DNA of 64,000 nt. Source: Aquibacillus rhizosphaerae. GTDB lineage: Bacteria; Bacillota; Bacilli; Bacillales; Amphibacillaceae. Where the stretch lies: NCBI RefSeq assembly GCF_030282825.1, contig NZ_JASTZU010000024.1, forward strand, positions 1 to 64,000, written 5' to 3'. The stretch's first letter is position 1, and each line of letters starts with the position of its first letter. The translations under genes were made by a program, and so were the position numbers. The notes under the pieces were generated by a model, which saw nothing but the letters and a program-made list of their open reading frames with translations, was not told where the DNA came from and made no database searches. Positions 1 through 64,000 of the stretch are shown piece by piece.

Positions 1-67
1 TTCTCTTAATCTAGAGATAGATGTTATTTATATTTATTGGACTATTTTCACTCGAAAGAAAAATTCA

Positions 68-262
68 CTGAGCGAAGGAAAAATGCGACACTCCTTGGGA
101 AGAGCAGCTTCCGAAGACCCCACAGGGTAAGGAAAACTCCAGTGAAATGACATCGCACGCAGAAAAAGTGTTGTTCTTTTTCAAGGAAACGTTGTGTGTG
201 ACCGAGGAGGCTAAGGTGCTGCCCCCCGGAAAGGGAGTGTTTTTCCGTAGCGCTAGATTAAC
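68..262. repeat. Bacillaceae-type GC-rich intergenic repeat, copy 1
   Basis: This is a GC-rich block in AT-rich intergenic DNA. It contains the blocks GCGACACTCCTTGGGAAG, GACCCCACAGGG, CCGAGGAGGC and CTGCCCCCCGGAAAGGGAG. These resemble the degenerate 'CGACTCCTGCGGGAAGAGC...GACCCCGCAGG...GAGGAGGC...GCCCGTGGAAAGCG' element scattered through many Bacillaceae genomes (from memory). The leftward 66-codon reading frame across it (65-265) is best seen as a by-product of the element. A second, inverted and degenerate copy lies at 12843-12955. Confidence 0.55.
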
Positions 263-545
263 CACTCATCTTAAAAAGAATGCAAAGAGGTTACGATAAA
301 GTTATTGCGGACTTTATATCAAGTTTGAAGGATGGAAAGTCCAATGTTTATGAAATGAGTCTTTATAAAAGAGAATCGATAAGAAGTGTCCGTATGTTTG
401 ACATAAATAGTTATTTTATAGTTTTAGAACTGTAAGCTATCATTTATAACTGGTAATTTTATGTATTTTATGCTTGGATTATAGTAAAAACAAGGAAGAA
501 CACTGAGATATTGACACTTTTTTGTTAACAGTCTTTTGTCGAGTT

Positions 546-575
546 GTGACAGGCACAAAAGCTTCGTGATACAAT
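546..575 (+). promoter_or_regulatory. Promoter of the squalene/phytoene synthase-family gene
   Basis: A -35 GTGACA (5/6 of TTGACA, 546-551), an 18-bp spacer and a TACAAT -10 (570-575) preceded by TG give a good SigA promoter. The roughly 95-nt leader can fold CCCC-ATTGA (about 600-608) against TCAA-GGGG (about 628-635), a leader hairpin of unknown role. Confidence 0.5.
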
Positions 576-677
576 AGAAGTAATAAGAAAGTAGAGCTTC
601 CCCATTGAAGTTGATTCGAAACTAATCAAGGGGATTAACCTATTTCACCTTAAGTTTTTATAAAAGGAGGGAAAAAG

Positions 678-1493
678 TTGAGTGAAGTGAAAAAGTTACA
701 CAAAGAAGCAATGCACGTACTAAAACTTACAAGTCGGACGTTTTACATACCAATTAGTCTCTTGGAACCTACATTGAAAAAAACTGTAGCTTCTGCTTAT
801 TTATGTATGAGAGCGATTGATGAAATTGAAGATCATGAAATGATCGAACCTGAAGAGAAACAACATTTATTAAATTCTACCAGTCTACTCTTGAAAAAGG
901 AATTTGATGTTGTGGAATACCGCAAATTGATACAACCTTATGAATCTATCTTACCAGAGGTAACTCTGCGTCTTGATGATTGGATAAACGTATGTCCGGA
1001 AGGGATAGTTGACAAAGTTAAAGAATCAACTAGTATCATGGCAGCTGGGATGGCTGATTGGGTAGAAAAAGATTGGTTGATTAAAACCGTAGAAGAATTG
1101 GACGACTATACGTATTATGTCGCGGGACTTGTTGGTGTTATGCTCTCAGATATTTGGAAGTGGTATGATAATACCGAGACTGACCAAGATTTAGCTATTG
1201 CTTTTGGTAGAGGTTTGCAATCTGTAAATATTTTGCGTAATCAACAGGAAGATTATGAAAGAGGTGTGAGTTTCATGCCTGAAAATTGGAATCGAGACGA
1301 CATGTTTCAATACGCTACAAATAATTTGAAACTTGCAGATGAATACATGAAGGATATTAAAAACCGAAACATTAAATTGTTTTGTAAAATTCCTTTGGCA
1401 CTTGCAAATAAAACACTGAAGGCATTGAAAAATGGTCGAGAAAAAATATCTAGAAATGAAGTAGAAGAGATTGTTGCTCAGGTTACCAAATAG
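678..1493 (+). CDS. Squalene/phytoene synthase-family protein
   Basis: This 271-residue protein has the all-alpha fold signature of trans-isoprenyl diphosphate synthases of the squalene/phytoene synthase family, the size of B. subtilis YisP and CrtM-like enzymes. Family members condense two C15 or C20 prenyl diphosphates head to head, or, for YisP, release farnesol. The first Asp-rich motif is intact (D48-EIE-D52). The second reads NILRNQQEDYERG, so its first Asp is Asn188 (N188xxxD192), which may change activity. The TTG start has AAAGGAGGG 6 nt upstream. No signal peptide is seen. The mevalonate genes 2 kb downstream, on the other strand, could supply its substrate. The family call is secure; the product is not. 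Confidence 0.8.
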   Translation: MSEVKKLHKEAMHVLKLTSRTFYIPISLLEPTLKKTVASAYLCMRAIDEIEDHEMIEPEEKQHLLNSTSLLLKKEFDVVEYRKLIQPYESILPEVTLRLDDWINVCPEGIVDKVKESTSIMAAGMADWVEKDWLIKTVEELDDYTYYVAGLVGVMLSDIWKWYDNTETDQDLAIAFGRGLQSVNILRNQQEDYERGVSFMPENWNRDDMFQYATNNLKLADEYMKDIKNRNIKLFCKIPLALANKTLKALKNGREKISRNEVEEIVAQVTK

Positions 1494-1539
1494 TATTTGG
1501 TAACCTTTATATATTGGGATTTATGAGAGGAGATTTATA

Positions 1540-1770
1540 ATGGGGAAATGTACAATCAATCATTCACATGAAGATGTTATACTAAAGTTAAAAGCACAAA
1601 GGAAATACTTGCCCGAAGATTTAAAAAATGAAATAGATGACTTTTTACAAAAGGAATTAACACAAGAGATACTTAATGATCTGTTTCACTTATTGAAGAA
1701 ATACGACCTTATATCAACTGATGAACGAATAGAGAGAAACAAGCAGCTAGCTAATCTTGTTAATGTCTAA
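1540..1770 (+). CDS. Conserved small protein of unknown function
   Basis: This 76-residue soluble, charged protein begins 46 nt after the synthase gene with AGAGGAG upstream, so the two are probably cotranscribed. It is predicted to be helical, with a HSHED stretch near the N-terminus and an amphipathic middle (residues 30-60). I see no membrane segment and do not recognise the family. A strong terminator follows at 1887-1922. Confidence 0.6.
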   Translation: MGKCTINHSHEDVILKLKAQRKYLPEDLKNEIDDFLQKELTQEILNDLFHLLKKYDLISTDERIERNKQLANLVNV

Positions 1771-1886
1771 ATTTCTAATCTAAACCTCTAAAAACGGTTA
1801 AGCCTTTATCTAAGAATTTAACAGGAACCCATATAAATTCAAATGGATTGTTTCGGTAGAGAAACATACACAATAGGGATACTATG

Positions 1887-1922
1887 AAAAGACCAAATTA
1901 CATATGATTTGGTCTTTTTTTC
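1887..1922 (+). terminator. Rho-independent terminator
   Basis: A 12-bp perfect stem (AAAAGACCAAAT with ATTTGGTCTTTT) with an 8-nt loop is followed by a T tract. It closes the synthase/76-residue unit. The rest of 1771-2152 is AT-rich DNA in which I see nothing. Confidence 0.85.
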
Positions 1923-2152
1923 ATATATATTAGCGAGTATTGAAGATAAACATTTGAATTTGAATAGAAAATTCATAGAAAACCAGGCTAATAACAGCGG
2001 TGAGCCTACGTCTACTTGGTATGTTGATTTTAAAAAATCAGAAAGGAAATGGTAATTTTGTGCTAAAATAAACGTTAAGTTTGTGATGAATTTCTTACTG
2101 AGTTTAGTTGAAGAAGCATTATATATTTTAGAATAGGTGGTATGTATGTTGT

Positions 2153-2665
2153 ATGTTAGATATTAAAATAGAAAACTTAAACAGTGCGGATTTTGAGAAG
2201 TTATTTGAATTTGAAATTGAAAACAGAGCTTATTTTGAAGAAATGGTACCAAGTCGAGGGGATCATTACTATAATTTTGAGTCATTTAAAAAAAAGAATT
2301 TAGCACTGCTATATGAACAAGCTCAAGGGTTATCTTATTTTTATTTAATTAAGGATAAAGATGACTTAATTCTTGGAAGGATTAACTTAATGGATATTGA
2401 ACAGTCGCAAGGTACTGGTCATATCGGTTATAGAGTCGGGGAATCACATACTGGTAAAGGAGTCGCTAACAAAGCTATGAATCTCTTACTAGAAAACACG
2501 GACCAATTAGGGATAAAACGGGTTTTAGCGAAAACGACGGCTGATAATATAGAGTCACAAAAAGTATTGGAAAAAAACGAATTTACATACATAGAAACAA
2601 GGGAAACAGAATTTATTATGAATGGAAACCTTTTATCTTTTGTATATTATGGTTGGGTGAAATAA
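2153..2665 (+). CDS. GNAT family N-acetyltransferase (RimJ/RimL-like)
   Basis: This 170-residue GNAT-fold acetyltransferase transfers acetyl from acetyl-CoA to an amine. Its acceptor could be a ribosomal protein N-terminus or a small molecule. The acetyl-CoA loop is visible as VGESHTGKGVANKAM (about residues 97-111), followed by the typical RVLAKTTADNIESQKVLEKNEF block. GGTGG lies 12 nt before the ATG. It stands alone between two terminator-like hairpins. The substrate cannot be read from the sequence. Confidence 0.85.
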   Translation: MLDIKIENLNSADFEKLFEFEIENRAYFEEMVPSRGDHYYNFESFKKKNLALLYEQAQGLSYFYLIKDKDDLILGRINLMDIEQSQGTGHIGYRVGESHTGKGVANKAMNLLLENTDQLGIKRVLAKTTADNIESQKVLEKNEFTYIETRETEFIMNGNLLSFVYYGWVK

Positions 2666-2791
2666 CCGGGGAATATTAAACGAGGAGTTGCCAAATCAGT
2701 GGCTCCCATTCCATGTTGAAGTAACATTTCCTACTTTGTAAAATGGCCAGTTTTAAAGATAACAATGGACCAATTTTTTTGATCCGTTTCC

Positions 2792-2820
2792 AAGATTAAT
2801 AGATAATATCTATTAATCTT
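2792..2820. repeat. 13-bp perfect inverted repeat
   Basis: AAGATTAATAGAT and its exact complement are separated by 3 nt. No clear T tract follows on either strand, so it could be a weak terminator after the acetyltransferase gene or a protein site. The surrounding 2666-2985 holds no gene that I can see. Confidence 0.45.
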
Positions 2821-2985
2821 CATTTCGGTAATATTTTCTAATCATTTATTTGTAAAGAAAAGCTACATATATGTTGCGAAAACGCTTGTAATTTTAATCT
2901 TCGGCTTATTAAACATTATTAAGTTCTATTAGAAGTCCGTTGTTATCGTGTTAAGGGCTGTCTTTTGCTAAACAATTTATGAAAC

Positions 2986-3014
2986 AACGCTTGGGATTGA
3001 ACTCCAAGCGTTGT
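2986..3014 (-). terminator. Probable terminator of the mevalonate operon
   Basis: A 10-bp perfect stem (CAACGCTTGG with CCAAGCGTTG) with a 9-nt loop lies about 80 nt past the fni stop. On the minus strand it is followed by a modest T-rich stretch. It is the only good hairpin at the end of the leftward operon. Confidence 0.5.
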
Positions 3015-3094
3015 CATGTGCTAAATATATAGTTTTTTAGTGCCATTTTTTCCACGGTATCATGACTACTTAAATTGAAACTTACTAAAAAACA

Positions 3095-4123
3095 TTAACG
3101 TTGTACTAACCTGTCAGTGACTTTTAATTCATCTAACGATTTAACACCTATGGCAAACATGGCCATTTGTAATTCTAATTCTTTAGTGGCCATTACTTCT
3201 AACATCTGGTCAACAGATTCGGTTGCTGCTTGCAAGACAGAGCGACCAAAACCGACCATATCTGCACCAAGGGCGATAGCTTTTGCTCCATCGACACCGG
3301 TTTTTATTCCACCACTAGCTATGACGGTTTGGTTTCCAATTTGTTTGCGAACGGATGTAATACATTCAACAGTAGGAATGCCCCATTCGCTAAATGCTTC
3401 AGCAGCCTGTTTCTTGATTGGTTCTTTGGAACGATACTTTTCAACTTGGCTCCATGAGGTACCGCCAGCACCAGCAACGTCAATAAAAGATACACCTACA
3501 TCACATAGTTTTTTAGCAACTGTTCCATCAATACCCCAGCCAACTTCTTTAACTCCGACGGGAACATCTAGTTCTCGGCAAAGTTTTTCAATTTTAATAA
3601 GTAAGTCTTTAAAATTCGTATCTCCACCTTGTTGAATAACCTCTTGGATACTGTTTAAGTGAAGCACTAATGCATCTGCTTCTGTAATTTCAATGATCTT
3701 TTGACATTTCTCTAAATCAAAACCGTAGTTAAGCTGGACAGCTCCTAGATTAGCTATAATTGGAACACTTGGTGCATATTCTCTTACTTGAAACGAAGAA
3801 CGGTATTTTTCGTTTTCGATTAATGCACGAGTAGATCCTAATCCAATGGCCCATCCTTTTTCTTCGGAAGCCTCAGCAATATTGCGATTAATCGTCTCTG
3901 CTAATGCTGCACCACCAGTCATGGAACTTACCAAAAATGGGGTCTTATAACGTTTACCTAAAAAGTCGCTTGATAAATCAATTTCATTAAAATCAATTTC
4001 AGGCAATGCATTATGTATGAATTTAAACGATTCAAAGCCTGTTGAGGTGTTTAGACCAGTAACCGTTTCGTTTAATACAATGTCGATATGTTGTGATTTT
4101 CGTTTATCAATTGAATCAACCAT
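3095..4123 (-). CDS. fni: Type 2 isopentenyl-diphosphate delta-isomerase
   Basis: This FMN- and NADPH-dependent enzyme interconverts IPP and DMAPP in the cytosol and is unrelated to the type 1 enzyme. At 342 residues it is full length. It shows the N-terminal RKSQHIDI, the SSMTGG loop, GLGSTRALIE and the C-terminal phosphate-binding stretch GGIKTGVDGAKAIALGAD typical of the family. AAGGAG precedes the ATG. It is the last gene of the leftward operon, 109 nt after mvaK2. That gap holds an imperfect hairpin near 4145-4168, so a separate promoter is possible. The enzyme needs no Fe-S cluster. Confidence 0.93.
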   Translation of the reverse strand: MVDSIDKRKSQHIDIVLNETVTGLNTSTGFESFKFIHNALPEIDFNEIDLSSDFLGKRYKTPFLVSSMTGGAALAETINRNIAEASEEKGWAIGLGSTRALIENEKYRSSFQVREYAPSVPIIANLGAVQLNYGFDLEKCQKIIEITEADALVLHLNSIQEVIQQGGDTNFKDLLIKIEKLCRELDVPVGVKEVGWGIDGTVAKKLCDVGVSFIDVAGAGGTSWSQVEKYRSKEPIKKQAAEAFSEWGIPTVECITSVRKQIGNQTVIASGGIKTGVDGAKAIALGADMVGFGRSVLQAATESVDQMLEVMATKELELQMAMFAIGVKSLDELKVTDRLVQR

Positions 4124-4232
4124 AAAAAAACTCCTTAATAAAATCTATCATCCTATATATGATGGATAGAACAAAATAGTATGCTTCATCTTATTTTACA
4201 TTAAACTACATCAATCAACAATTGGATTATTG

Positions 4233-5336
4233 CTAAACCAGAGATGCTCCTTTTTCAGAAACACTTAAATCTAATGGTGAAATATTAGATGACTTCCATT
4301 CAGAATGTAATGCTTGCTTTTTATTTTCTCCTGCAACGAATGCAATTCCACAATCACCGCCACCAGCACCGGAAGACTTACCACTTCCATATCTCTCTGC
4401 TATGATTACTAAGTTAGTTAACATGGGGGTTTCGATTGTCCCATTTGCATGATTACTTAACTGGAGTAGTGCTTGACGATTTTTCTTTAGGCTATTAATA
4501 GCGGTTAAACAATCCACTTGTTCAAAGGCGTTGACGAGGCCAGCAACTGCAGTCGAACTTTCCTGCAAAAATTGTGCATATAGGCTTGGATTCAAGTCAC
4601 GTAATGCTTGGATTTTGTTAATCATTGGCGCTGTTGCAGCTTCAGACCCTGTCCATCCTACACAAAGCTCTAGAAGAGGAGGGGGAGTGATTTTATCAAT
4701 GACTAGCTTAGGCCAAGTTTTTTTTACTAATTCACTAATGGCAACACCTTGCTCAAGTTGCTTTTCTATCCAATCTGGCTGAAAACTAGAGTAACGAATC
4801 CAGCCTCCAAAAGTGGAAGCTGCAATATCTGCCCCAGAGCCACTACCCTGTGTCTTGAAATGAGCAATTGCTGCCAATTTAAAAATTAAGTCAGGAGAAA
4901 GCTTGATAGTTTCTTGCTTATAATAATTTAGCATGGCAGTTACAATGCCAACGACTATGGCAGCACTTGATCCTAAACCATATTTTCGTCCTGAAACTTC
5001 ATCATCTAATTCACTTGATACGGTCAAGTGAATAGGTTTCAACGCAATTAAATTTTCATGTAAAAAATCATCAACTAAACTAATCGTGTTCTGAATAAAC
5101 CGCAAACGTTTATCAAAAACATTATAGTGTGCCTTGTTACCAGATCCTGTCCAAGAAACTTTTTCTAGGGAAAGTTGAGGTAGGGAAAGTTGATTTTTGT
5201 TACTTGTTTCAATTGTAAATGTAATATAACGGTTAATAGCTATTACGATAGCCTCTTGTCCTGGCTCAAGTACAGCGTATTCTCCAGCAATAAATAGTTT
5301 TCCGGGTACTTTCACTTTATAGTTAGAATTGGGCAA
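4233..5336 (-). CDS. mvaK2: Phosphomevalonate kinase
   Basis: This GHMP-superfamily kinase makes mevalonate 5-diphosphate from phosphomevalonate and ATP. At 367 residues it matches the firmicute enzyme. It shows the N-terminal KVPGKLFIAGEYAVL, the GHMP phosphate loop YGLGSSAAIVVG (about residue 118) and the C-terminal SGAGGGDCGIAF loop. The TTG start lies 15 nt after the mvaD stop, with AAAGGGGTG overlapping that stop, so the two genes are translationally linked. Confidence 0.93.
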   Translation of the reverse strand: MPNSNYKVKVPGKLFIAGEYAVLEPGQEAIVIAINRYITFTIETSNKNQLSLPQLSLEKVSWTGSGNKAHYNVFDKRLRFIQNTISLVDDFLHENLIALKPIHLTVSSELDDEVSGRKYGLGSSAAIVVGIVTAMLNYYKQETIKLSPDLIFKLAAIAHFKTQGSGSGADIAASTFGGWIRYSSFQPDWIEKQLEQGVAISELVKKTWPKLVIDKITPPPLLELCVGWTGSEAATAPMINKIQALRDLNPSLYAQFLQESSTAVAGLVNAFEQVDCLTAINSLKKNRQALLQLSNHANGTIETPMLTNLVIIAERYGSGKSSGAGGGDCGIAFVAGENKKQALHSEWKSSNISPLDLSVSEKGASLV

Positions 5337-5351
5337 TTCTGTTTCACCCCT

Positions 5352-6410
5352 TTACGTGTGACTAGTCTTGTTTTCACAATTACTTTGATGGTATGTTTTA
5401 TAGAATAGCTTACTTCCATTTTCGGTAGCAGTATCAGGCAGGTAGCTAATACCCGGTCCTGGATGACAAAGATAGACATTTTGCACTGACGGTAAAGTGG
5501 CCAGGTGTTCAAGGACTGCTTGTTCATCTTTTTGGTGGCAAATCACTTTCACATTTGGACCTGCATCAATCGTGAAATAAGCCTCAATACCTGATGTGCG
5601 TAGTTGTTGTACATGTTCCATAACTTCAAGGGTAGCACTTTGCCAATACATAAAAGGAGGATTAGCACCTAAGGTTGTAGCATGCATTTTTAATGCGTTA
5701 GCTTCAACAACCGTACCGAGCATCTCGAAATCACGTTCAGCGATTGCTCTTTTTGCTTGAACTAGATCTTTTTCTACTGTATCCAGCCAACCTTTATAAA
5801 ATGGAGACGTTTCAACGGTTCGCTTCATTCCTTCTCGACTAAGTACTTTCTTTTCGTTTGAGGCAACTAGACAAGAGAGAACGCTTAGGTTCCAGTCTTG
5901 TTTATCACTAATTGGCTTAGCAAAGGAATCCGAGCCATCGACTTCCTCCCCTTTTTGCCATTCTACATAACCACCGTAGATTGATCTACAGGCTGAACCA
6001 GAACCTTGGCGAGCAATTTGAGATAGTGTCTTATTATCGGTATCCATACCAATTGCCTTAGTTGCAGCTGCTGCGAGCGCTGCAAAACCGGAGGCAGAAG
6101 ATGCAAAACCTGCTGCTGTTGGTACTTTATTAACCGAGTTTACAATGGCATACATATTTTTGCCAGCGATATTTCTTACGTGATCTAAAAAAGCAACAAT
6201 CTTCATTGTTTCAGCCTCACTTGCAATTTGCCCATTTAACAAAAATACATCCTTATTTAAACAGGAACAAAACTGAACAGCCGTTGTTGTATAAAATCGA
6301 TCTAACGTGATGGAAAGGCTACTATTCATTGGTAAAAATAATGTTTCGTCGCGCTTTCCCCAATATTTAATAAGTGCAATATTCGTATGTGCTTTAGCAA
6401 TGGCCTCCAC
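5352..6410 (-). CDS. mvaD: Mevalonate diphosphate decarboxylase
   Basis: This enzyme performs the ATP-dependent decarboxylation of mevalonate diphosphate to IPP. It has 352 residues. Family marks include AKAHTNIALIKYWGKRDE at the N-terminus, the AAGFASSASGFAALAAA phosphate loop, QGSGSACRSIYGG and the catalytic Asp in TIDAGPNVK. The GTG start follows AGGAGGAA. It lies 37 nt after mvaK1 and 15 nt before mvaK2 in the same unit. Confidence 0.94.
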   Translation of the reverse strand: MEAIAKAHTNIALIKYWGKRDETLFLPMNSSLSITLDRFYTTTAVQFCSCLNKDVFLLNGQIASEAETMKIVAFLDHVRNIAGKNMYAIVNSVNKVPTAAGFASSASGFAALAAAATKAIGMDTDNKTLSQIARQGSGSACRSIYGGYVEWQKGEEVDGSDSFAKPISDKQDWNLSVLSCLVASNEKKVLSREGMKRTVETSPFYKGWLDTVEKDLVQAKRAIAERDFEMLGTVVEANALKMHATTLGANPPFMYWQSATLEVMEHVQQLRTSGIEAYFTIDAGPNVKVICHQKDEQAVLEHLATLPSVQNVYLCHPGPGISYLPDTATENGSKLFYKTYHQSNCENKTSHT

Positions 6411-6447
6411 GTAAATTCCTCCTAATAGTTAACGACAGCGAAGTTGA

Positions 6448-7395
6448 TTATTCTGTTAATGTAAAATACCATGTTTTTCGCGCGTTCGCTTTTTCTAAAG
6501 CAATGGCAATTGATTTTGCTTCGTTCATGTTATGTGCAAGGGCCACGATACAACCACCGCGGCCACCACCCGTAAGCTTCGCTCCAATAGCACCAGCGTC
6601 TCGAGCTACGTTTACTAACTGATTTAAGCCTTGATCACTAACACCCAATGTAGTAAGTTTATCTTGGGCCGCATTTAGTAAGTTCCCTAATAACTTCACG
6701 TTTCCATGTGCCAATGCAACACGTGCTTGTTCACTTATTTCTCCAAGCTGGTCAATCGAATGTTGTGTATCTATAGGGTTAATTGTAGATTTATTCTTGA
6801 TAGATGCAACTGCTGCATGGGTATCACCTACGCGTCCAGTATCAGCTACAACTAAATAGAAGGGTCGTCCTATCTGTACAGATTCAATTTGATGACCCTT
6901 TTGAAACCATATTGGCTGATCACTAGAAGCGGCAGCAGTGTCAATACCACTTGGATTACCATGCGCATAGGTTTCAGCAAGATGAGCAAGCTCTAATAAT
7001 TCTCCCTTTGATAGTTTCCTACCATAATAAGCATACAAACTTCTTACTACTGCAATTGCGACCGCAGCACTAGAACCTAGTCCCCGACCTAGTGGTATGG
7101 TGGATTCTAACTTTATAATTAAACCCTCCGCAGGCTTTTCCAAATATTTTAGTGTTTCTTTTATACAAGCAGCAATGCCATGCATTTTTTCCGGTAAGTC
7201 TGGAAGTGGTCCGACGTAATACATGGAATCAATGATTAGCGTATCATTTAAAACCGACTGAACACTCGCTTTTACTTCAACAAGTGGAAGGGGAAGGGCA
7301 ATTGCTGGTTTACCATAAACAACAGAATGTTCGCCAACTAAAATTAGCTTACCATGTGAGCTACCGACTACTGTGTTTTTAGAAAGATTAATCAT
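6448..7395 (-). CDS. mvaK1: Mevalonate kinase
   Basis: This GHMP kinase phosphorylates mevalonate to 5-phosphomevalonate and starts the lower mevalonate pathway. It has 315 residues. It shows HGKLILVGEHSVVYGKPAIA, the LGRGLGSSAAVAIA loop, ETYAHGNPSGIDTA with the catalytic Asp, and LTGGGRGGCIVAL. GTGAGG lies upstream of the ATG. Only 47 nt separate it from the TctA-type permease gene, with no terminator between, so one transcript from the 9.13-kb promoter is likely. Confidence 0.94.
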   Translation of the reverse strand: MINLSKNTVVGSSHGKLILVGEHSVVYGKPAIALPLPLVEVKASVQSVLNDTLIIDSMYYVGPLPDLPEKMHGIAACIKETLKYLEKPAEGLIIKLESTIPLGRGLGSSAAVAIAVVRSLYAYYGRKLSKGELLELAHLAETYAHGNPSGIDTAAASSDQPIWFQKGHQIESVQIGRPFYLVVADTGRVGDTHAAVASIKNKSTINPIDTQHSIDQLGEISEQARVALAHGNVKLLGNLLNAAQDKLTTLGVSDQGLNQLVNVARDAGAIGAKLTGGGRGGCIVALAHNMNEAKSIAIALEKANARKTWYFTLTE

Positions 7396-7442
7396 TAGGA
7401 TACCTCACTTCTGGCCTTACAGGAATTCAATCGAACCTCTAC

Positions 7443-8798
7443 TTAGCCTACTAATTTAGAAATAATCCATGGAGCTGAATACAGAATCATGAACTGCACA
7501 CCATAGTTGATTCCCCAGCGGTGCAGAACTCCCGCCACCATACCAATTAAAAGCACGCCACCTATATTTATCCATCCCGCATCCATAAATGCAAGCAATA
7601 AGACTAAAGCAAAAAACAAACCTAACATTGCTTCATGTGGAATTCTTGTGAAAATAAACGCGCATATCTGATTGGAAAACTTAACAATTATAAAATAAGT
7701 AATTACTATTGCAACAATCGCACCTATCAATGTTGCCCAAATAAAATCTGCATTGGAAAGAACATGGTGCATATTATGTTCTAATGTAAACACAGGTGGC
7801 GCGTTAAATAAAGCATTGGCTGGACCAATGGCCATTGGTGATAATGGAATACCTAATGCAATTAAAGGAATCAACGTTCCTGAAATATAAGCAGCATTTG
7901 TTAACCCATCCATGGATGAGATAGCACGTGACGCTTTTTTGACAGGGTCTTTGATTCTGCTAGTAAATAATTCCCCCAAGAATATCGTGATTCCTACAGG
8001 GCTCATAATAAAAGTAAGTGATCCGATTAAAGAAGTAAAGGAACTGGACAATAATTCCTTTCCTGTTAAAATTTTAAAAGGATTTGGGATTCCTTTATAG
8101 CGATTCTTTTTATTGTATGTAATATCTTTTTTACCAAAACGTTGTAGAGAATTTCTTTTGTCTTTGTTTAACAGTTCAAATAAAGTTAAAATCACTGGTC
8201 CGATTGTTATACCCAAGAAAAAGGAGATGAAAACATTTGTCCCTTCAGGTACTACTCCAACACCCCAGTATAAATGTCTTAGTCCTTGAATTAATAAGGC
8301 AAAAGGAATAATCGAAGCAAGGGCAAGTATCTTATTCTTCGTCATTAGTGCTAAAAAAACGGCACCAAAGAAAAACAACGGATTAGCATAGTCTTTGATT
8401 ACATCAGAAACAGGGATCAGAGCATTGGCTAGAATTAAGCTAACAGGAACAGCAACGGTAGTACCAATAACGGAACCAGAAGCCATTTTGCGAATACTTA
8501 AGTCAGTTAGTCCATGCTTTTTCAGCACGAGTGCATGTTCGACCATCGGCGTTGACATCACACCACCTGGAATTCCTGCTACAGCAACTGGAACAGAATC
8601 GGTTAATTTTTTTGCAACAATCGCAGAAATGAAAAACGACAAAATAATGATTGGTTCCATTCCAGTTAAAACGAGTACTAAGGTAACCGGTGCTAATACG
8701 GCCGTTTCATCTGTACCTGGAGCTATTCCTATAATTGAATAAATGACTGCAGCTAAAACAGCAGCCATAATCATTTGCATAATTAATACTGCATCCAT
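7443..8798 (-). CDS. Tripartite tricarboxylate transporter permease (TctA family)
   Basis: This 451-residue, very hydrophobic protein has about 10-12 membrane segments. TctA features are IGIAPGTDETAVLAPV near residue 25, the VAGIPGGVMSTPMVEHALVLKKHG stretch around residues 73-96 and a second GIPLSPMAIGPANALF motif around 316-331. Known TctA proteins import carboxylates with a small TctB and a binding protein TctC. No TctC gene is in the window. It starts 2 nt after the 85-residue gene and precedes the mevalonate genes. The substrate is unknown; mevalonate or citrate are possibilities suggested by context. Confidence 0.8.
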   Translation of the reverse strand: MDAVLIMQMIMAAVLAAVIYSIIGIAPGTDETAVLAPVTLVLVLTGMEPIIILSFFISAIVAKKLTDSVPVAVAGIPGGVMSTPMVEHALVLKKHGLTDLSIRKMASGSVIGTTVAVPVSLILANALIPVSDVIKDYANPLFFFGAVFLALMTKNKILALASIIPFALLIQGLRHLYWGVGVVPEGTNVFISFFLGITIGPVILTLFELLNKDKRNSLQRFGKKDITYNKKNRYKGIPNPFKILTGKELLSSSFTSLIGSLTFIMSPVGITIFLGELFTSRIKDPVKKASRAISSMDGLTNAAYISGTLIPLIALGIPLSPMAIGPANALFNAPPVFTLEHNMHHVLSNADFIWATLIGAIVAIVITYFIIVKFSNQICAFIFTRIPHEAMLGLFFALVLLLAFMDAGWINIGGVLLIGMVAGVLHRWGINYGVQFMILYSAPWIISKLVG

Positions 8799-8800
8799 CT

Positions 8801-9058
8801 TTATTCCTCACTTTCCGCTTCACGCATTGATCTTTTTGGTTTAATAAAATAACTACAAATTCCAAAGCCGATGAGAGCTCCTATTAATCCATAGAACAAT
8901 GGTTGAGGCGGCTCGTTTGGGGCGATAAAATAAGCTGTCAAAGTAGTAAAACTACAAATGAATAAAGATAAAACTAAATCTTTTATATTAACAAGATCTT
9001 CCCAAACCTCGATATTATTCTTTGATTGTTCGTCCTCAGAATGATTTGTTTTTGTCAA
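8801..9058 (-). CDS. Small two-TM protein, probable TctB-like partner
   Basis: This 85-residue protein has two membrane segments (about residues 26-46 and 52-70), an acidic N-terminus and a KPKRSMREAESEE tail. It is about half the length of classical TctB proteins, but its position directly before the TctA gene suggests the same partner role. The TTG start has AAAGGAG 12 nt upstream, a long spacing. It is the first gene after the promoter at 9127-9155. Confidence 0.6.
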   Translation of the reverse strand: MTKTNHSEDEQSKNNIEVWEDLVNIKDLVLSLFICSFTTLTAYFIAPNEPPQPLFYGLIGALIGFGICSYFIKPKRSMREAESEE

Positions 9059-9098
9059 TGCTTATTCAGCTCCTTTTTCTATGAGTATGTTTTTGTCG

Positions 9099-9113
9099 AA
9101 TAATGATAATCCA
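9099..9113 (-). promoter_or_regulatory. Second, weaker Fur-like box
   Basis: On the minus strand this 15-mer matches 10 of 14 fixed positions of the Bacillus Fur box TGATAATNATTATCA. It overlaps the start of the expected transcript, just downstream of the better box at 9134-9148. Confidence 0.35.
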
Positions 9114-9126
9114 ACTTAACATATTT

Positions 9127-9155
9127 ATTATAATGATAACGATTCTCAACATCAA
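9127..9155 (-). promoter_or_regulatory. Promoter of the transporter-mevalonate operon
   Basis: On the minus strand TTGATG (9155-9150), a 17-bp spacer and a perfect TATAAT (9132-9127) form a strong SigA promoter about 70 nt before the first gene. The spacer is almost entirely occupied by a Fur-like box. Confidence 0.7.
9134..9148 (-). promoter_or_regulatory. Fur-box-like operator
   Basis: TGAGAATCGTTATCA matches 12 of the 14 fixed bases of the 7-1-7 Fur box TGATAATNATTATCA. It lies between the -35 and -10 elements, a classic place for repression when iron is plentiful. PerR or Zur boxes are related in sequence and cannot be excluded. Confidence 0.6.
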
Positions 9156-9176
9156 TAATTTATTTAGGTTGGGCAG

Positions 9177-9192
9177 TGTGATTATTATCACA
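9177..9192. promoter_or_regulatory. FNR/CRP-family site TGTGA-N6-TCACA
   Basis: An exact 5-6-5 palindrome lies centred about 64 bp upstream of the expected leftward transcription start, close to a class I activator position, and about 175 bp before the rightward GGDEF-EAL gene. In Bacillus this motif is recognised by Fnr and its relatives. Which gene it serves is unclear. Confidence 0.45.
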
Positions 9193-9360
9193 TTTTGCGA
9201 TTTTTAAAGCAAATAGTTTAATTAGTTTGAGGAGTTTATTGGTTTTCTGGTTCTGTAATTCATATAAAATTGGTTGAAATTGTTAATATTTTACCGCTTG
9301 CCTTGAGCTTAAATAGGGTAATAATAAATAAGAAGTTAATAAATAGAAAGAAGGTGGCTT

Positions 9361-11418
9361 ATGAATAACCAAACCAGATTAAAAGCTTATTTGAAATCTA
9401 ATCGATTTTCTTATGATAAATTTATAGAAATACATTCGGATGCCATCTATATTTTGGATGAACATGGAGTATTAATTGATTATAATCAAGGGTTAATTGA
9501 ACTTACTGGATATTATAGTGAAGAATTAATGGGGAAAAGTTACCAATCGATGCTCTATCCAGAGGATATTTCAAAGGTGGGTAGCTTTTTTAATGAAGCG
9601 ATGGACGGGAAGGGAAAAAGGAGAAATTTTAGAATTGTTCATAAAAGTGGAGAAGTCAAAACAGTTTCTATAGATGCCGTCCCTATAAAAGTTGATGGAG
9701 ATATTTTGGGTCTTTTTGTAATTGGAAAAGATATAACAGGATGGTTAGAAGAAATAAAACAACAGAATAATAAATTTCAATCTTTAATAAAAAATTCTTC
9801 AGATATAATTAGTATTATTAATAAAAATGGAGAAATCGTTTATTTCAGTGATTCCCTAGAAACAGTCTTAGGTTTTAAAGTGGAGGAAATGACGGGAGAT
9901 TTATACCAAATCATGCACCCAGATGATATGGATAGAGCTCGTTTAGCGTTGCAAGAAGTACTTAGCAAAAGACCTGATCAAACGGTGAAAATTGAATTGC
10001 GATTAAAACATAAAAATGGCAATTGGTTAGACATCCAAGTTATTGCTACAAACCTTGTAGATGATCCGGATGTAAAAGGGATCGTGATAAACTACCGAGA
10101 TATAACCGATCTTAAAAGCGCACAAAATGAAATCCAATATATCGCTTACCATGATTACTTAACAGGTTTGCCCAACCGTAGATTTTTTGAAAAGAGTTTA
10201 GAAGATCAATTAATTTTGTCAAAAGAAGAACAGACTAAATTAGCGGTTTTGTTCGTTGATTTAGACAACTTTAAGTCGATTAATGATACGCTTGGGCATG
10301 ATAGTGGCGACATATTGTTGAAAACAGTTGCACAAACGTTAGAAAGAAGTGTTCCTAAAAAGGCAATGGTCTCTAGGTGGGGTGGCGATGAATTCTTTAT
10401 CATGATTCCGAATATTGCAGAGGTAACCGAGATATCAGAGGTAGCTAATCAAATTAAACACAATCTAAACGACACATTTACCCATAACCAATATGAATTT
10501 GTAATAACAGGTAGCATTGGCATAAGTGTTTTTCCGGAGTCGGGTCAGGATAAGCAGTCCCTGTTGAAGACAGCTGATCTGGCGATGTATCTAACGAAAG
10601 AACAAGGAAAAAACGACTTCCAGATTTTCACACAAGAGATGATGGAAAAAGCTAATGAAACGTTTTCTTTACAAAGAGATCTTAACCGGGCACTTGTAAA
10701 TAATGAATTTGAATTGTATTATCAGCCGAAAATTAGTGCCAAAGATGGTCAAATCTGTGGGGCAGAAGCGTTAATACGTTGGAACCACCCGAATCTTGGG
10801 ATGATTCCACCAAATGATTTTATCCATTTGGCAGAAGAGTCAGGGATGATTGTTCCGATTGGTGATTGGGTTTACCAAGAGGCATGTCGTCAACTAAGAC
10901 GATGGAAAGAAGCTGGAAAAGAGCAGATTAAAATATCTGTTAATTTTTCTACACTACAATTTTTACAAAAAGACTTGGTGAAACGTGTTGCAAGCTTTCT
11001 TGAAGAAAATGATATCGAAGGAAAGTGGATTGAAATTGAAATTACAGAAAGCATCCTTGTACATAGCGATCAAGAGTTATTAAACAAAGTAATAGAACTT
11101 AAAAAAATTGGTATTCAAATCGCATTGGATGATTTTGGGAAAGGTTATTCATCATTAGATTATTTAAGAAAATATGGCTTTAATACAATTAAGCTTGATC
11201 GCTCGTTTATCAGTGATATTGATACAAACGAAGAAAGTGCTGCTATTGCTAGCTTCATGATTGCACTCGGAAAAAAGCTAAACATTAATATTGTTGCAGA
11301 AGGAGTAGAACGGAAGGAACAGTTGGCAGTTTTAAAGAAACTTGAATGTGATGAACTCCAAGGTTACTTGTTTAGTAAACCAGTCCGGATTGCGGAGTTT
11401 GAAAAGCTATGGATGTAA
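9361..11418 (+). CDS. PAS-PAS-GGDEF-EAL cyclic-di-GMP signalling protein
   Basis: This 685-residue cytoplasmic protein has no membrane segment. Domains in order are PAS (about 20-130), PAS with a PAC end (about 140-255), GGDEF (about 265-425) and EAL (about 435-685). The cyclase motif is intact (RWGGDEF at about 341), as are EAL-domain marks: AEALIRW near 469, EITES, DDFGKGYSS, KLDRSF and VAEGVE. Both synthesis and breakdown of c-di-GMP are therefore possible, with the PAS domains sensing a cofactor or redox signal. I see no RxxD inhibitory site before GGDEF. It is divergent from the mevalonate operon, with AAGGTGG before the ATG. Confidence 0.9.
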   Translation: MNNQTRLKAYLKSNRFSYDKFIEIHSDAIYILDEHGVLIDYNQGLIELTGYYSEELMGKSYQSMLYPEDISKVGSFFNEAMDGKGKRRNFRIVHKSGEVKTVSIDAVPIKVDGDILGLFVIGKDITGWLEEIKQQNNKFQSLIKNSSDIISIINKNGEIVYFSDSLETVLGFKVEEMTGDLYQIMHPDDMDRARLALQEVLSKRPDQTVKIELRLKHKNGNWLDIQVIATNLVDDPDVKGIVINYRDITDLKSAQNEIQYIAYHDYLTGLPNRRFFEKSLEDQLILSKEEQTKLAVLFVDLDNFKSINDTLGHDSGDILLKTVAQTLERSVPKKAMVSRWGGDEFFIMIPNIAEVTEISEVANQIKHNLNDTFTHNQYEFVITGSIGISVFPESGQDKQSLLKTADLAMYLTKEQGKNDFQIFTQEMMEKANETFSLQRDLNRALVNNEFELYYQPKISAKDGQICGAEALIRWNHPNLGMIPPNDFIHLAEESGMIVPIGDWVYQEACRQLRRWKEAGKEQIKISVNFSTLQFLQKDLVKRVASFLEENDIEGKWIEIEITESILVHSDQELLNKVIELKKIGIQIALDDFGKGYSSLDYLRKYGFNTIKLDRSFISDIDTNEESAAIASFMIALGKKLNINIVAEGVERKEQLAVLKKLECDELQGYLFSKPVRIAEFEKLWM

Positions 11419-11454
11419 ATGATTCCATTCTTATTTTTAGTCAAACTTATGTGA

Positions 11455-11497
11455 AATAATACAGACGGAGGGTTTTATTCCTCGGTCTGTATTATAT
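11455..11497. terminator. Hairpin between convergent genes
   Basis: AATACAGACGGAGG pairs with CCTCGGTCTGTATT around a short loop. It straddles the stop codon of the leftward exporter gene and follows the GGDEF-EAL gene. The T tracts are weak, so it is a probable bidirectional terminator. Confidence 0.5.
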
Positions 11498-12695
11498 CTG
11501 TTTCATTTGACCTTGTTAATTTAAAGAAGGCTATGGAACCAATGAAGGATGTAACAAATAAAATGGTCCCCATTGGTATTGCTGTTTCTTCATTAATGCC
11601 AACGAGAGGAGAGACCATCGACCCGAGTAATAAGGGAAGCATACCTAAAACTGCACTTGCACTACCTGCACGTTGTCCTTGCTTTTCCATCGCTAAGGTA
11701 AACGTACTTGTAAGAATCATACCTATAGTAATCATGTAAATGAATATCGATAGGACAAGCATTGCTAATGGCCCTTCTATAATTGTCATGATCAAAAGAA
11801 GTAAAGTTGCACTAACTGAAATCATAACGGCGGTTCGAAGCAATTTTCTTTCGTGAATAAATGCGCCTAGACGTCCAATAAGAAAACTCCCCAAAATAAT
11901 AGCCAGACCATTAATACCGAATAGAATACTAAATGTTTGAGGTGACACACCATATATATTTTGATAGACAAATGGTGTCCCTGATACATAAGCAAAACTT
12001 CCACCATGGATAAAGCCTACGACTAATGCGTAACCAATAAAGGAACGGTCTTTCATTAGATTTCCTATCGTACGAATGGAATGCCCGAAAGAGCTTGGGA
12101 TACGTCTTTCTTTTGACAACGTTTCTTCTAACTTCAGTGCAACTGTTACGACAATGATAAGTCCCAGTAAACTTAAGAAAAAGAATATCGTATGCCAGCT
12201 AGCATTTGGCAACAATAAGATTGCTCCACCAGCCATTGGTGCAATCATCGGTGCCGTTGCATTAATTACCATTAAAAGTGCAAAGAATTTGGTAAGCTCT
12301 CTTCCACTAAATACATCTCGGACAACTGCGCGAGAAAGAACAATTCCAGCTGAAGCAGTAAAACCTTGTAAAAATCGCGCTACTACTAATGTAGTAATGT
12401 TAGGCGCAAGGGCACAAAGCAGGGAGGCTATGGCAAACAAGGAAATCGATATTAATAAAGGCTTTCTTCTTCCTTGAGCATCACTAATTGGACCTACAAA
12501 GATCTGACCAATGGCAAGGCCAATTAAACATGCTGTTAAACTAAGTTGTACTAACGAGGCACGAGCGTTTAAATCTTCGGCAATACCAGGGAAACTAGGT
12601 AAATACATGTCAATATTAAGTGGTCCTAATATACCAAGCATAGCAAGTAAAAATGCTAATCCTAAACGCTCTTTTCCTGTTGGATTATGTAACAT
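11475..12695 (-). CDS. Bcr/CflA-type MFS drug exporter
   Basis: This major facilitator has 12 membrane segments and 406 residues from the chosen start, matching proton-driven Bcr/CflA multidrug exporters. Marks are GPLNIDMYLPSFP in TM1, the loop GPISDAQGRRKP after TM2 and RFLQGFTASAGIVLSRAVVRD in TM4. The ATG at 12695 is preferred over the GTG at 12707, because AGAAAGGTG, the ribosome site, includes that GTG. The gene stands alone. The substrate is unknown (Bcr relatives export bicyclomycin and sulfonamides). Confidence 0.85.
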   Translation of the reverse strand: MLHNPTGKERLGLAFLLAMLGILGPLNIDMYLPSFPGIAEDLNARASLVQLSLTACLIGLAIGQIFVGPISDAQGRRKPLLISISLFAIASLLCALAPNITTLVVARFLQGFTASAGIVLSRAVVRDVFSGRELTKFFALLMVINATAPMIAPMAGGAILLLPNASWHTIFFFLSLLGLIIVVTVALKLEETLSKERRIPSSFGHSIRTIGNLMKDRSFIGYALVVGFIHGGSFAYVSGTPFVYQNIYGVSPQTFSILFGINGLAIILGSFLIGRLGAFIHERKLLRTAVMISVSATLLLLIMTIIEGPLAMLVLSIFIYMITIGMILTSTFTLAMEKQGQRAGSASAVLGMLPLLLGSMVSPLVGINEETAIPMGTILFVTSFIGSIAFFKLTRSNETDIIQTEE

Positions 12696-12842
12696 AAATC
12701 TAAACACCTTTCTAGTTCAAATGAAAGTTTATATTTAAGGCTCTTTTCGCAAATATTATTGCTATAAAGCCCTCGAACTTGATGTGAAGTTTGTACTAAG
12801 TATTCTTAACTTTTTGTATTATTTCTAGTTCATTGGTAATTA

Positions 12843-12955
12843 CGCCGCTTTGGATCCGTGGGGAACGCTTCAGTCTCCTCGCTCGCAAAAAACGCTGAAG
12901 CGGTGCCCTAAGGTGTGCGACTGCCCGGAGCGAAAATCAACATAGCTGTTAGTGC
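12843..12955. repeat. Bacillaceae-type GC-rich intergenic repeat, copy 2 (inverted)
   Basis: The GC-rich block contains ATCCGTGGGGAACGCTTCAG, CTCCTCGCTCGC, CGCTGAAGCG and GTGCGACTGCCCGGAGCG. It resembles the complement of copy 1 at 68-262. GCTTCAG and CTGAAGC form an internal stem. The rest of 12696-13120 is AT-rich with no gene that I can see. Confidence 0.5.
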
Positions 12956-13134
12956 GACTTTATATATTATCTATCATAACAATTTAAGATAACAGCCATA
13001 TTTAAAGAACCAATATATAGTAACATAAATTAATCTATTTATTTTAAAATTCGCACCAATAGGGATAAATTCTGGTTTCTTTTTTAACTAACCTATAATA
13101 TTAATGTGAAGAATGAATAGAAAGGATGAGGATG

Positions 13135-13857
13135 ATGGGACAAAATTTAAAAGGTAAGATTGCATATATTACAGGTGCAAGTAGTGGTATAGGCCGGTCA
13201 ACAGTACTTGAATTGGCTAAAGAAGGTGTCCACGTAGGTTTGATTGCTCGAACAGAAAAAAAGCTACAAGAAGTAGCAAAAGAAGCAGAGAGTCATGGTG
13301 TTAGAGTGAGTATAGCAGTAGCAAATATAGCACAGATGGAGGAAGTAGATGAAGCAGTAGCAAGCTTACAAGCCAATCTAGGTCCAGCGGATATACTTAT
13401 AAATAATGCTGGGATAGGGATGCATGGCTCATTCTTAGAAACTGATCCAAAAGACTGGAAGCGTACATTTGAGGTAAATGTTTTTGGTACGTACCATGTT
13501 ACAAGAGCCGTCCTACCGCAAATGATTACCAAAGATCAAGGGGATATCATCAACATTTCTTCTAGTAATGGCTTGAAGGGAACAGCTGGATCTACGGCGT
13601 ATAGTGGTTCGAAATTTGCTATCCAAGGAATGACTGAGGCACTTATGCAAGAAGTACGCCGCAACAATGTACGTGTTTTCACACTGAACCCGAGTCTAGT
13701 AGCTACAGAATTAGCCTTTGGGGATCAATTAGAAGAAAAAAATCAAGACAAGTTCATGCAACCAGAAGACTTAGCCGAATATATGGTGTCACAACTTAAA
13801 CTTAATCCGCGTATATTCATCAAACAATCACTACAATGGGCAACAAACCCGTTTTAG
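13135..13857 (+). CDS. Short-chain dehydrogenase/reductase
   Basis: This classical SDR of about 240 residues is NAD(P)H-dependent and acts on a keto or hydroxy group of unknown substrate. The cofactor motif TGASSGIG, the NNAG stretch (ILINNAGIG) and the catalytic Ser and YxxxK (YSGSK) are all present. It resembles FabG/YqjQ-type cytosolic reductases. AAAGGA precedes three in-frame ATGs (13126, 13132, 13135); the first overlaps the ribosome site, so 13132 or 13135 is more likely. It is a single-gene unit. Confidence 0.85.
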   Translation: MGQNLKGKIAYITGASSGIGRSTVLELAKEGVHVGLIARTEKKLQEVAKEAESHGVRVSIAVANIAQMEEVDEAVASLQANLGPADILINNAGIGMHGSFLETDPKDWKRTFEVNVFGTYHVTRAVLPQMITKDQGDIINISSSNGLKGTAGSTAYSGSKFAIQGMTEALMQEVRRNNVRVFTLNPSLVATELAFGDQLEEKNQDKFMQPEDLAEYMVSQLKLNPRIFIKQSLQWATNPF

Positions 13858-13862
13858 GGATA

Positions 13863-13881
13863 TGGGGACAGTGAGCCTGTC
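13863..13881 (+). terminator. Weak terminator-like hairpin
   Basis: GGGACAG and CTGTCCC form a 7-bp stem directly after the SDR gene. The following tract is only moderately T-rich. Its sequence type (GGGGACAG...CTGTCCC) recurs in Bacillaceae intergenic regions. Confidence 0.4.
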
Positions 13882-13922
13882 CCTGTCATTTCACGTATTA
13901 AGAATAAGAAATAGAGCCACTT

Positions 13923-14774
13923 TTAAACTTCTAATCCTGCAATACCGAGACCTCCGGGACCAGCATGGGTCGAAATCATAGCGCCTGCTTGAATCCATCG
14001 TACATTTTCGAAGCCATTTTCTTTTGCGATCTCATCCATTTGTTGCTTGATTGTTTCATCTAACCCGATTGAGTATATGAAATACAATTGGTTACGGTTG
14101 ATATCGTATTTGTTTAAATAGTCTCGCATGAGTCTTTCAGTTATTCCGCTCATTTTTCCACGATATTTTTTAGTTGAAACAAGTTTTCCATCAATTAACT
14201 CAATTAATGGTTTAATTTTCAACAAAGCACCACCAAGATAAGCTACATTACTTACACGTCCACCTGCTCTTAGGAATTCTAAGCTACCAGGAACGAAAGC
14301 AAGTTTTGATTTAGGAACGATTGCTTCAATTTTTTTCACTAACTGTTCAGGTTTTATTGTCGGTTCTTTTTCTAATAAGGTAACAGCATAAAGTACAACA
14401 GCAGCCAAACCGCCCGTAACGTTAAGTGCATCAATGAGAAAAAGATCATCAAAATCTTCTGATGCAATCACTGCATGTTGGAAGGACGAAGATGCTTTTG
14501 ACGTATAGCCAATATGAACAATAATGCAATCCGGATAATCTTCTCGTATCTTTGTAAAGAATTCTTGATATTCATTTGGGTTTGTAGACGTGGTGAAGGG
14601 TATTTTTTTTGTGCGTTCATAATAATTATAAATGTCTGTGACTGGTAAAGAACCATCTAAGTAATCCTTACTATCCATGACGATGTGCATTGGGACGACC
14701 TGCACTTCATGTTTTTTTGCTAAATCATCAGGTACATCGGCTCCACTCTCTGTTGATAATATAATTTTTCTCAT
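13923..14774 (-). CDS. DegV family fatty-acid-binding protein (FakB-like)
   Basis: This 283-residue DegV-fold protein binds a fatty acid. Relatives (FakB) present exogenous fatty acids to the kinase FakA. Family marks are STESGADVPDDLAKKH, FTTSTNPNEYQEFF, HIGYTSKASSSFQHA, FLRAGGRVSNVAYLGGALLKIKP and the C-terminal HAGPGGLGIAG. AAAGGGG precedes the ATG. No kinase partner gene is adjacent, as is usual for dispersed fakB copies. Confidence 0.9.
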   Translation of the reverse strand: MRKIILSTESGADVPDDLAKKHEVQVVPMHIVMDSKDYLDGSLPVTDIYNYYERTKKIPFTTSTNPNEYQEFFTKIREDYPDCIIVHIGYTSKASSSFQHAVIASEDFDDLFLIDALNVTGGLAAVVLYAVTLLEKEPTIKPEQLVKKIEAIVPKSKLAFVPGSLEFLRAGGRVSNVAYLGGALLKIKPLIELIDGKLVSTKKYRGKMSGITERLMRDYLNKYDINRNQLYFIYSIGLDETIKQQMDEIAKENGFENVRWIQAGAMISTHAGPGGLGIAGLEV

Positions 14775-15130
14775 TATACAACCCCTTTTATTAGCGAATT
14801 TGTTATTGTACGTAATGTATTATTCCCCTCTTACTATACATGAAAATGGCTAGTCATACTATGTGAACAATAATATTGGAATTAGGCTGATGCATTATTG
14901 ATTCTTAGATATTATTAAATAAAAGTCGAAATTTACTTATCCTCAACTAATACTAAATACGATAGTCATCAATTAACATTATTATACCGTTATACAACTT
15001 TTAAAACTTACTATGTTCGTGTTTCTCGGATTATTTGCTTTCTAACTCTAGGATATTGCTAAGTTCATTATTATGAAATCCTTATAAAACTATGATAATC
15101 TGAAAGTATGAAGAGAAGGAGGGCTTTAAG
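14775..15130. other. Gene-free divergent intergenic region
   Basis: This is AT-rich DNA between the divergent degV and aldo-keto reductase genes. It should hold both promoters, but I see no convincing -35/-10 pair and no repeat. Confidence 0.5.
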
Positions 15131-15976
15131 ATGGGGAAAACAATTCCAGAAGTAACACTTAATGACGGCCTTACATTACCGGTTATAGGTTTAGGTACAT
15201 ACAAATTGAAGGGGAATCAAGGTGTAAAATCTATACAAACAGCAATTGAGGATAGTGGTTATCGTCTTATTGATTCTGCTTATAATTATGAGAATGAAGG
15301 TACTGTAGGTGAAGCTGTTAAACGTAGTTCAGTTCCAAGAGAACAATTACGGATTGCCTCCAAATTGCCGGGACGTTATCAAGCGTATGACCAAGCAATT
15401 ACCACCGTTGAGGAATCTCTTTACCGTGCCAACCTTGATTATTATGATTTATACTTGATTCATTGGCCTAACCCTAAACAAGATAACTATGTGGAAGCTT
15501 GGCAAGCATTAATTGATGCGAAAAAACAGGGTCTTATTCGTTCTATCGGTGTTTGCAATTTCTTACCTGAACATTTGGAACGTTTAAATAAAGAAACTGG
15601 TGTGAAGCCAAGTATTAACCAAATTGAATTACATCCATTTTTTAACCAAGAACAACAAATAAAGTGGCATATGGAAAATAATATCCAGACACAATCTTGG
15701 AGTCCGTTAGCAAAAGCCAAAGAAATATTAGATAATACAATGCTTCAACAAATTGCCAAAAATCACAACAAGTCGATAACACAAGTTATATTGCGTTGGC
15801 ATTATCAACTGGGGACAATTGCCATTCCTAAATCTTCATCGGCTAAAAGACAACGAGATAATATAACAATTTTTGATTTTTCTTTAGATGATACAGAAAT
15901 GAATCTCATTTCAGGATTAACACAATCGGATGGTAGGATTAACAATCAAGATCCTGCTTTTTATGAAGAGTTTTAA
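15131..15976 (+). CDS. Aldo/keto reductase
   Basis: This 281-residue NADPH-dependent aldo-keto reductase has the (beta/alpha)8 fold and reduces aldehydes or ketones. The catalytic set is visible: Asp48 and Tyr53 in IDSAYNY, Lys in IASKLPG and His in LIHWPNP. The cofactor-binding IPKSSSAKR lies near the C-terminus. It resembles the 2,5-diketogluconate reductase/YvgN-YtbE group that handles methylglyoxal and other aldehydes. GGAGGG precedes the ATG. It is a monocistronic unit ending in the hairpin at 15987-16033. Confidence 0.9.
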   Translation: MGKTIPEVTLNDGLTLPVIGLGTYKLKGNQGVKSIQTAIEDSGYRLIDSAYNYENEGTVGEAVKRSSVPREQLRIASKLPGRYQAYDQAITTVEESLYRANLDYYDLYLIHWPNPKQDNYVEAWQALIDAKKQGLIRSIGVCNFLPEHLERLNKETGVKPSINQIELHPFFNQEQQIKWHMENNIQTQSWSPLAKAKEILDNTMLQQIAKNHNKSITQVILRWHYQLGTIAIPKSSSAKRQRDNITIFDFSLDDTEMNLISGLTQSDGRINNQDPAFYEEF

Positions 15977-15986
15977 TCAAATTAAA

Positions 15987-16033
15987 TGGCAGGCAGCCCA
16001 TGTGAACACTTGTCCATATGGGGTGCCTGTCAT
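15987..16033 (+). terminator. Terminator after the aldo/keto reductase gene
   Basis: GGCAGGCA-CCCAT pairs with ATGGG-TGCCTGTC in an imperfect long stem, followed by a moderately T-rich tract. It could serve the convergent gene at 16065-16382 as well. Confidence 0.55.
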
Positions 16034-16064
16034 ATTCTTCATTTAAAAATGGAAATAAATCATA

Positions 16065-16382
16065 TTATTTCTGGCTCTCAAGTATTCCTAATGAGCTAAT
16101 ATCTGACTTTGTTTGCTCCGTACCTACTTCATATATTTTGCGATACAATTTTTCTATTTTCGTCTGAAAGTCATTGCGTTCATTATCTACATCGTTTTCC
16201 GAGAGAGGTTGTGAAAATACCGGTTTCGCATCTTTATCAATAGATAACACTTCTCTTAAAAGGAATTCCAAATCGTATAGTTCATTTTCTTCTACTTTCA
16301 CTTCAAAATACGTATGATTTTTATCAAGTTTAGCTTTATCTATTCGTCCAGCATCTATCGAAATAAAATATGTCTTTTTCAT
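16065..16382 (-). CDS. Conserved hypothetical protein
   Basis: This 105-residue soluble, acidic protein starts KKTYFISIDAGRIDK. The middle part (EVKVEENELYDLEFLLREV) suggests a beta strand followed by helix, and the last third is helical and charged. AAAGGAG is directly followed by TTG, so the ATG 9 nt later (16382) is the better start than 16391. I do not recognise the family. Confidence 0.65.
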   Translation of the reverse strand: MKKTYFISIDAGRIDKAKLDKNHTYFEVKVEENELYDLEFLLREVLSIDKDAKPVFSQPLSENDVDNERNDFQTKIEKLYRKIYEVGTEQTKSDISSLGILESQK

Positions 16383-16494
16383 TATATTCAACTCCTTTAT
16401 TAAAATTTATTCAACAAATTCCCTTCTTGAAGTATGCTAAACATAGGACCATTTTTTGCTAATATAGTTGGCACAAGTTAGAAGGGAGAAAACG

Positions 16495-17418
16495 ATGGAA
16501 CTACAAAAAAAATTCATATCAAATGTACGTTTGTATTTTAAAGACCAAGGTGAAGATTGGTTGAAAAAATTACCAAATGTGACTGATTACTCTAAGCAAC
16601 GTTGGGCGTTAAATATCCTAGAGCCTTATTCACTTTCAATAAACTACGTGGCACCAGCATTTAAAGATGATGGAACACAAGTAGTTGTGAAAATGTGTAT
16701 TTCGGAACAAGAGTTTTTGGATGAATTAGAGACTTTAAAATTATTTAATGGAAAAGGAATTGCGAGGCTTATTGATTTTGATAGAGAAAACCGGATCTTG
16801 TTACTAGAAAAAATTTCACCTGGTCATACACTAGCAGAGGTAAAGGACGATGCTGATGCTTGTCGGTTTGCAGCAAATGTGATTAGGCAATTAGTTGTAC
16901 CTGCACCAGATGAAACCATAATTCAAACTACCAAAGCAAGGGAGAAAAGTCTTCGGAATATAATGGATACACACCCAAATGGGATTGGGCCAATTTCGAA
17001 AACAATGCTAGAGAAGGCGTTAAGCCTATTTACATACCTTCATAACACACCCAAACAACGATGGCTACTTCATGGAGACTTTCATCACTATAATATAATT
17101 GAATCCGGAAACAACACATGGACGGCTATTGACCCTAAAGGCTTAATAGGCGAAATCGAATATGACTTGATTCAATACTTACTGAATAAATTACCAGAGC
17201 AGGGAGCAAATCAAGTGATTGAAAAAAGAGTAGCTATTTTTACAAAAGAACTTAGTTTAGATAAGGAGCGACTTTTGCTCTGGGGATATTGTCATACTGT
17301 ACTCGCTACTGCTTGGACTGTTGATGACGAGAGCTATAATCATAGTTTTTTTCAAGGCATTGAGATTTTTGAAAAGTTATATAAAGCTAGTTATGGAAAT
17401 CTATTAGAACGGGATTAA
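16495..17418 (+). CDS. APH(6)/hydroxyurea-type phosphotransferase family protein
   Basis: This 307-residue kinase-like protein belongs to the family of streptomycin 6-phosphotransferases and hydroxyurea kinases. The Brenner motif is clear (LLHGDFHHYNII, with catalytic Asp and metal-binding Asn), followed by AIDPKGLIGEIEYDL in place of the DFG loop. The N-terminal ATP lobe has VVVKM and a LLLEKISPG hinge. The ATG at 16495 follows AGAAGGGAG; the upstream TTG at 16468 lies before that site. It may confer aminoglycoside tolerance, but many chromosomal members have unknown substrates. Confidence 0.8.
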   Translation: MELQKKFISNVRLYFKDQGEDWLKKLPNVTDYSKQRWALNILEPYSLSINYVAPAFKDDGTQVVVKMCISEQEFLDELETLKLFNGKGIARLIDFDRENRILLLEKISPGHTLAEVKDDADACRFAANVIRQLVVPAPDETIIQTTKAREKSLRNIMDTHPNGIGPISKTMLEKALSLFTYLHNTPKQRWLLHGDFHHYNIIESGNNTWTAIDPKGLIGEIEYDLIQYLLNKLPEQGANQVIEKRVAIFTKELSLDKERLLLWGYCHTVLATAWTVDDESYNHSFFQGIEIFEKLYKASYGNLLERD

Positions 17419-17561
17419 AGTAAAGCTAGAATTATAAGATAAATAAATTAGTAATAGCTCTTTTATGGAATGTAACTGGGACCAACTAATCATATGTATG
17501 AAATTATATTTAGCATATATTATACTTTTTTATTACCTATAAAAGCCATATTCCTTTTACA

Positions 17562-17759
17562 TCCAGGGAAGTAATAGAGTGTAACGACTCTTGGGAATGG
17601 GTACCTGGTTTAACCTATATAAATGGGGTAGATAGCACAAAAGTTGAAAAGGAAATAAATCGTTTCAGTTTTGGGTTATATAATGATGAAAAGACAGATG
17701 AACATGTAAAAGCTACGTATGCTTTAGTATTTAAGAAAATAGAAGAATTGAATGTTTAA
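17562..17759 (+). pseudogene. Orphan coding remnant without a start
   Basis: An open frame ends at 17757-17759 and reads like a real protein end (WEWVPGLTYINGVDS... ATYALVFKKIEELNV), but has no ATG/GTG/TTG or ribosome site after the upstream stop near 17510. It is probably the 3' piece of a lost gene. The family is not recognised. The rest of 17419-17904 is AT-rich and empty. Confidence 0.35.
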
Positions 17760-17904
17760 AATAAACATAAATAAAATTTGTTGTTTAATAGATGCGATTT
17801 GTGTATGAAGATAATCGCTCTTTACTAATTGCCAGTAACGATTTTTGATCAATTGATGATTGTTAATTAGTAAGTAAGAAATTTACTATTTATGGAGGGA
17901 TTTG

Positions 17905-18168
17905 GTGTCTTTAACTTATTTATTTCTCTTTGTGGCAGGGATAGTTTTAGGATTGGCGCTAGGGTATTTAGAAAAGAAAGAAAAAGGGTTCAAAAATGTA
18001 TCCAAACAGGTTATTAGTACTTTATTTCTAGTTTCAATACTTATAATAATAATAGGATTTACAATAGCACATGCTACCGTTGTTCATATAGGGATTTATA
18101 TATTTATTCCAGTATTAGCTATATTTTTGGTAAGAAAAACATTTATATATGCTGAAACTAAAAACTAA
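17905..18168 (+). CDS. Small three-TM membrane protein
   Basis: This 87-residue protein has three membrane segments (about residues 2-20, 34-52 and 58-76) with a charged KKEKGFKNVSK loop. GGAGG lies 6 nt before the GTG at 17905, better placed than for the TTG at 17902. I do not recognise the family. A perfect 8-bp hairpin follows at 18192-18216. Confidence 0.55.
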   Translation: MSLTYLFLFVAGIVLGLALGYLEKKEKGFKNVSKQVISTLFLVSILIIIIGFTIAHATVVHIGIYIFIPVLAIFLVRKTFIYAETKN

Positions 18169-18191
18169 GCTAACTTGATGCACGTCCGAAT

Positions 18192-18216
18192 GCGACTGTC
18201 CAATAAGAACAGTCGC
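18192..18216 (+). terminator. Hairpin, possible terminator
   Basis: GCGACTGT and ACAGTCGC form a perfect 8-bp stem with a 9-nt loop. The T tract is weak. Confidence 0.45.
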
Positions 18217-18270
18217 CATTTGTGCTGAACAGAATGTAATAAAGAAAAGACGTTATTGGGGGAATTAAAA

Positions 18271-19026
18271 ATGTTACAAAATGTAGGTACTGAAGAAGCT
18301 ATAAAGAGGTGGGATACCTTTGCAGATACATATTCAAAAAATCATAGTGAACAAGGGGATCTTCATAAAGAAGTTTTTTTAAACCCCACTATACTTTCAC
18401 TTTTAGGAAATGTGAGAAATAAAAAAATCTTAGATGCAGGATGTGGTGAAGGATATTTAAGCAGAATTTTGTCCAAGTCTGGTGCTAGAGTGACAGCAGT
18501 GGATTACTCTCCAAGAATGATTGAAATTGCTAAAGAAAGAACTCCAAAAGAGCTATTAATCGATTATAGACAAAGTAATTGTGAGGACTTAAATAATTTT
18601 AAAGATAAAAGTTATGATTTAATCGTGTCCAATATGGTTATTCAGGACCTAACGAATTATGAAAAAGCTTTTCAAGAAATGTATCGGTTGCTTGTAAATG
18701 GAGGTAGTTTTATTTTTTCGATATTGCATCCTTGTTTCATTACACCAGAATGTGGTTGGGAGAGAAACGATAGTGGTGAAAAGTTGCACTGGAACGTAGA
18801 TAAATACTTTTATGAAGGTGCGTATGAACAAGGTTTAGGTGATAAACAAAAGATGTTAATCTTCCATAGAACATTAACGAGTTATATAAATACTCTGATT
18901 CACACTGGTTTTGTATTAAAAAGCTTGGTAGAACCTAAGCCATCTGAAGAGATACTAAAAAAGTATCCTTCATTTGAAGAAGATTTTAGATGTGCTGACT
19001 TCATGGTTTTTGAGTTAAAAAAATAA
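18271..19026 (+). CDS. Class I SAM-dependent methyltransferase
   Basis: This 251-residue Rossmann-fold methyltransferase has SAM-binding motif I ILDAGCGEGYLSRIL (about residues 49-63), the acidic VTAVDYSPRMIEIA motif and the post-I motif YDLIVSNMVIQDL. It is of the Methyltransf_11/UbiE-like group; the substrate is not readable. GGGGGA precedes the ATG at 18271, which is preferred over the TTG at 18256. It is a single-gene unit with a strong terminator. Confidence 0.85.
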   Translation: MLQNVGTEEAIKRWDTFADTYSKNHSEQGDLHKEVFLNPTILSLLGNVRNKKILDAGCGEGYLSRILSKSGARVTAVDYSPRMIEIAKERTPKELLIDYRQSNCEDLNNFKDKSYDLIVSNMVIQDLTNYEKAFQEMYRLLVNGGSFIFSILHPCFITPECGWERNDSGEKLHWNVDKYFYEGAYEQGLGDKQKMLIFHRTLTSYINTLIHTGFVLKSLVEPKPSEEILKKYPSFEEDFRCADFMVFELKK

Positions 19027-19129
19027 ACTTACTTAATGAATCGACGGGTGCACAGATTTTATGGAGATGATAAGTAAGAAAAGTGAGATTCCTTCAGTGG
19101 TTTGATGTCATGCTTCGGTTTAATAAGAC

Positions 19130-19164
19130 AAAAAACAGTACAACGCTCAGTTGTACTGTTTTTT
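19130..19164. terminator. Strong terminator
   Basis: AAAAAACAGTACAAC pairs perfectly with TTGTACTGTTTTTT around a 6-nt loop. The A and T runs on both sides make it effective in both directions, for the methyltransferase and for the convergent PTS-like gene. Confidence 0.85.
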
Positions 19165-19244
19165 ATGGATGTAAAATTATAGTGTTTTAGTAAGTTGATT
19201 AAACTGTAATTAACATACAAAAGTATCTGAACTATATATAAAAT

Positions 19245-20837
19245 TTAGACAGAAAGTTTTTCAACTTGTTCTACATTCTGTTCGATCTTTTTGGCTGGCC
19301 ATCTGTTTGCTATAAATGTAATGGTGAAGGCAAGTGTAAATGGTACCAGCATAGCGATAATGAATCCAATCGGATTATTGGCGAGTAGAGGGGCCGTAAA
19401 GGTTGGTACATAGGCTGTTCCGCGAACATCAAACAAACCAACTAATGCACCACCAACCCCACCAGAGACTAGCGCTCCGGCAAACACCCACTTGCTAGAA
19501 AACATAAATGGATAGGCGGATTCAACAAATGTACCGAAGCCCATATTAATCACAAAGCCTGGTGTAGCAACTGCTGCTTCTCCTTTATCATGGGGGCTAA
19601 TAATATTAGCTAGGTTTATTCCGGCAGCAACCATAACTAACCCTACCATATCAACTGCACCTAGAAAGCTATTTCCTGTTCTCTCCATTTCAAGTAATAC
19701 AATTGGTAAAATTGCGGCATGGTAAACACCACCAAGAATCGCTGGCCAAATTAGGACGCCTGCAATTAATCCGGCAATAATTGGGTTAAATGCTACAGTT
19801 ACTTCTATCAATTCTTTAATTAAATCTCCAAGAGCTAAAGCGACCGGTCCGATGAAATAATAGACTAGTAGCCCAGCAATTAAACCAGCAAATCCACCTG
19901 CCGCAATATTAACTGTTGTCATCGGGAAGCGCCACTCAACAAATTTTTGGAACAAGATTCTTACAAGCAAACCGGCAAGGATACCACCAATCATTCCACC
20001 GATAATACCACCGTCCACAGAAAGTACCCCTGCAACGACACCAGCAACAATCGATACTTCATCTAATTCTGACACTTGTTTGGCAGCTATAACAGCAATG
20101 ATGACTGGTAAGGCACCAATTAAAACGTCAAAGACATTACCTAGTGGTTCTAAACCAGGTATTTTACTCAAAGCGAGGATAAGTGCCATTGCAATAAAAC
20201 CTGGCAAAGCAGACATCATGATTCCACGAATGTTTATATTTTTAAGTCCTAGACCACTTGACTCTTCCACATTACTATCATTTTTTCCGAGGAGTGGGCG
20301 ATAAGAGATGCCAAAATGCTTCGTTAACGAGGTAACAAAGGAAACGGCTCTAGTTCGATTTGTTGTTCCTGTTGTACCTGAAGTAGCAATTACTTTTGCT
20401 CCCATTGAACTGATCAATGCCATCGATGTTCCACCAGTGCCAACGATAGGAATTCTTTTCTCAGCAGCGGCTTTCAATGCTTGCTGGTTGGCTCCGTTAG
20501 GATCGCCACTCATGACAATTAACCCATCAATCACACCCGCAAGAATCTGCTCAGCAATCTCATTGTCTAGTAGTTGCGCTTGTTGATTAACTTTCTCTAA
20601 AGTTGCTTCGGTGTTTTTACTAAATGCACCTGATGAATCTATTGTCCATAAAGATGCTTTCGTTGAAGCTTTAACAACATCCATCGATTCATTAGCAGCG
20701 ATGAACTGGATAGATGCTACCTCTAGTTCCGTATTCTTTGTTTGGTTATGTATTTCGTTTAAAAGTTTGTTTGGATCTTTTCCACCTAAGTTATATAGAT
20801 TTCCTCCGCTGCTACCTATAATCGCAATCTTCTTCAT
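19245..20837 (-). CDS. PTS EIIC-like membrane protein with N-terminal soluble domain
   Basis: This is a two-part protein of 530 residues. Residues 1-185 are soluble, with loops GSSGGNLYNLGG, DGLIVMSGDPNGANQQAL and VGTGGTSMALISSMGAKV that suggest a nucleotide- or sugar-binding alpha/beta fold. Residues 205-520 form about nine membrane segments rich in GG motifs (GVLSVDGGIIGGMIGGILAG, TTVNIAAGG, NMGFGTFVESAYPF), like the EIIC domains of sugar PTS. No EIIA or EIIB domain or neighbouring PTS gene is present, so whether it is phosphorylation-coupled is unclear. It is monocistronic. The sugar is unknown. Confidence 0.6.
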   Translation of the reverse strand: MKKIAIIGSSGGNLYNLGGKDPNKLLNEIHNQTKNTELEVASIQFIAANESMDVVKASTKASLWTIDSSGAFSKNTEATLEKVNQQAQLLDNEIAEQILAGVIDGLIVMSGDPNGANQQALKAAAEKRIPIVGTGGTSMALISSMGAKVIATSGTTGTTNRTRAVSFVTSLTKHFGISYRPLLGKNDSNVEESSGLGLKNINIRGIMMSALPGFIAMALILALSKIPGLEPLGNVFDVLIGALPVIIAVIAAKQVSELDEVSIVAGVVAGVLSVDGGIIGGMIGGILAGLLVRILFQKFVEWRFPMTTVNIAAGGFAGLIAGLLVYYFIGPVALALGDLIKELIEVTVAFNPIIAGLIAGVLIWPAILGGVYHAAILPIVLLEMERTGNSFLGAVDMVGLVMVAAGINLANIISPHDKGEAAVATPGFVINMGFGTFVESAYPFMFSSKWVFAGALVSGGVGGALVGLFDVRGTAYVPTFTAPLLANNPIGFIIAMLVPFTLAFTITFIANRWPAKKIEQNVEQVEKLSV

Positions 20838-21182
20838 CTTGTTGTTTTGCCCCCATACTAAATACTATATTTCTATCATATAGTATAAACTAAAAAAGTT
20901 TATCACGCTACTATAGTAAAGTGTTAAAGTTGGAGAGGGTTTTTCTTTTATGGTTGAAACTTTTCTATACTTTGATTGTATAAATAGAAATTCATATTTC
21001 AAGAGGTAATATAAAAATAGGCGAAGTAAAATGGAGAAGTATTGACTTAAAAAGTATAGGTAATTATTTCAACAAATACGAGTGTAGGGATCTTTTTTAC
21101 TTGGTTTTTTTGTTGCAATGGGTGAATGTAATTGTCGATTATCATTAAACTTATAAATCAACTATATTTGAAACCTAAACGA
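20838..21182. other. Gene-free intergenic region
   Basis: This is AT-rich DNA upstream of the PTS-like gene and downstream of the yuzF-like gene. No convincing gene was seen. The promoter of the leftward PTS-like gene should lie here. Confidence 0.4.
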
Positions 21183-21219
21183 AAACCAAACGATGTGCCA
21201 AATACACATCGTTTGGTTT
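21183..21219. terminator. Strong bidirectional hairpin terminator
   Basis: A 15-bp perfect stem (AAACCAAACGATGTG with its complement) has a 7-nt loop and T runs on both flanks. It ends the leftward yuzF-like gene. Confidence 0.8.
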
Positions 21220-21226
21220 ATGGTTT

Positions 21227-21493
21227 TTATTTATCCGGCATGATCCAGACTATTTCGCATAGACGAACAAAAAATGAAGATTCACGTTGTTGTAATAAGA
21301 TATGGTCTGGTTTGGCGTCGATAAGTGTCCCACTAATTGAACCCCGTGTTGTTTCAACAACAACAAACTTTCCAATTAAACTACTAGCTGCTTTATATAC
21401 ATAGGGCTCCACCACCATGACAGGTAAAGTTTGTGTCCCATCCATATAGCCCATCAACTGTTGAGGCATATTATTCCGATCCATATAGTTCAT
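21227..21493 (-). CDS. YuzF-like DUF2642 protein
   Basis: This 88-residue protein has the short beta-rich DUF2642 pattern, GKFVVVETTRGSISGTLIDAKPDHILLQ, known from B. subtilis YuzF, a protein of unknown role in spore formers. The N-terminus is Met-, Asn- and Gln-rich, as in sporulation-associated proteins. GGGAGGAAT precedes the ATG. It is monocistronic and ends in the strong hairpin 7 nt past its stop. Confidence 0.65.
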   Translation of the reverse strand: MNYMDRNNMPQQLMGYMDGTQTLPVMVVEPYVYKAASSLIGKFVVVETTRGSISGTLIDAKPDHILLQQRESSFFVRLCEIVWIMPDK

Positions 21494-21611
21494 AACTATT
21501 CCTCCCTTTAGTCCACAACATAGGTTATGCGAAAGGTAGTAAAAAAGCCCTGGGCTATTTAATCAATCTTTTTCATTATTTATATTAATGACAGAAGCTA
21601 AATAGAAAACA

Positions 21612-21638
21612 GGAAGCAAAGAACCGTCCCCTGCTTCC
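21612..21638. repeat. Short GGAAGCA...TGCTTCC hairpin repeat
   Basis: A 7-bp stem encloses the core AGAACCGTCCCC. A related element lies at 47344-47371. Such GAACCGTCCC-containing mini-hairpins are frequent between Bacillaceae genes (from memory). Confidence 0.5.
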
Positions 21639-21735
21639 ACAATTTTTTATGAAAAAAGTGACAAATGTCAATGTTATTTTTCTTATAGAGGTGTTATATT
21701 AATTAGAAAAATTAGCTTGAAGAATGGTGATTTAG

Positions 21736-22434
21736 ATGAAAATTATTTGTTTTGGCGATAGTTTAACACGTGGGGTTTCTGTAGTAAAAGGAAGACTGAG
21801 AATACTAAAAGAAAATTACCCTGCATCATTACAAGACTTGTTTAGTCAAAAAGAAACGAACGATGTGACAGTTATTAATAAAGGTGTTTTTAACGACAAC
21901 TCTGAATTAATGTTGTCAAGGTTAGAAAAAGATGTAATTGAAGAACACCCTGACTTTGCGATTGTTGAGGTTGGGGGAAATGATTGTAATTTTAAATGGA
22001 ATGAGATCGTAGAAAAACCAGAAGAAGACCATCAAGCAATCGTTTCTTTAGATCGTTATTTAGCAAACATCAAAGAAATTGTAACAAAATTGCAAGAGAG
22101 TGGAGTTAAACCAATCATTGCTACCTTACCACCGCTCGACCCGGTGAGATATTATCAAACGATTTCCAACCAGTATAACCCTTCTGTAGGTAATTGGGTT
22201 AGTAAATTGGGTGGTATCGAACACTGGCATGGAATGTATAATTATCATTTAAATAAATTAGCAGATGAGCTGACAATTCCAAAAATAGATGTTAGATCTG
22301 CAATAAAAAAAGCCGGTGACTTAGTAAATCTAATCAGTGAAGACGGCATTCATTTAACTGCAGAAGGCTATCATGCTTTTAGTAAGGCAGTATATCAGTA
22401 CTTAGTAAACAGCGCAGAAGAAAAAACAGTTTGA
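21736..22434 (+). CDS. SGNH/GDSL-family hydrolase
   Basis: This 232-residue esterase/lipase-like protein has all four SGNH blocks: FGDSLT (nucleophile Ser), a block II Gly region, VGGND (block III) and DGIHLTAEGYHAF (catalytic Asp-x-x-His). There is no signal peptide, so it is cytosolic. It probably acts as an acylhydrolase on a small ester. The ribosome site is weak (GGTGA). It is monocistronic, with a strong terminator. Confidence 0.85.
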   Translation: MKIICFGDSLTRGVSVVKGRLRILKENYPASLQDLFSQKETNDVTVINKGVFNDNSELMLSRLEKDVIEEHPDFAIVEVGGNDCNFKWNEIVEKPEEDHQAIVSLDRYLANIKEIVTKLQESGVKPIIATLPPLDPVRYYQTISNQYNPSVGNWVSKLGGIEHWHGMYNYHLNKLADELTIPKIDVRSAIKKAGDLVNLISEDGIHLTAEGYHAFSKAVYQYLVNSAEEKTV

Positions 22435-22441
22435 TGAATTG

Positions 22442-22486
22442 AAAGAAGGTCAGGAATCTACCAATGTAGATCCCTGACCTTCTTTT
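22442..22486 (+). terminator. Strong terminator
   Basis: AAAGAAGGTCAGG-ATCTAC pairs with GTAGAT-CCTGACCTTCTTT around a 4-nt loop and ends in a T run. Confidence 0.85.
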
Positions 22487-22715
22487 ATAGTCTGGCTAGG
22501 ACGATGCTTCTGTTCCCTTTGTTCCATAAATTATATGAAGAAAGGCTCTGCAGACACAGAAGGGACACATAAATGTCATCTGAAATTCACAACTTATTAA
22601 ACAGTTTAGTTTAAAATGTGAAAGGGTAACTGTTAATATTAAAAACATGTTAAAATGAAAATTAGTATGTGTATTGTTTCACTAAATCTTAACAATGTAC
22701 AAGGAGGGTATAAAA

Positions 22716-24068
22716 ATGGAGTTTGATACAGTCACTATTAGTAGATTAATCACAGCAATGACCTTAACCTTTCATATCATCTTTGCTACATTGGGTGTTG
22801 GTGTGCCATTATTTATTTCATTGGCTGAGTTTATTGGAATTAAAAAGAAAGACAAGCATTATGAATTACTTGCTAAGCGGTGGGCGAGAGGTTTTGTTAT
22901 AACAGTGGCCATTGGTGTCGTAACTGGTACGGCAATTGGCTTACAGTTATCTTTAGTTTGGCCTAACTTTATGCAAATGGCTGGTAATGTGATTGCCTTG
23001 CCACTATTTATGGAAGTTTTTGCATTTTTCTTTGAAGCTATTTTCTTAGGGATTTATTTATATACATGGGACCGTTTTAAAGGTAAATATACACACTGGC
23101 TCATATCCTTACCAGTTGTTATTGGGGCAGGTATGTCTGCTGTTTTTATTACTACAGTGAATTCGTTTATGAATTCACCTGATGGATTTACGATAACAAA
23201 CGGTGAATTTGTCGCGGTTAATCCGATAGAAGCAATGCTAAATCCATCGTCACCAACTAGAATTGCGCACGTATTAGGTGGATCGTATCTAACGGTGGCA
23301 GCCATTTTAGCAACGATTGCAGCCATTGCATTATTACGTAAGAAAGGCGCTGCGGATTATCATAAAAAAGCGTTAAAAATGACAGTTATATCGATGCTTG
23401 TTTTCTCTATTTTAACTGCGGTTGCAGGAGATACATCAGCAAAATATCTTGCAGAACATCAGACGGAAAAGTTAGCTGCAGCGGAATGGCTTTTTGAAAC
23501 TGAAGAGAATGCCGATTTAATTCTTTTTGGCTGGCTAAATGAAAATAACGAGGTAGTTGGTGAACTCCGAATACCTGGTTTTCTAAGCTTTTTAGCTCAT
23601 GGAGATTTTATGAGTGAAGTAACTGGTTTGGAAGTAACACCGGAAGATGAGCGACCACCTTTAGTTATTCACTATTTATTTGATTTGATGGTGTCGATTG
23701 GCTTTTTCTTGATTGGTATTTCTTTCTTATATCTTGTATTAAGTAAATTTAAACGCTGGAATGTTCATAATAAGTTCATGCTATGGATGCTTGCTTTAAG
23801 TGGTCCACTAGCCATGTTAGCGGTCGAGTTTGGTTGGATATTTGCAGAACTCGGAAGACAACCTTGGATCGTAAGAGGATATATGACTGTAAGTGAAGCT
23901 GCGACGTCTTCTCCATATATCTTGCATATGTTTTTCTTGTTTTTAGCTTTGTATATTGTACTTGGAACATTATTTGTGATTACGTTAAGAAAATTGTTTA
24001 AAGATAATCCAGTTGAACTAGAATTAGAGAAACACTACCCTGAACTAGAAAAGGGGGATAAAAAATGA
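22716..24068 (+). CDS. cydA: Cytochrome bd oxidase subunit I (YthA/CIO-like type)
   Basis: This 450-residue membrane subunit of bd-type quinol oxidase carries the hemes and oxidises quinol while reducing oxygen to water. Nine or so membrane segments are visible. Features are LTFHIIFATLGVGVPL near the N-terminus, GTAIGLQLSLVWPNF and VEFGWIFAELGRQPW, with a short Q-loop. The sequence looks closer to the YthA/cyanide-insensitive branch than to classical CydA, which has GTxxEFQFG. The ATG at 22716 follows AAGGAGGG; the ATG at 22695 lies upstream of that site. It is first of cydABCD, overlapping cydB by 4 nt. Confidence 0.9.
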   Translation: MEFDTVTISRLITAMTLTFHIIFATLGVGVPLFISLAEFIGIKKKDKHYELLAKRWARGFVITVAIGVVTGTAIGLQLSLVWPNFMQMAGNVIALPLFMEVFAFFFEAIFLGIYLYTWDRFKGKYTHWLISLPVVIGAGMSAVFITTVNSFMNSPDGFTITNGEFVAVNPIEAMLNPSSPTRIAHVLGGSYLTVAAILATIAAIALLRKKGAADYHKKALKMTVISMLVFSILTAVAGDTSAKYLAEHQTEKLAAAEWLFETEENADLILFGWLNENNEVVGELRIPGFLSFLAHGDFMSEVTGLEVTPEDERPPLVIHYLFDLMVSIGFFLIGISFLYLVLSKFKRWNVHNKFMLWMLALSGPLAMLAVEFGWIFAELGRQPWIVRGYMTVSEAATSSPYILHMFFLFLALYIVLGTLFVITLRKLFKDNPVELELEKHYPELEKGDKK

Positions 24069-25078
24069 GTTATGAAATAGTAGGAATCACAGTATTATGG
24101 CTATTTTTGTATGGCTATGTTATCGTTGCTTCGATTGATTTCGGGGCAGGGTTTTTCGCTTATTATGCAAAAGTTACCAAAAGAGATCACATCATAAATC
24201 AAATTATTTCTAGATATCTATCCCCTGTATGGGAAGTGACCAATGTATTTTTAGTGTTCTTTTTTGTTGGAATTGTTGGTTTCTTTCCATCAACAGCTTA
24301 TTACTATGGATCCGCTTTACTTGTACCGGCAAGCTTTGCAATCATTTTGTTAGCGATCCGGGGATCCTTTTATGCGTTTGAAAATTACGGATCTAAACAG
24401 AGTAATGTCTATATGTTTCTGTACGGCGCAACAGGGTTATTAATCCCTGCGTCACTTTCTGTCGCATTAACTGTTTCAGAAGGTGGATTTATTAAGGAAG
24501 AGAATGGTGTAGTATCACTGAAATATTTAGAATTATTCACAAGTCCATTAGCTTGGAGTATCGTTGGATTGGCAATTACTGCGATTTTATTCATTAGTGC
24601 AAGCTTTTTAACTTACTATGCGTCAAGAGCCAATGATAAACCTGCTCTAAATTTAGTAAGGAGATGGTCGCTTTTTTGGGCGACACCCACGATTATTATG
24701 GCACTCACAACGATGATATTTTTGGGTCAGCACAATCAACGTCATTTTGATAATATGTTGGATTTATGGTGGGTATTCGGCTTATCGATGGGCTTCTTTT
24801 TAATTGCCATGGGGCTGTTATACATCGGTAGAAATTATGGAACAGCGTTTATCGCTATCATGCTCCAATTTTTCTTTGCATTTTTTGGATACGGTGCTGC
24901 ACAATATCCATATTTACTTGACCCATATATTCACATTGAATCTAGCGTTACGAATGAATCCATGGGACTCGCCTTAATCATCGTCTTTATTGGAGGATTA
25001 CTCATGTTAATTCCTTCCCTGATATTACTGATGCGTTTGTTTTTATTTAATGCAGATTATGCTAAAGGGAAAAAGTAG
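24065..25078 (+). CDS. cydB: Cytochrome bd oxidase subunit II
   Basis: This 337-residue partner subunit of the bd oxidase has about eight membrane segments and begins LWLFLYGYVIVASIDFGAGFF, the usual CydB N-terminus. SRYLSPVWEVTNVFLVFFFVG and RGSFYAFENYG are further family stretches. Its ATG overlaps the cydA stop (ATGA), which implies coupled translation. The cydD gene starts 39 nt later. Confidence 0.9.
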   Translation: MSYEIVGITVLWLFLYGYVIVASIDFGAGFFAYYAKVTKRDHIINQIISRYLSPVWEVTNVFLVFFFVGIVGFFPSTAYYYGSALLVPASFAIILLAIRGSFYAFENYGSKQSNVYMFLYGATGLLIPASLSVALTVSEGGFIKEENGVVSLKYLELFTSPLAWSIVGLAITAILFISASFLTYYASRANDKPALNLVRRWSLFWATPTIIMALTTMIFLGQHNQRHFDNMLDLWWVFGLSMGFFLIAMGLLYIGRNYGTAFIAIMLQFFFAFFGYGAAQYPYLLDPYIHIESSVTNESMGLALIIVFIGGLLMLIPSLILLMRLFLFNADYAKGKK

Positions 25079-25117
25079 ATTGTGGACGAAAATTTGTAGT
25101 AGAGGAATGAGATCTTC

Positions 25118-26851
25118 ATGCAAAATATAAAGAAAACAGTATGGAGGCATAAAAGAAGAATCTACTTTTTAGTAGGTCTAACTTTACTGCTCGGTCTGGC
25201 AATTATTGTACAGGCCTTCCTTATGACACGTATTGTAGATGGTGTCTTTTTGAAAAACTTATCCTTTTCAGCAGTTACATCACCAATCCTCGCATTGTTT
25301 ATTATTTTGTTGATTCGCGCTTTAACCGATTATATGAGTAAACGAATAGGTGTTTCTATTGCGAGTGATGTTAAACGTGATGTTCGTAAAGATTTATTAA
25401 CTAAATATGCGCAGCAGCCTGTTCAGCTCGCAGAAAAAGGACAAACAGGTAAAAAGGTAAGTATGCTTCTAGATGGTGTTGATGAAATGGATAGTTTCTA
25501 TAGCCAGTTTATCCCACAAGTAATGCAAAGTACGTTTGTACCGTTGTTAGTGATGATTGTTATTTTCACTCAACATATAAATTCAGGCATTATATTGCTT
25601 GTTTCTGCTCCATTTATTCCGATTTTTATGATTGTTATCGGAATACAAACCCAGAAAAAGTCAGAAGAAAAGCTAGAAAAACTAGCTTCTTTTTCTGGTG
25701 CTTTTTTAGACACATTACAAGGACTCGTAACATTAAAATTATTTGGAAGAACAAAAAAGCAAAAAGACGAATTAGAACAAAGTAGTTTAGGCTTTCGTGA
25801 TACAACGATGGATATTTTGAAGGTTGCTTTTACCCAATCGTTTGCACTTGAACTCATATCGATGATTAGTATTGGAATTGTCGCGTTAGAGCTTGCGATT
25901 CAGTTAATTATCTACGAAAGTATTTCGTTTTTTACAGCTTTCGTCATTCTTATTTTGGTTCCAGAATTTTTTACTTCTTTAAAAGAACTCGGTACTACCT
26001 TTCATAATGGTAGAAGTAGTATGGGAGCGGCTAAAAAAGTGTTACAGGAGTTTGATGAACAAGACGATTCGATTCAATGGGGAAAGAATGAAATGGCTCA
26101 AGAAGAAGTTCCACCAACCATCCAGTTAAACCATCTTAGCTTTACCTATCCAACGAGTGATTTTAAGTTACACAATATGGATGCTACTTTTTTACCAAAG
26201 CAAAAAATTGCCATTGTTGGTGCGAGTGGTTCAGGAAAAACAACGCTACTTCATTTGTTAGCAGGGATGATCACGCCCGATGAAGGAGCTATTAACGTGC
26301 AGCAACAAGACCTTGTTACCTTTACAGAAGCGTCATGGTTGAATCAGCTTTCCTATATTTCGCAACATCCTTATATTTTTTCTGGGACGATTGGTGAAAA
26401 CATTGCCATGGGAACAACGGCTGCTGTTGATGAAAAAGCCATTAGAGAGGCTGCAGAAAAAGCTGGAATCGCTCCGCTAATTGAATCATTAGAAAACCAA
26501 TATCAAACGAAAATAGGTGAAGCGGGACGAGGTTTATCCAGTGGTGAAAAACAACGTGTTTCCATTGCGCGCGCCTTCTTGAAAAAACCAACGATTGTTT
26601 TGCTTGATGAACCTACCCGTGGCCTGGATCTTGCTACAGAGAAAATATTGCAACAATCGATTGAGCAGCTAAACGAGACAGCAACTGTGATAACAGTGGC
26701 ACATCGATTGCATACGATTAAAACTGCAGATCAGATTCTATTTTTGGAGAATGGTCAGTTGCAAGCAGTTGGTACACATTCAACATTATTTGATACTTTA
26801 CCAGCATATCGGGAAATGGTAACGATTCAACGAGGGGGTAAACAAGCATGA
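25118..26851 (+). CDS. cydD: Thiol exporter CydDC, CydD subunit
   Basis: This 577-residue ABC half-transporter has six membrane segments (1-310) and a nucleotide-binding domain. In known systems CydDC exports cysteine/glutathione or handles heme and is needed for bd oxidase assembly. The ATPase parts are complete: Walker A GASGSGKTT, signature LSSGEKQRVSIARA, Walker B TIVLLDEPT and the H-loop VAHRLH. The ATP-binding half ends directly at the cydC overlap (ATGA). Confidence 0.88.
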   Translation: MQNIKKTVWRHKRRIYFLVGLTLLLGLAIIVQAFLMTRIVDGVFLKNLSFSAVTSPILALFIILLIRALTDYMSKRIGVSIASDVKRDVRKDLLTKYAQQPVQLAEKGQTGKKVSMLLDGVDEMDSFYSQFIPQVMQSTFVPLLVMIVIFTQHINSGIILLVSAPFIPIFMIVIGIQTQKKSEEKLEKLASFSGAFLDTLQGLVTLKLFGRTKKQKDELEQSSLGFRDTTMDILKVAFTQSFALELISMISIGIVALELAIQLIIYESISFFTAFVILILVPEFFTSLKELGTTFHNGRSSMGAAKKVLQEFDEQDDSIQWGKNEMAQEEVPPTIQLNHLSFTYPTSDFKLHNMDATFLPKQKIAIVGASGSGKTTLLHLLAGMITPDEGAINVQQQDLVTFTEASWLNQLSYISQHPYIFSGTIGENIAMGTTAAVDEKAIREAAEKAGIAPLIESLENQYQTKIGEAGRGLSSGEKQRVSIARAFLKKPTIVLLDEPTRGLDLATEKILQQSIEQLNETATVITVAHRLHTIKTADQILFLENGQLQAVGTHSTLFDTLPAYREMVTIQRGGKQA

Positions 26852-28566
26852 GCGCGCTTCAAAAGGTAATCAAACTTATGCTGATTGAAAAAAAGGATAT
26901 CGTTATAGCCATTTGTTTAGGCTTTATCGCTGGAATTAGTAGTGTTGGTTTGTTTGCTGCTAGTGGATACCTTATTTCAAAAGCAGCTTTAATACCTCCT
27001 TTTTATGCATTGATTGTGTTAACTTCAACGGTGAAATTACTCGGTTTTGTTAAAGCTGGTGCCAAATATGGGGAGCGTCTTTATTCACACCGTGCAACGT
27101 TTACAATTTTAAGCAATTTACGTGTAACGTTTTTTGAAAAATTGGAACCACTCGTTCCACATGTTTTTCATAAGTATCGAAGTGGTGACTTGCTTGGTCG
27201 TGTCGTTGGTGATGTAGAAAGTTTACAAAACTTCTTTCTACGTGTTTTTTATCCACCAATCGTCTTATTACTTGTTTTTGTGAGTACGATTTTCTTCGTC
27301 AGTTTCTATTCGTTGGCGATTGCAGTGATTTTGTTACTCGGTTTTTTACTAACGACAATTGTAATTCCAGCCCTGTTTTCTTTAAGACAAGTAAAAATTA
27401 ATGGAAGAGTAAGACAGGAACGCGGGGACCTATCGACAGAAATTACTGAAGTGATGTACGGATTTCGTGATTTGAAGTTGTTTCAACAATTAGATACGAA
27501 ACAAAATCAGCTTTTAAGCCAATCAGAAACCTACATTAATGAACAAAAACAAGAAAACATTAATAAAGTGTATAGTCAATCGTTTAACGGATTCATTACG
27601 TTTATTGTCAGTTGGTTCGTGTTAGCTATAGGTGCTTATTTGGTTGTAAATGGAACGTTAGAAGGAATCTTTTTAGCGATGCTTGTGATGATTTCATTAA
27701 CTGTCTTCGAACCAGCAGCACCAATGGCAGTCTTTCCAATTTATATCCAGGAAAGTCGTGATGCGTCAAACCGGTTATATGACGTCGTAGACGAACCGGA
27801 TATTCAACCGAGCGAAACCAATATTTCTATCAATCATTTACCTGACGTTCCACCAGGACTTGCATTTAGCGACATCCGTTTTACCTACAAAGGGGAGTGG
27901 CGGACAACGATTCCTAACCTTTCGCTTCTGTTACCGGCCGGATCAAAAACGGCAATTGTAGGAGCTAGTGGATCAGGTAAATCAACCTTGCTACAGCTTA
28001 TTTTAAAAATGCAACAAGTAGAAGCTGGACAAGTTTATTGGGATCAACACGACACCTTGACTGTGTCTGGGTCCGCAATCTGGGAACAAACTAAAGTGGT
28101 TTTACAGGAAAATCATTTCTTCTATGGCACTATCCGAGACAACTTGCTACTTGCAGATCCTGGACTACAGGATGACCAAATGAATGCAGTACTTGCAAGC
28201 GTGCAACTTGAGAATTTTTCACTGGATACGCGTGTTTCAGAAAATGGAGAAAATCTGTCTGGTGGTGAGAAGCAACGATTAGCGATTGCAAGAGCCTTGT
28301 TGAAAAAAGGTCATCTTTGGCTGTTAGATGAGCCGACATCATCGCTAGATGCACAAACGGAACAAAGTATTTATCAACAAATCTTCAACCAAGCAGATCA
28401 AGATACATTACTTTTGGTCAGTCACCGCTTGCAGGGCTTAGAACAGATGGATCAGATTATTGTCATGAATCACGGTGAAATCATCGAATCAGGTTCCTAT
28501 CAAGAACTGATGGAATTAGAGGGATACTTCTACCAAATGAAAACACTGGAAGAAAGTCTGCTTTAA
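26848..28566 (+). CDS. cydC: Thiol exporter CydDC, CydC subunit
   Basis: This 572-residue second half of the heterodimeric CydDC ABC transporter has six membrane segments with FAASGYLISKAAL in TM1. Its complete ATPase has GASGSGKST, LSGGEKQRLAIARA, LWLLDEPTSSLD and VSHRLQ. Overlap with cydD by 4 nt and a strong terminator right after the stop mark it as the last gene of the cydABCD operon. Confidence 0.88.
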   Translation: MSALQKVIKLMLIEKKDIVIAICLGFIAGISSVGLFAASGYLISKAALIPPFYALIVLTSTVKLLGFVKAGAKYGERLYSHRATFTILSNLRVTFFEKLEPLVPHVFHKYRSGDLLGRVVGDVESLQNFFLRVFYPPIVLLLVFVSTIFFVSFYSLAIAVILLLGFLLTTIVIPALFSLRQVKINGRVRQERGDLSTEITEVMYGFRDLKLFQQLDTKQNQLLSQSETYINEQKQENINKVYSQSFNGFITFIVSWFVLAIGAYLVVNGTLEGIFLAMLVMISLTVFEPAAPMAVFPIYIQESRDASNRLYDVVDEPDIQPSETNISINHLPDVPPGLAFSDIRFTYKGEWRTTIPNLSLLLPAGSKTAIVGASGSGKSTLLQLILKMQQVEAGQVYWDQHDTLTVSGSAIWEQTKVVLQENHFFYGTIRDNLLLADPGLQDDQMNAVLASVQLENFSLDTRVSENGENLSGGEKQRLAIARALLKKGHLWLLDEPTSSLDAQTEQSIYQQIFNQADQDTLLLVSHRLQGLEQMDQIIVMNHGEIIESGSYQELMELEGYFYQMKTLEESLL

Positions 28567-28600
28567 GAGGCAAGGGAAAAAGTTCTCTTGCCTCTTTTTT
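28565..28600 (+). terminator. Terminator of cydABCD
   Basis: AAGAGGCAAG pairs with CTTGCCTCTT in a long, slightly bulged stem ending in six T. It starts at the cydC stop. Confidence 0.85.
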
Positions 28601-28609
28601 ATAATATAA

Positions 28610-28690
28610 TAGGGAAATAAATGCAAAGTTTGGAAATGTGTAATACACTGAGATTATCTAATTCACGATATAACAATAGTTTTTCTTTTA
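28610..28690 (+). repeat. Duplicated upstream sequence, copy 1
   Basis: About 80 bp are clearly alike to 32534-32610, including the identical 13-mer ATTCACGATATAA and the block GGAAAYGTRTRATACACT. Copy 1 lies about 40 nt before a degraded reading frame, copy 2 about 60 nt before a small membrane-protein gene, so it is probably a shared promoter/leader. Confidence 0.5.
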
Positions 28691-28713
28691 GTTTCTTTAA
28701 CCGACCGACACCA

Positions 28714-28848
28714 TGGAAGAAGTAGGGCTAGAAATTAGTTTCTGAAACAGTACAGGAAATTCCTTTTGAAATATCCGAACAATAACTAAGAAGACAAGTA
28801 AACGAGGCATTGGTTAAACCATATAAAGTGATAGGCATTGATGAGTAG
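28714..28848 (+). pseudogene. Degraded small gene
   Basis: ATG-led codons MEEVGLEI run into a frame change. The next frame reads VSETVQEIPFEISEQ, then an in-frame TAA (CAA to TAA would restore it), then LRRQVNEALVKPYKVIGIDE and a stop. The coding look on both sides of the TAA suggests a decayed gene of about 45 codons. The family is not recognised. Confidence 0.35.
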
Positions 28849-28928
28849 ATTGTATTATTCATTTAAGCGACAATTCAAATAATCCAACAAATTTATCGGA
28901 TAGCTTAACACAAAAAGGGGATGAGAAC

Positions 28929-29117
28929 TTGAGCATATTTATGAAAGTGAATATCTTTATTGCAATTTTAATTCTGAGTGTTTTAATGTATCATGTTTTT
29001 ATAGAAGAGATTGAGTTACCAGCATATGTACCATTTATTGTAGTGTTTGTGATGATATCATTAAATTTAATTGAAAAAATTGCAAAAATGAAATCCAAGG
29101 AAAAAAAGGAAGATTAA
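28929..29117 (+). CDS. Small two-TM membrane protein
   Basis: This 62-residue protein has two membrane segments (about residues 5-23 and 31-50) and a lysine-rich tail KMKSKEKKED. The TTG start has AGGGG 8 nt upstream. The family is not recognised. The region after it to 29377 is AT-rich. Confidence 0.5.
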   Translation: MSIFMKVNIFIAILILSVLMYHVFIEEIELPAYVPFIVVFVMISLNLIEKIAKMKSKEKKED

Positions 29118-29377
29118 ATAGAAATTCATCTTAAAACTAAAGCTTTATTAATAAAGGCACTATCCGAGAAAATTTGTAAGTCGTTTTAACCAAACAGTGG
29201 CTTACAAAAATTATAATGCAGAACTTCCGCCTGTTTTATGGAAGTTCTATTTTTATATCTAATTTTTAATTATAAAGTTGAGAAAACAAAAAAACACACT
29301 CGAATTTGTTATATACAAAGTAGAACAGATTTGTTATAGTGTATATAGAACAAGAAGCCGAATTGGAGGAGATATAG

Positions 29378-29758
29378 TTGATTATTATAGATGCCGAATC
29401 GGATATTCCTATATATGTACAACTTAGAACTCAAATCATGGAAAGTATTGTCCGAGGCGATCTATCTACTGGCGACACCTTGCCATCTGTAAGGGGACTA
29501 GCCGGAGATTTAGGAATCAACATGCATACGGTAAACAAAAGCTATCATGAACTTGAGTCGAAAGGAATCATTGAAATTGTTCCTAAAAAAGGAGCGGTTA
29601 TTACTGCGAATAAAGATAAAAAAATCTCAAAAAAGCGTCTAGACGCTTTAAGTAAAGAGTTAAGACCACTAGTGGTTGAAGGGCTAATTAACGGGATGAA
29701 TAAAGAAGAAATACATGAGTTAATCACCGGGGTAATTAGTGAAGTAAGGGAGGAATAA
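29378..29758 (+). CDS. GntR family regulator, YtrA type
   Basis: This 126-residue repressor has an N-terminal winged helix (PIYVQLRTQIMESIVRGDLSTGDTLPSVRGLA, HTVNKSYHELESKGIIE) and only a short helical C-terminal tail, the YtrA subfamily build. The TTG start follows GGAGG. It lies 3 nt before a membrane-protein gene of the DUF1648 family and probably controls that operon. Confidence 0.88.
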   Translation: MIIIDAESDIPIYVQLRTQIMESIVRGDLSTGDTLPSVRGLAGDLGINMHTVNKSYHELESKGIIEIVPKKGAVITANKDKKISKKRLDALSKELRPLVVEGLINGMNKEEIHELITGVISEVREE

Positions 29759-29761
29759 AAC

Positions 29762-30868
29762 ATGGAATTTATTACTTTATTTATAACAATCCTATTTGTG
29801 AGTTGCATTCAAATCGCCATACCATTTTTAGTTAAGCGTACAGTGGTATTTGGGGTTACTATTCCATATGAACAAGCAAAGCATGTAAAGGTTATTCATT
29901 ATAAAAAGTTATATGCGATTTTAACTACTGTTATTGCTTTAGCAAGTTCCATAGGTTTTATCATATGGAACCAAGTTACTCCGATGGATGAAACAATGCT
30001 TGTCCTAACAGGAACCCTTATCCCATTTGTCATTTTATTAACCGGACTAACTCTATATTTTTATTTCCATTATAAAATGACGAAGCTGAAAAAGTCTAAA
30101 AGATGGTTCGAAAAGATTAAACAAGTGCGTTATGCAGATTTGGCAGTGCGATCACAGGATGAAATGCTTGCTTCCTATGTGCATTTTATCCCATCAATAA
30201 TTACAGTCACGATCATTGTTTTATCTGTAAATTTATATGACCAATTACCTGGCCAAATTCCAGTACATTGGGGACCAGATGGTGTGGCGGATGCTTTTAG
30301 TGAAAAAAGTTGGCTTTCCGTGCTTAATCTGCCAATTGTTTTAATTATTTTACAATCGATGTTTTTTGGAACGAACCTATTCACAAAGAAATCAGGTATT
30401 AAAATTAATCCAGGTAACGTTACGTCATCTAAAATGCGCCAATTAAGATTGCGAAAATATTCGAGTTGGTTTTTATTTATTACAAATATAGCGATGACGA
30501 TGCTATTTTCTATTTTACAACTCAACTTATTATATGAAAACTTATTTAGTGAGTCGTTACTTATTTTCTTACCATTTGGATTTTTAGTTTTCACATTAGT
30601 TGGTGCACTAGCTTTAGCAATTAAAGTAGGTCGAGTGGATTCAGACTTAGAAGGAAAGTTAATAACGGATGAGCCAAGTAAAGTAGAAGGAGTAGATGAT
30701 GATAACTATTGGAAAGGTGGATTGTTTTATTTTAACCGAAAAGATCCGTCTATATTTGTAGAGAAACGATTTGGTATTGGTTGGACACTTAACTTTGCAA
30801 ATCCAATAGGGTATTTTGTTATGATAGTACCAATTATCTTGATTTTAATTTTATCCTTTTCCATTTAA
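29762..30868 (+). CDS. DUF1648/DUF5808 membrane protein
   Basis: This 368-residue protein has about eight membrane segments. The DUF1648 core LPGQIPVHWGPDGVADAFSEKS (about residues 160-181) and the C-terminal DUF5808-type FNRKDPSIFVEKRFGIGWTLNFANP (about 321-345) are clear. GntR/YtrA regulators paired with such proteins are common in Bacillales; SdpI of the Sdp immunity system shares DUF1648. It could therefore act in immunity to or sensing of a membrane-active peptide, which is an inference. Confidence 0.75.
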   Translation: MEFITLFITILFVSCIQIAIPFLVKRTVVFGVTIPYEQAKHVKVIHYKKLYAILTTVIALASSIGFIIWNQVTPMDETMLVLTGTLIPFVILLTGLTLYFYFHYKMTKLKKSKRWFEKIKQVRYADLAVRSQDEMLASYVHFIPSIITVTIIVLSVNLYDQLPGQIPVHWGPDGVADAFSEKSWLSVLNLPIVLIILQSMFFGTNLFTKKSGIKINPGNVTSSKMRQLRLRKYSSWFLFITNIAMTMLFSILQLNLLYENLFSESLLIFLPFGFLVFTLVGALALAIKVGRVDSDLEGKLITDEPSKVEGVDDDNYWKGGLFYFNRKDPSIFVEKRFGIGWTLNFANPIGYFVMIVPIILILILSFSI

Positions 30869-30897
30869 ATTGGCTTTCTTAACTTTTGAGTTTAAAG

Positions 30898-30948
30898 GGA
30901 CTGACTTCCGTTATGAACAACAAAATAACGTGAGTTAGTTCTTTTTTT
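30898..30948 (+). terminator. Terminator of the GntR/DUF1648 operon
   Basis: GACTGACT-CGTTAT pairs with ATAACG-AGTTAGTT around an 8-nt loop and is followed by seven T. Confidence 0.8.
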
Positions 30949-30973
30949 GAACTTTCTCTATAAAGGCTGAATA

Positions 30974-31026
30974 GCTTTCAACAATTTTTTATTTTTGTTG
31001 AAAGCGGTTACTTTATGTATTATAAT
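30974..31026 (+). promoter_or_regulatory. Consensus promoter inside an inverted repeat
   Basis: TTGAAA (30998-31003), a 17-bp spacer and TATAAT (31021-31026) form a strong promoter. The -35 is part of the right arm of a 10-bp perfect inverted repeat (GCTTTCAACA at 30974 with TGTTGAAAGC ending at 31005), a possible operator. Confidence 0.7.
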
Positions 31027-31060
31027 AAAATAATAAATCAATTAAAGGAGCAAACACATC

Positions 31061-31228
31061 ATGAATCAATACATCTTTCTTTTAAGAGAACCAGTTGGTC
31101 CAAAAGAAGTTATGATTGAAGCAACAGGAATGTTAGATGCATTCAATCAAGCAAAAGAACTATTATCAAAAACAATGAGAGAAACATCATCTCAGATAGA
31201 AATCCAATTTAAAGGTATTGTATATTAA
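31061..31228 (+). CDS. Small conserved-looking protein of 55 residues
   Basis: This short gene has a consensus promoter, AAAGGAG 10 nt before its ATG and a terminator after it. The protein begins NQYIFLLREPVGPKEV and ends EIQFKGIVY. It is soluble, with strand-helix-strand character. The family is not recognised. The quality of the expression signals makes it a likely real gene. Confidence 0.65.
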   Translation: MNQYIFLLREPVGPKEVMIEATGMLDAFNQAKELLSKTMRETSSQIEIQFKGIVY

Positions 31229-31248
31229 ATAATAATTGGCTAGCGAAT

Positions 31249-31312
31249 AGTACCCTGTAGAGTAGGCTTTGTATAATGCATCTGTTCTGTAGGGTGCTTT
31301 TTTGTATGGAAA
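31249..31312 (+). terminator. Terminator with long loop
   Basis: ACCCTGTAGA pairs with TCTGTAGGGT (two G-U pairs) and is followed by six T, downstream of the 55-residue gene. Confidence 0.55.
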
Positions 31313-31467
31313 AAATTAGTGATTGGTGAAATCCACCTAGAGTTAGTGGTCTAAAAGACAGAGGTAAGGTTTCCTTATAAACATGATTATTTCATTTTGG
31401 CTGAAGCATAATTGCTCTCTCAGAGGAGATTATAAAGTTGAATCAAAAAAACAAGGAGGTCTTTATT

Positions 31468-32094
31468 TTGCAAAACCAAAACCAAATGCAAAGTGGAACG
31501 CAAATGACTAACAATATGGGAAACCAAGCAATGAAGTATAATCATGGTGCTCATGAGATTCTTGACTCACATGAATTAATCGGTTGTTTAATCGGTGTGA
31601 TGGAACAATATCAGCTGTACGATCAAAATATTCAAGATCAAGATCTTAAGGGGATCTTACAACGTCAATCTTCATTCATGACGCAATTGTATAATACGAT
31701 TGTAGAAAGTTTCAGTACAGGTCAAGATCCAACAGTGCCTACACAACAGTATAAGATGGAGCAAAGCAATGAAGTCACTTATGGAGTGAAGGCAGGGCAA
31801 CCAAAAAAACCAAAACAGTCTGTTAGTGAGTTTACAGATGATTGTTATTCTTCCTTTATGCTTGGTCAAACAAAAGCGGCTTGCTCCACATTTGCAATGG
31901 CAGCAGCTGAGATGAATAATCCAGTATTGCGTCGTGTCATCGCAGACAGTGTACCAAACATGATTGAAATGAGTTATGAGTTATTCCTATATCAAAATAA
32001 AAAAGGTTATTATCAAGTTCCACAATTAAAAGAACAAGATATGAATATTATGCTCCAGTCTTATACAAAAGCTCCTCAAAAAGGGATGCATTAA
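31468..32094 (+). CDS. CotF-family spore coat protein
   Basis: This 208-residue protein has a Gln/Asn/Met-rich start (QNQNQMQSGTQM) and a CotF helical domain from residue 25: HEILDSHELIGCLIGVMEQY, then a second helical part FTDDCYSSFMLGQTKAACST and NPVLRRVIADSVPNMIEMSYELF. Such proteins sit in the spore coat. AAGGAGG lies 8 nt before the TTG at 31468, whereas the TTG at 31438 has no such site. It is probably expressed in the mother cell under SigE or SigK, but I could not confirm a promoter. Confidence 0.85.
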   Translation: MQNQNQMQSGTQMTNNMGNQAMKYNHGAHEILDSHELIGCLIGVMEQYQLYDQNIQDQDLKGILQRQSSFMTQLYNTIVESFSTGQDPTVPTQQYKMEQSNEVTYGVKAGQPKKPKQSVSEFTDDCYSSFMLGQTKAACSTFAMAAAEMNNPVLRRVIADSVPNMIEMSYELFLYQNKKGYYQVPQLKEQDMNIMLQSYTKAPQKGMH

Positions 32095-32111
32095 GCGTTA
32101 ACAGGTGAAAG

Positions 32112-32143
32112 AAACTAAGGGGAATGTGTATCCCCTTAGTTTT
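32112..32143 (+). terminator. Terminator of the cotF-like gene
   Basis: AACTAAGGGGA pairs with TCCCCTTAGTT and runs into a T-rich tract. Confidence 0.8.
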
Positions 32144-32533
32144 ATTTTTATATACATAATCCTCTCATTTTCTTATTGAAAGGATCAGTCGAAAATCTGC
32201 TAAATTAGTCGATAATGCATCACGTCACCTTATTCTACTGGAGACACAAACTCTTATCATCATTGAAACAAATATCAATTTCAGGAGGTATCGTTGAACA
32301 TATGCTACTGAAAAGTGTATGAATATTCATTCAAATTCAAGTCTAACGAAAAGATTCGCACAAAATAATTTTATCACATCCAAAAAGTCAACAATAATCA
32401 CCCAAGGCTAAAAGGGGCGATATAACGATTTAATGGAGTTGCAACTAAATATCTCAACAATCACCTTGCTTGGTTCCAAGTAATAAAATCCATTCAACAT
32501 AAAAGAAATCCTGTTTGAATGACTTAATTATTA

Positions 32534-32610
32534 AAGGGAATTTAATACAAAATATGGAAACGTATGATACACTTAGGCTATCTAGATTCACGATATAAAC
32601 ACGGTTTCTT
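32534..32610 (+). repeat. Duplicated upstream sequence, copy 2
   Basis: This is the counterpart of 28610-28690. It ends about 50 nt before the start of the small membrane-protein gene at 32658. The preceding 32150-32530 is AT-rich with no gene that I can see. Confidence 0.5.
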
Positions 32611-32657
32611 ATTAAAATAAACTAACAGAATAGTTCAATATCTGAGGGGTGATTAAA

Positions 32658-32939
32658 TTGAAAAAATTTTCTTGGTTAAGCTATGGGTCATTTCTTTTAG
32701 GTGTATTTTCTATGCCATTTTTCTTTGCACTGATATATGGACTAATAAGAATCCATCCTTATTTCGGTTTTTTTCTTGTTTCGTTGTCCATCATTCTCTC
32801 TTTGATTTTTGGCTTTATAGCTATTTCTAAAGATACGGAAAAAAACTCCATTGCAACTTTAGCAATAATCATCTCATTTGGAAGTGGGGCATTTTTCGTT
32901 TTTGGCTTATTAATGTCCCAGATGGGTTCTCCAACTTAA
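32658..32939 (+). CDS. Small three-TM membrane protein
   Basis: This 93-residue hydrophobic protein has three membrane segments (about residues 6-27, 31-53 and 64-84). GAGGGGTGA lies before the TTG at 32658; the GTG at 32649 is part of that ribosome site. The family is not recognised. Confidence 0.55.
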   Translation: MKKFSWLSYGSFLLGVFSMPFFFALIYGLIRIHPYFGFFLVSLSIILSLIFGFIAISKDTEKNSIATLAIIISFGSGAFFVFGLLMSQMGSPT

Positions 32940-33012
32940 TAAATTTCCCGATTGTTCAGGTTAAACTTTTCAACTAAAGGGTTGACGATTACGAAATAAG
33001 GAGAAATGGTTA

Positions 33013-33207
33013 ATGAAAAAACATTGTTGTGAGGATATGAATTATCATGCGAATTATAAATGTGACATCCATAACAACCCCTTTGAATGTCCTGATAAAA
33101 TAATTATTTTTGACGAAAAGGACAATGACTACGGGGTAATAATTCATGATGGTGGTACTTCAAGTATAGAGATTGTTTATTGTCCTTGGTGTGGTTCAAC
33201 ATTGTAA
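33013..33207 (+). CDS. Cys-rich DUF6980-like protein
   Basis: This 64-residue soluble protein begins KKHCCEDMNYH and ends IEVYCPWCGSTL-like (EIVYCPWCGSTL), with further Cys at CDIHNNPFECPD. The C-terminal CPWCG and paired Cys suggest a zinc-ribbon. The HDGGTSS stretch matches what I remember of DUF6980. The function is unknown. AAGGAGA precedes the ATG. Confidence 0.65.
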   Translation: MKKHCCEDMNYHANYKCDIHNNPFECPDKIIIFDEKDNDYGVIIHDGGTSSIEIVYCPWCGSTL

Positions 33208-33520
33208 GCTGTTTTAAACTAACGGAAGACCTAGATTAATAAGGAGATAGTATCAATATTGAACTTTCATTGAACCTATTGAAAAGAGCAGTATAAATAA
33301 AGCTATGTTTGCAGAAAATCTTTCAAGATAACATTTATACCATTCACAGTGCACACATATTAAACTTTTAATATAAAAATATATATAAAGTTTAAAGCTT
33401 ATGATAATATTAAAAATATTGACAATATATTGAAATGAAGTTAAATATACTTAGCTTTTAAAAAATTTAATACTACACATACGCTGTGAACCCTAGGTGT
33501 ATTTGATTAGGATGGTACAT
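33208..33520. other. AT-rich gene-free region
   Basis: This is very AT-rich DNA before the membrane GGDEF-EAL gene. No gene, hairpin or convincing promoter pair was seen. Confidence 0.4.
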
Positions 33521-36169
33521 ATGAACGTGTTCAATAAGTTAGTTCCACGTTATAGGGAGCTGTTTCTTTTTATTACCCTAATGACGCTTCTTTTTTTATC
33601 TGTACGATTTCATATTAACTTTATGTATGGATTAACTATTAATCTTGCAAGTATTTTTTTATTTCTTGTCTTAAGATTATTCGGCCTTCGATGGGCAATT
33701 TTAGCGGGTATTCTTGGACTCATCTTTGTTCCTCAAGATATAGTTCCTATTGCTATCCATATCATTTTAATAACAGAAATAATCTTTGTTGGACTTTTTT
33801 TCACCAAAGGCAAAGCAGCAAAGATGTTTTTTGTTGATGCATTATTTTGGGGAACGGTTGGTTTTATAACAATATTATTTCTACATAAGACTTACTTATC
33901 AGGTAATTCATTATATTTTCAAATTTGCATTGATATCATTAACGGCTTATTTAATGTATTAATTGCTGATATGTTGTTGGCATATTTTCCTTTTTATAAA
34001 ATGATTAAAAATAGGCTGAATAAGAATAATGTCTCCATTCATCAATTTTTAACGCATATAACTTTGATTTCCATTCTGGTACCATTTCTCTTAAGCGTTA
34101 CAATGAATACGATACAGTTAAATAAATTTATTTCTACGTATCTTGTAAATGTAGCTGAAACTAGCGTGAATCAGATGGAAAATGAGCTTTCCCTTTGGGA
34201 TTCAACTGATATAACAAAAGCCCTAGCTTATAAAGGTCAACAACTGGAACAAATGCAAGAGCTTATTAAACGACATCAAACAAATGAGTTTGACGTTTAT
34301 ATTACGGATGGTGAACATGACTTATTGGTTTCAAGCGAGGAAGTTTTCACATTATCACAGATGAAAAATAGCCATCAGGAGTATCGAATCAATGAACTTA
34401 CATCTGAAGTTATAGCTGCTTTACCTGACGCAAAAGATGGTTTACCTCCAATACAAAGATGGAACAATGGACAATATATTTATGAACAATCAATAGATTC
34501 TCTACCTATCAAACTAGTATTTCAATTTCCTATTGCTCAATTTCAAACGCTAATCTATAGTAACTTTCTCAATCAATTAAAATACTCGCTTGTTTTTGTC
34601 TTGTGTTTGGTCATACTAGTAACAGTTGTCAGTCGTATTTTTATGAATAATTTGCGTCAGTTAACCATTGCAACTACAGGTCTTCCACAAAAACTTCATA
34701 ATCTTGAAAAAGTTCAATGGCCGCAAATTTATATATCAGAGCTACGTATTTTAACACAGAATTTGATGATGATGGCTGATAAGATTAAAGATTTGTTTCA
34801 TGAGAGTAAAAGAATGAATATAAAGTTAACTAATCAGACAAAAAAACTAAAGAAATCAGAAGATACCCTACATGAATTGGCTTATTATGATGTGTTAACA
34901 CAACTTCCAAACAGACTTCATTTCCAAGACTATGTTAAAAATCTGATTAAGCTAGATTCAAGTCCATGTTTTGCTGTTATTTTTATTGATTTAAATCGAT
35001 TCAAACAAATCAATGACACGTTTGGTCACGATGCTGGAGATAAACTATTACAACTAATTGCCAATAAATTGAGTGAATTACATATAGATCAACAACGCGA
35101 AGTATTTCGACTTGGTGGTGATGAATTTGTTATTGTCGATACCGTACGAAATCAGAGGGAAGTGAGTTGTTCCTTAGATACTATTTTTCAAGAGTTTGTC
35201 GATCCGTTCGTATTGGAAGAACAAACACTTTTTATTGTACCAAGTGTAGGTGTTAGTATGTATCCGCAAGACGGAGAGGATCTAGATACACTTGTAAAAT
35301 GTGCAGATACAGCTATGTATATTTCAAAGGATAAGGGTGGTAATGTAGCTCAATTTTTTAACGAGTCGATGAAAAATAGATTTCAGAAGCAACTGATTAT
35401 TGAAAATGCACTACGCCAAGTTGTTGACAATGGTTGTGGTTTTGAGCTTTTTTATCAACCAAAGACGAAATTTTCGAATGTTAGTAGTATGGAAGCACTA
35501 ATTCGTTGGTATCACCCAGAATTGGGAACCGTTTCACCGGCAACGTTCATTCCCATTGCGGAAGAAAATGGATTAATCCTACAAATAGATGAATGGTCAC
35601 TAAGGCAAGCATGTAAACAAAATAAAAAGTGGCAAGATCAGGGTTTATTAAAAGTACCAGTTGCGGTGAACATTTCTGCTAAACACTTTCAACAGGATTT
35701 ATTAGTAACATTAATTGACAATGTGTTAAATGAATCCGGAATGGATCCAAAGTATCTAAAACTTGAAATCACAGAGAGTGTTTTCATAAGAAATCCACAA
35801 CACGTTTCATCAGTGATTCAAAAACTAAAAAGCTTAGGTGTTCATATTTCGATTGATGACTTTGGTAAAGGTTATTCATCGCTAAATCATTTGTTAGAGC
35901 TCCCAATTGATGAAGTGAAAATTGATCGGATGTTCATTGAAGGTATTGACGGCAATCAAAAAAAAGCATTATTGGTAAATTCAATTTTTAATATTGCAGA
36001 TGGACTTAATCTCAACGTGGTTGCAGAAGGCGTCGAAACGGAACGTGAAAAAGCTACTTTAGAAGAAATTGGACCTGTCGAACTCCAAGGTTATTTGTTT
36101 AGTCCACCTGTCAACAAACAAGAAATGGAGAATTTTCTTAGCTGTGAAAAGAACTATTCACAACCTTAA
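33521..36169 (+). CDS. Membrane-bound GGDEF-EAL cyclic-di-GMP protein
   Basis: This protein has 882 residues from the ATG at 33521, which follows AGGATGG. Residues 1-190 hold about seven membrane segments, 200-345 an extracytoplasmic sensor loop, then one more TM and a linker. GGDEF (RLGGDEF, about 532) and EAL (MEALIRW, about 658) domains follow. Both active sites look intact, including EITES, DDFGKGYSS, KIDRMF and VAEGVE. It can therefore make or degrade c-di-GMP in response to an outside or membrane signal. It is monocistronic. Confidence 0.88.
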   Translation: MNVFNKLVPRYRELFLFITLMTLLFLSVRFHINFMYGLTINLASIFLFLVLRLFGLRWAILAGILGLIFVPQDIVPIAIHIILITEIIFVGLFFTKGKAAKMFFVDALFWGTVGFITILFLHKTYLSGNSLYFQICIDIINGLFNVLIADMLLAYFPFYKMIKNRLNKNNVSIHQFLTHITLISILVPFLLSVTMNTIQLNKFISTYLVNVAETSVNQMENELSLWDSTDITKALAYKGQQLEQMQELIKRHQTNEFDVYITDGEHDLLVSSEEVFTLSQMKNSHQEYRINELTSEVIAALPDAKDGLPPIQRWNNGQYIYEQSIDSLPIKLVFQFPIAQFQTLIYSNFLNQLKYSLVFVLCLVILVTVVSRIFMNNLRQLTIATTGLPQKLHNLEKVQWPQIYISELRILTQNLMMMADKIKDLFHESKRMNIKLTNQTKKLKKSEDTLHELAYYDVLTQLPNRLHFQDYVKNLIKLDSSPCFAVIFIDLNRFKQINDTFGHDAGDKLLQLIANKLSELHIDQQREVFRLGGDEFVIVDTVRNQREVSCSLDTIFQEFVDPFVLEEQTLFIVPSVGVSMYPQDGEDLDTLVKCADTAMYISKDKGGNVAQFFNESMKNRFQKQLIIENALRQVVDNGCGFELFYQPKTKFSNVSSMEALIRWYHPELGTVSPATFIPIAEENGLILQIDEWSLRQACKQNKKWQDQGLLKVPVAVNISAKHFQQDLLVTLIDNVLNESGMDPKYLKLEITESVFIRNPQHVSSVIQKLKSLGVHISIDDFGKGYSSLNHLLELPIDEVKIDRMFIEGIDGNQKKALLVNSIFNIADGLNLNVVAEGVETEREKATLEEIGPVELQGYLFSPPVNKQEMENFLSCEKNYSQP

Positions 36170-36620
36170 ATGAACTAGGTTTAACATTCCATATAGGAGT
36201 GTTAAACCTTTTAGTCATGTCACTAGTGTATCTTTCCATAATGGGTTTGTGATCCATTTGATAGCCATTGCTTTCAAGTGACGGGAAAATTTCAGCATAT
36301 GCTTGTTGAATAGCTTCGGCTGTATGTCTAACTTTAAAAACAAGGTATTTACCACCGACAAGGTAAGTTGTATGAATGGAATCATCCACTTGTTCGTCGT
36401 TGGAAATTACGATACAAGCATCAAATCTACATTTCTCTGGAAGTGTTGTTTCAGGGTTATCTTGTGGAATTGCAAATAACGTTGCAGAATGAAGAAGATT
36501 TTTTTCCTTTGCCCATCTTTTTAACCGTTCCATTACTTCGATATTAGCAGGACCATAAGGACCCACTCGTCGCACATAAGCGATACGGTCGTTTGGAATT
36601 GTTTCGATGTTACATTTCAT
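36138..36620 (-). CDS. GyrI-like small-molecule-binding protein, altered C-terminus
   Basis: This protein of about 160 residues has the GyrI/AraC-effector-binding fold (IPNDRIAYVRRVGPYGP, TYLVGGKYLVFKVRHT, MDHKPIMERY). Family members bind hydrophobic ligands or gyrase. They normally end soon after ERY with a CEICVPI-like strand. Here the frame instead runs through the terminator hairpin of the convergent gene (36177-36209) and into its 3' end, so the native end seems lost. AAGGGAG precedes the ATG at 36620. Confidence 0.7.
   Translation of the reverse strand: MKCNIETIPNDRIAYVRRVGPYGPANIEVMERLKRWAKEKNLLHSATLFAIPQDNPETTLPEKCRFDACIVISNDEQVDDSIHTTYLVGGKYLVFKVRHTAEAIQQAYAEIFPSLESNGYQMDHKPIMERYTSDMTKRFNTPIWNVKPSSFKVVNSSFHS
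36177..36209. terminator. Terminator hairpin inside the convergent reading frame
   Basis: AGGTTTAACA and TGTTAAACCT form a perfect 10-bp stem 8 nt after the GGDEF-EAL stop. The same bases code for the last part of the leftward GyrI-like frame. Confidence 0.6.
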
Positions 36621-36821
36621 CACTTCTTACTCCCTTTCTTCGTTTCGATTTGGATGATACATATCGAATGTAGCATGCTTTAAAATTATATTCATGTTAT
36701 TTTTAAAAGTATTTTTAACTAATCCTAAAAACTTATATAGGAAGAAATGTTTGATAAAAAAAGGTTTACTGGTAAATGTGTAGAATGAAGTTATAGAAGT
36801 TTTCTATAAAAGGAGAAGTAT

Positions 36822-37979
36822 ATGAGTAGCAGTTCTATTAGCCTAACAGATTCGCAAAAACAAGCTGTACATAAAGTGGAAAAATGGTATAAAACGCCTG
36901 CTAATCAAGTATTTGTCTTTGCGGGATATGCTGGTACAGGGAAAACAACATGTGTACATTATCTATTAGATTATTTAAATATAAACTATCAAAGAGTAGC
37001 ATTTGTTTCACCTACAGGCAAAGCTAGCCTCGTTTTAACTGAAAATTCAGGAGGGAAATATCAAGGAACTACCATACACAAATTAATCTATAAAGTGGAC
37101 GAATATGTTGGTTTTATTTTAAAAGAAAAAGCAGAATTAGCATCCTATGATCTAATCATTTGTGATGAAGCTTCTATGATTAGTAAAGAAGTATTACATG
37201 ATTTGCTTAGTTTTGATGTGAAAGTTCTTTTTCTTGGAGACCGTGGTCAATTAGATCCTGTCGGTGATAGGAATGATATTTTAGAAAATCCAGATGTGGA
37301 ATTAACCGAAATTCACAGGCAGGCTAAAGATAATCCAATCATTTATTTAAGTGGACGAATTAGGGCGGGTGAAAAGATCAAGCCAGGCAAATATGGTGAA
37401 AATGCAGTGGTATTCGACAAAAAACAAATTGATTTGAAAAGTGAAATATTTATTAACCTAGCTGCTAGAGCTAGCCAGGTTCTTTGTGGAAAAAATGACA
37501 CTAGAAATTTTTTAAATCAATCGATCAGAAGGAATTTAGGAATAGAAGATCATCTTCCAGTAGATGGAGAAAAGTTAATCTGTTTACGAAACAATTGGAA
37601 CCAATCAATCGATGGAACATCGTTGGTAAATGGAATGACTGGTCTCGCGCAGAATATTGATTATCATGTAAAAAAGGATAAAATGATACAAAAAGTTTGT
37701 TTGCGTATGAAATTCAAACCGGATTTTCTAGATAAAGCCTTTGAAAATATACTTTTGCTTCATTCAGATTTCGAAAATAAAAGAGAGATTCTGTATAGAG
37801 AAGAAGTGAACTTGTATGACAAATTTGATTTTGGGTATGCGATCACCACGCATAAAAGCCAAGGTAGTCAATACGAAAATGTTTTAATCTATAACGAAGT
37901 ACTCAATTATAAAAACGATGCCAAGTGGCTTTATACAGCCATTACAAGGGCTACAAATAATGTGATTTTGATTCAATAA
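36822..37979 (+). CDS. SF1B DNA helicase, RecD/Dda-like
   Basis: This 385-residue ATP-dependent 5'-3' helicase has motif I GYAGTGKTT, motif II CDEASM, motif III GDRGQLDPVG, the TTHKSQGSQ block (motif V) and YTAITRA (motif VI). The size is close to phage Dda-type helicases and much smaller than RecD2, so it may have a phage or plasmid origin. It probably works alone in replication restart or repair. AAAGGAG precedes the ATG. No other phage genes are adjacent. Confidence 0.87.
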   Translation: MSSSSISLTDSQKQAVHKVEKWYKTPANQVFVFAGYAGTGKTTCVHYLLDYLNINYQRVAFVSPTGKASLVLTENSGGKYQGTTIHKLIYKVDEYVGFILKEKAELASYDLIICDEASMISKEVLHDLLSFDVKVLFLGDRGQLDPVGDRNDILENPDVELTEIHRQAKDNPIIYLSGRIRAGEKIKPGKYGENAVVFDKKQIDLKSEIFINLAARASQVLCGKNDTRNFLNQSIRRNLGIEDHLPVDGEKLICLRNNWNQSIDGTSLVNGMTGLAQNIDYHVKKDKMIQKVCLRMKFKPDFLDKAFENILLLHSDFENKREILYREEVNLYDKFDFGYAITTHKSQGSQYENVLIYNEVLNYKNDAKWLYTAITRATNNVILIQ

Positions 37980-38180
37980 TGATAAACATCCTGTTAGCTG
38001 AGGTAACAGATGAATTATTATAAAAGCGAGAATTTGCTAAATCAATCATTTAACAGATGCAAAAACACTGTTTTCAGCTTCTTTATTGTGCAAACCATGT
38101 TCAAAGAATTTGCTATGTTCTTTACGAATAGCATGTAGGCTCTGTTGGATATGATAAAGGGAAAAAGGGAGTCTAACTAA

Positions 38181-39014
38181 ATGCCTAATTATATCCCTTA
38201 TTTACTCCTTACAATTATTAGTATTACAATATTGACGGTAACAATTGTTCATAAAAGACAATTTGGCATTACTGTACTTTTTTTCTGTTTTGCCGGGATG
38301 GTATATGTTGCAGAACTTTTTGTAATGATCATTGGAAACTGCTACTATTATTTACCTGAAGTGCTCACTATAGGATACTACGATCATATGCTCGGTGCAT
38401 TTGTGTCAAATTTATTCGTTATCCCTACCTTATGTGTAGTAACTTCAGTGTATCAACTTAGATTTCGCTGGATAGTACTTTTCGCAGTTATTTTGGTAGG
38501 GGTCGAATGGGTATTTGAGTCGATAGCGATTTATCATACATATTGGTGGAGGAAGGAATTTACGTTTTTTGCCCTAATCATATTCTTTCCGTTCACTAAA
38601 TTCTGGGTGCGCACTCTTCAGTTAGGGACTAGTTGGTCACGATTTCTATCGTTGTGGATGCAAGGGTGGAGTGGTGCAGTTACTGTAATGTACATAATGT
38701 CTGTTATTGGAATTCGTCATTATGAATATGGTTTTTTTGAAAATGTTTACCGTGATGATATTTTTATTTCAGGGTGTATGGGCATTTTTAAAGGTTTCAT
38801 CTTTGCTGTGGCAATTATTTTCTTTAAAAAACTTTATTGGCGGATTCTTGCTCCTGTTTTGGTTTATGGCGTTGATTTACCATTGTATGCATTAGGTGTA
38901 TTGATCATTGAGATACCTTTTTGGATTTATACATCTGTTTATCTTGTACTGGCAATGCTTTTACTATGGTGGATTCATTATGCTTACTCTTTTATTTGTA
39001 AGCTAGCAAGGTGA
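38181..39014 (+). CDS. Multi-TM membrane protein of unknown function
   Basis: This 277-residue protein has about eight membrane segments, many aromatic residues and the stretches YYLPEVLTIGYYDHMLGAF and EWVFESIAIYHTYWWRKEF. The segment arrangement resembles the CBO0543 group of Bacilli membrane proteins, but I am not certain. The start has a weak upstream site (AAGGGAG about 11 nt before ATG). Confidence 0.6.
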   Translation: MPNYIPYLLLTIISITILTVTIVHKRQFGITVLFFCFAGMVYVAELFVMIIGNCYYYLPEVLTIGYYDHMLGAFVSNLFVIPTLCVVTSVYQLRFRWIVLFAVILVGVEWVFESIAIYHTYWWRKEFTFFALIIFFPFTKFWVRTLQLGTSWSRFLSLWMQGWSGAVTVMYIMSVIGIRHYEYGFFENVYRDDIFISGCMGIFKGFIFAVAIIFFKKLYWRILAPVLVYGVDLPLYALGVLIIEIPFWIYTSVYLVLAMLLLWWIHYAYSFICKLAR

Positions 39015-39132
39015 GTATCCATCATTTTCAATAATCTTGAGCGACTCTAAAGAGAATCGTATTTGTTAAACAGACTTGGGACTATTGGAGATATTCATTT
39101 AAGTAAAGAGGAGTTTAAGGGGGGAATGTGCT

Positions 39133-39627
39133 TTGAGTTTTAAAGATGAGATTAACGATAAATTGTCAAGGAAAGTAATGTCTGCTGCAATATCAGGAAC
39201 CTTATTTGCAGTGTTGTTGGGTCTGATTGTACCTAATCCTTTTGGCGAGGAAATTAACTCTATTTGGGAATACTTTCATGGGTTTATATTATCAACTCCT
39301 ATATATCTTCTGTATAGTATTCCTGTTATTTTTGTATATGGCATTTTAACTTCAATGATAAGTGAGTATATAGGTCGTTTGATTTCAAACTATACAAGCA
39401 AGAAATTAGAAATTTATATTTCGATAGTTTTACATTTGCTTTTTGGATTGATTTTACTTTGGTACAGTTTATTAGCGTCTTTTTTGTTTTTTACGACTGA
39501 TTATATATTAAGTCATAAAAATATCGGTAAATGGAAAAATGCTTTCAAGTCTTTAGGAATACCTATTTTAGTTTTTATCTTATTTATGGGTGGTGTGTAC
39601 ATTTTCGAGAGTGAATTATTTAATTAA
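39133..39627 (+). CDS. Four-TM membrane protein of unknown function
   Basis: This 164-residue protein has four membrane segments (about residues 17-35, 47-72, 92-118 and 138-158). The TTG start has AAGGGGGGAA 7 nt upstream. The family is not recognised. A terminator and promoter cassette follows (39648-39712). Confidence 0.6.
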   Translation: MSFKDEINDKLSRKVMSAAISGTLFAVLLGLIVPNPFGEEINSIWEYFHGFILSTPIYLLYSIPVIFVYGILTSMISEYIGRLISNYTSKKLEIYISIVLHLLFGLILLWYSLLASFLFFTTDYILSHKNIGKWKNAFKSLGIPILVFILFMGGVYIFESELFN

Positions 39628-39647
39628 ACTGTCTAAAAGTTGAAGAT

Positions 39648-39712
39648 AAAGGATTGTCAATCGTGGCAATCTTTTTTGTTTTTTAAAACAAATTGGAATT
39701 TTATGTTAAAAT
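39648..39712 (+). promoter_or_regulatory. Terminator plus extended -10 promoter cassette
   Basis: A hairpin (GATTG with CAATC plus T run) is followed by a 22-bp stretch, 39691-39712, identical to 41658-41679. That stretch contains TATGTTAAAAT, an extended -10. It lies between the four-TM gene and the lipoprotein gene. Confidence 0.5.
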
Positions 39713-39893
39713 TAATTAGACATATGTAGATAAAGTAAGTCAGCAATAGCAAATATCACTTAAGAGCTTCACCATCAAATACTGCTCCCATTAAGTGTTT
39801 TCGTAAAGTTGGAATGGAAGCAGTTGGTCTTAGAGGTTGAAGGGGTATCTATAAAATATTCCTAGAATTAATAAAATTTTAAGGAGGGTTTTT

Positions 39894-40334
39894 GTGAGTA
39901 AATTTTCTATTCAATTGTTTATTCTACTGACTATTTTAACTGTATTATTGTCGGGGTGTTCTGAGGATGAGTGGACTGAAAGTGATATTTTTGTATCTGG
40001 CTCCTTTAAGATGCTTGGGGAAGAAGGTCAATTAGGTTTTATTTATGACGGTGGGGAAATAACTAAATTTTATCCAAATAAAGTAAACAAGTATATGTGG
40101 CATTTTTGGGGTAGTGAAGAAGATTTGGAAGGCGACCTGAAAGTTGTTGGCACCCATAATGAATCAGAAATTGAAATTAACGTTCTAGAGGATTTACCAT
40201 TAATTGTTATGGAACTTAACGGTGCAGATGCATCTACGCCTTCTTTGATGTCCTTACCTAAGAGTGGTATGTGGAAGTTGGACGCTTTTGTTGACGATAG
40301 ATTACACGGATCAGTCTACGTTAAGGTACATTAA
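39894..40334 (+). CDS. Lipoprotein, DUF4871-like
   Basis: This 146-residue protein has a short lipoprotein signal (hydrophobic LFILLTILTVLLSG then Cys22, lipobox LLSGC). The mature part has strands such as GEEGQLGFIYDGGEITKFYP and KYMWHFWG, which match my memory of DUF4871. It would be anchored outside the membrane. GTG start; AAGGAGGG upstream. The function is unknown. Confidence 0.65.
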   Translation: MSKFSIQLFILLTILTVLLSGCSEDEWTESDIFVSGSFKMLGEEGQLGFIYDGGEITKFYPNKVNKYMWHFWGSEEDLEGDLKVVGTHNESEIEINVLEDLPLIVMELNGADASTPSLMSLPKSGMWKLDAFVDDRLHGSVYVKVH

Positions 40335-40427
40335 AAGAAAATAAATCGCTTACCTTGATTAAGGATTTAACCATTATTGTGTAAATAACGAATAGTGTAT
40401 TAAATCGAATTGAGAGTGGGAATAGTA

Positions 40428-40890
40428 TGTTTTTATAATGATGGTTTATACACTAGAAAAAAAGATAGGTATGTATTATCTAAATGGCTTTCAGATCCGT
40501 CAATTATTGAATTTTATGAAGGTAGAGATAAATCCTTTCGACTTAGAGAAAGTAAGTGAAGTTTTTTATGATTCCATGGATGATACAGTGAAATGTATGA
40601 TAGAATTTGACGTTAAAGAACTATCAAATTCTATGGATATTCTGATGAAAATTAGGCTATGAATCAATTCATTGGTGAGGTAGAGTATTGGAATAAAGGT
40701 ATTGGATTATTACTTATTACATCTATAGTTGAATTTCTACGACCGAGTAGTTATGAACCCTCAAATCATCAATAAGAGGACTTTAAGATGTTATGAAAAA
40801 TGTGGTTTTAGGAAAGTTAAACTTCTTCCAAAACGTGAGATGCACGAAGGAGAATTTCGAGATTGTTGCTTAATTGAATATCCTATATGA
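40428..40890 (+). pseudogene. Decayed AAC(6')-like aminoglycoside acetyltransferase gene
   Basis: Three frames together spell a GNAT of the AAC(6') type. Frame one gives KWLSDPSIIEFYEGRD, the next gives PFDLEKVSEVFYDSMDDTVKC, a third gives MNQFIGEVEYWNKGIG, and the last gives NPQIINKRTLRCYEKCGFRK, LPKREMHEGEFRD and a stop at 40888-40890. At least three frame changes and an in-frame TAG separate them. The ATG-led 74-codon frame at 40438-40662 is one of these pieces, not a gene. Confidence 0.75.
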
Positions 40891-40992
40891 ATATTCAATA
40901 TAATATGTGATGTTTCCTTCAAAAAGGAATTACAATCTTATCAAGTAACTGAAAATTCAGTGAAATGAACAGTTGAATAATAGGAGGAGTTT

Positions 40993-41541
40993 ATGAAAAG
41001 CAAGTTGCCGGTTGTATTTGCGATTGCTGCGGTTTCAGGTGGGGGAAAAACAACGATAACATCTAACTTAATAAAAAAGTTGCAAAATAGTAAAGCGCTA
41101 TTTTTTGATGACTACGATTTTGATGGTCCAGATGACATTCTTGAATGGATTGATAATGGGGGTAATCCCAATGAATGGAATCTATCGCGACTTATTGAAG
41201 ATATAAAAAAGTTGCTTAGTGAACCTATAGATTACATAATGTTGGATTTCCCATTTGGCTATTCACATAGTAAAGCAAGTGAATTTATAGATTTTACAAT
41301 ATTTATTAATACGCCATTGGATATTGCAATGGCTCGGAGAATAATAAGAGATTTTAAAAAGGGTTCTGCAGAAGCTATTTTATTAGATTTGGAAAATTAC
41401 ATGGATAAAGGGAGAAGGGGTTATCTTGCTATGTTAAGAACGACTAAACCAAATGCTGATTTAATAGTGGATGGATTATTACCTATATCTGATATTTTAA
41501 GTATTATTACTCAAAATATAATGAAAATAAAAAATTTTTAA
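40993..41541 (+). CDS. P-loop kinase, uridine-kinase-like
   Basis: This 182-residue protein has an N-terminal Walker A (AAVSGGGKTT, about residues 12-21), FFDDYDFDGPDD as the substrate loop, LDFPFGYSH and a lid region RRIIRDFKKG. This is the layout of nucleoside/uridine-kinase-like NTPases. The substrate is unknown. AGGAGG precedes the ATG. It is followed by a terminator and promoter cassette. Confidence 0.7.
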   Translation: MKSKLPVVFAIAAVSGGGKTTITSNLIKKLQNSKALFFDDYDFDGPDDILEWIDNGGNPNEWNLSRLIEDIKKLLSEPIDYIMLDFPFGYSHSKASEFIDFTIFINTPLDIAMARRIIRDFKKGSAEAILLDLENYMDKGRRGYLAMLRTTKPNADLIVDGLLPISDILSIITQNIMKIKNF

Positions 41542-41610
41542 AATTAATCCAAATAGGGAATCGATATGAATAAAGCAAATCTCTTAGTTAGAGGATGCGA
41601 GGTTTTAAGA

Positions 41611-41679
41611 AGAAGATTGTTAATTGCGACGATCTTTTTTTGTTTGTTTAAAAGTATAATTGGAATTTTATGTTAAAAT
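41611..41679 (+). promoter_or_regulatory. Terminator plus extended -10 promoter cassette, second copy
   Basis: AAGATTGT pairs with ACGATCTT (one G-U) and a T run follows. After it comes the 22-bp stretch 41658-41679 shared exactly with 39691-39712, with the TATGTTAAAAT extended -10. It separates the kinase and HAD genes. Confidence 0.55.
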
Positions 41680-41742
41680 AAAATGTAATTGCATTGCAAG
41701 AGTTAGTTTTTACCATCTTAATATTTGGGGGAATGAATAATT

Positions 41743-42414
41743 ATGATAAAAGCTGTTGTATTTGACTTAGATGGTACGTTGTTAAACCGAGATGCGTCAG
41801 TAAAGCTTTTTATTGAAAATCAATACCAACGACTAAATAAATGCTTGAATCATATACCAAAGGATAAATACATAACAAGGTTTATTGAACTTGATAATAG
41901 GGGTTATGTTTGGAAGGATAAAGTCTACCAACAACTAGTAGATGGATTCGATATTACAGGTTTGACGAGGGAAGATTTACTTGAAGACTATATCAGTCAA
42001 TTTAAACACAGTTGTGTTCCATTCTCTAACCTCATTCATACGTTAGAAAAATTAAAGAATAATAATATATTGCTAGGAATGATAACTAATGGAAAAGGGC
42101 AGTTCCAAATGGATAATATAAAGGCTTTGGGTATTGAAAAATACTTTAATACAATACTCATATCTGAATGGGAAGGTATAAAAAAACCTGAATCTCAAAT
42201 TTTTCAGACCGCTTTAAACAAACTTAACGTTCTACCTTCTGAAAGTATATTTGTTGGTGACCATCCAGAAAATGATATAAAGGCTGCTCAACATGTTGGC
42301 ATGATAGGTGTATGGAAAAGAGATTATCAATGGGACGATGTTCAAGCGGAGTTCGTCGTGGAGGATTTGGAGCAAATACCTTTGATTTTAGATGAATTAA
42401 GCCAATATAACTAA
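41743..42414 (+). CDS. HAD-superfamily phosphatase
   Basis: This 223-residue HAD hydrolase of subfamily IA has motif I VFDLDGTLLNRD (nucleophile Asp), motif II GMITNG, Lys in the IKKPESQIFQ stretch (motif III) and FVGDHPENDIKAA (motif IV). It dephosphorylates a small phosphate ester. GGGGGAA precedes the ATG. Confidence 0.88.
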   Translation: MIKAVVFDLDGTLLNRDASVKLFIENQYQRLNKCLNHIPKDKYITRFIELDNRGYVWKDKVYQQLVDGFDITGLTREDLLEDYISQFKHSCVPFSNLIHTLEKLKNNNILLGMITNGKGQFQMDNIKALGIEKYFNTILISEWEGIKKPESQIFQTALNKLNVLPSESIFVGDHPENDIKAAQHVGMIGVWKRDYQWDDVQAEFVVEDLEQIPLILDELSQYN

Positions 42415-42637
42415 CTATCTTCGTAATGGAGTTTGTATTTAGAAAGATGATAGATGATTTTTAAAATCTATCCTTATTCTCTACAGTAACGGAACTATGG
42501 CTGTTATGTTTTCTTTCTACCATTATGAAACTGAAATAAAAAGGCAATAGATTGAAGTAAGAAAATTGAATACTGCTTAGGTGAACCGTGGAACTACTTT
42601 AGTGAAGCGGGATGCTTACATAAGGGGAACTAGATCT

Positions 42638-43081
42638 ATGTCAGAAAATAAAAGTAATTCATTTCGTGATAGGAATACAAAAGAAAAGATGGCCACGGTT
42701 GTCAGTATAGCACTTCTCATTGTATTGGTGGCGAGCTTTGTATTGGGGCTTTATTTCTTTGGACTCGCGGGCATCTTTAGACTGCTTGGCGTTCAATATA
42801 ACTCAATCTGGTCTTTGGTTCTTTTTGTTGTCAGTTACTTCATTCTAGGAATAAGTGTCGAGTTGTTTTCTAAAGCCATTTTTAAGTTGTCCGTCCAGAA
42901 TGTAAACGGAAGATTAAATGTTATCTCGATCCGATTCATTGTTGAAGCATTATCAAACTGGCTAGTTCTTTTTGTAGTAGATGAGTTTATTAAAGGTATT
43001 ACACTTTCAATTAAAACAGAGATTGTTATTGCATTGCTATTTGTCGTTCTAGAAATTGTGTTTGATGATGATAAGGATTAA
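42638..43081 (+). CDS. YrvL-family regulatory membrane protein
   Basis: This 147-residue protein has four membrane segments and matches the YrvL family of Bacillus: the GLYFFGLAGIFRLLGVQY start, SYFILGISVELFSKAIF and the ALSNWLVLFVVDEF stretch. YrvL is annotated as regulatory, with an unclear mechanism. AAGGGG precedes the ATG at 42638; the TTG start further upstream lies before that site. Confidence 0.7.
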   Translation: MSENKSNSFRDRNTKEKMATVVSIALLIVLVASFVLGLYFFGLAGIFRLLGVQYNSIWSLVLFVVSYFILGISVELFSKAIFKLSVQNVNGRLNVISIRFIVEALSNWLVLFVVDEFIKGITLSIKTEIVIALLFVVLEIVFDDDKD

Positions 43082-43171
43082 GTTATCTAAATTTTTCTGA
43101 AGCCAACAAATTAATTAAATTTTCATCAAACTTTAAACTGTTCACTATTTAGAGTATAGGAAGTGTTAAGA

Positions 43172-43984
43172 ATGTTTATTGATTTAAAATCGGATTGCAC
43201 AAATTGCTTTGGACTATGTTGTGTCGCGTTACCTTATGGAAAATCAGCTGATTTTCCTTTTAACAAAGATGGAGGGGATCCTTGCAGGAATTTATGTTCA
43301 AATAACTTGTGTGCTATACACGATCAATTAAGGGAGAAAGGGTTTCGTGGTTGTGTTTCTTATGAGTGTTTTGGTGCTGGTCAGCATGTTTCACAATCTA
43401 TCTACAATGGAAAAGATTGGCGTGAAGATAAAGAACAAGTCGAGGAAATGTTTACTGTATTCCCTATTGTTCAACAACTGCACGAAATGCTCTTGTATCT
43501 CCAACAAACTCTTACTTTAAAGGAAACAGAATCGTTAAAGAATAGTCTGCAAAAGATTTACGAAGATACGTTTGAACTCACCTTAAAAAAGCCAAAAGAG
43601 ATTTTAAAGATAGATATAGTGGCACATAGAAGCAAGGTCAGCGCTTTATTGATAGAGTCAAGTAAAATCTATAGAAACTACAATAATAAAAAAGGTAGAA
43701 AGAACGGATTAAAGAAAAAATCAGACTATTTAGGAGCTAATTTAAAGGGATTAAATCTACAAGGCGAAGATTTTCGTGGGAAACTAATGATAGCAGCTAA
43801 TTTAAGCCATAGTGATTTGAGCAGAGCTGATTTCATTGGTGCTGACTTTAGAGACGCAAATTTAAGTGGTGCTAATTTGACTGATGTTCTCTTTCTAACA
43901 CAGTCACAAATCAATTCGGCAGTTGGAGATGTTTTTACTAAAATACCAAGTTATCTAGAAAGACCAAGCCATTGGTGTGATTGA
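43172..43984 (+). CDS. Cys-rich N-domain plus pentapeptide-repeat protein
   Basis: This 270-residue protein has residues 1-75 with a Cys cluster (DCTNCFGLCCVALPYG, DPCRNLCSNNLCAIHDQL, FRGCVSYECFG), probably a metal-binding domain. A helical middle (90-180) follows. The C-terminal part is a pentapeptide repeat (LGANLKGLNLQGEDFRG ... LSHSDLSRADFIGADFRDAN) that forms a right-handed quadrilateral helix. Some pentapeptide proteins protect gyrase, but most are uncharacterised. AGGAAG precedes the ATG at 43172. Confidence 0.78.
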   Translation: MFIDLKSDCTNCFGLCCVALPYGKSADFPFNKDGGDPCRNLCSNNLCAIHDQLREKGFRGCVSYECFGAGQHVSQSIYNGKDWREDKEQVEEMFTVFPIVQQLHEMLLYLQQTLTLKETESLKNSLQKIYEDTFELTLKKPKEILKIDIVAHRSKVSALLIESSKIYRNYNNKKGRKNGLKKKSDYLGANLKGLNLQGEDFRGKLMIAANLSHSDLSRADFIGADFRDANLSGANLTDVLFLTQSQINSAVGDVFTKIPSYLERPSHWCD

Positions 43985-44205
43985 TTGGGTTCCAGAAATA
44001 ACATTATTTCAGAAATTTATAGGATATTTAATGAAGTACTTCTTAATAAATATCTTTTAAAAACTTAAATAGCGTCTCTTGTAGAAATTGTATTTAATAT
44101 GATTGTCTCAAAAAGACGATAGTTTGAATGAAATATAGATTCTAGAAAAAAAGACTTAATGAATCAGTTGCGATTATTGGAAAAAGGGATGAAGGAGACT
44201 TAGTA

Positions 44206-44955
44206 GTGAAACAAATATTTGCTTTTGAAGCCAAAGAAGACTATGAAAAATACCAAGACTTGATTGATAGATTCAATAAAAAACTAAAAGATTATCAGGC
44301 TGAATTGGAGAAAAACTATGCTTTAAAGGATTTGCCAAAATCGATAATTTGGACATCAGAAGAATTAGCAACAACTGTTTTTTCTGAGCTGCCAATACCA
44401 GCATTTACAAATAAAGATAATATTTATATTTCACCTGAATTATCGAAATGGAAAAGGTTATTTATAAAACAATTAGAAGGCCAAAGAAACCAAAAAATAG
44501 AAGACTTTTATGAAAATATGTCTGAAAACCAATTATTAACCATAGTAGGACATGAATTAACACATCACTCAGATCTATTTGTTGATGAATTTGATGATGA
44601 AAGGGAAGGAGGTATTTGGTTTGAAGAAGGTATGTGTGACTATCTATCAAGGAAATTTATTTTAAATGAAAAAGAATTTAGTGAAATTACAAAGGTAGAG
44701 TCAGAATTGCTTGAAATGTTCAAGAGTAAATATGGCAACCATTCTTTAGATGATTTTGGCAATGCTAGTTACCAAGGAAGTCTAACGAGTATTATGTTCG
44801 ATTATTGGCGAAGTTTTCTTGCTGTCAAATACTTGATTGAAGACAGAGCTAATCATAACGTTAAACAAATTTTTAAAGAATACCATCATTGGCATAACGA
44901 AGGAAGAAGGAAACCATTAGTGGAGTATTTTGAATTAGAAAGGCTATTCAGGTAA
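44206..44955 (+). CDS. Cytosolic HExxH zincin metallopeptidase-like protein
   Basis: This 249-residue protein has VGHELTHHSDLF (HExxH zinc motif, about residue 115) and WFEEGMCDYLSRK about 22 residues later, where the Glu would be the third ligand, as in gluzincins. There is no signal peptide or membrane segment, so it acts inside the cell. The GTG start has GGAGA upstream. The family name is not recognised and the target is unknown. Confidence 0.7.
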   Translation: MKQIFAFEAKEDYEKYQDLIDRFNKKLKDYQAELEKNYALKDLPKSIIWTSEELATTVFSELPIPAFTNKDNIYISPELSKWKRLFIKQLEGQRNQKIEDFYENMSENQLLTIVGHELTHHSDLFVDEFDDEREGGIWFEEGMCDYLSRKFILNEKEFSEITKVESELLEMFKSKYGNHSLDDFGNASYQGSLTSIMFDYWRSFLAVKYLIEDRANHNVKQIFKEYHHWHNEGRRKPLVEYFELERLFR

Positions 44956-44998
44956 ACTGTCTCCTTCGTGTACGTTGAATTTTAGTAAGGGTGAAAGT

Positions 44999-45196
44999 AT
45001 GTTACTTGCAGAACTTATGCCTATAATCATAGTTTTATTTGTTTTCTTGATAATTGTTGTTACTCTAGTAGTAGGAATAGTTGTAATTATTTTGAAAAGC
45101 AAGTCTAAAAAGAGAGATATAGAGGCAGTGACTTAGGATTTAAAGAATAGGGTTGAAAGTTTAAAAATGGAAATAAAGAACATAAAAAACAAATGA
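44999..45196 (+). pseudogene. Small TM protein gene with in-frame TAG before a coiled-coil tail
   Basis: The ATG with AAGGGTGA upstream starts a 45-codon frame with one membrane segment (residues 8-34) ending in KSKSKKRDIEAVT and TAG at 45134-45136. The same frame goes on for 19 codons as DLKNRVESLKMEIKNIKNK and TGA at 45194-45196, a typical coiled-coil tail. One base change probably cut a 65-residue protein. The 45-residue form may still be made. Confidence 0.5.
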
Positions 45197-45273
45197 CAAT
45201 ATAATTGAAGAAACCTTCTTAGAAAGGTTCCTAATAGATATCTATGAAGTTACCAAAAGGAAGGGGTGAAAGC

Positions 45274-45555
45274 TTGAAAAAATCATTTTTGTCGGGAATA
45301 GTTATATTAGGTTTATTAGCATTAATTTCAATATATAGTGTTGAGTTATTTGTAAAAGTAACAGCTTTTATAGCAATTGGTACTGTGATAATTTCAGCCT
45401 TATTTTTGAAAACTTTAATTGGAGGAAAAGAGTTTAATGTTCATACAAACCCGAGTGAAGAACGAGAAGATAGAAATGTAGGATTAATTGTTGCAGCATT
45501 CGGATCTCCGTATTTAATTTTGTTTATTATTATTCTTGTATTTTCTTATGTCTAA
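45274..45555 (+). CDS. DUF5316-like small membrane protein
   Basis: This 93-residue protein has a KKSFLSGIVILGLLALISIYS start, three membrane segments and an EEREDRNVGLIV loop; the layout resembles DUF5316. GGAAGGGGTGA lies before the TTG at 45274, while the ATG at 45244 lies upstream of that site. The function is unknown. Confidence 0.55.
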   Translation: MKKSFLSGIVILGLLALISIYSVELFVKVTAFIAIGTVIISALFLKTLIGGKEFNVHTNPSEEREDRNVGLIVAAFGSPYLILFIIILVFSYV

Positions 45556-45618
45556 TTTATTTATCGCTGCAGAATCAACAATCGTTGACGAAATAAAGTG
45601 TGAAATTTATACAACAAT

Positions 45619-46144
45619 ATGTCTGCAGAGTTTATTGCCATAGTAGCTATAGTTTCTGTTTTTATATGGATTGCCACGTCAATAGAGCTAGTAAAACTAG
45701 ATGTTGCAGAAGGATATAGTTGGAATCAACAAGTCCCTGCAAAAGATATTGTTACGTTAGCTTATCAGTTCATCCTGAGCTAGAAGGCCAAAACGAAATT
45801 GAAGTGAATCAAATCGATACACTGACGTTAACTTATAAAGGATATACAAGTGAAGTAGTAGATGAAAAAATTAAAGTAACATACGGTATGTTTATATTAG
45901 ATAGAATATTTCCAACTGTTCCAAGAAGACAAAATAGTAGAAGAAATAATTTTGAGATGTATCTGGTCCCACAGTACATATGCCAAAAGATATGGAGTAT
46001 CCTGCGGTTTATAAAGAAGATAGCACTATTGAGTTAACCATAAGATGGCTTGTACAAGAACCAATCATGTTAATGTGCACTAAAAGAATGATTATACTCC
46101 TCTCCCCTCCCATAATTGTTTCCCAGCCAGTATCACAAATTTAA
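45619..46144 (+). pseudogene. Frameshifted membrane-anchored protein gene
   Basis: Frame one (ATG 45619) gives a membrane anchor, EFIAIVAIVSVFIWIATS, then LDVAEGYSWNQQVPAKDIVTL. The next frame continues SVHPELEGQNEIEV and TLTLTYKGYTSEVVDEKIKV. A third frame gives SGPTVHMPKDMEYPAVYKED and STIELTIRWLVQEP. Two frameshifts (near 45765 and 45960) have broken one gene. The family is unknown; the strand-rich extracytoplasmic part is reminiscent of small lipoprotein-like domains. Confidence 0.6.
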
Positions 46145-46166
46145 TGTAATGATTTTCCAGTAATTA

Positions 46167-46265
46167 AGTAAACATTTTGAAGCGTGTAAAGAACTATTTA
46201 AAAACAATAATATAGAAAAAACTGTAAATATAGCTCCTGATAGTGCCTTTGCAATGATGGAATAG
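46167..46265 (+). pseudogene. Short gene-end remnant
   Basis: An open frame without start reads SKHFEACKELFKNNNIEKT and VNIAPDSAFAMME, then stops. It looks like the 3' end of a lost gene. Confidence is low. Confidence 0.25.
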
Positions 46266-46385
46266 AAAATAATTTATTCGAATTTGCGGAGAAGAATAAG
46301 CTTTTTTTATTTGTTTGTTGAATTATTGTAAACTAAAATGTAAAATGTTTATATATTGATAAACGAAAAGGGGGTGTGTTTGCAT

Positions 46386-47147
46386 ATGGGGAATCAAGAA
46401 CCATTTTGGAATGCAACTATTGATGAACTTTCCGATGGATATATCCAATCAGGGGATGAATATGTATGTCTTCTTTGTAGTGAACGGTTTGAAGATGGAA
46501 TTATATATCCGATGGATGGAACCTTATACGAAGCCAAAAAAGCAATTGCCAGACACATAGAGGAAATTCATACATCCGTGCTTCATTTTTTTCTTGACTT
46601 GGACAAAAAATATACTGGATTGTCAGACCATCAAAACGAATTACTTCATTATTTTAGCAAGGGGTTAAGTGATAAAGAAATCGTCAAGGAGCTAAATGGG
46701 GGTAGTCCATCTACGATCAGAAACCATCGATTTAAGCTTAAAGAGAAAGAAAAGCAAGCGAAGGTTTTTCTTGCTTTAATGAACCTTTTGAATAAAAAAG
46801 CAGATAAGAAAACAGAAGATAATTTTGTTAGTTTTCATAAGGGGGCGAAGATGGTGGATGAACGCTATGCAATCACAGAAGAAGAAAAGCAAAAGGTTCT
46901 ATCAACCTATTTTAAACAAGGTACAGATGGTAAATTAGATACCTTTCCAAGTAAGGAAAAAAGAAAGCTGATTGTATTACAAAGTATCGTAAAACGTTTT
47001 GATCGTAATAAAAAGTATGGTGAAAAAGAAATAAACGAGATATTAAAACCAATATATAGTGACTTTGCGACAATCAGAAGATATCTCATTGAGTATGGTT
47101 TTATGAATCGTAGTAAAGACTGTACGGAATATTGGGTGAAAAACTAA
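46386..47147 (+). CDS. DUF2087 transcriptional regulator
   Basis: This 253-residue protein has an N-terminal YVCLLCSERF...H...H zinc-finger-like part (residues 25-60), then a LuxR-type helix-turn-helix (LSDHQNELLHYFSKGLSDKEIVKEL, TIRNHRFKLKEK). The C-terminal DUF2087 domain follows (FPSKEKRKLIVLQSIVKRFD, IYSDFATIRRYLIEYGFMNR). It is probably a DNA-binding regulator. AAGGGGGTG lies 9 nt before the ATG at 46386. A strong terminator follows. Confidence 0.78.
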   Translation: MGNQEPFWNATIDELSDGYIQSGDEYVCLLCSERFEDGIIYPMDGTLYEAKKAIARHIEEIHTSVLHFFLDLDKKYTGLSDHQNELLHYFSKGLSDKEIVKELNGGSPSTIRNHRFKLKEKEKQAKVFLALMNLLNKKADKKTEDNFVSFHKGAKMVDERYAITEEEKQKVLSTYFKQGTDGKLDTFPSKEKRKLIVLQSIVKRFDRNKKYGEKEINEILKPIYSDFATIRRYLIEYGFMNRSKDCTEYWVKN

Positions 47148-47266
47148 GTTTGTTGTATGAAATCTAAGCATAGTTTGTATTGACGTCATATTCTGGCTTG
47201 GGTTAGAAGAGCTTATTTTCAGTAACAAATAATTAAAGTGCACTTGAACGAATATATATTAATTTT

Positions 47267-47322
47267 AAGGGCCTGATTTTCCGTATGGATAAACTATCCA
47301 TACGGAGAATTAGGCCCTTTTT
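47267..47322 (+). terminator. Strong terminator
   Basis: A very long stem (AAGGGCCT, then TCCGTATGGATA with its complement and AGGCCCTT) with a 3-nt loop ends in T. It follows the DUF2087 gene. Confidence 0.85.
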
Positions 47323-47343
47323 AATTCTCTTCTGTAAGGTTTT

Positions 47344-47371
47344 GAAAGCATGGAACCGTTCCTGCGCTTCC
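47344..47371. repeat. Short GAAAGCA...CGCTTCC hairpin repeat
   Basis: This is related to 21612-21638: stem bases GAAAGC/GCTTCC around GGAACCGTTCC. Confidence 0.45.
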
Positions 47372-47558
47372 AAATTTTCACTTTTATTATACATATAGAT
47401 TATCATTTAGGGATATTTAATTATATTAAATATCCTATTTGTAACAAAAGTTTCAATTCAGATGCATTTGTGACAAATAGTAGTCTTATCTGACTGTATG
47501 GTTGTAATAATTATTCAAAGTATAGTAATTTCGAATGTATTTTAAAAAGATAATATAT

Positions 47559-47580
47559 CGTTTACAAATTTAAGTAAACG
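47559..47580. promoter_or_regulatory. CGTTTAC-N8-GTAAACG operator-like palindrome
   Basis: A 7-bp perfect inverted repeat with an 8-bp spacer lies about 360 bp before the GH3 gene, in a gene-free region. It looks like a site for a dimeric regulator such as a LacI-type sugar repressor. This is an inference. Confidence 0.35.
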
Positions 47581-47601
47581 TATTCTAAAGTTTTCATAGC
47601 A

Positions 47602-47632
47602 GGGGGATTGGGCATATTTCCCCCGCATTGGA
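47602..47632 (+). terminator. G/C-rich hairpin in the GH3 upstream region
   Basis: GCAGGGGGA and TCCCCCGC form a strong stem around about 12 nt. No T run follows, so it may be a leader structure rather than a terminator. Confidence 0.35.
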
Positions 47633-47664
47633 TACTTAAATAGCAACCATTGACGCGCTTTAAG

Positions 47665-47676
47665 TCTAACGTTAGA
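47665..47676. promoter_or_regulatory. TCTAACGTTAGA palindrome
   Basis: A 12-bp perfect palindrome with further partial symmetry lies upstream of the GH3 gene. It could be an operator. The rest of 47372-47936 shows no gene. Confidence 0.3.
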
Positions 47677-47936
47677 TTGAAAAAGGTTCATTTATCAATT
47701 CACTTGAAAGGGGGGTAGGCATTTTAGGTTTAAGACTATATAGTAATTCATTTGTAAAATCCTATTTACATAATTGAGAGATGAATATAGGAAAAAGAGT
47801 AGTATTTAAACTAGTATGTTTTTAGTGGATAGTAATCTTCATTTTCCGAGATATAGTTTTTTGACAATATTTACATGAAGTTAGGATTCAGACCAACTTT
47901 TAGTGCATCACAAATGAGATAAAGGGAGAAGAAAAT

Positions 47937-50639
47937 ATGAAAACAAACACATCGATGAAATTTCAACTAGCTATTTTAACATTAGTTATTTCTCTATTGA
48001 TTACACCTTTTAATTCTGTAGCGGCTCAAACAAATCAGCCGTGGATGGAGAGCTCTCTTTCTGCTGAAGACCGTACAGAATTATTATTGGAGAAGATGAC
48101 GTTAGAAGAAAAGGTTACTTTTGTTACAGGAAATTTAAATAACTATTATGGTTTCTATAATGCAGGTATGGAAGACTTAGGAATCCCAGCCTTAACAATG
48201 GCTGATGGACCAGCTGGTATTCGTATTGCCAATCCAGAAGTTCAAGATAAGAAGTCAACCGCACTTCCTGCACCAATCGCTTTAGCTGCAACATGGGATA
48301 CCCAGGCGGCAAAAACTTACGGGGAGCTTTTAGGGAACGAGGCTTATAATACAACACATAACGTGGTTTTAGGACCAGGGCTTGATATAGCACGTTTCCC
48401 TTGGGGGGAACGTAACTTTGAATCATTAGGTGAGGATCCATTCTTACAGTCTGAGTTAGCAATTCCATATGTTAACGGAATTCAAACTTACCCAGTCATG
48501 GCAACAGCGAAACACTATCTATTGAACAATCAAGAAACAGACCGTTTTACGATTGACTCGCAAGCAAGTGAGCGAGCAATTCAAGAGGTTTATGCACGTC
48601 CCTTTAGCGAAGTAATCGAAAACGCTGATATAAGTTCCGTAATGTGTTCTTTTAACCAAGTGAACGGGGTAAGTGCATGTGAAAACGAAACAATACTTAC
48701 TACGCTACTTAAAGATCAATTAGACTTTGATGGATTTGTTATGAGTGACTATGGTGCTAACCTTAGTACAGTTGAGTCTGCAAATGCTGGTCTAGATTTG
48801 GAGACTCCAGGAACACCAATGGGACATTGGGAAGATAAATTACTAGAAGCAGTAAAAGATGGAAAAGTATCAGAAGATAGAATAGATGACATGGTAAGCC
48901 GTATGTTAACAGAAATGTTTAGTAAAGGGCTATTCGACCAACCCGTTCAAAATAACCAAATCCCTGCAGCGAAACATGGAGAGGTTGCTCGTGAGATCGC
49001 TGAACAGAGTATGGTTCTTATGAAAAATGAAAATAAAGCATTGCCTTTAAATCAAGATGAATTAGATTCTATTGCTGTAATCGGCCCAGATGCGGATAAT
49101 GCTTCTGCTGCGGGTGGGGGAAGTTCATTAGTTATCCCAACTTATACGGTAAGTCCTTTGGAAGGTATAAAAAATCAAGTAGGTGACGATGTTGAAGTAA
49201 ACTATTCAGCAGGTACAGATCCGATAAGTACTGGAGATATTTTACCAGGACCATCTGCCATTCCATCATCGTTATTAAGTCCTGTAGATGCAAAAGATAA
49301 CGAAACTGGTTTGACTGGTGAATATTGGACCAATATCAACTGGGAAGGTGACCCAACATTAGTACGTACGGAAAATCAGGTGAATATGAATCTTGGATTC
49401 TATAATTATGAGGGTCTTAATGGACAATCACCTAAGCTTGAAAAAATGCCTACTGACTTTAATAGAGAGATGTCAGCACGCTGGACAGGGTCGATTAATG
49501 CACCAAAGACAGGAGAATATGTTCTTTCATTATCTAGTCTTGGTACAGGTAAATTATACCTTGATGACGAGCTTTTAATTGATAATAATAGTAAGGATTT
49601 AGTCACTAATAAGAAAGAAATATCATTAGTTGAAGGTGAGAAACACGAAGTGCGAATCGAGTACAGCACAGGTGAATCAGGAGATGCTCAAGACTTTGGT
49701 GCTATGATACGTTTCGGCTAGGAGCCACCAACAGATGCTGTTGATTCAAAAATGCAAGAAGCTATTAATCTTGCAAAAGACTCAGATGTTGCGGTAGTCG
49801 TAACGCATACGTACGATAGTGAAGGTTATGTAGATAGTTCAAATCTTGATCTGCCAAACAACCAAGCGCAACTGATTAAGGAAGTTACTGCAGCAAACCC
49901 GAATACCATTGTAGTACAAATGAGCGGAAGAGCAGTTCAAATGAACGAATGGCAAGATAATGTACCAGCAATCGTACAAGCTTGGTTTGCTGGACAAGAA
50001 CAAGGAAATGCGATTGCGAATGTTTTATTTGGAGATGTTAATCCATCAGGTAAACTGCCAATTACATTCCCAGTTGACGAAGACAGTACACCTGTATCTG
50101 AGGATATCCAGTTTCCAGGAGTGGATGGAGTGTCTAAATATACAGAAGGTGTATTCGTAGGATACAAAGGTTATGAGGCAGCAGGAATCAAGCCAGCTTA
50201 TGCCTTTGGTCATGGACTATCTTATACGACGTTTGATTATAAAAATGTAAAAGCTAAAGCAAAAACTAAAGGTAAGGATAAGGACACAGAAATCAGTGTT
50301 GCATTAAATTTACGTAATACTGGTGATGTAGCTGGTTCAGAAGTGGTTCAGGTCTATGTTGGAGAATTACCAACAAACATTGATACACCTTCTAAACAAC
50401 TTGCAGGTTTTGCCAAGGTTGACCTTGATCCTGGTAAGCAAGAACATGTAAAAATCGAACTTGATTCGACAGCATTTTCTTACTGGGATGAGGGAATTGA
50501 TGAGTGGATAATGCCTTCTGGTGAAGTACCAATTTATGTTGGAAGTTCTTCAGATAATATTCAGTTAACAACAAGTGTAAATATAGCAGCCGACAAAGAG
50601 GAACAAAAGGCAGATAAAGAAGCGAAGAAAAAGAACTAG
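47937..50639 (+). pseudogene. GH3 beta-glucosidase gene interrupted by an in-frame TAG
   Basis: Nine hundred codons in one frame carry a signal peptide (about 1-30, ending SVAA), a GH3 N-terminal barrel with nucleophile Asp271 in MSDYGAN, the GH3 C-terminal sandwich with an inserted PA14 carbohydrate-binding domain (about 455-594), the rest of the C domain (VVTHTYDSEGYVD, AWFAGQEQGNAIANVLFGD) and a C-terminal Fn3-like part. Codon 595 (49719-49721) is TAG, where TGG (Trp) would read RFGWEPP. The enzyme would release glucose from beta-glucans outside the cell. Unless the TAG is read through, only an inactive N-terminal piece is made. Confidence 0.85.
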
Positions 50640-50660
50640 AAGTATAAATAAGTTGATAGA

Positions 50661-50697
50661 CAAAAAGTTGGGGTTATAAATACCCCTTCTTTTTTAT
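50661..50697 (+). terminator. Terminator between the GH3 and GH30 genes
   Basis: TTGGGGT pairs with ACCCCTT, followed by six T. It is moderately stable, so some transcription into the GH30 gene is possible. Confidence 0.55.
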
Positions 50698-50723
50698 AAT
50701 TCAGAGAAAAAGGAGGGATTTAT

Positions 50724-52187
50724 ATTATTCACTTTAAGATAAGTTTACTGGCAATAGTAATGATACTGAGCGTCATCTTATTAACCTCCTGCAAGGATTC
50801 TAACGGAGGAGAAAAAGTTGATGTATGGTTGACTACATCAGATCAAAAGAATTTATTAACCCAGCAGCATTCTTTAGTGTTTGACGGAAGTGATGGTGCA
50901 ACATTACCAACCATACAAGTAGATCCAAATGTTGAATTTCAAACCATGGATGGTTTCGGAGCAGCGATTACAGGGTCTTCCGCATACCTAATTAATAACA
51001 AAATAAAAGCACAACAGCGTGAAGTTCTATTGGATGATCTATTTACAAGTGAAGGTATTCATTTGAAGTTTATTCGTCATACCATTGGTTCCTCTGATTT
51101 TTCAGTTGATGAAAATGGGGATGCTGCAAGCTATACCTACAATGACATTGAAAGTGGAACCGACTTTGAACTAAGTCAATTTTCAGTGGGAAAAGATGCG
51201 GGAGTTATTCAACTTATCAAACATATATATACCTTGAATGACACGCTTAAAGTCCTTGGAACGCCATGGACAGCTCCAGGTTGGATGAAATTTGGCCAAC
51301 AACAATTAAATGGTTGGTATTTAAACTATAAAGATCAACGGGTATATGAAGCTTATGCAGATTACTTTGTTAAATATATTGAGGAATATAAGCGATTAGG
51401 TATTCCAATATATGGAATGACGATACAAAATGAACCTGAACATACTTCGCAATCATATCCAAGCATGAGTATGAATGCTAATGAGCAAGCAATGTTTATT
51501 AGGGATTATTTAGGACCAGCTTTTGCTAATAACGATATATCTACTAAAATAATTTCTTATGATCATAACTGGAATAAAGGAATGGATTATGCTAGAACAG
51601 TGCTTGGAGATAGTAAAGCAAATGCTTATACTGATGGAACAGCCTATCATTGTTATGAGGGAAGTCCTGCAACGATGTCTGAAGTTCACGAGGCTTTTCC
51701 TAACAAAAACATTTATTTTACAGAATGTAGCGGAGGAGAGTGGAGCACCAATTTTGGTCAAAATTTGAGTTGGTTTATGTCAAACTTAATAATAGGTGCA
51801 TCACGAAATTGGGCAAAAACTGTATTATTATGGAATATGGCGCTTGACGAAGATGGCGGACCAACGAACGGCGGATGTATAAACTGCAGAGGTGTGGTAA
51901 CCATCAATACAGAGAACGGTTCGGTTACAAAAAATGTAGAGTATTATGTACTTGGCCATGCTAGTAAATTTGTAGATTCCGGAGCAGTGCGTATTGCTTC
52001 GTCAAATGATAAAGGCAATATGGAAACAGTTGCTTTCAAAAATCCCGATGATTCCATTGTATTAATCGGAGCAAATACAAGTCAAACTGAAAAATCTTTC
52101 CAAGTGAACTGGGATAAAAAGTCCTTTAGCTATTCGATGCCGTCTAACAGTGCCGCAACATTTAAGTGGGCACCTTCACCTGATTAA
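50724..52187 (+). CDS. GH30-family glycosidase lipoprotein, start codon not standard
   Basis: This GH30 enzyme (glucosylceramidase/endo-beta-1,6-glucanase type) has acid/base Glu in IQNEPEH and nucleophile Glu in YFTECSGGEW, plus GFGAAITGS near the N-terminus. The excellent ribosome site AAAAAGGAGGG (50707-50717) is followed by ATT codons at 50724 and 50727, not ATG. From there the frame gives a full lipoprotein signal (HFKISLLAIVMILSV, LLTSC). The first ATG, 50760, is 42 nt from the site and would leave only a stub of a signal. A rare ATT start or a mutated ATG are the options. It pairs with the GH3 gene for beta-glucan use. Confidence 0.75.
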   Translation: MIHFKISLLAIVMILSVILLTSCKDSNGGEKVDVWLTTSDQKNLLTQQHSLVFDGSDGATLPTIQVDPNVEFQTMDGFGAAITGSSAYLINNKIKAQQREVLLDDLFTSEGIHLKFIRHTIGSSDFSVDENGDAASYTYNDIESGTDFELSQFSVGKDAGVIQLIKHIYTLNDTLKVLGTPWTAPGWMKFGQQQLNGWYLNYKDQRVYEAYADYFVKYIEEYKRLGIPIYGMTIQNEPEHTSQSYPSMSMNANEQAMFIRDYLGPAFANNDISTKIISYDHNWNKGMDYARTVLGDSKANAYTDGTAYHCYEGSPATMSEVHEAFPNKNIYFTECSGGEWSTNFGQNLSWFMSNLIIGASRNWAKTVLLWNMALDEDGGPTNGGCINCRGVVTINTENGSVTKNVEYYVLGHASKFVDSGAVRIASSNDKGNMETVAFKNPDDSIVLIGANTSQTEKSFQVNWDKKSFSYSMPSNSAATFKWAPSPD

Positions 52188-52189
52188 AG

Positions 52190-52225
52190 AAGCAAGAGAT
52201 ATGTTTTCTGCTTCTATTTTTATTT
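52190..52225 (+). terminator. Terminator of the GH30 gene
   Basis: AGAAGCA pairs with TGCTTCT around about 12 nt and T-rich sequence follows. Confidence 0.65.
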
Positions 52226-52387
52226 TTAACAAATAGAAAAGTTTGAAAGACAGTGATAGAATTGGAAGTAACAAATATAGGGGCGCTTTATTTACAATAA
52301 TCTGGTAAAAATACTGCGTATTTTAGAAGCGTTCTTAGTAGTATTATAATTTAAACTAGTAAATGACAGAAAAAGTAGGGACTTAGG

Positions 52388-53305
52388 ATGACATTACAAC
52401 AATTAAAATATGTGATTGAGGTTGCGAGAAGTCGTTCGATTAGCAAAGCTGCGCAAAATTTATTTATTAGTCAGCCAAGCCTTTCAAACGCATTAAAAGA
52501 GTTAGAGCAGGAAATGGGAATCACTATTTTTATGCGAACTAATAAGGGAATAATGATCACTCCTGAGGGCTCTGAGTTTTTAGGGTATGCAAGGCAAGTC
52601 GCTGAACAGACAGAGTTGCTTGAAAATCGTTATTCCAGTACACAATCACCGCAACATCATTTTTCTGTATCGGCCCAACATTATGCTTTTGCAGTAAGTG
52701 CGTTTGTGCGTCTACTAAAGGACTATAATCGTGAGGAATATGAATTTGCTTTAAGGGAAACGAAAACATATGAAATTATAGATGATGTGAAAAACTTGCG
52801 GAGTGAGATTGGGATTTTATATGTGAATGAGTTTAATAATAAGGTTATTCATAAGTTTCTTCGGGAAGGGAATCTAATGTTTCATGAGCTGTTTGAAGCA
52901 AGACCACATGTTTTTATTAGTTCAAAAAATCCTCTTGTAAAACAGGAATATGTGACTTTATCGGATTTACATCCCTATCCATATTTATCTTTTGAACAAG
53001 GTGATTATAACTCCTTTTATTTTTCTGAGGAAATCCTTAGTACGATTTCTCGACCAAAAAATATAAGGGTTAGTGATCGAGCCACTTTATTCAACTTACT
53101 TATTGGCCTTAATGGCTATACGATTTCAACGGGTGTAATTAGTTATGAATTAAACGATGATGATATCGTTGCGGTACCTTTGAAGGTGGACGAACGAATT
53201 ACTGTTGGCTACATTACCCATAAAAACGTAACAAATAGCCCTCTAGCGAATATTTATATTCAGTATTTAAAAGAAACCATCGCAGAAGAACAAGTCTTGC
53301 TATAG
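52388..53305 (+). CDS. LysR family regulator, probable MetR/CmbR-like
   Basis: This 305-residue LysR-type regulator has an N-terminal winged helix (LQQLKYVIEVARSRSISKAAQ, SQPSLSNALKELEQEMG) and a two-lobe effector domain from about residue 90. Its stop codon lies inside a MET-box-like palindrome and the next gene is a methionine synthase-like enzyme, so control of methionine metabolism is likely. MetR-type regulators sense homocysteine or O-acetylserine. The ATG has a weak upstream site (TAGGGAC). Confidence 0.85.
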   Translation: MTLQQLKYVIEVARSRSISKAAQNLFISQPSLSNALKELEQEMGITIFMRTNKGIMITPEGSEFLGYARQVAEQTELLENRYSSTQSPQHHFSVSAQHYAFAVSAFVRLLKDYNREEYEFALRETKTYEIIDDVKNLRSEIGILYVNEFNNKVIHKFLREGNLMFHELFEARPHVFISSKNPLVKQEYVTLSDLHPYPYLSFEQGDYNSFYFSEEILSTISRPKNIRVSDRATLFNLLIGLNGYTISTGVISYELNDDDIVAVPLKVDERITVGYITHKNVTNSPLANIYIQYLKETIAEEQVLL

Positions 53306-53322
53306 TTTAAAACTATAGCAAG
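53296..53322. promoter_or_regulatory. MET-box-like operator in a 27-bp perfect inverted repeat
   Basis: The core at 53301-53317 reads TATAGTTTAAAACTATA. It fits the streptococcal MetR/MtaR MET-box TATAGTTTSAAACTATA (from memory) at all bases but the centre. Five more pairs (CTTGC/GCAAG) extend the palindrome on each side. It lies 84 nt before the metE-like gene and overlaps the lysR stop. Confidence 0.65.
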
Positions 53323-53405
53323 GGATAGGTTATAGGTCTTATGTTATATTAATTTTCTCATGCTACACTTACCTTAAGATAAATATACAAAGGGGAGAGA
53401 ATTAG

Positions 53406-54539
53406 ATGACAGTAGAAAGTAAAGCAGGAAAAAGATTAGTAACACCATTTAGATTTGATAATGTTGGGAGCTTTTTACGTCCTGAAAAATTAAAAGAAGC
53501 ACGTGCTTCTTTTGCTGCAGGAAATATTTCTGAAAGTGAACTTAAGAAGGTTGAAGATGAATCCATTATTGATGTAATCCAAAAGCAAAAGGATGTAGGT
53601 CTTCAAGCAATTACCGATGGAGAATTTCGCCGTTCTTGGTGGCATTTAGATTTCATGTGGGGATTGAACGGAGTAACAAAAGAAGATACTGAAAAAGGGT
53701 ATGTTTTTCACGGAGAAGAAACACGTGCAGAAACAGCTCGTTTAACAGGGGAAATCAGTGGGGAGAACCACCCATTTATAGATGACTTTAAATTTATTCA
53801 AGCTTATGCAACAGACGGAGTAATAGCAAGAGCCACATTACCGGCACCTGCTCAATTTTTTGCAGAATTACAACGTCCTGAAAATATCGAAAGTACTAAC
53901 AACATTTATCCGGATCAAGAAGAACTTCTTGCTGATATTGCCAAAGCATATCGAACGGTTATTCTTGATTTATATAATGCTGGTTGTAGAAGTGTTCAAA
54001 TAGATGATTGTACATGGGGAATATGCTGTGATACCCATTCTTCTATTGCACGTCAAATGGGTGCCAATATCAAGGATGTCGGGGAGTCATTTTTATTAAC
54101 AAATAATTTGGCACTTCAAGATCTTCCTGAGGATTTAATAGTGACAACACATGTTTGTCGTGGAAACTATAATTCTACTTGGGCTTCTTCAGGTGGATAT
54201 GATCCAATAGCGGATATTTTATTTGCGAAAGAAAATGTTTCTGCCTTTTATTTAGAATATGACACGGACCGCGCGGGAGATTTTTCACCATTACAACATG
54301 TGAGTGAAGATAAACTCGTTGTCCTAGGACTGTTCTCATCAAAAACGGGTGAATTAGAAGATAAAGAGGAGATCAAAGCTCGTATTAACGAAGCGGCCAA
54401 ATACATCGATATCAACCGACTTTGTATCAGCCCTCAATGTGGTTTTGCATCAACGGAAGAAGGGAATATTTTAACGGAAGAGCAGCAATGGAATAAACTT
54501 CGTCTAATTAAAGAAGTAACAGAAGAGGTTTGGGGATAA
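53406..54539 (+). CDS. MetE-like methionine synthase domain protein (YxjG/YxjH type)
   Basis: This 377-residue, cobalamin-independent methionine synthase-like protein has only the C-terminal half of MetE, like B. subtilis YxjG/YxjH. It probably transfers a methyl group to homocysteine. Zinc ligands are visible in THVCRGN (His, Cys) and in ISPQCGFAS (Cys). VGSFLRPEKLKEAR and AITDGEFRRSWW are further family stretches. GGGGAGA precedes the ATG. There is no SAM riboswitch in the 100-nt gap; the MET-box suggests control by the upstream LysR protein. Confidence 0.88.
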   Translation: MTVESKAGKRLVTPFRFDNVGSFLRPEKLKEARASFAAGNISESELKKVEDESIIDVIQKQKDVGLQAITDGEFRRSWWHLDFMWGLNGVTKEDTEKGYVFHGEETRAETARLTGEISGENHPFIDDFKFIQAYATDGVIARATLPAPAQFFAELQRPENIESTNNIYPDQEELLADIAKAYRTVILDLYNAGCRSVQIDDCTWGICCDTHSSIARQMGANIKDVGESFLLTNNLALQDLPEDLIVTTHVCRGNYNSTWASSGGYDPIADILFAKENVSAFYLEYDTDRAGDFSPLQHVSEDKLVVLGLFSSKTGELEDKEEIKARINEAAKYIDINRLCISPQCGFASTEEGNILTEEQQWNKLRLIKEVTEEVWG

Positions 54540-54639
54540 GATTATAACAAACAAAAAAGCAGAACTAAGGCTCTAGAGCAAGATGTGGCTGATTCTGTAT
54601 GTTACCTATCTAGCAAATTTATATATTCCTGACAACAAA

Positions 54640-54678
54640 GAAAAGCCTAAATCGCTTAGCGGTTTAGGCTTTTCTTAG
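54640..54678. terminator. Strong bidirectional terminator
   Basis: AGAAAAGCCTAAA-CGCT pairs with a nearly perfect complement around a 4-nt loop and has A and T runs on both sides. It separates the metE-like gene from the convergent 53-residue gene. Confidence 0.8.
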
Positions 54679-54690
54679 TAGATAGGGAAC

Positions 54691-54852
54691 TTACAGCATG
54701 CTACGGCATTCGGCAAGACATTCTTCCAAATCTTTAGCAGCATGTTGCATTTTTTGTTTTGCGGTGTCATGAGCTTTACCCATCGCATTATTTAAGTGAC
54801 CCAATGCACTTTCACATTCTGTAATACACTCTTGAAGCTGATTCATATCCAT
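54691..54852 (-). CDS. Small helical protein with two CxxxC motifs
   Basis: This 53-residue protein has AAGGGAG 8 nt before its ATG. It has two matching ends, QECITECESAL and EECLAECRSML, around a Gln/Ala-rich middle, so it would fold as a helical hairpin with paired CxxxC. Such layouts bind metal or form disulfides. It may be a small spore or stress protein. The family is not recognised. Confidence 0.65.
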   Translation of the reverse strand: MDMNQLQECITECESALGHLNNAMGKAHDTAKQKMQHAAKDLEECLAECRSML

Positions 54853-55217
54853 TTTATAAAACTCCCTTTTCAGCTAACAATATTTTGTACAAGTTGTAGT
54901 ATGTGCTATTTTAACAGTTTTATGAGTACCATTATGTGATAATTTCAATTAATTAGGGTTTTATAATAGGTTATGTTTTGTAAAAGCAGCAATTGCCATT
55001 AGATTTATCGCATATTGTTAATGTATACCACAATGGGTGAAATCAGGAAAGTTCAGATTGATGAAATTCAGTGTTAGGAGAGATAAAAAAGCTAAATTCC
55101 ACTTATTTCCAACCGGGAGATAGGGTTATGGTTTTCCGCAATTGTGACGTGGTCTAGAAGAGGATGAAGATTAAATTTCAGTTGCTAGTCTAGAAAAGCA
55201 CAACTGTAATTAGCCGA
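54853..55217. other. Gene-free region
   Basis: This is AT-rich DNA upstream of the 53-residue gene. I see no gene or convincing repeat. Confidence 0.4.
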
Positions 55218-55289
55218 TTAGTTCTTCTTTCTTTTACCTATAATGAAAGTAATAATTACAATCATTAATAAAAAAAATTCTTTTGCCAA
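55218..55289 (-). CDS. 23-residue membrane micropeptide
   Basis: A TTG start lies 8 nt after a perfect AAAGGAG (55304-55298). The peptide is MAKEFF, a hydrophobic run LLMIVIITFIIG and a basic end KRKKN, giving one membrane segment with a positive tail. This is the build of regulatory membrane micropeptides or type I toxins. The region 55305-55752 shows no other gene. Confidence 0.5.
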   Translation of the reverse strand: MAKEFFLLMIVIITFIIGKRKKN

Positions 55290-55752
55290 AATATCCACTC
55301 CTTTGGAAATACTTAATTTATTTACTGATTTGTAGTTTAGTCATTAATGCTTACGCTCTTACCAAAAATAAGTTTCAAAATTTATAAAATATAAATCTAA
55401 CTCTCTTACTAAGGTTTGTTCAAAAAAAGCTATTTATGGAAGACGAAACTTCGTTAAATAATCTTAAGTCAAGTATTATATTTATCATCCAAAAGTTATG
55501 TAGTGGTAAACAGTCTATCAATTATTCATACACTCTTGGTCTTTCATTGTTAAAAGCTATGTCAGGTTGTACTTGTAATTGGCCATAATCTCATTAAATA
55601 AATTTGAATTTTCCGAACACTTGAGTACAACTAACTTCTTACTCTATGATAAAATGTGGTATACACTAGAAAAAGGTAGAATGCTAGATATTTAACCTTA
55701 TGGCAATATATTAGATATAAAACAATGAGGAGACTTGAAAGGGGACGCAATT

Positions 55753-57684
55753 TTGAACACAAAATTCCTAGATTTACTTGCTGAAAGATATGATAGTGAA
55801 GAAAAAGTGGTTACCGAAATTATAAACCTTAAAGCCATTCTTAACCTGCCAAAAGGTACAGAGCATTTCGTAAGTGATTTACACGGAGAGTATCAAGCTT
55901 TTCAACATGTGTTAAGAAATGGTTCAGGCAGGGTGAAAGAGAAAATAAGAGACCTTTTTAAAGAAAAATTGTCAGAAAACGAAATTAATGAATTTGCCAC
56001 ACTAGTTTATTATCCAGAAGAAAAATTAAGGTTAATGAAAAATAATATTGGCAATGAGGAAGAATTACATAAATGTTATATAGAAATCATTGAGCATATG
56101 ATTATGCTTGTTTCATATGCATCATCTAAATACACACGCTCAAAATTAAGGAAAACTTTACCTAATCAATTTGTGTATATTATAGAAGAGTTATTATATA
56201 AAACAGATGAATTAACAAATAAGAAACAATATTATACAAAAATAATCCAGCAAATTATTTCCCTCGGTCAAGCGGATAAACTTATTATTGGTCTTGCTTA
56301 TACGACGCAAAAATTGGTGGTTGATCATCTTCATGTAGTTGGGGATATTTATGATCGTGGACCCGAACCGGATAAAATAATGGATACACTAATCAACTAT
56401 CATTCTGTTGATATTCAGTGGGGAAATCACGATGTTTTATGGATAGGTGCTTTTTCTGGTTCTAAGGTTTGTCTTGCTAATATAATTCGTATCAGTGCCA
56501 GGTACAATAACTTGGATATAATTGAAGATGTGTACGGGATAAATCTTAGACCACTTCTTAATCTTGCTGAAAAATACTATGAGGATAATCCAGCCTTTAG
56601 ACCAAAGAAAGATCCGGATGATACGCTATCTGACGAAGAAGAATTGCAGATTACGAAAATTCATCAAGCCATTGCTATGATACAGTTCAAATTAGAAGGG
56701 CCAATCATAAAGAGACGTCCATATTTTAATATGTCAGAAAGGCTTTTGCTAGAGAAAATTGATTATGATAAAAAACAAATCACTATTTATGGGAAAACAT
56801 ATGACTTAGAAAATAGTTGCTTTGCAACGGTTAATCCAGAAAATCCTGATCAATTATTAGAAGAGGAAGAGCAAGTGATGGATAAATTGCTCTTTTCTGT
56901 TCAGAAATCAGAAAAGTTAGCGAGACATATGAAGTTTCTTATGAAAAAGGGTAGTCTTTATTTGAAATATAACGGCAACTTGCTAATTCATGGTTGTATT
57001 CCTCTTGATGAAAATGGTTATATGGAAGAAATGATAATTGAAGATAAAACCTATTCAGGTCGTAATCTACTTGACTTTTTTGAACATCATTTACGTGATG
57101 CCTTTGTCCATCCAGAACGTACAGATGATCTTTCGACGGATATGGTCTGGTACTTATGGTCAGGAGAATATTCCTCCCTTTTTGGCAAAAGAGAAATGAC
57201 TACTTTTGAAAGGTATTTCATAAAGGAAAAAGAAGCGCATGTAGAAAGAAAGAACCTGTACTACCATTTACGTGAAAATGAAGAAACTTGCCGCAAAATC
57301 CTTGAAGATTTTGGTCTTAATCCAGACCAAGGTCATATTATAAATGGCCATACGCCGGTAAAAGAAATTGACGGCGAAAATCCGATTAAGGCAAATGGAA
57401 AACTAATTGTGATTGATGGAGGCTTTTCTAAGGCATATCAATCAAAAACAGGTATTGCTGGATACACGTTATTGTATAATTCCTACGGGATGCAACTTGT
57501 CGCACACCAACACTTTAATTCAAAAGAAGAAGTTATAAAAAATGGTACAGATGTATTATCAATTAAAAGATTGGTAGATAAAGAGCTAGAAAGAAAAAAA
57601 GTGTTAGAAACAAATGTTGGAGAAGAATTATTAGAAGAAGTATCTATGTTGAATAGTTTAATGGAATATCGTTATATGAAGTAA
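55753..57684 (+). CDS. fbp: Class III fructose-1,6-bisphosphatase
   Basis: This 643-residue firmicute-type FBPase catalyses the gluconeogenic step from fructose-1,6-bisphosphate to fructose-6-phosphate. The metallophosphatase motifs are visible: [31 protein letters not shown] and [10 protein letters not shown]. The N-terminus of this family reads [41 protein letters not shown] in separate blocks, as here. The TTG at 55753 with AAAGGGGA is preferred over the TTG at 55735, which is too close to GAGGAG. It is monocistronic. Confidence 0.93.
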
Positions 57685-57747
57685 TGTGGGTCTAATATGG
57701 ATCCCCCCTACATGATTCTGTTGAGGCATATATAAAAACTTAAAAGT

Positions 57748-57795
57748 GAAATGGCTACAAAATTGCACATCAATTCTGTAGCCATTTTTTTATAT
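57748..57795 (+). terminator. Terminator after fbp
   Basis: AAATGGCTACA pairs with TGTAGCCATTT around about 17 nt and is followed by a T run. Confidence 0.8.
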
Positions 57796-58018
57796 AGATA
57801 GTATAAATTTGAATCCTAAACTTTCCATAACTTTTTCTATAGAATTGAGCGATGATTGGTTCCATTTTACCTGCAATGTTTTATGGTCATAGAGTTTACT
57901 TTTTTCCTTAATTTTACAAGGTGTTATGAATATTTATGTTAAAATATTTACAGATAATGTGAAAAATTCATTTAAAAAAACTGGCTGGATAGTTAAAGTT
58001 ATATAGGAGGGATTTTGC

Positions 58019-58573
58019 TTGGAAAGATGGAAGACTCTAAACTCGGAATATTTGTATAAAACATCATTTGGCAATTTGCGAAAAGATAAATGTCAACTTC
58101 CTAATGGAATTGTAATAGACGATTATTATGTCAATGAATACTCTAATTGGGTAAATGCAATTGTTGTAACTGAAGATAATAAGATTGTGCTTGTAGAACA
58201 ATATCGGCACGCTGGTGCGGATTTTTATTTAGAAATTCCAGCAGGAAAAATAGAAGCAAATGAATCATCTGAGGAAGGGATTATTAGAGAAGTTAGAGAA
58301 GAAACTGGATTTATGTCAAAGAGAAAACCTATCAAGTTGGGAGAATTTATGGTTAATCCCGCTACTCAAACCAATAAAGTTATTATTTATCTTATCTTAG
58401 AAGCTTTTAAAGAATTTGAACAAGATTTAGATAACGTTGAAGATATAGAACCTTGCTTGTTAGATTTTAATGAAATGGGAGAGTTGTTAAGTAAGAACCA
58501 AATAAAAACGCAATTGTTTACAGCAAATGCATATTTTATGGCAAAAGATTATCTAACTCAATATAAAAAATAA
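58019..58573 (+). CDS. Nudix hydrolase (ADP-ribose pyrophosphatase-like)
   Basis: This 184-residue protein has a perfect Nudix box, G-x5-E-x7-REVREETGF (about residues 76-98), and the upstream VEQYRHAG and EIPAGKIE typical of ADP-ribose/NDP-sugar hydrolases. TTG start; AGGAGGG upstream. An extended -10-like TATGTTAAAAT lies near 57940-57950, of the type seen before other genes in this region. Confidence 0.88.
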   Translation: MERWKTLNSEYLYKTSFGNLRKDKCQLPNGIVIDDYYVNEYSNWVNAIVVTEDNKIVLVEQYRHAGADFYLEIPAGKIEANESSEEGIIREVREETGFMSKRKPIKLGEFMVNPATQTNKVIIYLILEAFKEFEQDLDNVEDIEPCLLDFNEMGELLSKNQIKTQLFTANAYFMAKDYLTQYKK

Positions 58574-58647
58574 CCGTACTTCAATGATGACTTTTTATTT
58601 CACAAGTAAGTGTATGATTTATGTTCTGAATTAAAAGGGAGGATGAA

Positions 58648-59101
58648 ATGGTTCAATCAGAATGGGATATACAAGAGGTTAAGCGTTTGAAAAAGGTGGA
58701 ATTATTGCAATACAATCTAGTAATGCTATTGATAATCGTGTTGTTTGGTTATTTTGTTAAGAACGGAGGTACGGTTTCCTTCCTCTTTGGATTATGCTGC
58801 GTGCTTTTCTGGATAGTTGTAGCTATGAGGTTTTTCACGCTTAAGACAGGAAAGATGATTGGCACAAAAACAAGCAGGTGTGTACAGTATTTTGACAGAG
58901 ACCGTATCGGAAAGAAACGATGGAAGCGTAAAACAATTATAGGTAATAGTTATCAGTTTTGTAAGTGTTGCTTTTACAGTATTCTTGTTTGTCATGGAAC
59001 TTGACTCTGTAAGATTGGACTTTCCTATCGATGCTTTCCCATTCATTGGTGCTTGGGTTGGCTATAATATAGGTGAAATCGTCAAAATGAACAATTTGTA
59101 A
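58648..59101 (+). pseudogene. Frameshifted small membrane protein gene
   Basis: From the ATG (GGGAGG upstream) one frame gives KKVELLQYNLVMLLIIVLFG and FLFGLCCVLFWIVVAMRFF, then KRWKRKTII. After about 58942 the coding look moves to another frame: VIVISFVSVAFTVFLFVMEL and FPFIGAWVGYNIGEIVKMNNL, ending in TAA at 59099-59101. It is a four-TM protein of about 150 residues broken by one frameshift. The family is not recognised. Confidence 0.6.
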
Positions 59102-59176
59102 GAAAAGTATCAGATAATTGAAATCTAGCAGACCGATAATTAATTTAATAAACTATATATAAGAGGGTAAAGATGT

Positions 59177-59635
59177 ATGTTCCTGGAGGAAGGCTCGGAG
59201 GTTATATATGTGGAGGAATTTGAACTGAATTTCAAGAAAAAGGGTAAAGGCGTGGATCATCTGGTAATGCCAATTCTTACACTAGCTTCATTTATGTATT
59301 TTTTCCTACCTGATAAAGGTTATTTTATACCCTTCTTATCCTACATTGGAGCAATTGGTACATATTATATTTGGATCTTTATTGATAGAAAAAAATTAAA
59401 TAATTCAGATGATAGAAAGGTGAGAGTTTTCTTGGGTAAAGTTAAAACACATCCATTAATAATCTTAGCTTTAATAATGAGTTCGATAGCAATGGCACTA
59501 TATGCTTACCGGAACTATACTAATCAAGAAATAGGCTATGGGATAGTATTTACCGTGTTGTTTATATTTCTAATAAGTATGGTAATTCAAAGTGTGAGGA
59601 GAAATAGAAAAATTAACAATGTAAATAACAAGTAA
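59177..59635 (+). CDS. Four-TM membrane protein of unknown function
   Basis: This protein of about 150 residues has four membrane segments (about residues 32-46, 52-70, 94-112 and 122-140). Two starts are possible: ATG 59177 with AGAGGG, or GTG 59210 with CGGAGG 6 nt upstream. The latter removes 11 residues without membrane character. The family is unknown. Confidence 0.6.
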   Translation: MFLEEGSEVIYVEEFELNFKKKGKGVDHLVMPILTLASFMYFFLPDKGYFIPFLSYIGAIGTYYIWIFIDRKKLNNSDDRKVRVFLGKVKTHPLIILALIMSSIAMALYAYRNYTNQEIGYGIVFTVLFIFLISMVIQSVRRNRKINNVNNK

Positions 59636-59732
59636 ATTCTGTTTTTTGAACTACCTGAAACGCTAGTTGTACAAAAAGTTGTTGATTAGGCAGATCGTTA
59701 AAAAATAATATAGTATTAGAGAGGGACGAAAC

Positions 59733-60254
59733 TTGGTGAAACGGTATAGTTTAATGTCTTTTTATATGTGCTTATTATGTTTGATACTTTCACTTACTTT
59801 GATTTTATCATCTTGGACAATAATTCCATCATATGTTTTATGGCTCATAGCTTTGATAGCATTAATAGCAGGGATTAAGGGATTCAAAGACAGAATAAAC
59901 AAAATTTCAAAAATTAGAAGCTGGTTTACTGTGATTACCTCGTTATTGCTTTTGATATCACTTTCTCTTGTTCTTCTTTTTGGGACATTACGTACGCTGG
60001 TAATTTCAGAAGAATTTATAAAAGAATCAAAGTCACCAGACGGAACTTACACAGTTGAATTCTACCTTACTAATGGTGGTGCCACTACAGCGTTCAGGGT
60101 AATAGGAAAATTGGATGGTCCTCTTTGGTCTGAAAAACTTCTTTATGGTGATTACCGAATGGATCATGCTAAAGTGGAGTGGGTAAATAACCATACTATT
60201 TCGATAAATAATCATGTTTTAAACCTAAAAAAAGACGAAACATATTCCGATTGA
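59733..60254 (+). CDS. DUF5412-like membrane protein
   Basis: This 173-residue protein has three N-terminal membrane segments, then an external domain KSPDGTYTVEFYLTNGGATT, KLDGPLWSEKLLYGDYRMDH and WVNNHTISINNHVL, which matches my memory of DUF5412. GAGGG precedes the TTG/GTG start pair. The function is unknown. Confidence 0.65.
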   Translation: MVKRYSLMSFYMCLLCLILSLTLILSSWTIIPSYVLWLIALIALIAGIKGFKDRINKISKIRSWFTVITSLLLLISLSLVLLFGTLRTLVISEEFIKESKSPDGTYTVEFYLTNGGATTAFRVIGKLDGPLWSEKLLYGDYRMDHAKVEWVNNHTISINNHVLNLKKDETYSD

Positions 60255-60438
60255 AAATAAAACAAATGAGCTACTATTTGAAGTCAAAACATCGCCCTCT
60301 GTCTTTTTTAAATTTTCGGATGCTGCACTTAAGAATCATATCGTTAATCATTGCAATATTTTTTTTAAAAAAAATAATGGGATTTTGTGGTAAAATTAGT
60401 GTGTCCAGAGATGTGAATAGTTGGAGGTTGAAGTCGTA

Positions 60439-60549
60439 ATGTTGTGGAAGTAATTCTTTGAACCATTGCTGAAGATGGCTTTCTTTTCAATATTTGGATT
60501 ATTAATTACTGACAGAATATTGATTATTTTTATTTTAGTAATGGCTTAA
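60439..60549 (+). pseudogene. Small membrane peptide gene with early in-frame stop
   Basis: ATG-TTG-TGG-AAG is followed by TAA at 60451-60453, after which the same frame runs FFEPLLKMAFFSIFG and LLITDRILIIFILVMA to TAA at 60547-60549. GGAGG lies upstream. AAA to TAA could explain the break. The original would be a 36-residue membrane peptide. Confidence 0.35.
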
Positions 60550-60663
60550 TACTATCTAGTATCAAAATAATCGTTGAAAATTGGTTTGTTCTCTAACAGA
60601 TGTCACCTAAACATTTAGAATACTCCAAAGCAAAATACTAAGATATAAAAAATAGAGGAGAAA

Positions 60664-60870
60664 TTGGAGTTGAATAAATCTGAAGAAGGATATAAAAAGT
60701 TTAATGTAGTTTTCCATTCCATCATTCTGCTTTTTGGTATAACGTTAATTGTAGCGTATATATTTGGTATGAATGAACTGGAAAGAGGATTACTTTATCT
60801 ACTATTGGGAATCTTTTTCACTTTGGAAAGCGCATTCAAATTATATAAAAAGTTTATGCTAAAAAATTAA
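60664..60870 (+). CDS. Small two-TM membrane protein
   Basis: This 68-residue protein has two membrane segments (about residues 15-35 and 41-58) and a basic end. GAGGAG lies close to the TTG at 60664; the TTG at 60670 is an alternative. The family is not recognised. Confidence 0.5.
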   Translation: MELNKSEEGYKKFNVVFHSIILLFGITLIVAYIFGMNELERGLLYLLLGIFFTLESAFKLYKKFMLKN

Positions 60871-61014
60871 ATCGGTCTTGAAATATTAGGAACCACCATC
60901 TTTACAGAATAGAGTTTCCTTATAATGCTGCTTTAAAAAGGCGAATTAGCCCTGTTCCAACGACGAGCACGAATGTTGAACAAGATTATAATTTCGAATA
61001 AGTGAGGCGTTTTA

Positions 61015-61302
61015 ATGATTAGTTGGTCTACTTTAATTCATCCTCTTGCATTGGAAGTATTAGTAATCCCTTTTGCTATTGGTTTAGGAATTATAGCGTC
61101 TTTATTCTCAAAAATGATTTTTATAGGTCCTATAATGACTATACTGACCCTTCTAGTGTTCGAAATATGGTTCTGGGGCTATTTTTATGAGTCAGGGCTA
61201 TATGGCGTAAACTTATCTCTCGAGGACTTTACCATTTATATAGTGCTTGCAGTATTATCTTTTCTTTTTTCTAGGTCTTTATTTAACAAAAAGCATCAGT
61301 AG
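61015..61302 (+). CDS. Small three-TM membrane protein
   Basis: This 95-residue hydrophobic protein has three membrane segments (about residues 12-33, 36-57 and 69-88). The ATG has GTGAGG upstream. The family is not recognised. Confidence 0.55.
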   Translation: MISWSTLIHPLALEVLVIPFAIGLGIIASLFSKMIFIGPIMTILTLLVFEIWFWGYFYESGLYGVNLSLEDFTIYIVLAVLSFLFSRSLFNKKHQ

Positions 61303-61462
61303 CATGAATCTTATTGATTTTATAAACTATTGTAAAGTTAAACAAGGGAAATTGCATTTTTTGGTAATACTGATACCTAATCGTCTTGTTTCAAAAATGA
61401 ATTTATAACATACTCAACTTTTTTTTGGTTTATAGTCGCATTCTTTTCGTTGCATTATAAAT

Positions 61463-61484
61463 TACTGGAACTTTATATTAAAAT
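61463..61484 (+). promoter_or_regulatory. Extended -10 promoter-like repeat
   Basis: This 22-bp stretch ends TTATATTAAAAT and resembles the shared cassettes at 39691-39712 and 41658-41679. It lies just before the kinase gene with a CTG start. Confidence 0.4.
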
Positions 61485-61506
61485 CATTAAAAAATGAGGT
61501 GGTTTT

Positions 61507-62010
61507 CTGAAAACATCTCCAAAAAAGATACATATAATTGGTTCTGTTGGAAGTGGTAAGACAACTTTAGCAAAAGAGTTATCTTCAAAGTTAGATATAC
61601 CGTATTACAAGTTAGATAATGTAGTTTGGATACGGAATAACTCTGGAGATATAAGAAGAACTGAACATGAGTATCTAAATAGTATATTAAAATCTGAAAC
61701 TTGGATTATTGAAGGAGTACACAACGAGGATTGGGTAAGCGATTGTTTTAATTATGCAGATTTGATTATTTTTTTAGACACAAACTATTCAATAAGAACC
61801 TATCGAATAATAATAAGGTTTCTTAAACAACAACTTCGATTAGAAATATCAAATTACAAACCAACATTTAAAATCTTTATGAAGATGTTTAAATGGAACC
61901 GATATTTTGAAGAAGTAGGAAAAGTTAGTTTTTTTAACAAATATAGCAAACATAACGACAAAATATTAGTTAGTAACAACACAAATAGTATTAAGGAATA
62001 CTTCAACTAA
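61507..62010 (+). CDS. P-loop ATPase, topology-modulation/FlaR-like, CTG start
   Basis: This 167-residue adenylate-kinase-like protein has Walker A IIGSVGSGKTT (about residues 9-19), LDNVVWI, a WIIEGVH stretch and LIIFLDTN (Walker B-like). No ATG, GTG or TTG lies before the Walker A in this frame. GAGGTGG is followed by CTG at 61507, giving a natural N-terminus. A gene start at the internal TTG 61762 would lack the P-loop. CTG use or a mutated start are both possible. Such proteins are annotated as DNA topology modulation proteins; the true substrate is unknown. Confidence 0.65.
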   Translation: MKTSPKKIHIIGSVGSGKTTLAKELSSKLDIPYYKLDNVVWIRNNSGDIRRTEHEYLNSILKSETWIIEGVHNEDWVSDCFNYADLIIFLDTNYSIRTYRIIIRFLKQQLRLEISNYKPTFKIFMKMFKWNRYFEEVGKVSFFNKYSKHNDKILVSNNTNSIKEYFN

Positions 62011-62125
62011 AAGGTTGTGAATGCTAAAAAATGATCTCCGTCTATTAAATAATGGCTCTGTAAAACTATGAATTTTTCTAAATAATTATGAATATATCAA
62101 ATTCTTTAAGCTAAGGTGGATTAAA

Positions 62126-62821
62126 ATGGAGAAGGTTACAAAATTAGACCTAGAACGAATTGTTTTTATTGGTAGAACTTATGAAGAGTATATAGATATG
62201 TTTTCGCTCACCAAAGAAGAATTACAAGGCAAGAAAATACTCGATTGCCCAGCAGGAGCATGTTCATTTACTGCTATCGGTAACGAATCAGGTTTAGATG
62301 TAACAGCATGTGATATTGCGTATTTTCATTCTAATGAAGATTTGAAAAATAAAGGTCTTCTGGATATAGAACATGCAATGGAACATATGAAAAAAGCTAA
62401 AAGTAATTATGAATGGGATTATTTCAATGATGTAGAAAGTCTTAAAAAACACCGTTTAAATGCATTGCATGATTGTTCAAAGGATATGAACAATTCAAAC
62501 AAACGTTACATCCCTGTAACTTTGCCTTCTTTGCCTTTTGAGAATAAAGAATTTGATATACTGCTCTCTGCACATTTTCTATTTATGTATGCTGATAGAT
62601 TAGATTTTCAATTTCACATAGAAACGCTCAATGAGTTATTGAGGGTTACAAAAGAGGAAATTCGTATCTTTCCTTTAGTTGACTTAGAAGGAAATCGATA
62701 TGATCATTTAGATAAAATAATAAGTTATCTTGCTGATAATGGGTGTACGGTAGAAGAGGTCAAAGTACCATATGAATTTCAAGCAAATGCTAACTCGATG
62801 TTAAAAATAACAAAAGGGTAG
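62126..62821 (+). CDS. SAM-dependent methyltransferase-like protein
   Basis: This 231-residue protein has motif I ILDCPAGACSFTA (about residues 39-51), VTACDIAYFH as the ribose-binding loop and LPFENKEFDILLSAHFLFMY as post-motif. Unlike typical enzymes, motif I reads CPAGACS in place of GxGxG. The helix between motifs holds a long insertion. AAGGTGG precedes the ATG. The substrate is unknown. Confidence 0.75.
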   Translation: MEKVTKLDLERIVFIGRTYEEYIDMFSLTKEELQGKKILDCPAGACSFTAIGNESGLDVTACDIAYFHSNEDLKNKGLLDIEHAMEHMKKAKSNYEWDYFNDVESLKKHRLNALHDCSKDMNNSNKRYIPVTLPSLPFENKEFDILLSAHFLFMYADRLDFQFHIETLNELLRVTKEEIRIFPLVDLEGNRYDHLDKIISYLADNGCTVEEVKVPYEFQANANSMLKITKG

Positions 62822-62829
62822 TGACAACG

Positions 62830-63120
62830 ATGGATATTGCGGTTTATCTAATTTTATTATTCACTTTGATTATATCCACTATAATTTCTGTATGGTTATT
62901 TAAAAAGAAGAAAAGTAAATGGTTAGGAATATTTATAGGTTTTTGTGCTAATACGATTATATTATCATTATCCACTGTTGTCTTTTATAAATTTTATAAT
63001 TTTAAAGGAATGGATGGAGTGTTTACTAGTTTGGGTATTCTTGTGTTTGCTTTTTTTGTTCCGATCATTACGTGTATTAACTTTTATGTTGTTGAATTTG
63101 TAAAATATAGGAGCAAATAA
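62830..63120 (+). CDS. Small three-TM membrane protein
   Basis: This 96-residue protein has three membrane segments (about residues 3-23, 31-53 and 65-88) and a KKKKSKW loop. It follows the methyltransferase gene directly: AAAAGGG at that gene's end serves the ATG at 62830, and the GTG at 62821 is too close. The family is not recognised. Confidence 0.55.
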   Translation: MDIAVYLILLFTLIISTIISVWLFKKKKSKWLGIFIGFCANTIILSLSTVVFYKFYNFKGMDGVFTSLGILVFAFFVPIITCINFYVVEFVKYRSK

Positions 63121-63462
63121 ATAAAATAATTGGTAGTTGTGCCCGTTTATTTAATAAGAGGAAACTGTTTTCGCTTAATAAACGGCACACATATTTGCCA
63201 GGTAAAAACATGTTTTTCAGGTAGTGGAAAGGATTGAAAGAAATTATGTAGGCATCAGATTAATAAATTCTAAAACACTTCTGAAGTTTATGTGCATCCA
63301 GAGAGAGATTTTTATTCAATAAACGAGGCAGGTTAGTAAAAAATACGTAAAGAAATTAATGTAAGGGTTTTAAATCTATAATGATATTGCTTTTTCAATA
63401 TCATTATAGACTTTTGTATTACCCTATATAAGTGATATTACCATGATTACTTCGTTTGTTAT
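63121..63462. other. Intergenic region with a hairpin
   Basis: The region is AT-rich. It holds a strong palindrome at about 63377-63410 (TATAATGATATTG with its complement around 6 nt) that probably terminates both the upstream unit and the convergent ridA gene. Nothing else is seen. Confidence 0.5.
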
Positions 63463-63846
63463 TTAATCAGTATGTGCGATAGCAGAGATTTCAATCAGTT
63501 GCTCTGGGAACGCCAGATAAGTCACGCCGATGAGGCTGCCTGCCGGTCGATGTTGTTCAAGGAATTCCTTGAACAAGTCGACGACTGGCTCGGAGTGTTC
63601 TTTCGGATTTGTAAGATATATTTCGACATAAGCTAGGTTTGACTTCGTAGCTCCTAACTCTTCTAGTACACGATTAAGGTTTTCAAGCGTTTGTCGGGTT
63701 TGAGATTCAATATCATTCTTGCCAACGAACATACCATCTTTATCGTGTGAAAATTGACCTGAAACGTAAATAGTACCGTTGACATTGTATCCTTGGGTAA
63801 TACCGTGATCCCAAAGATTGTGATTGTAGCTTTTTAAAATACTCAT
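63463..63846 (-). CDS. RidA/YjgF family protein
   Basis: This 127-residue member of the RidA/YER057c/UK114 family forms trimers, and in typical members it hydrolyses reactive enamines/imines. Features are TIYVSGQFSHDKDG, QTRQTLENLNRVLEELGA and the end LIEISAIAHTD. The usual catalytic Arg stretch is replaced by RPAGSLIGVTYLAFPEQLIEI, so it may be an Rid4-7 type. The third between 63490 and 63640 is clearly more GC-rich than its surroundings. It lies head to head with a regulator gene. Confidence 0.85.
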   Translation of the reverse strand: MSILKSYNHNLWDHGITQGYNVNGTIYVSGQFSHDKDGMFVGKNDIESQTRQTLENLNRVLEELGATKSNLAYVEIYLTNPKEHSEPVVDLFKEFLEQHRPAGSLIGVTYLAFPEQLIEISAIAHTD

Positions 63847-63951
63847 TGTTTTTTCTCCTTTATTATAAAGTAAGGTAAGTATAGAATGACTTCAAAGAAA
63901 AAAATAGTACGCACTTTTTTAATAGCTACTATCAGAAAGGATAGTGCAAAT

Positions 63952-64000
63952 ATGAGTATGAATGACTATAAAGAAAAAGGTAATATCCAAGAGACACCTT
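63952..64000 (+). CDS. Start of a probable HxlR-type regulator (cut by window end)
   Basis: The ATG at 63952 with AAAGGA upstream begins SMNDYKEKGNIQETP. HxlR regulators often have a NIQETPFGYTLS-like N-terminus before the winged helix (from memory), and they are commonly divergent from the genes they control, here ridA. Only 16 codons are visible. Confidence 0.4.
   Translation, partial: MSMNDYKEKGNIQETP

Follow-up and report, generated by a model that had tools for sequence, protein, structure and literature searches.

Several described systems come close to the locus analyzed here. In the laboratory, Escherichia coli without ispG was sustained by external mevalonate and the lower mevalonate pathway, and growth on 0.5 mM mevalonate was obtained with the lower-pathway genes and no importer named (PMC8896826), indicating that an importer is not strictly needed when the mevalonate supply is high. 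The operon described below would likewise substitute external mevalonate and the lower pathway for an Fe-S-dependent MEP enzyme, but it is natural and is equipped with its own permease and Fur box. Iron-sparing responses, such as the replacement of ferredoxin by flavodoxin, are a second relative; the likeness would lie in an iron-free substitute under Fur-type control, and the difference in a substrate that would be scavenged externally and in the exchange of an entire sub-pathway. Listeria carries a mevalonate pathway together with a partial MEP pathway (PMC13001223) and so combines genes of both pathways within one Bacillota genome, as is the case here; IPP comes from the mevalonate pathway in Listeria, whereas in the present genome the MEP pathway is complete and the upper half of the mevalonate pathway is missing. 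No report linking mevalonate salvage to Fur or iron was found in the open-access literature searched, and no mevalonate transporter is mentioned in the relevant sections of a paper on exogenous mevalonate.

The window, a stretch of 64,000 nucleotides of the Aquibacillus rhizosphaerae genome (contig NZ_JASTZU010000024.1), carries six genes of interest on the minus strand. They run from a gene for an 85-amino-acid protein with two predicted membrane stretches (8801..9058) through a TctA-family permease that is the proposed mevalonate importer (7443..8798), mevalonate kinase (6448..7395), diphosphomevalonate decarboxylase (5352..6410) and phosphomevalonate kinase (4233..5336) to a type 2, FMN-dependent IPP isomerase (3095..4123). 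The coordinates, the gene order and the spacing of 2 to 109 nt on one strand, as given in an earlier note made by reading the DNA, were all reproduced (gaps of 2, 47, 37, 15, and 109 nt in the direction of transcription), although co-transcription across the 109 nt gap in front of the isomerase gene is not shown. The four enzymes exceed the cut-offs of their NCBIfam equivalog models: mevalonate kinase (TIGR00549, 272.9 bits against 163.05), the decarboxylase (TIGR01240, 359.1 against 171.35), phosphomevalonate kinase (TIGR01220, 326.5 against 165.7) and the isomerase (TIGR02151, 412.5 against 281.3). By these cut-offs both kinases and the decarboxylase, the three enzymes of the lower mevalonate pathway, are encoded. 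No terminator-like site was found in the gap between the permease and mevalonate kinase genes, which folds like shuffled sequence (z = 0.03), and no Rfam family reaches its gathering score anywhere in the window.

The permease belongs to the TctA family (PF01970, 95.8 bits against a curated cut-off of 28.9). Its structure model is good (mean pLDDT 86.9) but uninformative on the substrate, since neither Foldseek (E up to 0.001) nor phmmer (E up to 1) found a match in the PDB. The tripartite tricarboxylate transporters TctABC likewise pair a permease of the TctA family with a small membrane protein. They differ from the present system in that no match to TctC (PF03401) was found in the whole genome and the 85-amino-acid partner, which adjoins the permease in relatives too, has no match to TctB up to E = 1 and reaches the cut-off of no Pfam family; a classical TctABC system was therefore rejected. 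TctC was found in 8 out of 16 genomes searched, including two that carry the permease-mevalonate gene module (G012 and G017), on contigs other than that of the module.

The earlier note had also stated that HMG-CoA synthase (HMGS) and HMG-CoA reductase (HMGR) are absent from the operon and the window, which held and can be extended to the whole genome: neither enzyme (mvaS, mvaA) was matched anywhere in an assembly that is listed as 100% complete, although the same searches were positive for HMGR in 18 and for HMGS, over cut-off, in 16 of 41 genomes. The complete mevalonate pathway was thus rejected for this genome, and any mevalonate used must be of external origin. The genome encodes a complete MEP pathway (Dxs, Dxr, IspD, IspE, IspF, IspG, and IspH). 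The statement that most Bacillaceae make IPP by the MEP route needs correction, since 17 of the 25 genomes sampled from the organism's own family contain HMGR and 8 contain IspG, which makes MEP the minority route in this sample.

The neighborhoods of related permeases were compared across 80 loci. Genes for mevalonate kinase and the decarboxylase adjoin the permease in 37 of them (module-type loci), and this repetition argues that the pairing is not due to chance. HMGR adjoins the same permease subfamily and small partner in another 16 loci (HMGR-type). These share the permease subfamily and partner with the module but have a catabolic partner and no Fur box at two mismatches (16/16), and HMG-CoA lyase exceeds its cut-off in all 15 searchable HMGR-type genomes versus none of five module genomes; they are read as loci of mevalonate catabolism. 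A further 21 loci are hydrolase-type, with an esterase that has a lipobox-like N-terminus (three examples, judged by eye) and a metallo-beta-lactamase-fold hydrolase as partner; hydrolysis of mevalonolactone or mevalonate esters is a possible, untested role. Few alignment columns (seven at the threshold used) separate the permeases of the three types. Six plasmid records, from Roseomonas, Burkholderia, Lichenicola, and Rhizobium, gave matches at <60% identity. Mevalonate is the only metabolite common to the kinase and reductase neighbors and is therefore the likely substrate of the permease, an inference from common partners without uptake data.

The co-occurrence of the TctA gene with mvaK1 that the earlier note had asked about was upheld: among 41 relatives, 23 of which have IspG, the permease and an over-cut-off mevalonate kinase occur in the same 4 IspG-positive genomes and neither occurs in the other 19. 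None of the observations that would have refuted its proposal of external mevalonate uptake was made (mvaS and mvaA elsewhere under the same control together with a TctC encoded nearby, or a transcription stop before mvaK1). Together with the co-occurrence of permease and kinase and with HMGR as the other partner of the permease, this supports uptake as the best reading, with transport itself unproven.

A likely purpose of the uptake is given by a feature that the earlier note had missed. Upstream of the operon on the minus strand, a promoter-like element (TTGATG-17-TATAAT, 9127..9155) holds within its spacer a Fur-box-like site (TGAGAATCGTTATCA, 9134..9148) that differs by two mismatches from the Fur consensus, and a Crp/Fnr-type site (TGTGATAATAATCACA, 9177..9192) of unknown role, present in some related loci as well, matches its consensus perfectly. 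A lone box-like site is weak evidence because the genome contains 160 such sites at ≤2 mismatches versus 103 for a reversed control. Across the relatives, a Fur box with ≤2 mismatches was found in 23 of 31 module loci from genomes with IspG and without HMGR, as against 14 among 934 upstream regions used as controls; it was found in none of the six module loci from HMGR-encoding genomes, none of the 16 HMGR-type loci and none of the 21 hydrolase-type loci. Four of the 31 loci lack a box even at three mismatches and four more have one only at that threshold. A -10-like element lies inside or just 3' of the box in 24 out of 28 cases. The conserved Fur box on the promoter is thus shown at the level of sequence, without binding data, and the contrast with genomes that make their own mevalonate depends on just three independent changes, for which a sign test on the tree is not significant. 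Within the A. rhizosphaerae genome, 10 genes near sites with 0-1 mismatches were scanned; 4 of them encode a siderophore-type binding-protein domain and one a FecCD domain.

The best explanation of these data, which is favored but by no means secure, is an iron-controlled bypass of isoprenoid synthesis by imported mevalonate. When iron is sufficient, Fur would occupy the promoter and IPP and DMAPP would come from the MEP pathway, which ends with the [4Fe-4S] enzymes IspG and IspH. When iron is short, Fur would dissociate and release expression of the importer and the lower pathway; mevalonate shed by other organisms would enter through the TctA-family permease with its small partner and be converted to IPP by mevalonate kinase, phosphomevalonate kinase and the decarboxylase, and the FMN isomerase would supply DMAPP. 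None of these enzymes uses iron, and the pathway could stand in for IspG and IspH. The genomic side of this explanation is strong: the genes, the lack of matches to HMGS, HMGR, and TctC, the complete MEP pathway and the conserved Fur box are shown, and genes and operator fit an iron-sparing response. The substrate, the direction of transport, Fur binding, induction at low iron and a benefit to the cell are inferred, and mevalonate levels in the habitat are unknown.

Among the alternatives, salvage could be real but under Fur control for another reason, with mevalonate or anhydromevalonate arising as a by-product of fungal siderophore use or with low iron marking a niche rich in mevalonate makers. 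The Fur boxes of the IspG-positive, HMGR-free module loci fit this, and some fungal siderophores contain anhydromevalonyl groups. Against it, the module has neither a hydrolase nor an uptake gene for siderophores, the loci that do bear an esterase form the separate hydrolase type, all 21 boxless at two mismatches, and anhydromevalonate is not known to be a substrate of mevalonate kinase; this alternative is considered unlikely. Similarly improbable is that the box is read by another member of the Fur family or answers another signal, e.g., peroxide through PerR, in which case the module would bypass IspG and IspH more generally, under oxidative stress or in connection with oxygen. In its favor are the notorious oxygen sensitivity of both enzymes (PMC13001223), the Crp/Fnr-like site in some loci and, in the A. 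rhizosphaerae genome, a one-mismatch pair of boxes flanked by the genes for an ABC ATPase and a catalase. However, PerR boxes have T at position 2 and A at position 14, whereas the 23 boxes have G at position 2 in 22 cases and C at position 14 in 20, and iron-uptake genes are among the neighbors of the sites with 0-1 mismatches.

Much less plausible is that the permease transports a different carboxylate, which might be a ferric one, and that its position next to mevalonate kinase is incidental. Known substrates of the TctA family are of the citrate type, and uptake of a ferric carboxylate would suit a Fur box, but this leaves unexplained the recurrent partners (kinase and decarboxylase in 37/80 loci, HMGR in 16/80) and the lack of Fur boxes in the HMGR-type loci, and the kinase in IspG-positive genomes without HMGR would have no supply of mevalonate. 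An ordinary mevalonate pathway with its upper half at a distant location can be all but excluded. Such an arrangement exists in 6 of the 37 module genomes, which have HMGR elsewhere, and likewise in G017 and G009, but for the genome analyzed here it is refuted for the known HMGR and HMGS families by searches that succeed in other genomes, and it could survive only through an enzyme not yet known.

A bolder form of the iron-controlled bypass, to which the evidence also inclines without settling it, holds that a natural iron-sparing switch is widespread in Bacilli and Clostridia, in which Fur would, on iron starvation, release a new class of mevalonate importer together with the lower pathway, mevalonate leaked by neighbors would replace the use of IspG and IspH, and the importer family would have been re-used for mevalonate catabolism. 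The pressures behind the diversity of isoprenoid pathways were called yet undetermined in a 2026 review (PMC13001223); if the bypass is real, iron would be a concrete selective pressure for keeping genes of both pathways together. It would also name a bacterial family of mevalonate importers and provide a candidate for supplying mevalonate to production strains. For bacteria of this kind, the requirement for MEP enzymes would then hinge on iron and on the mevalonate of their neighbors, and under the bolder reading mevalonate would be a traded nutrient in iron-poor habitats.

The operon is encoded on the window's minus strand and begins with a gene for an 85-aa protein with two transmembrane segments (9058-8801), followed by the TctA-family permease (8798-7443), mevalonate kinase (7395-6448), diphosphomevalonate decarboxylase (6410-5352), phosphomevalonate kinase (5336-4233) and type 2 IPP isomerase (4123-3095), with intergenic gaps of 2, 47, 37, 15 and 109 nt. 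The gene order and the gaps of 2 to 109 nt on one strand described in an earlier note therefore held. A transcription stop between the permease and mevalonate kinase (mvaK1), which would have counted against that note's reading, was not found: a scan of this gap gave no terminator-like site and its folding is no stronger than that of shuffled sequences. The isomerase might share the transcript of the upstream genes, which is left undecided because the last gap measures 109 nt. A squalene/phytoene synthase-like gene (678-1493) is convergent to the operon, and a relative of it lies downstream of the isomerase on the same strand in Aquibacillus halophilus (L038). Elsewhere in the window, positions 22695-28566 encode cytochrome bd oxidase subunits I and II and then two ABC transporter genes, which we take to be a cydABCD-like cluster.

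The Aquibacillus rhizosphaerae genome (G000, completeness listed as 100%) contains the MEP genes Dxs, Dxr, IspD, IspE, IspF, IspG and IspH, and whole-genome searches gave no match for HMG-CoA synthase (mvaS), HMG-CoA reductase (HMGR, mvaA) or TctC. The earlier note had proposed the searches for mvaS, mvaA and the MEP genes, and its refuting case, mvaS and mvaA elsewhere under the same control together with a nearby TctC, does not apply; TctC, though absent here, is present elsewhere in two other genomes with the module of permease pair and lower-pathway genes (G012 and G017). The note's remark that most Bacillaceae use the MEP route differs from the sample of the organism's own family (25 genomes, G000-G024), where the reductase is found in 17 and IspG in 8, with exactly one of the two in each of the 25 genomes. 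Across 41 genomes chosen independently of the permease, 23 contain IspG. Mevalonate kinase exceeds the cut-off in four of these (G000, G003, G012 and G037), and the permease is present in the same four and absent from the remaining 19, a coincidence with a chance of 1 in 8,855 if relatedness is ignored. The suggested co-occurrence of the TctA gene with mvaK1 held here and in 37 of 80 permease loci. The module is not bound to the MEP pathway alone, since G017 and G009 carry it with reductase and synthase and without IspG. The genome and locus samples overlap (e.g., G012 is L042, G017 is L049 and G003 is L061).

The permease loci were obtained by scanning an alignment of 11 permeases against named genomes and keeping the best 80 of 182 relatives, and neighbor genes were identified by similarity to proteins of the window and of the relatives. 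Mevalonate kinase and decarboxylase adjoin the permease in the 37 module-type loci (Bacillaceae, Filibacter, Clostridium and others), HMGR in 16 and a metallo-beta-lactamase-fold hydrolase, sometimes together with an esterase, in 21; six are unclassed, including two whose contigs end close to the permease. Mevalonate is the only metabolite common to the kinase and the reductase and is therefore the likely substrate, which supports the earlier reading of uptake and use of external mevalonate, although the main argument is pathway inference without a transport result. The one HMGR of the reductase type that was scanned (G002, L027) scores above the threshold for the degradative model TIGR00532. 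HMG-CoA lyase exceeds the cut-off in all 15 reductase-type genomes searched (the 16th, L116, was left out; one match contains an internal stop), in none of five module genomes and in 3 of 14 controls. Because of this lyase, the reductase-type loci probably represent mevalonate catabolism, despite a decarboxylase over the cut-off in 6 of the 15 genomes. The lyase is also over the cut-off in L102; in this locus and L111, both from genomes with IspG and without HMGR, the permease is not beside lower-pathway genes and a decarboxylase over the cut-off is encoded elsewhere. In L064 (10480-12845) and 20 similar loci the permease lies beside the hydrolase, and some of these loci add a lipoprotein-like esterase; mevalonate could conceivably be released there from a lactone or esters. 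When the permease tree is rooted with four distant relatives, the module-type loci are basal and the other two types nested within, but this is a quick tree that carries a long-branch warning.

A Fur-box-like site, TGAGAATCGTTATCA (9148-9134, minus strand), lies upstream of the operon inside the spacer of a promoter TTGATG-17-TATAAT, two mismatches from the generally known Fur consensus used for matching. Alone it is weak evidence, because the genome contains 160 such sites at up to two mismatches versus 103 for a reversed control. Conservation makes the case for the box, inferred from sequence alone and without binding data, a strong one. Of the 80 genomes that contain these loci, 50 were searched for IspG and HMGR (37 module, 7 of the 16 reductase-type and 6 others; completeness not given). 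Among the 37 module genomes, 31 carry IspG without HMGR, two carry both and four HMGR without IspG. The approximately 330 nt preceding the operon contain a box with no more than two mismatches in 23 of the 31 IspG-positive, HMGR-negative module loci versus 14 of 934 control regions (Fisher test 3e-30), and in 0/6 HMGR-positive module, 0/16 reductase-type, 0/21 hydrolase-type and 1/6 other loci. At up to three mismatches the counts are 27/31 versus 68/934, and 0/6, 1/16, 2/21 and 2/6, respectively. Against the six HMGR-positive module loci the Fisher values are 0.0013 (two mismatches) and 9e-5 (three); no correction for relatedness was applied to any of these tests. The 1.42 Mb of locus DNA contains four perfect boxes, each within a module promoter. 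In the 27 loci taken together with G000, 24 of the 28 boxes contain a -10-like element (at most one mismatch) or are closely followed by one, versus 31% of control windows. In G037, where the permease is at the cluster end, a two-mismatch box lies 264 nt before the kinase match.

Several observations weigh against the iron link. Four of the 31 loci have a box only at three mismatches and a further four (L057, L058, L091 and L108) none even then. Reductase status switches three times among the module loci on the permease tree, and a sign test of box against status is not significant, because about two of the three independent contrasts go in the expected direction and one shows no difference. 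Gene absences are less certain in L046, which comes from a metagenome-assembled genome.

A perfect Crp/Fnr-type palindrome, matched to the generally known consensus, lies upstream of the Fur box (9192-9177, minus strand). Such sites, with at most one mismatch, occur in 5 of 33 IspG-positive, HMGR-negative promoters (G000 and G037 included) versus 16 of 934 controls, and in 4 of 6 HMGR-positive module promoters; they are seen in Aquibacillus, Amphibacillus and Paraliobacillus. The three Paraliobacillus loci, like that of Aquibacillus sediminis, have this site and no Fur box, as if iron control may have been added on top of an older control.

Elsewhere in the A. rhizosphaerae genome, ten genes near nine of the 15 loci chosen for Fur-like sites with zero or one mismatch were scanned. 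A siderophore-type binding-protein domain is present in four of them, in one case fused to an AraC regulator, and a fifth encodes a FecCD permease; the other five comprise a short-chain dehydrogenase, a flavin oxidoreductase, an ABC ATPase, a catalase and a gene with no family assignment. Overlapping Fur-like boxes lie between the ABC ATPase and catalase genes (L128 1501-1521, G000:C37:97879-97899).

Under the proposed mechanism, iron shortage would release Fur from the operon promoter, the permease pair would bring mevalonate into the cell, the kinases and decarboxylase would convert it to IPP at the expense of ATP, and the FMN isomerase would supply DMAPP. An isomerase of its own would be useful to such a bypass, since the decarboxylase yields IPP only; it is in the locus in 15/31 IspG-positive, HMGR-negative cases, 1/2 with both and 0/4 with the reductase alone. 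External mevalonate and the lower half of the pathway sustain E. coli without ispG (PMC8896826), and an inserted mevalonate pathway is stated, citing others, to let E. coli and B. subtilis bypass the two Fe-S proteins (PMC8264796).

The component families are already known, and mevalonate import as such is not new, since import systems have been stated for several bacterial species (2025, PMC12405511). The module combined with Fur control was not found in the open-licence literature searched. A 2026 review reports that about 4% of Clostridium species carry genes of both pathways, terms the selective pressures yet-undetermined and mentions neither mevalonate import nor Fur in its relevant sections (PMC13001223). 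With import, Fur binding and induction all inferred, the operon is likely to be an iron-sparing system whose importer family is newly proposed.
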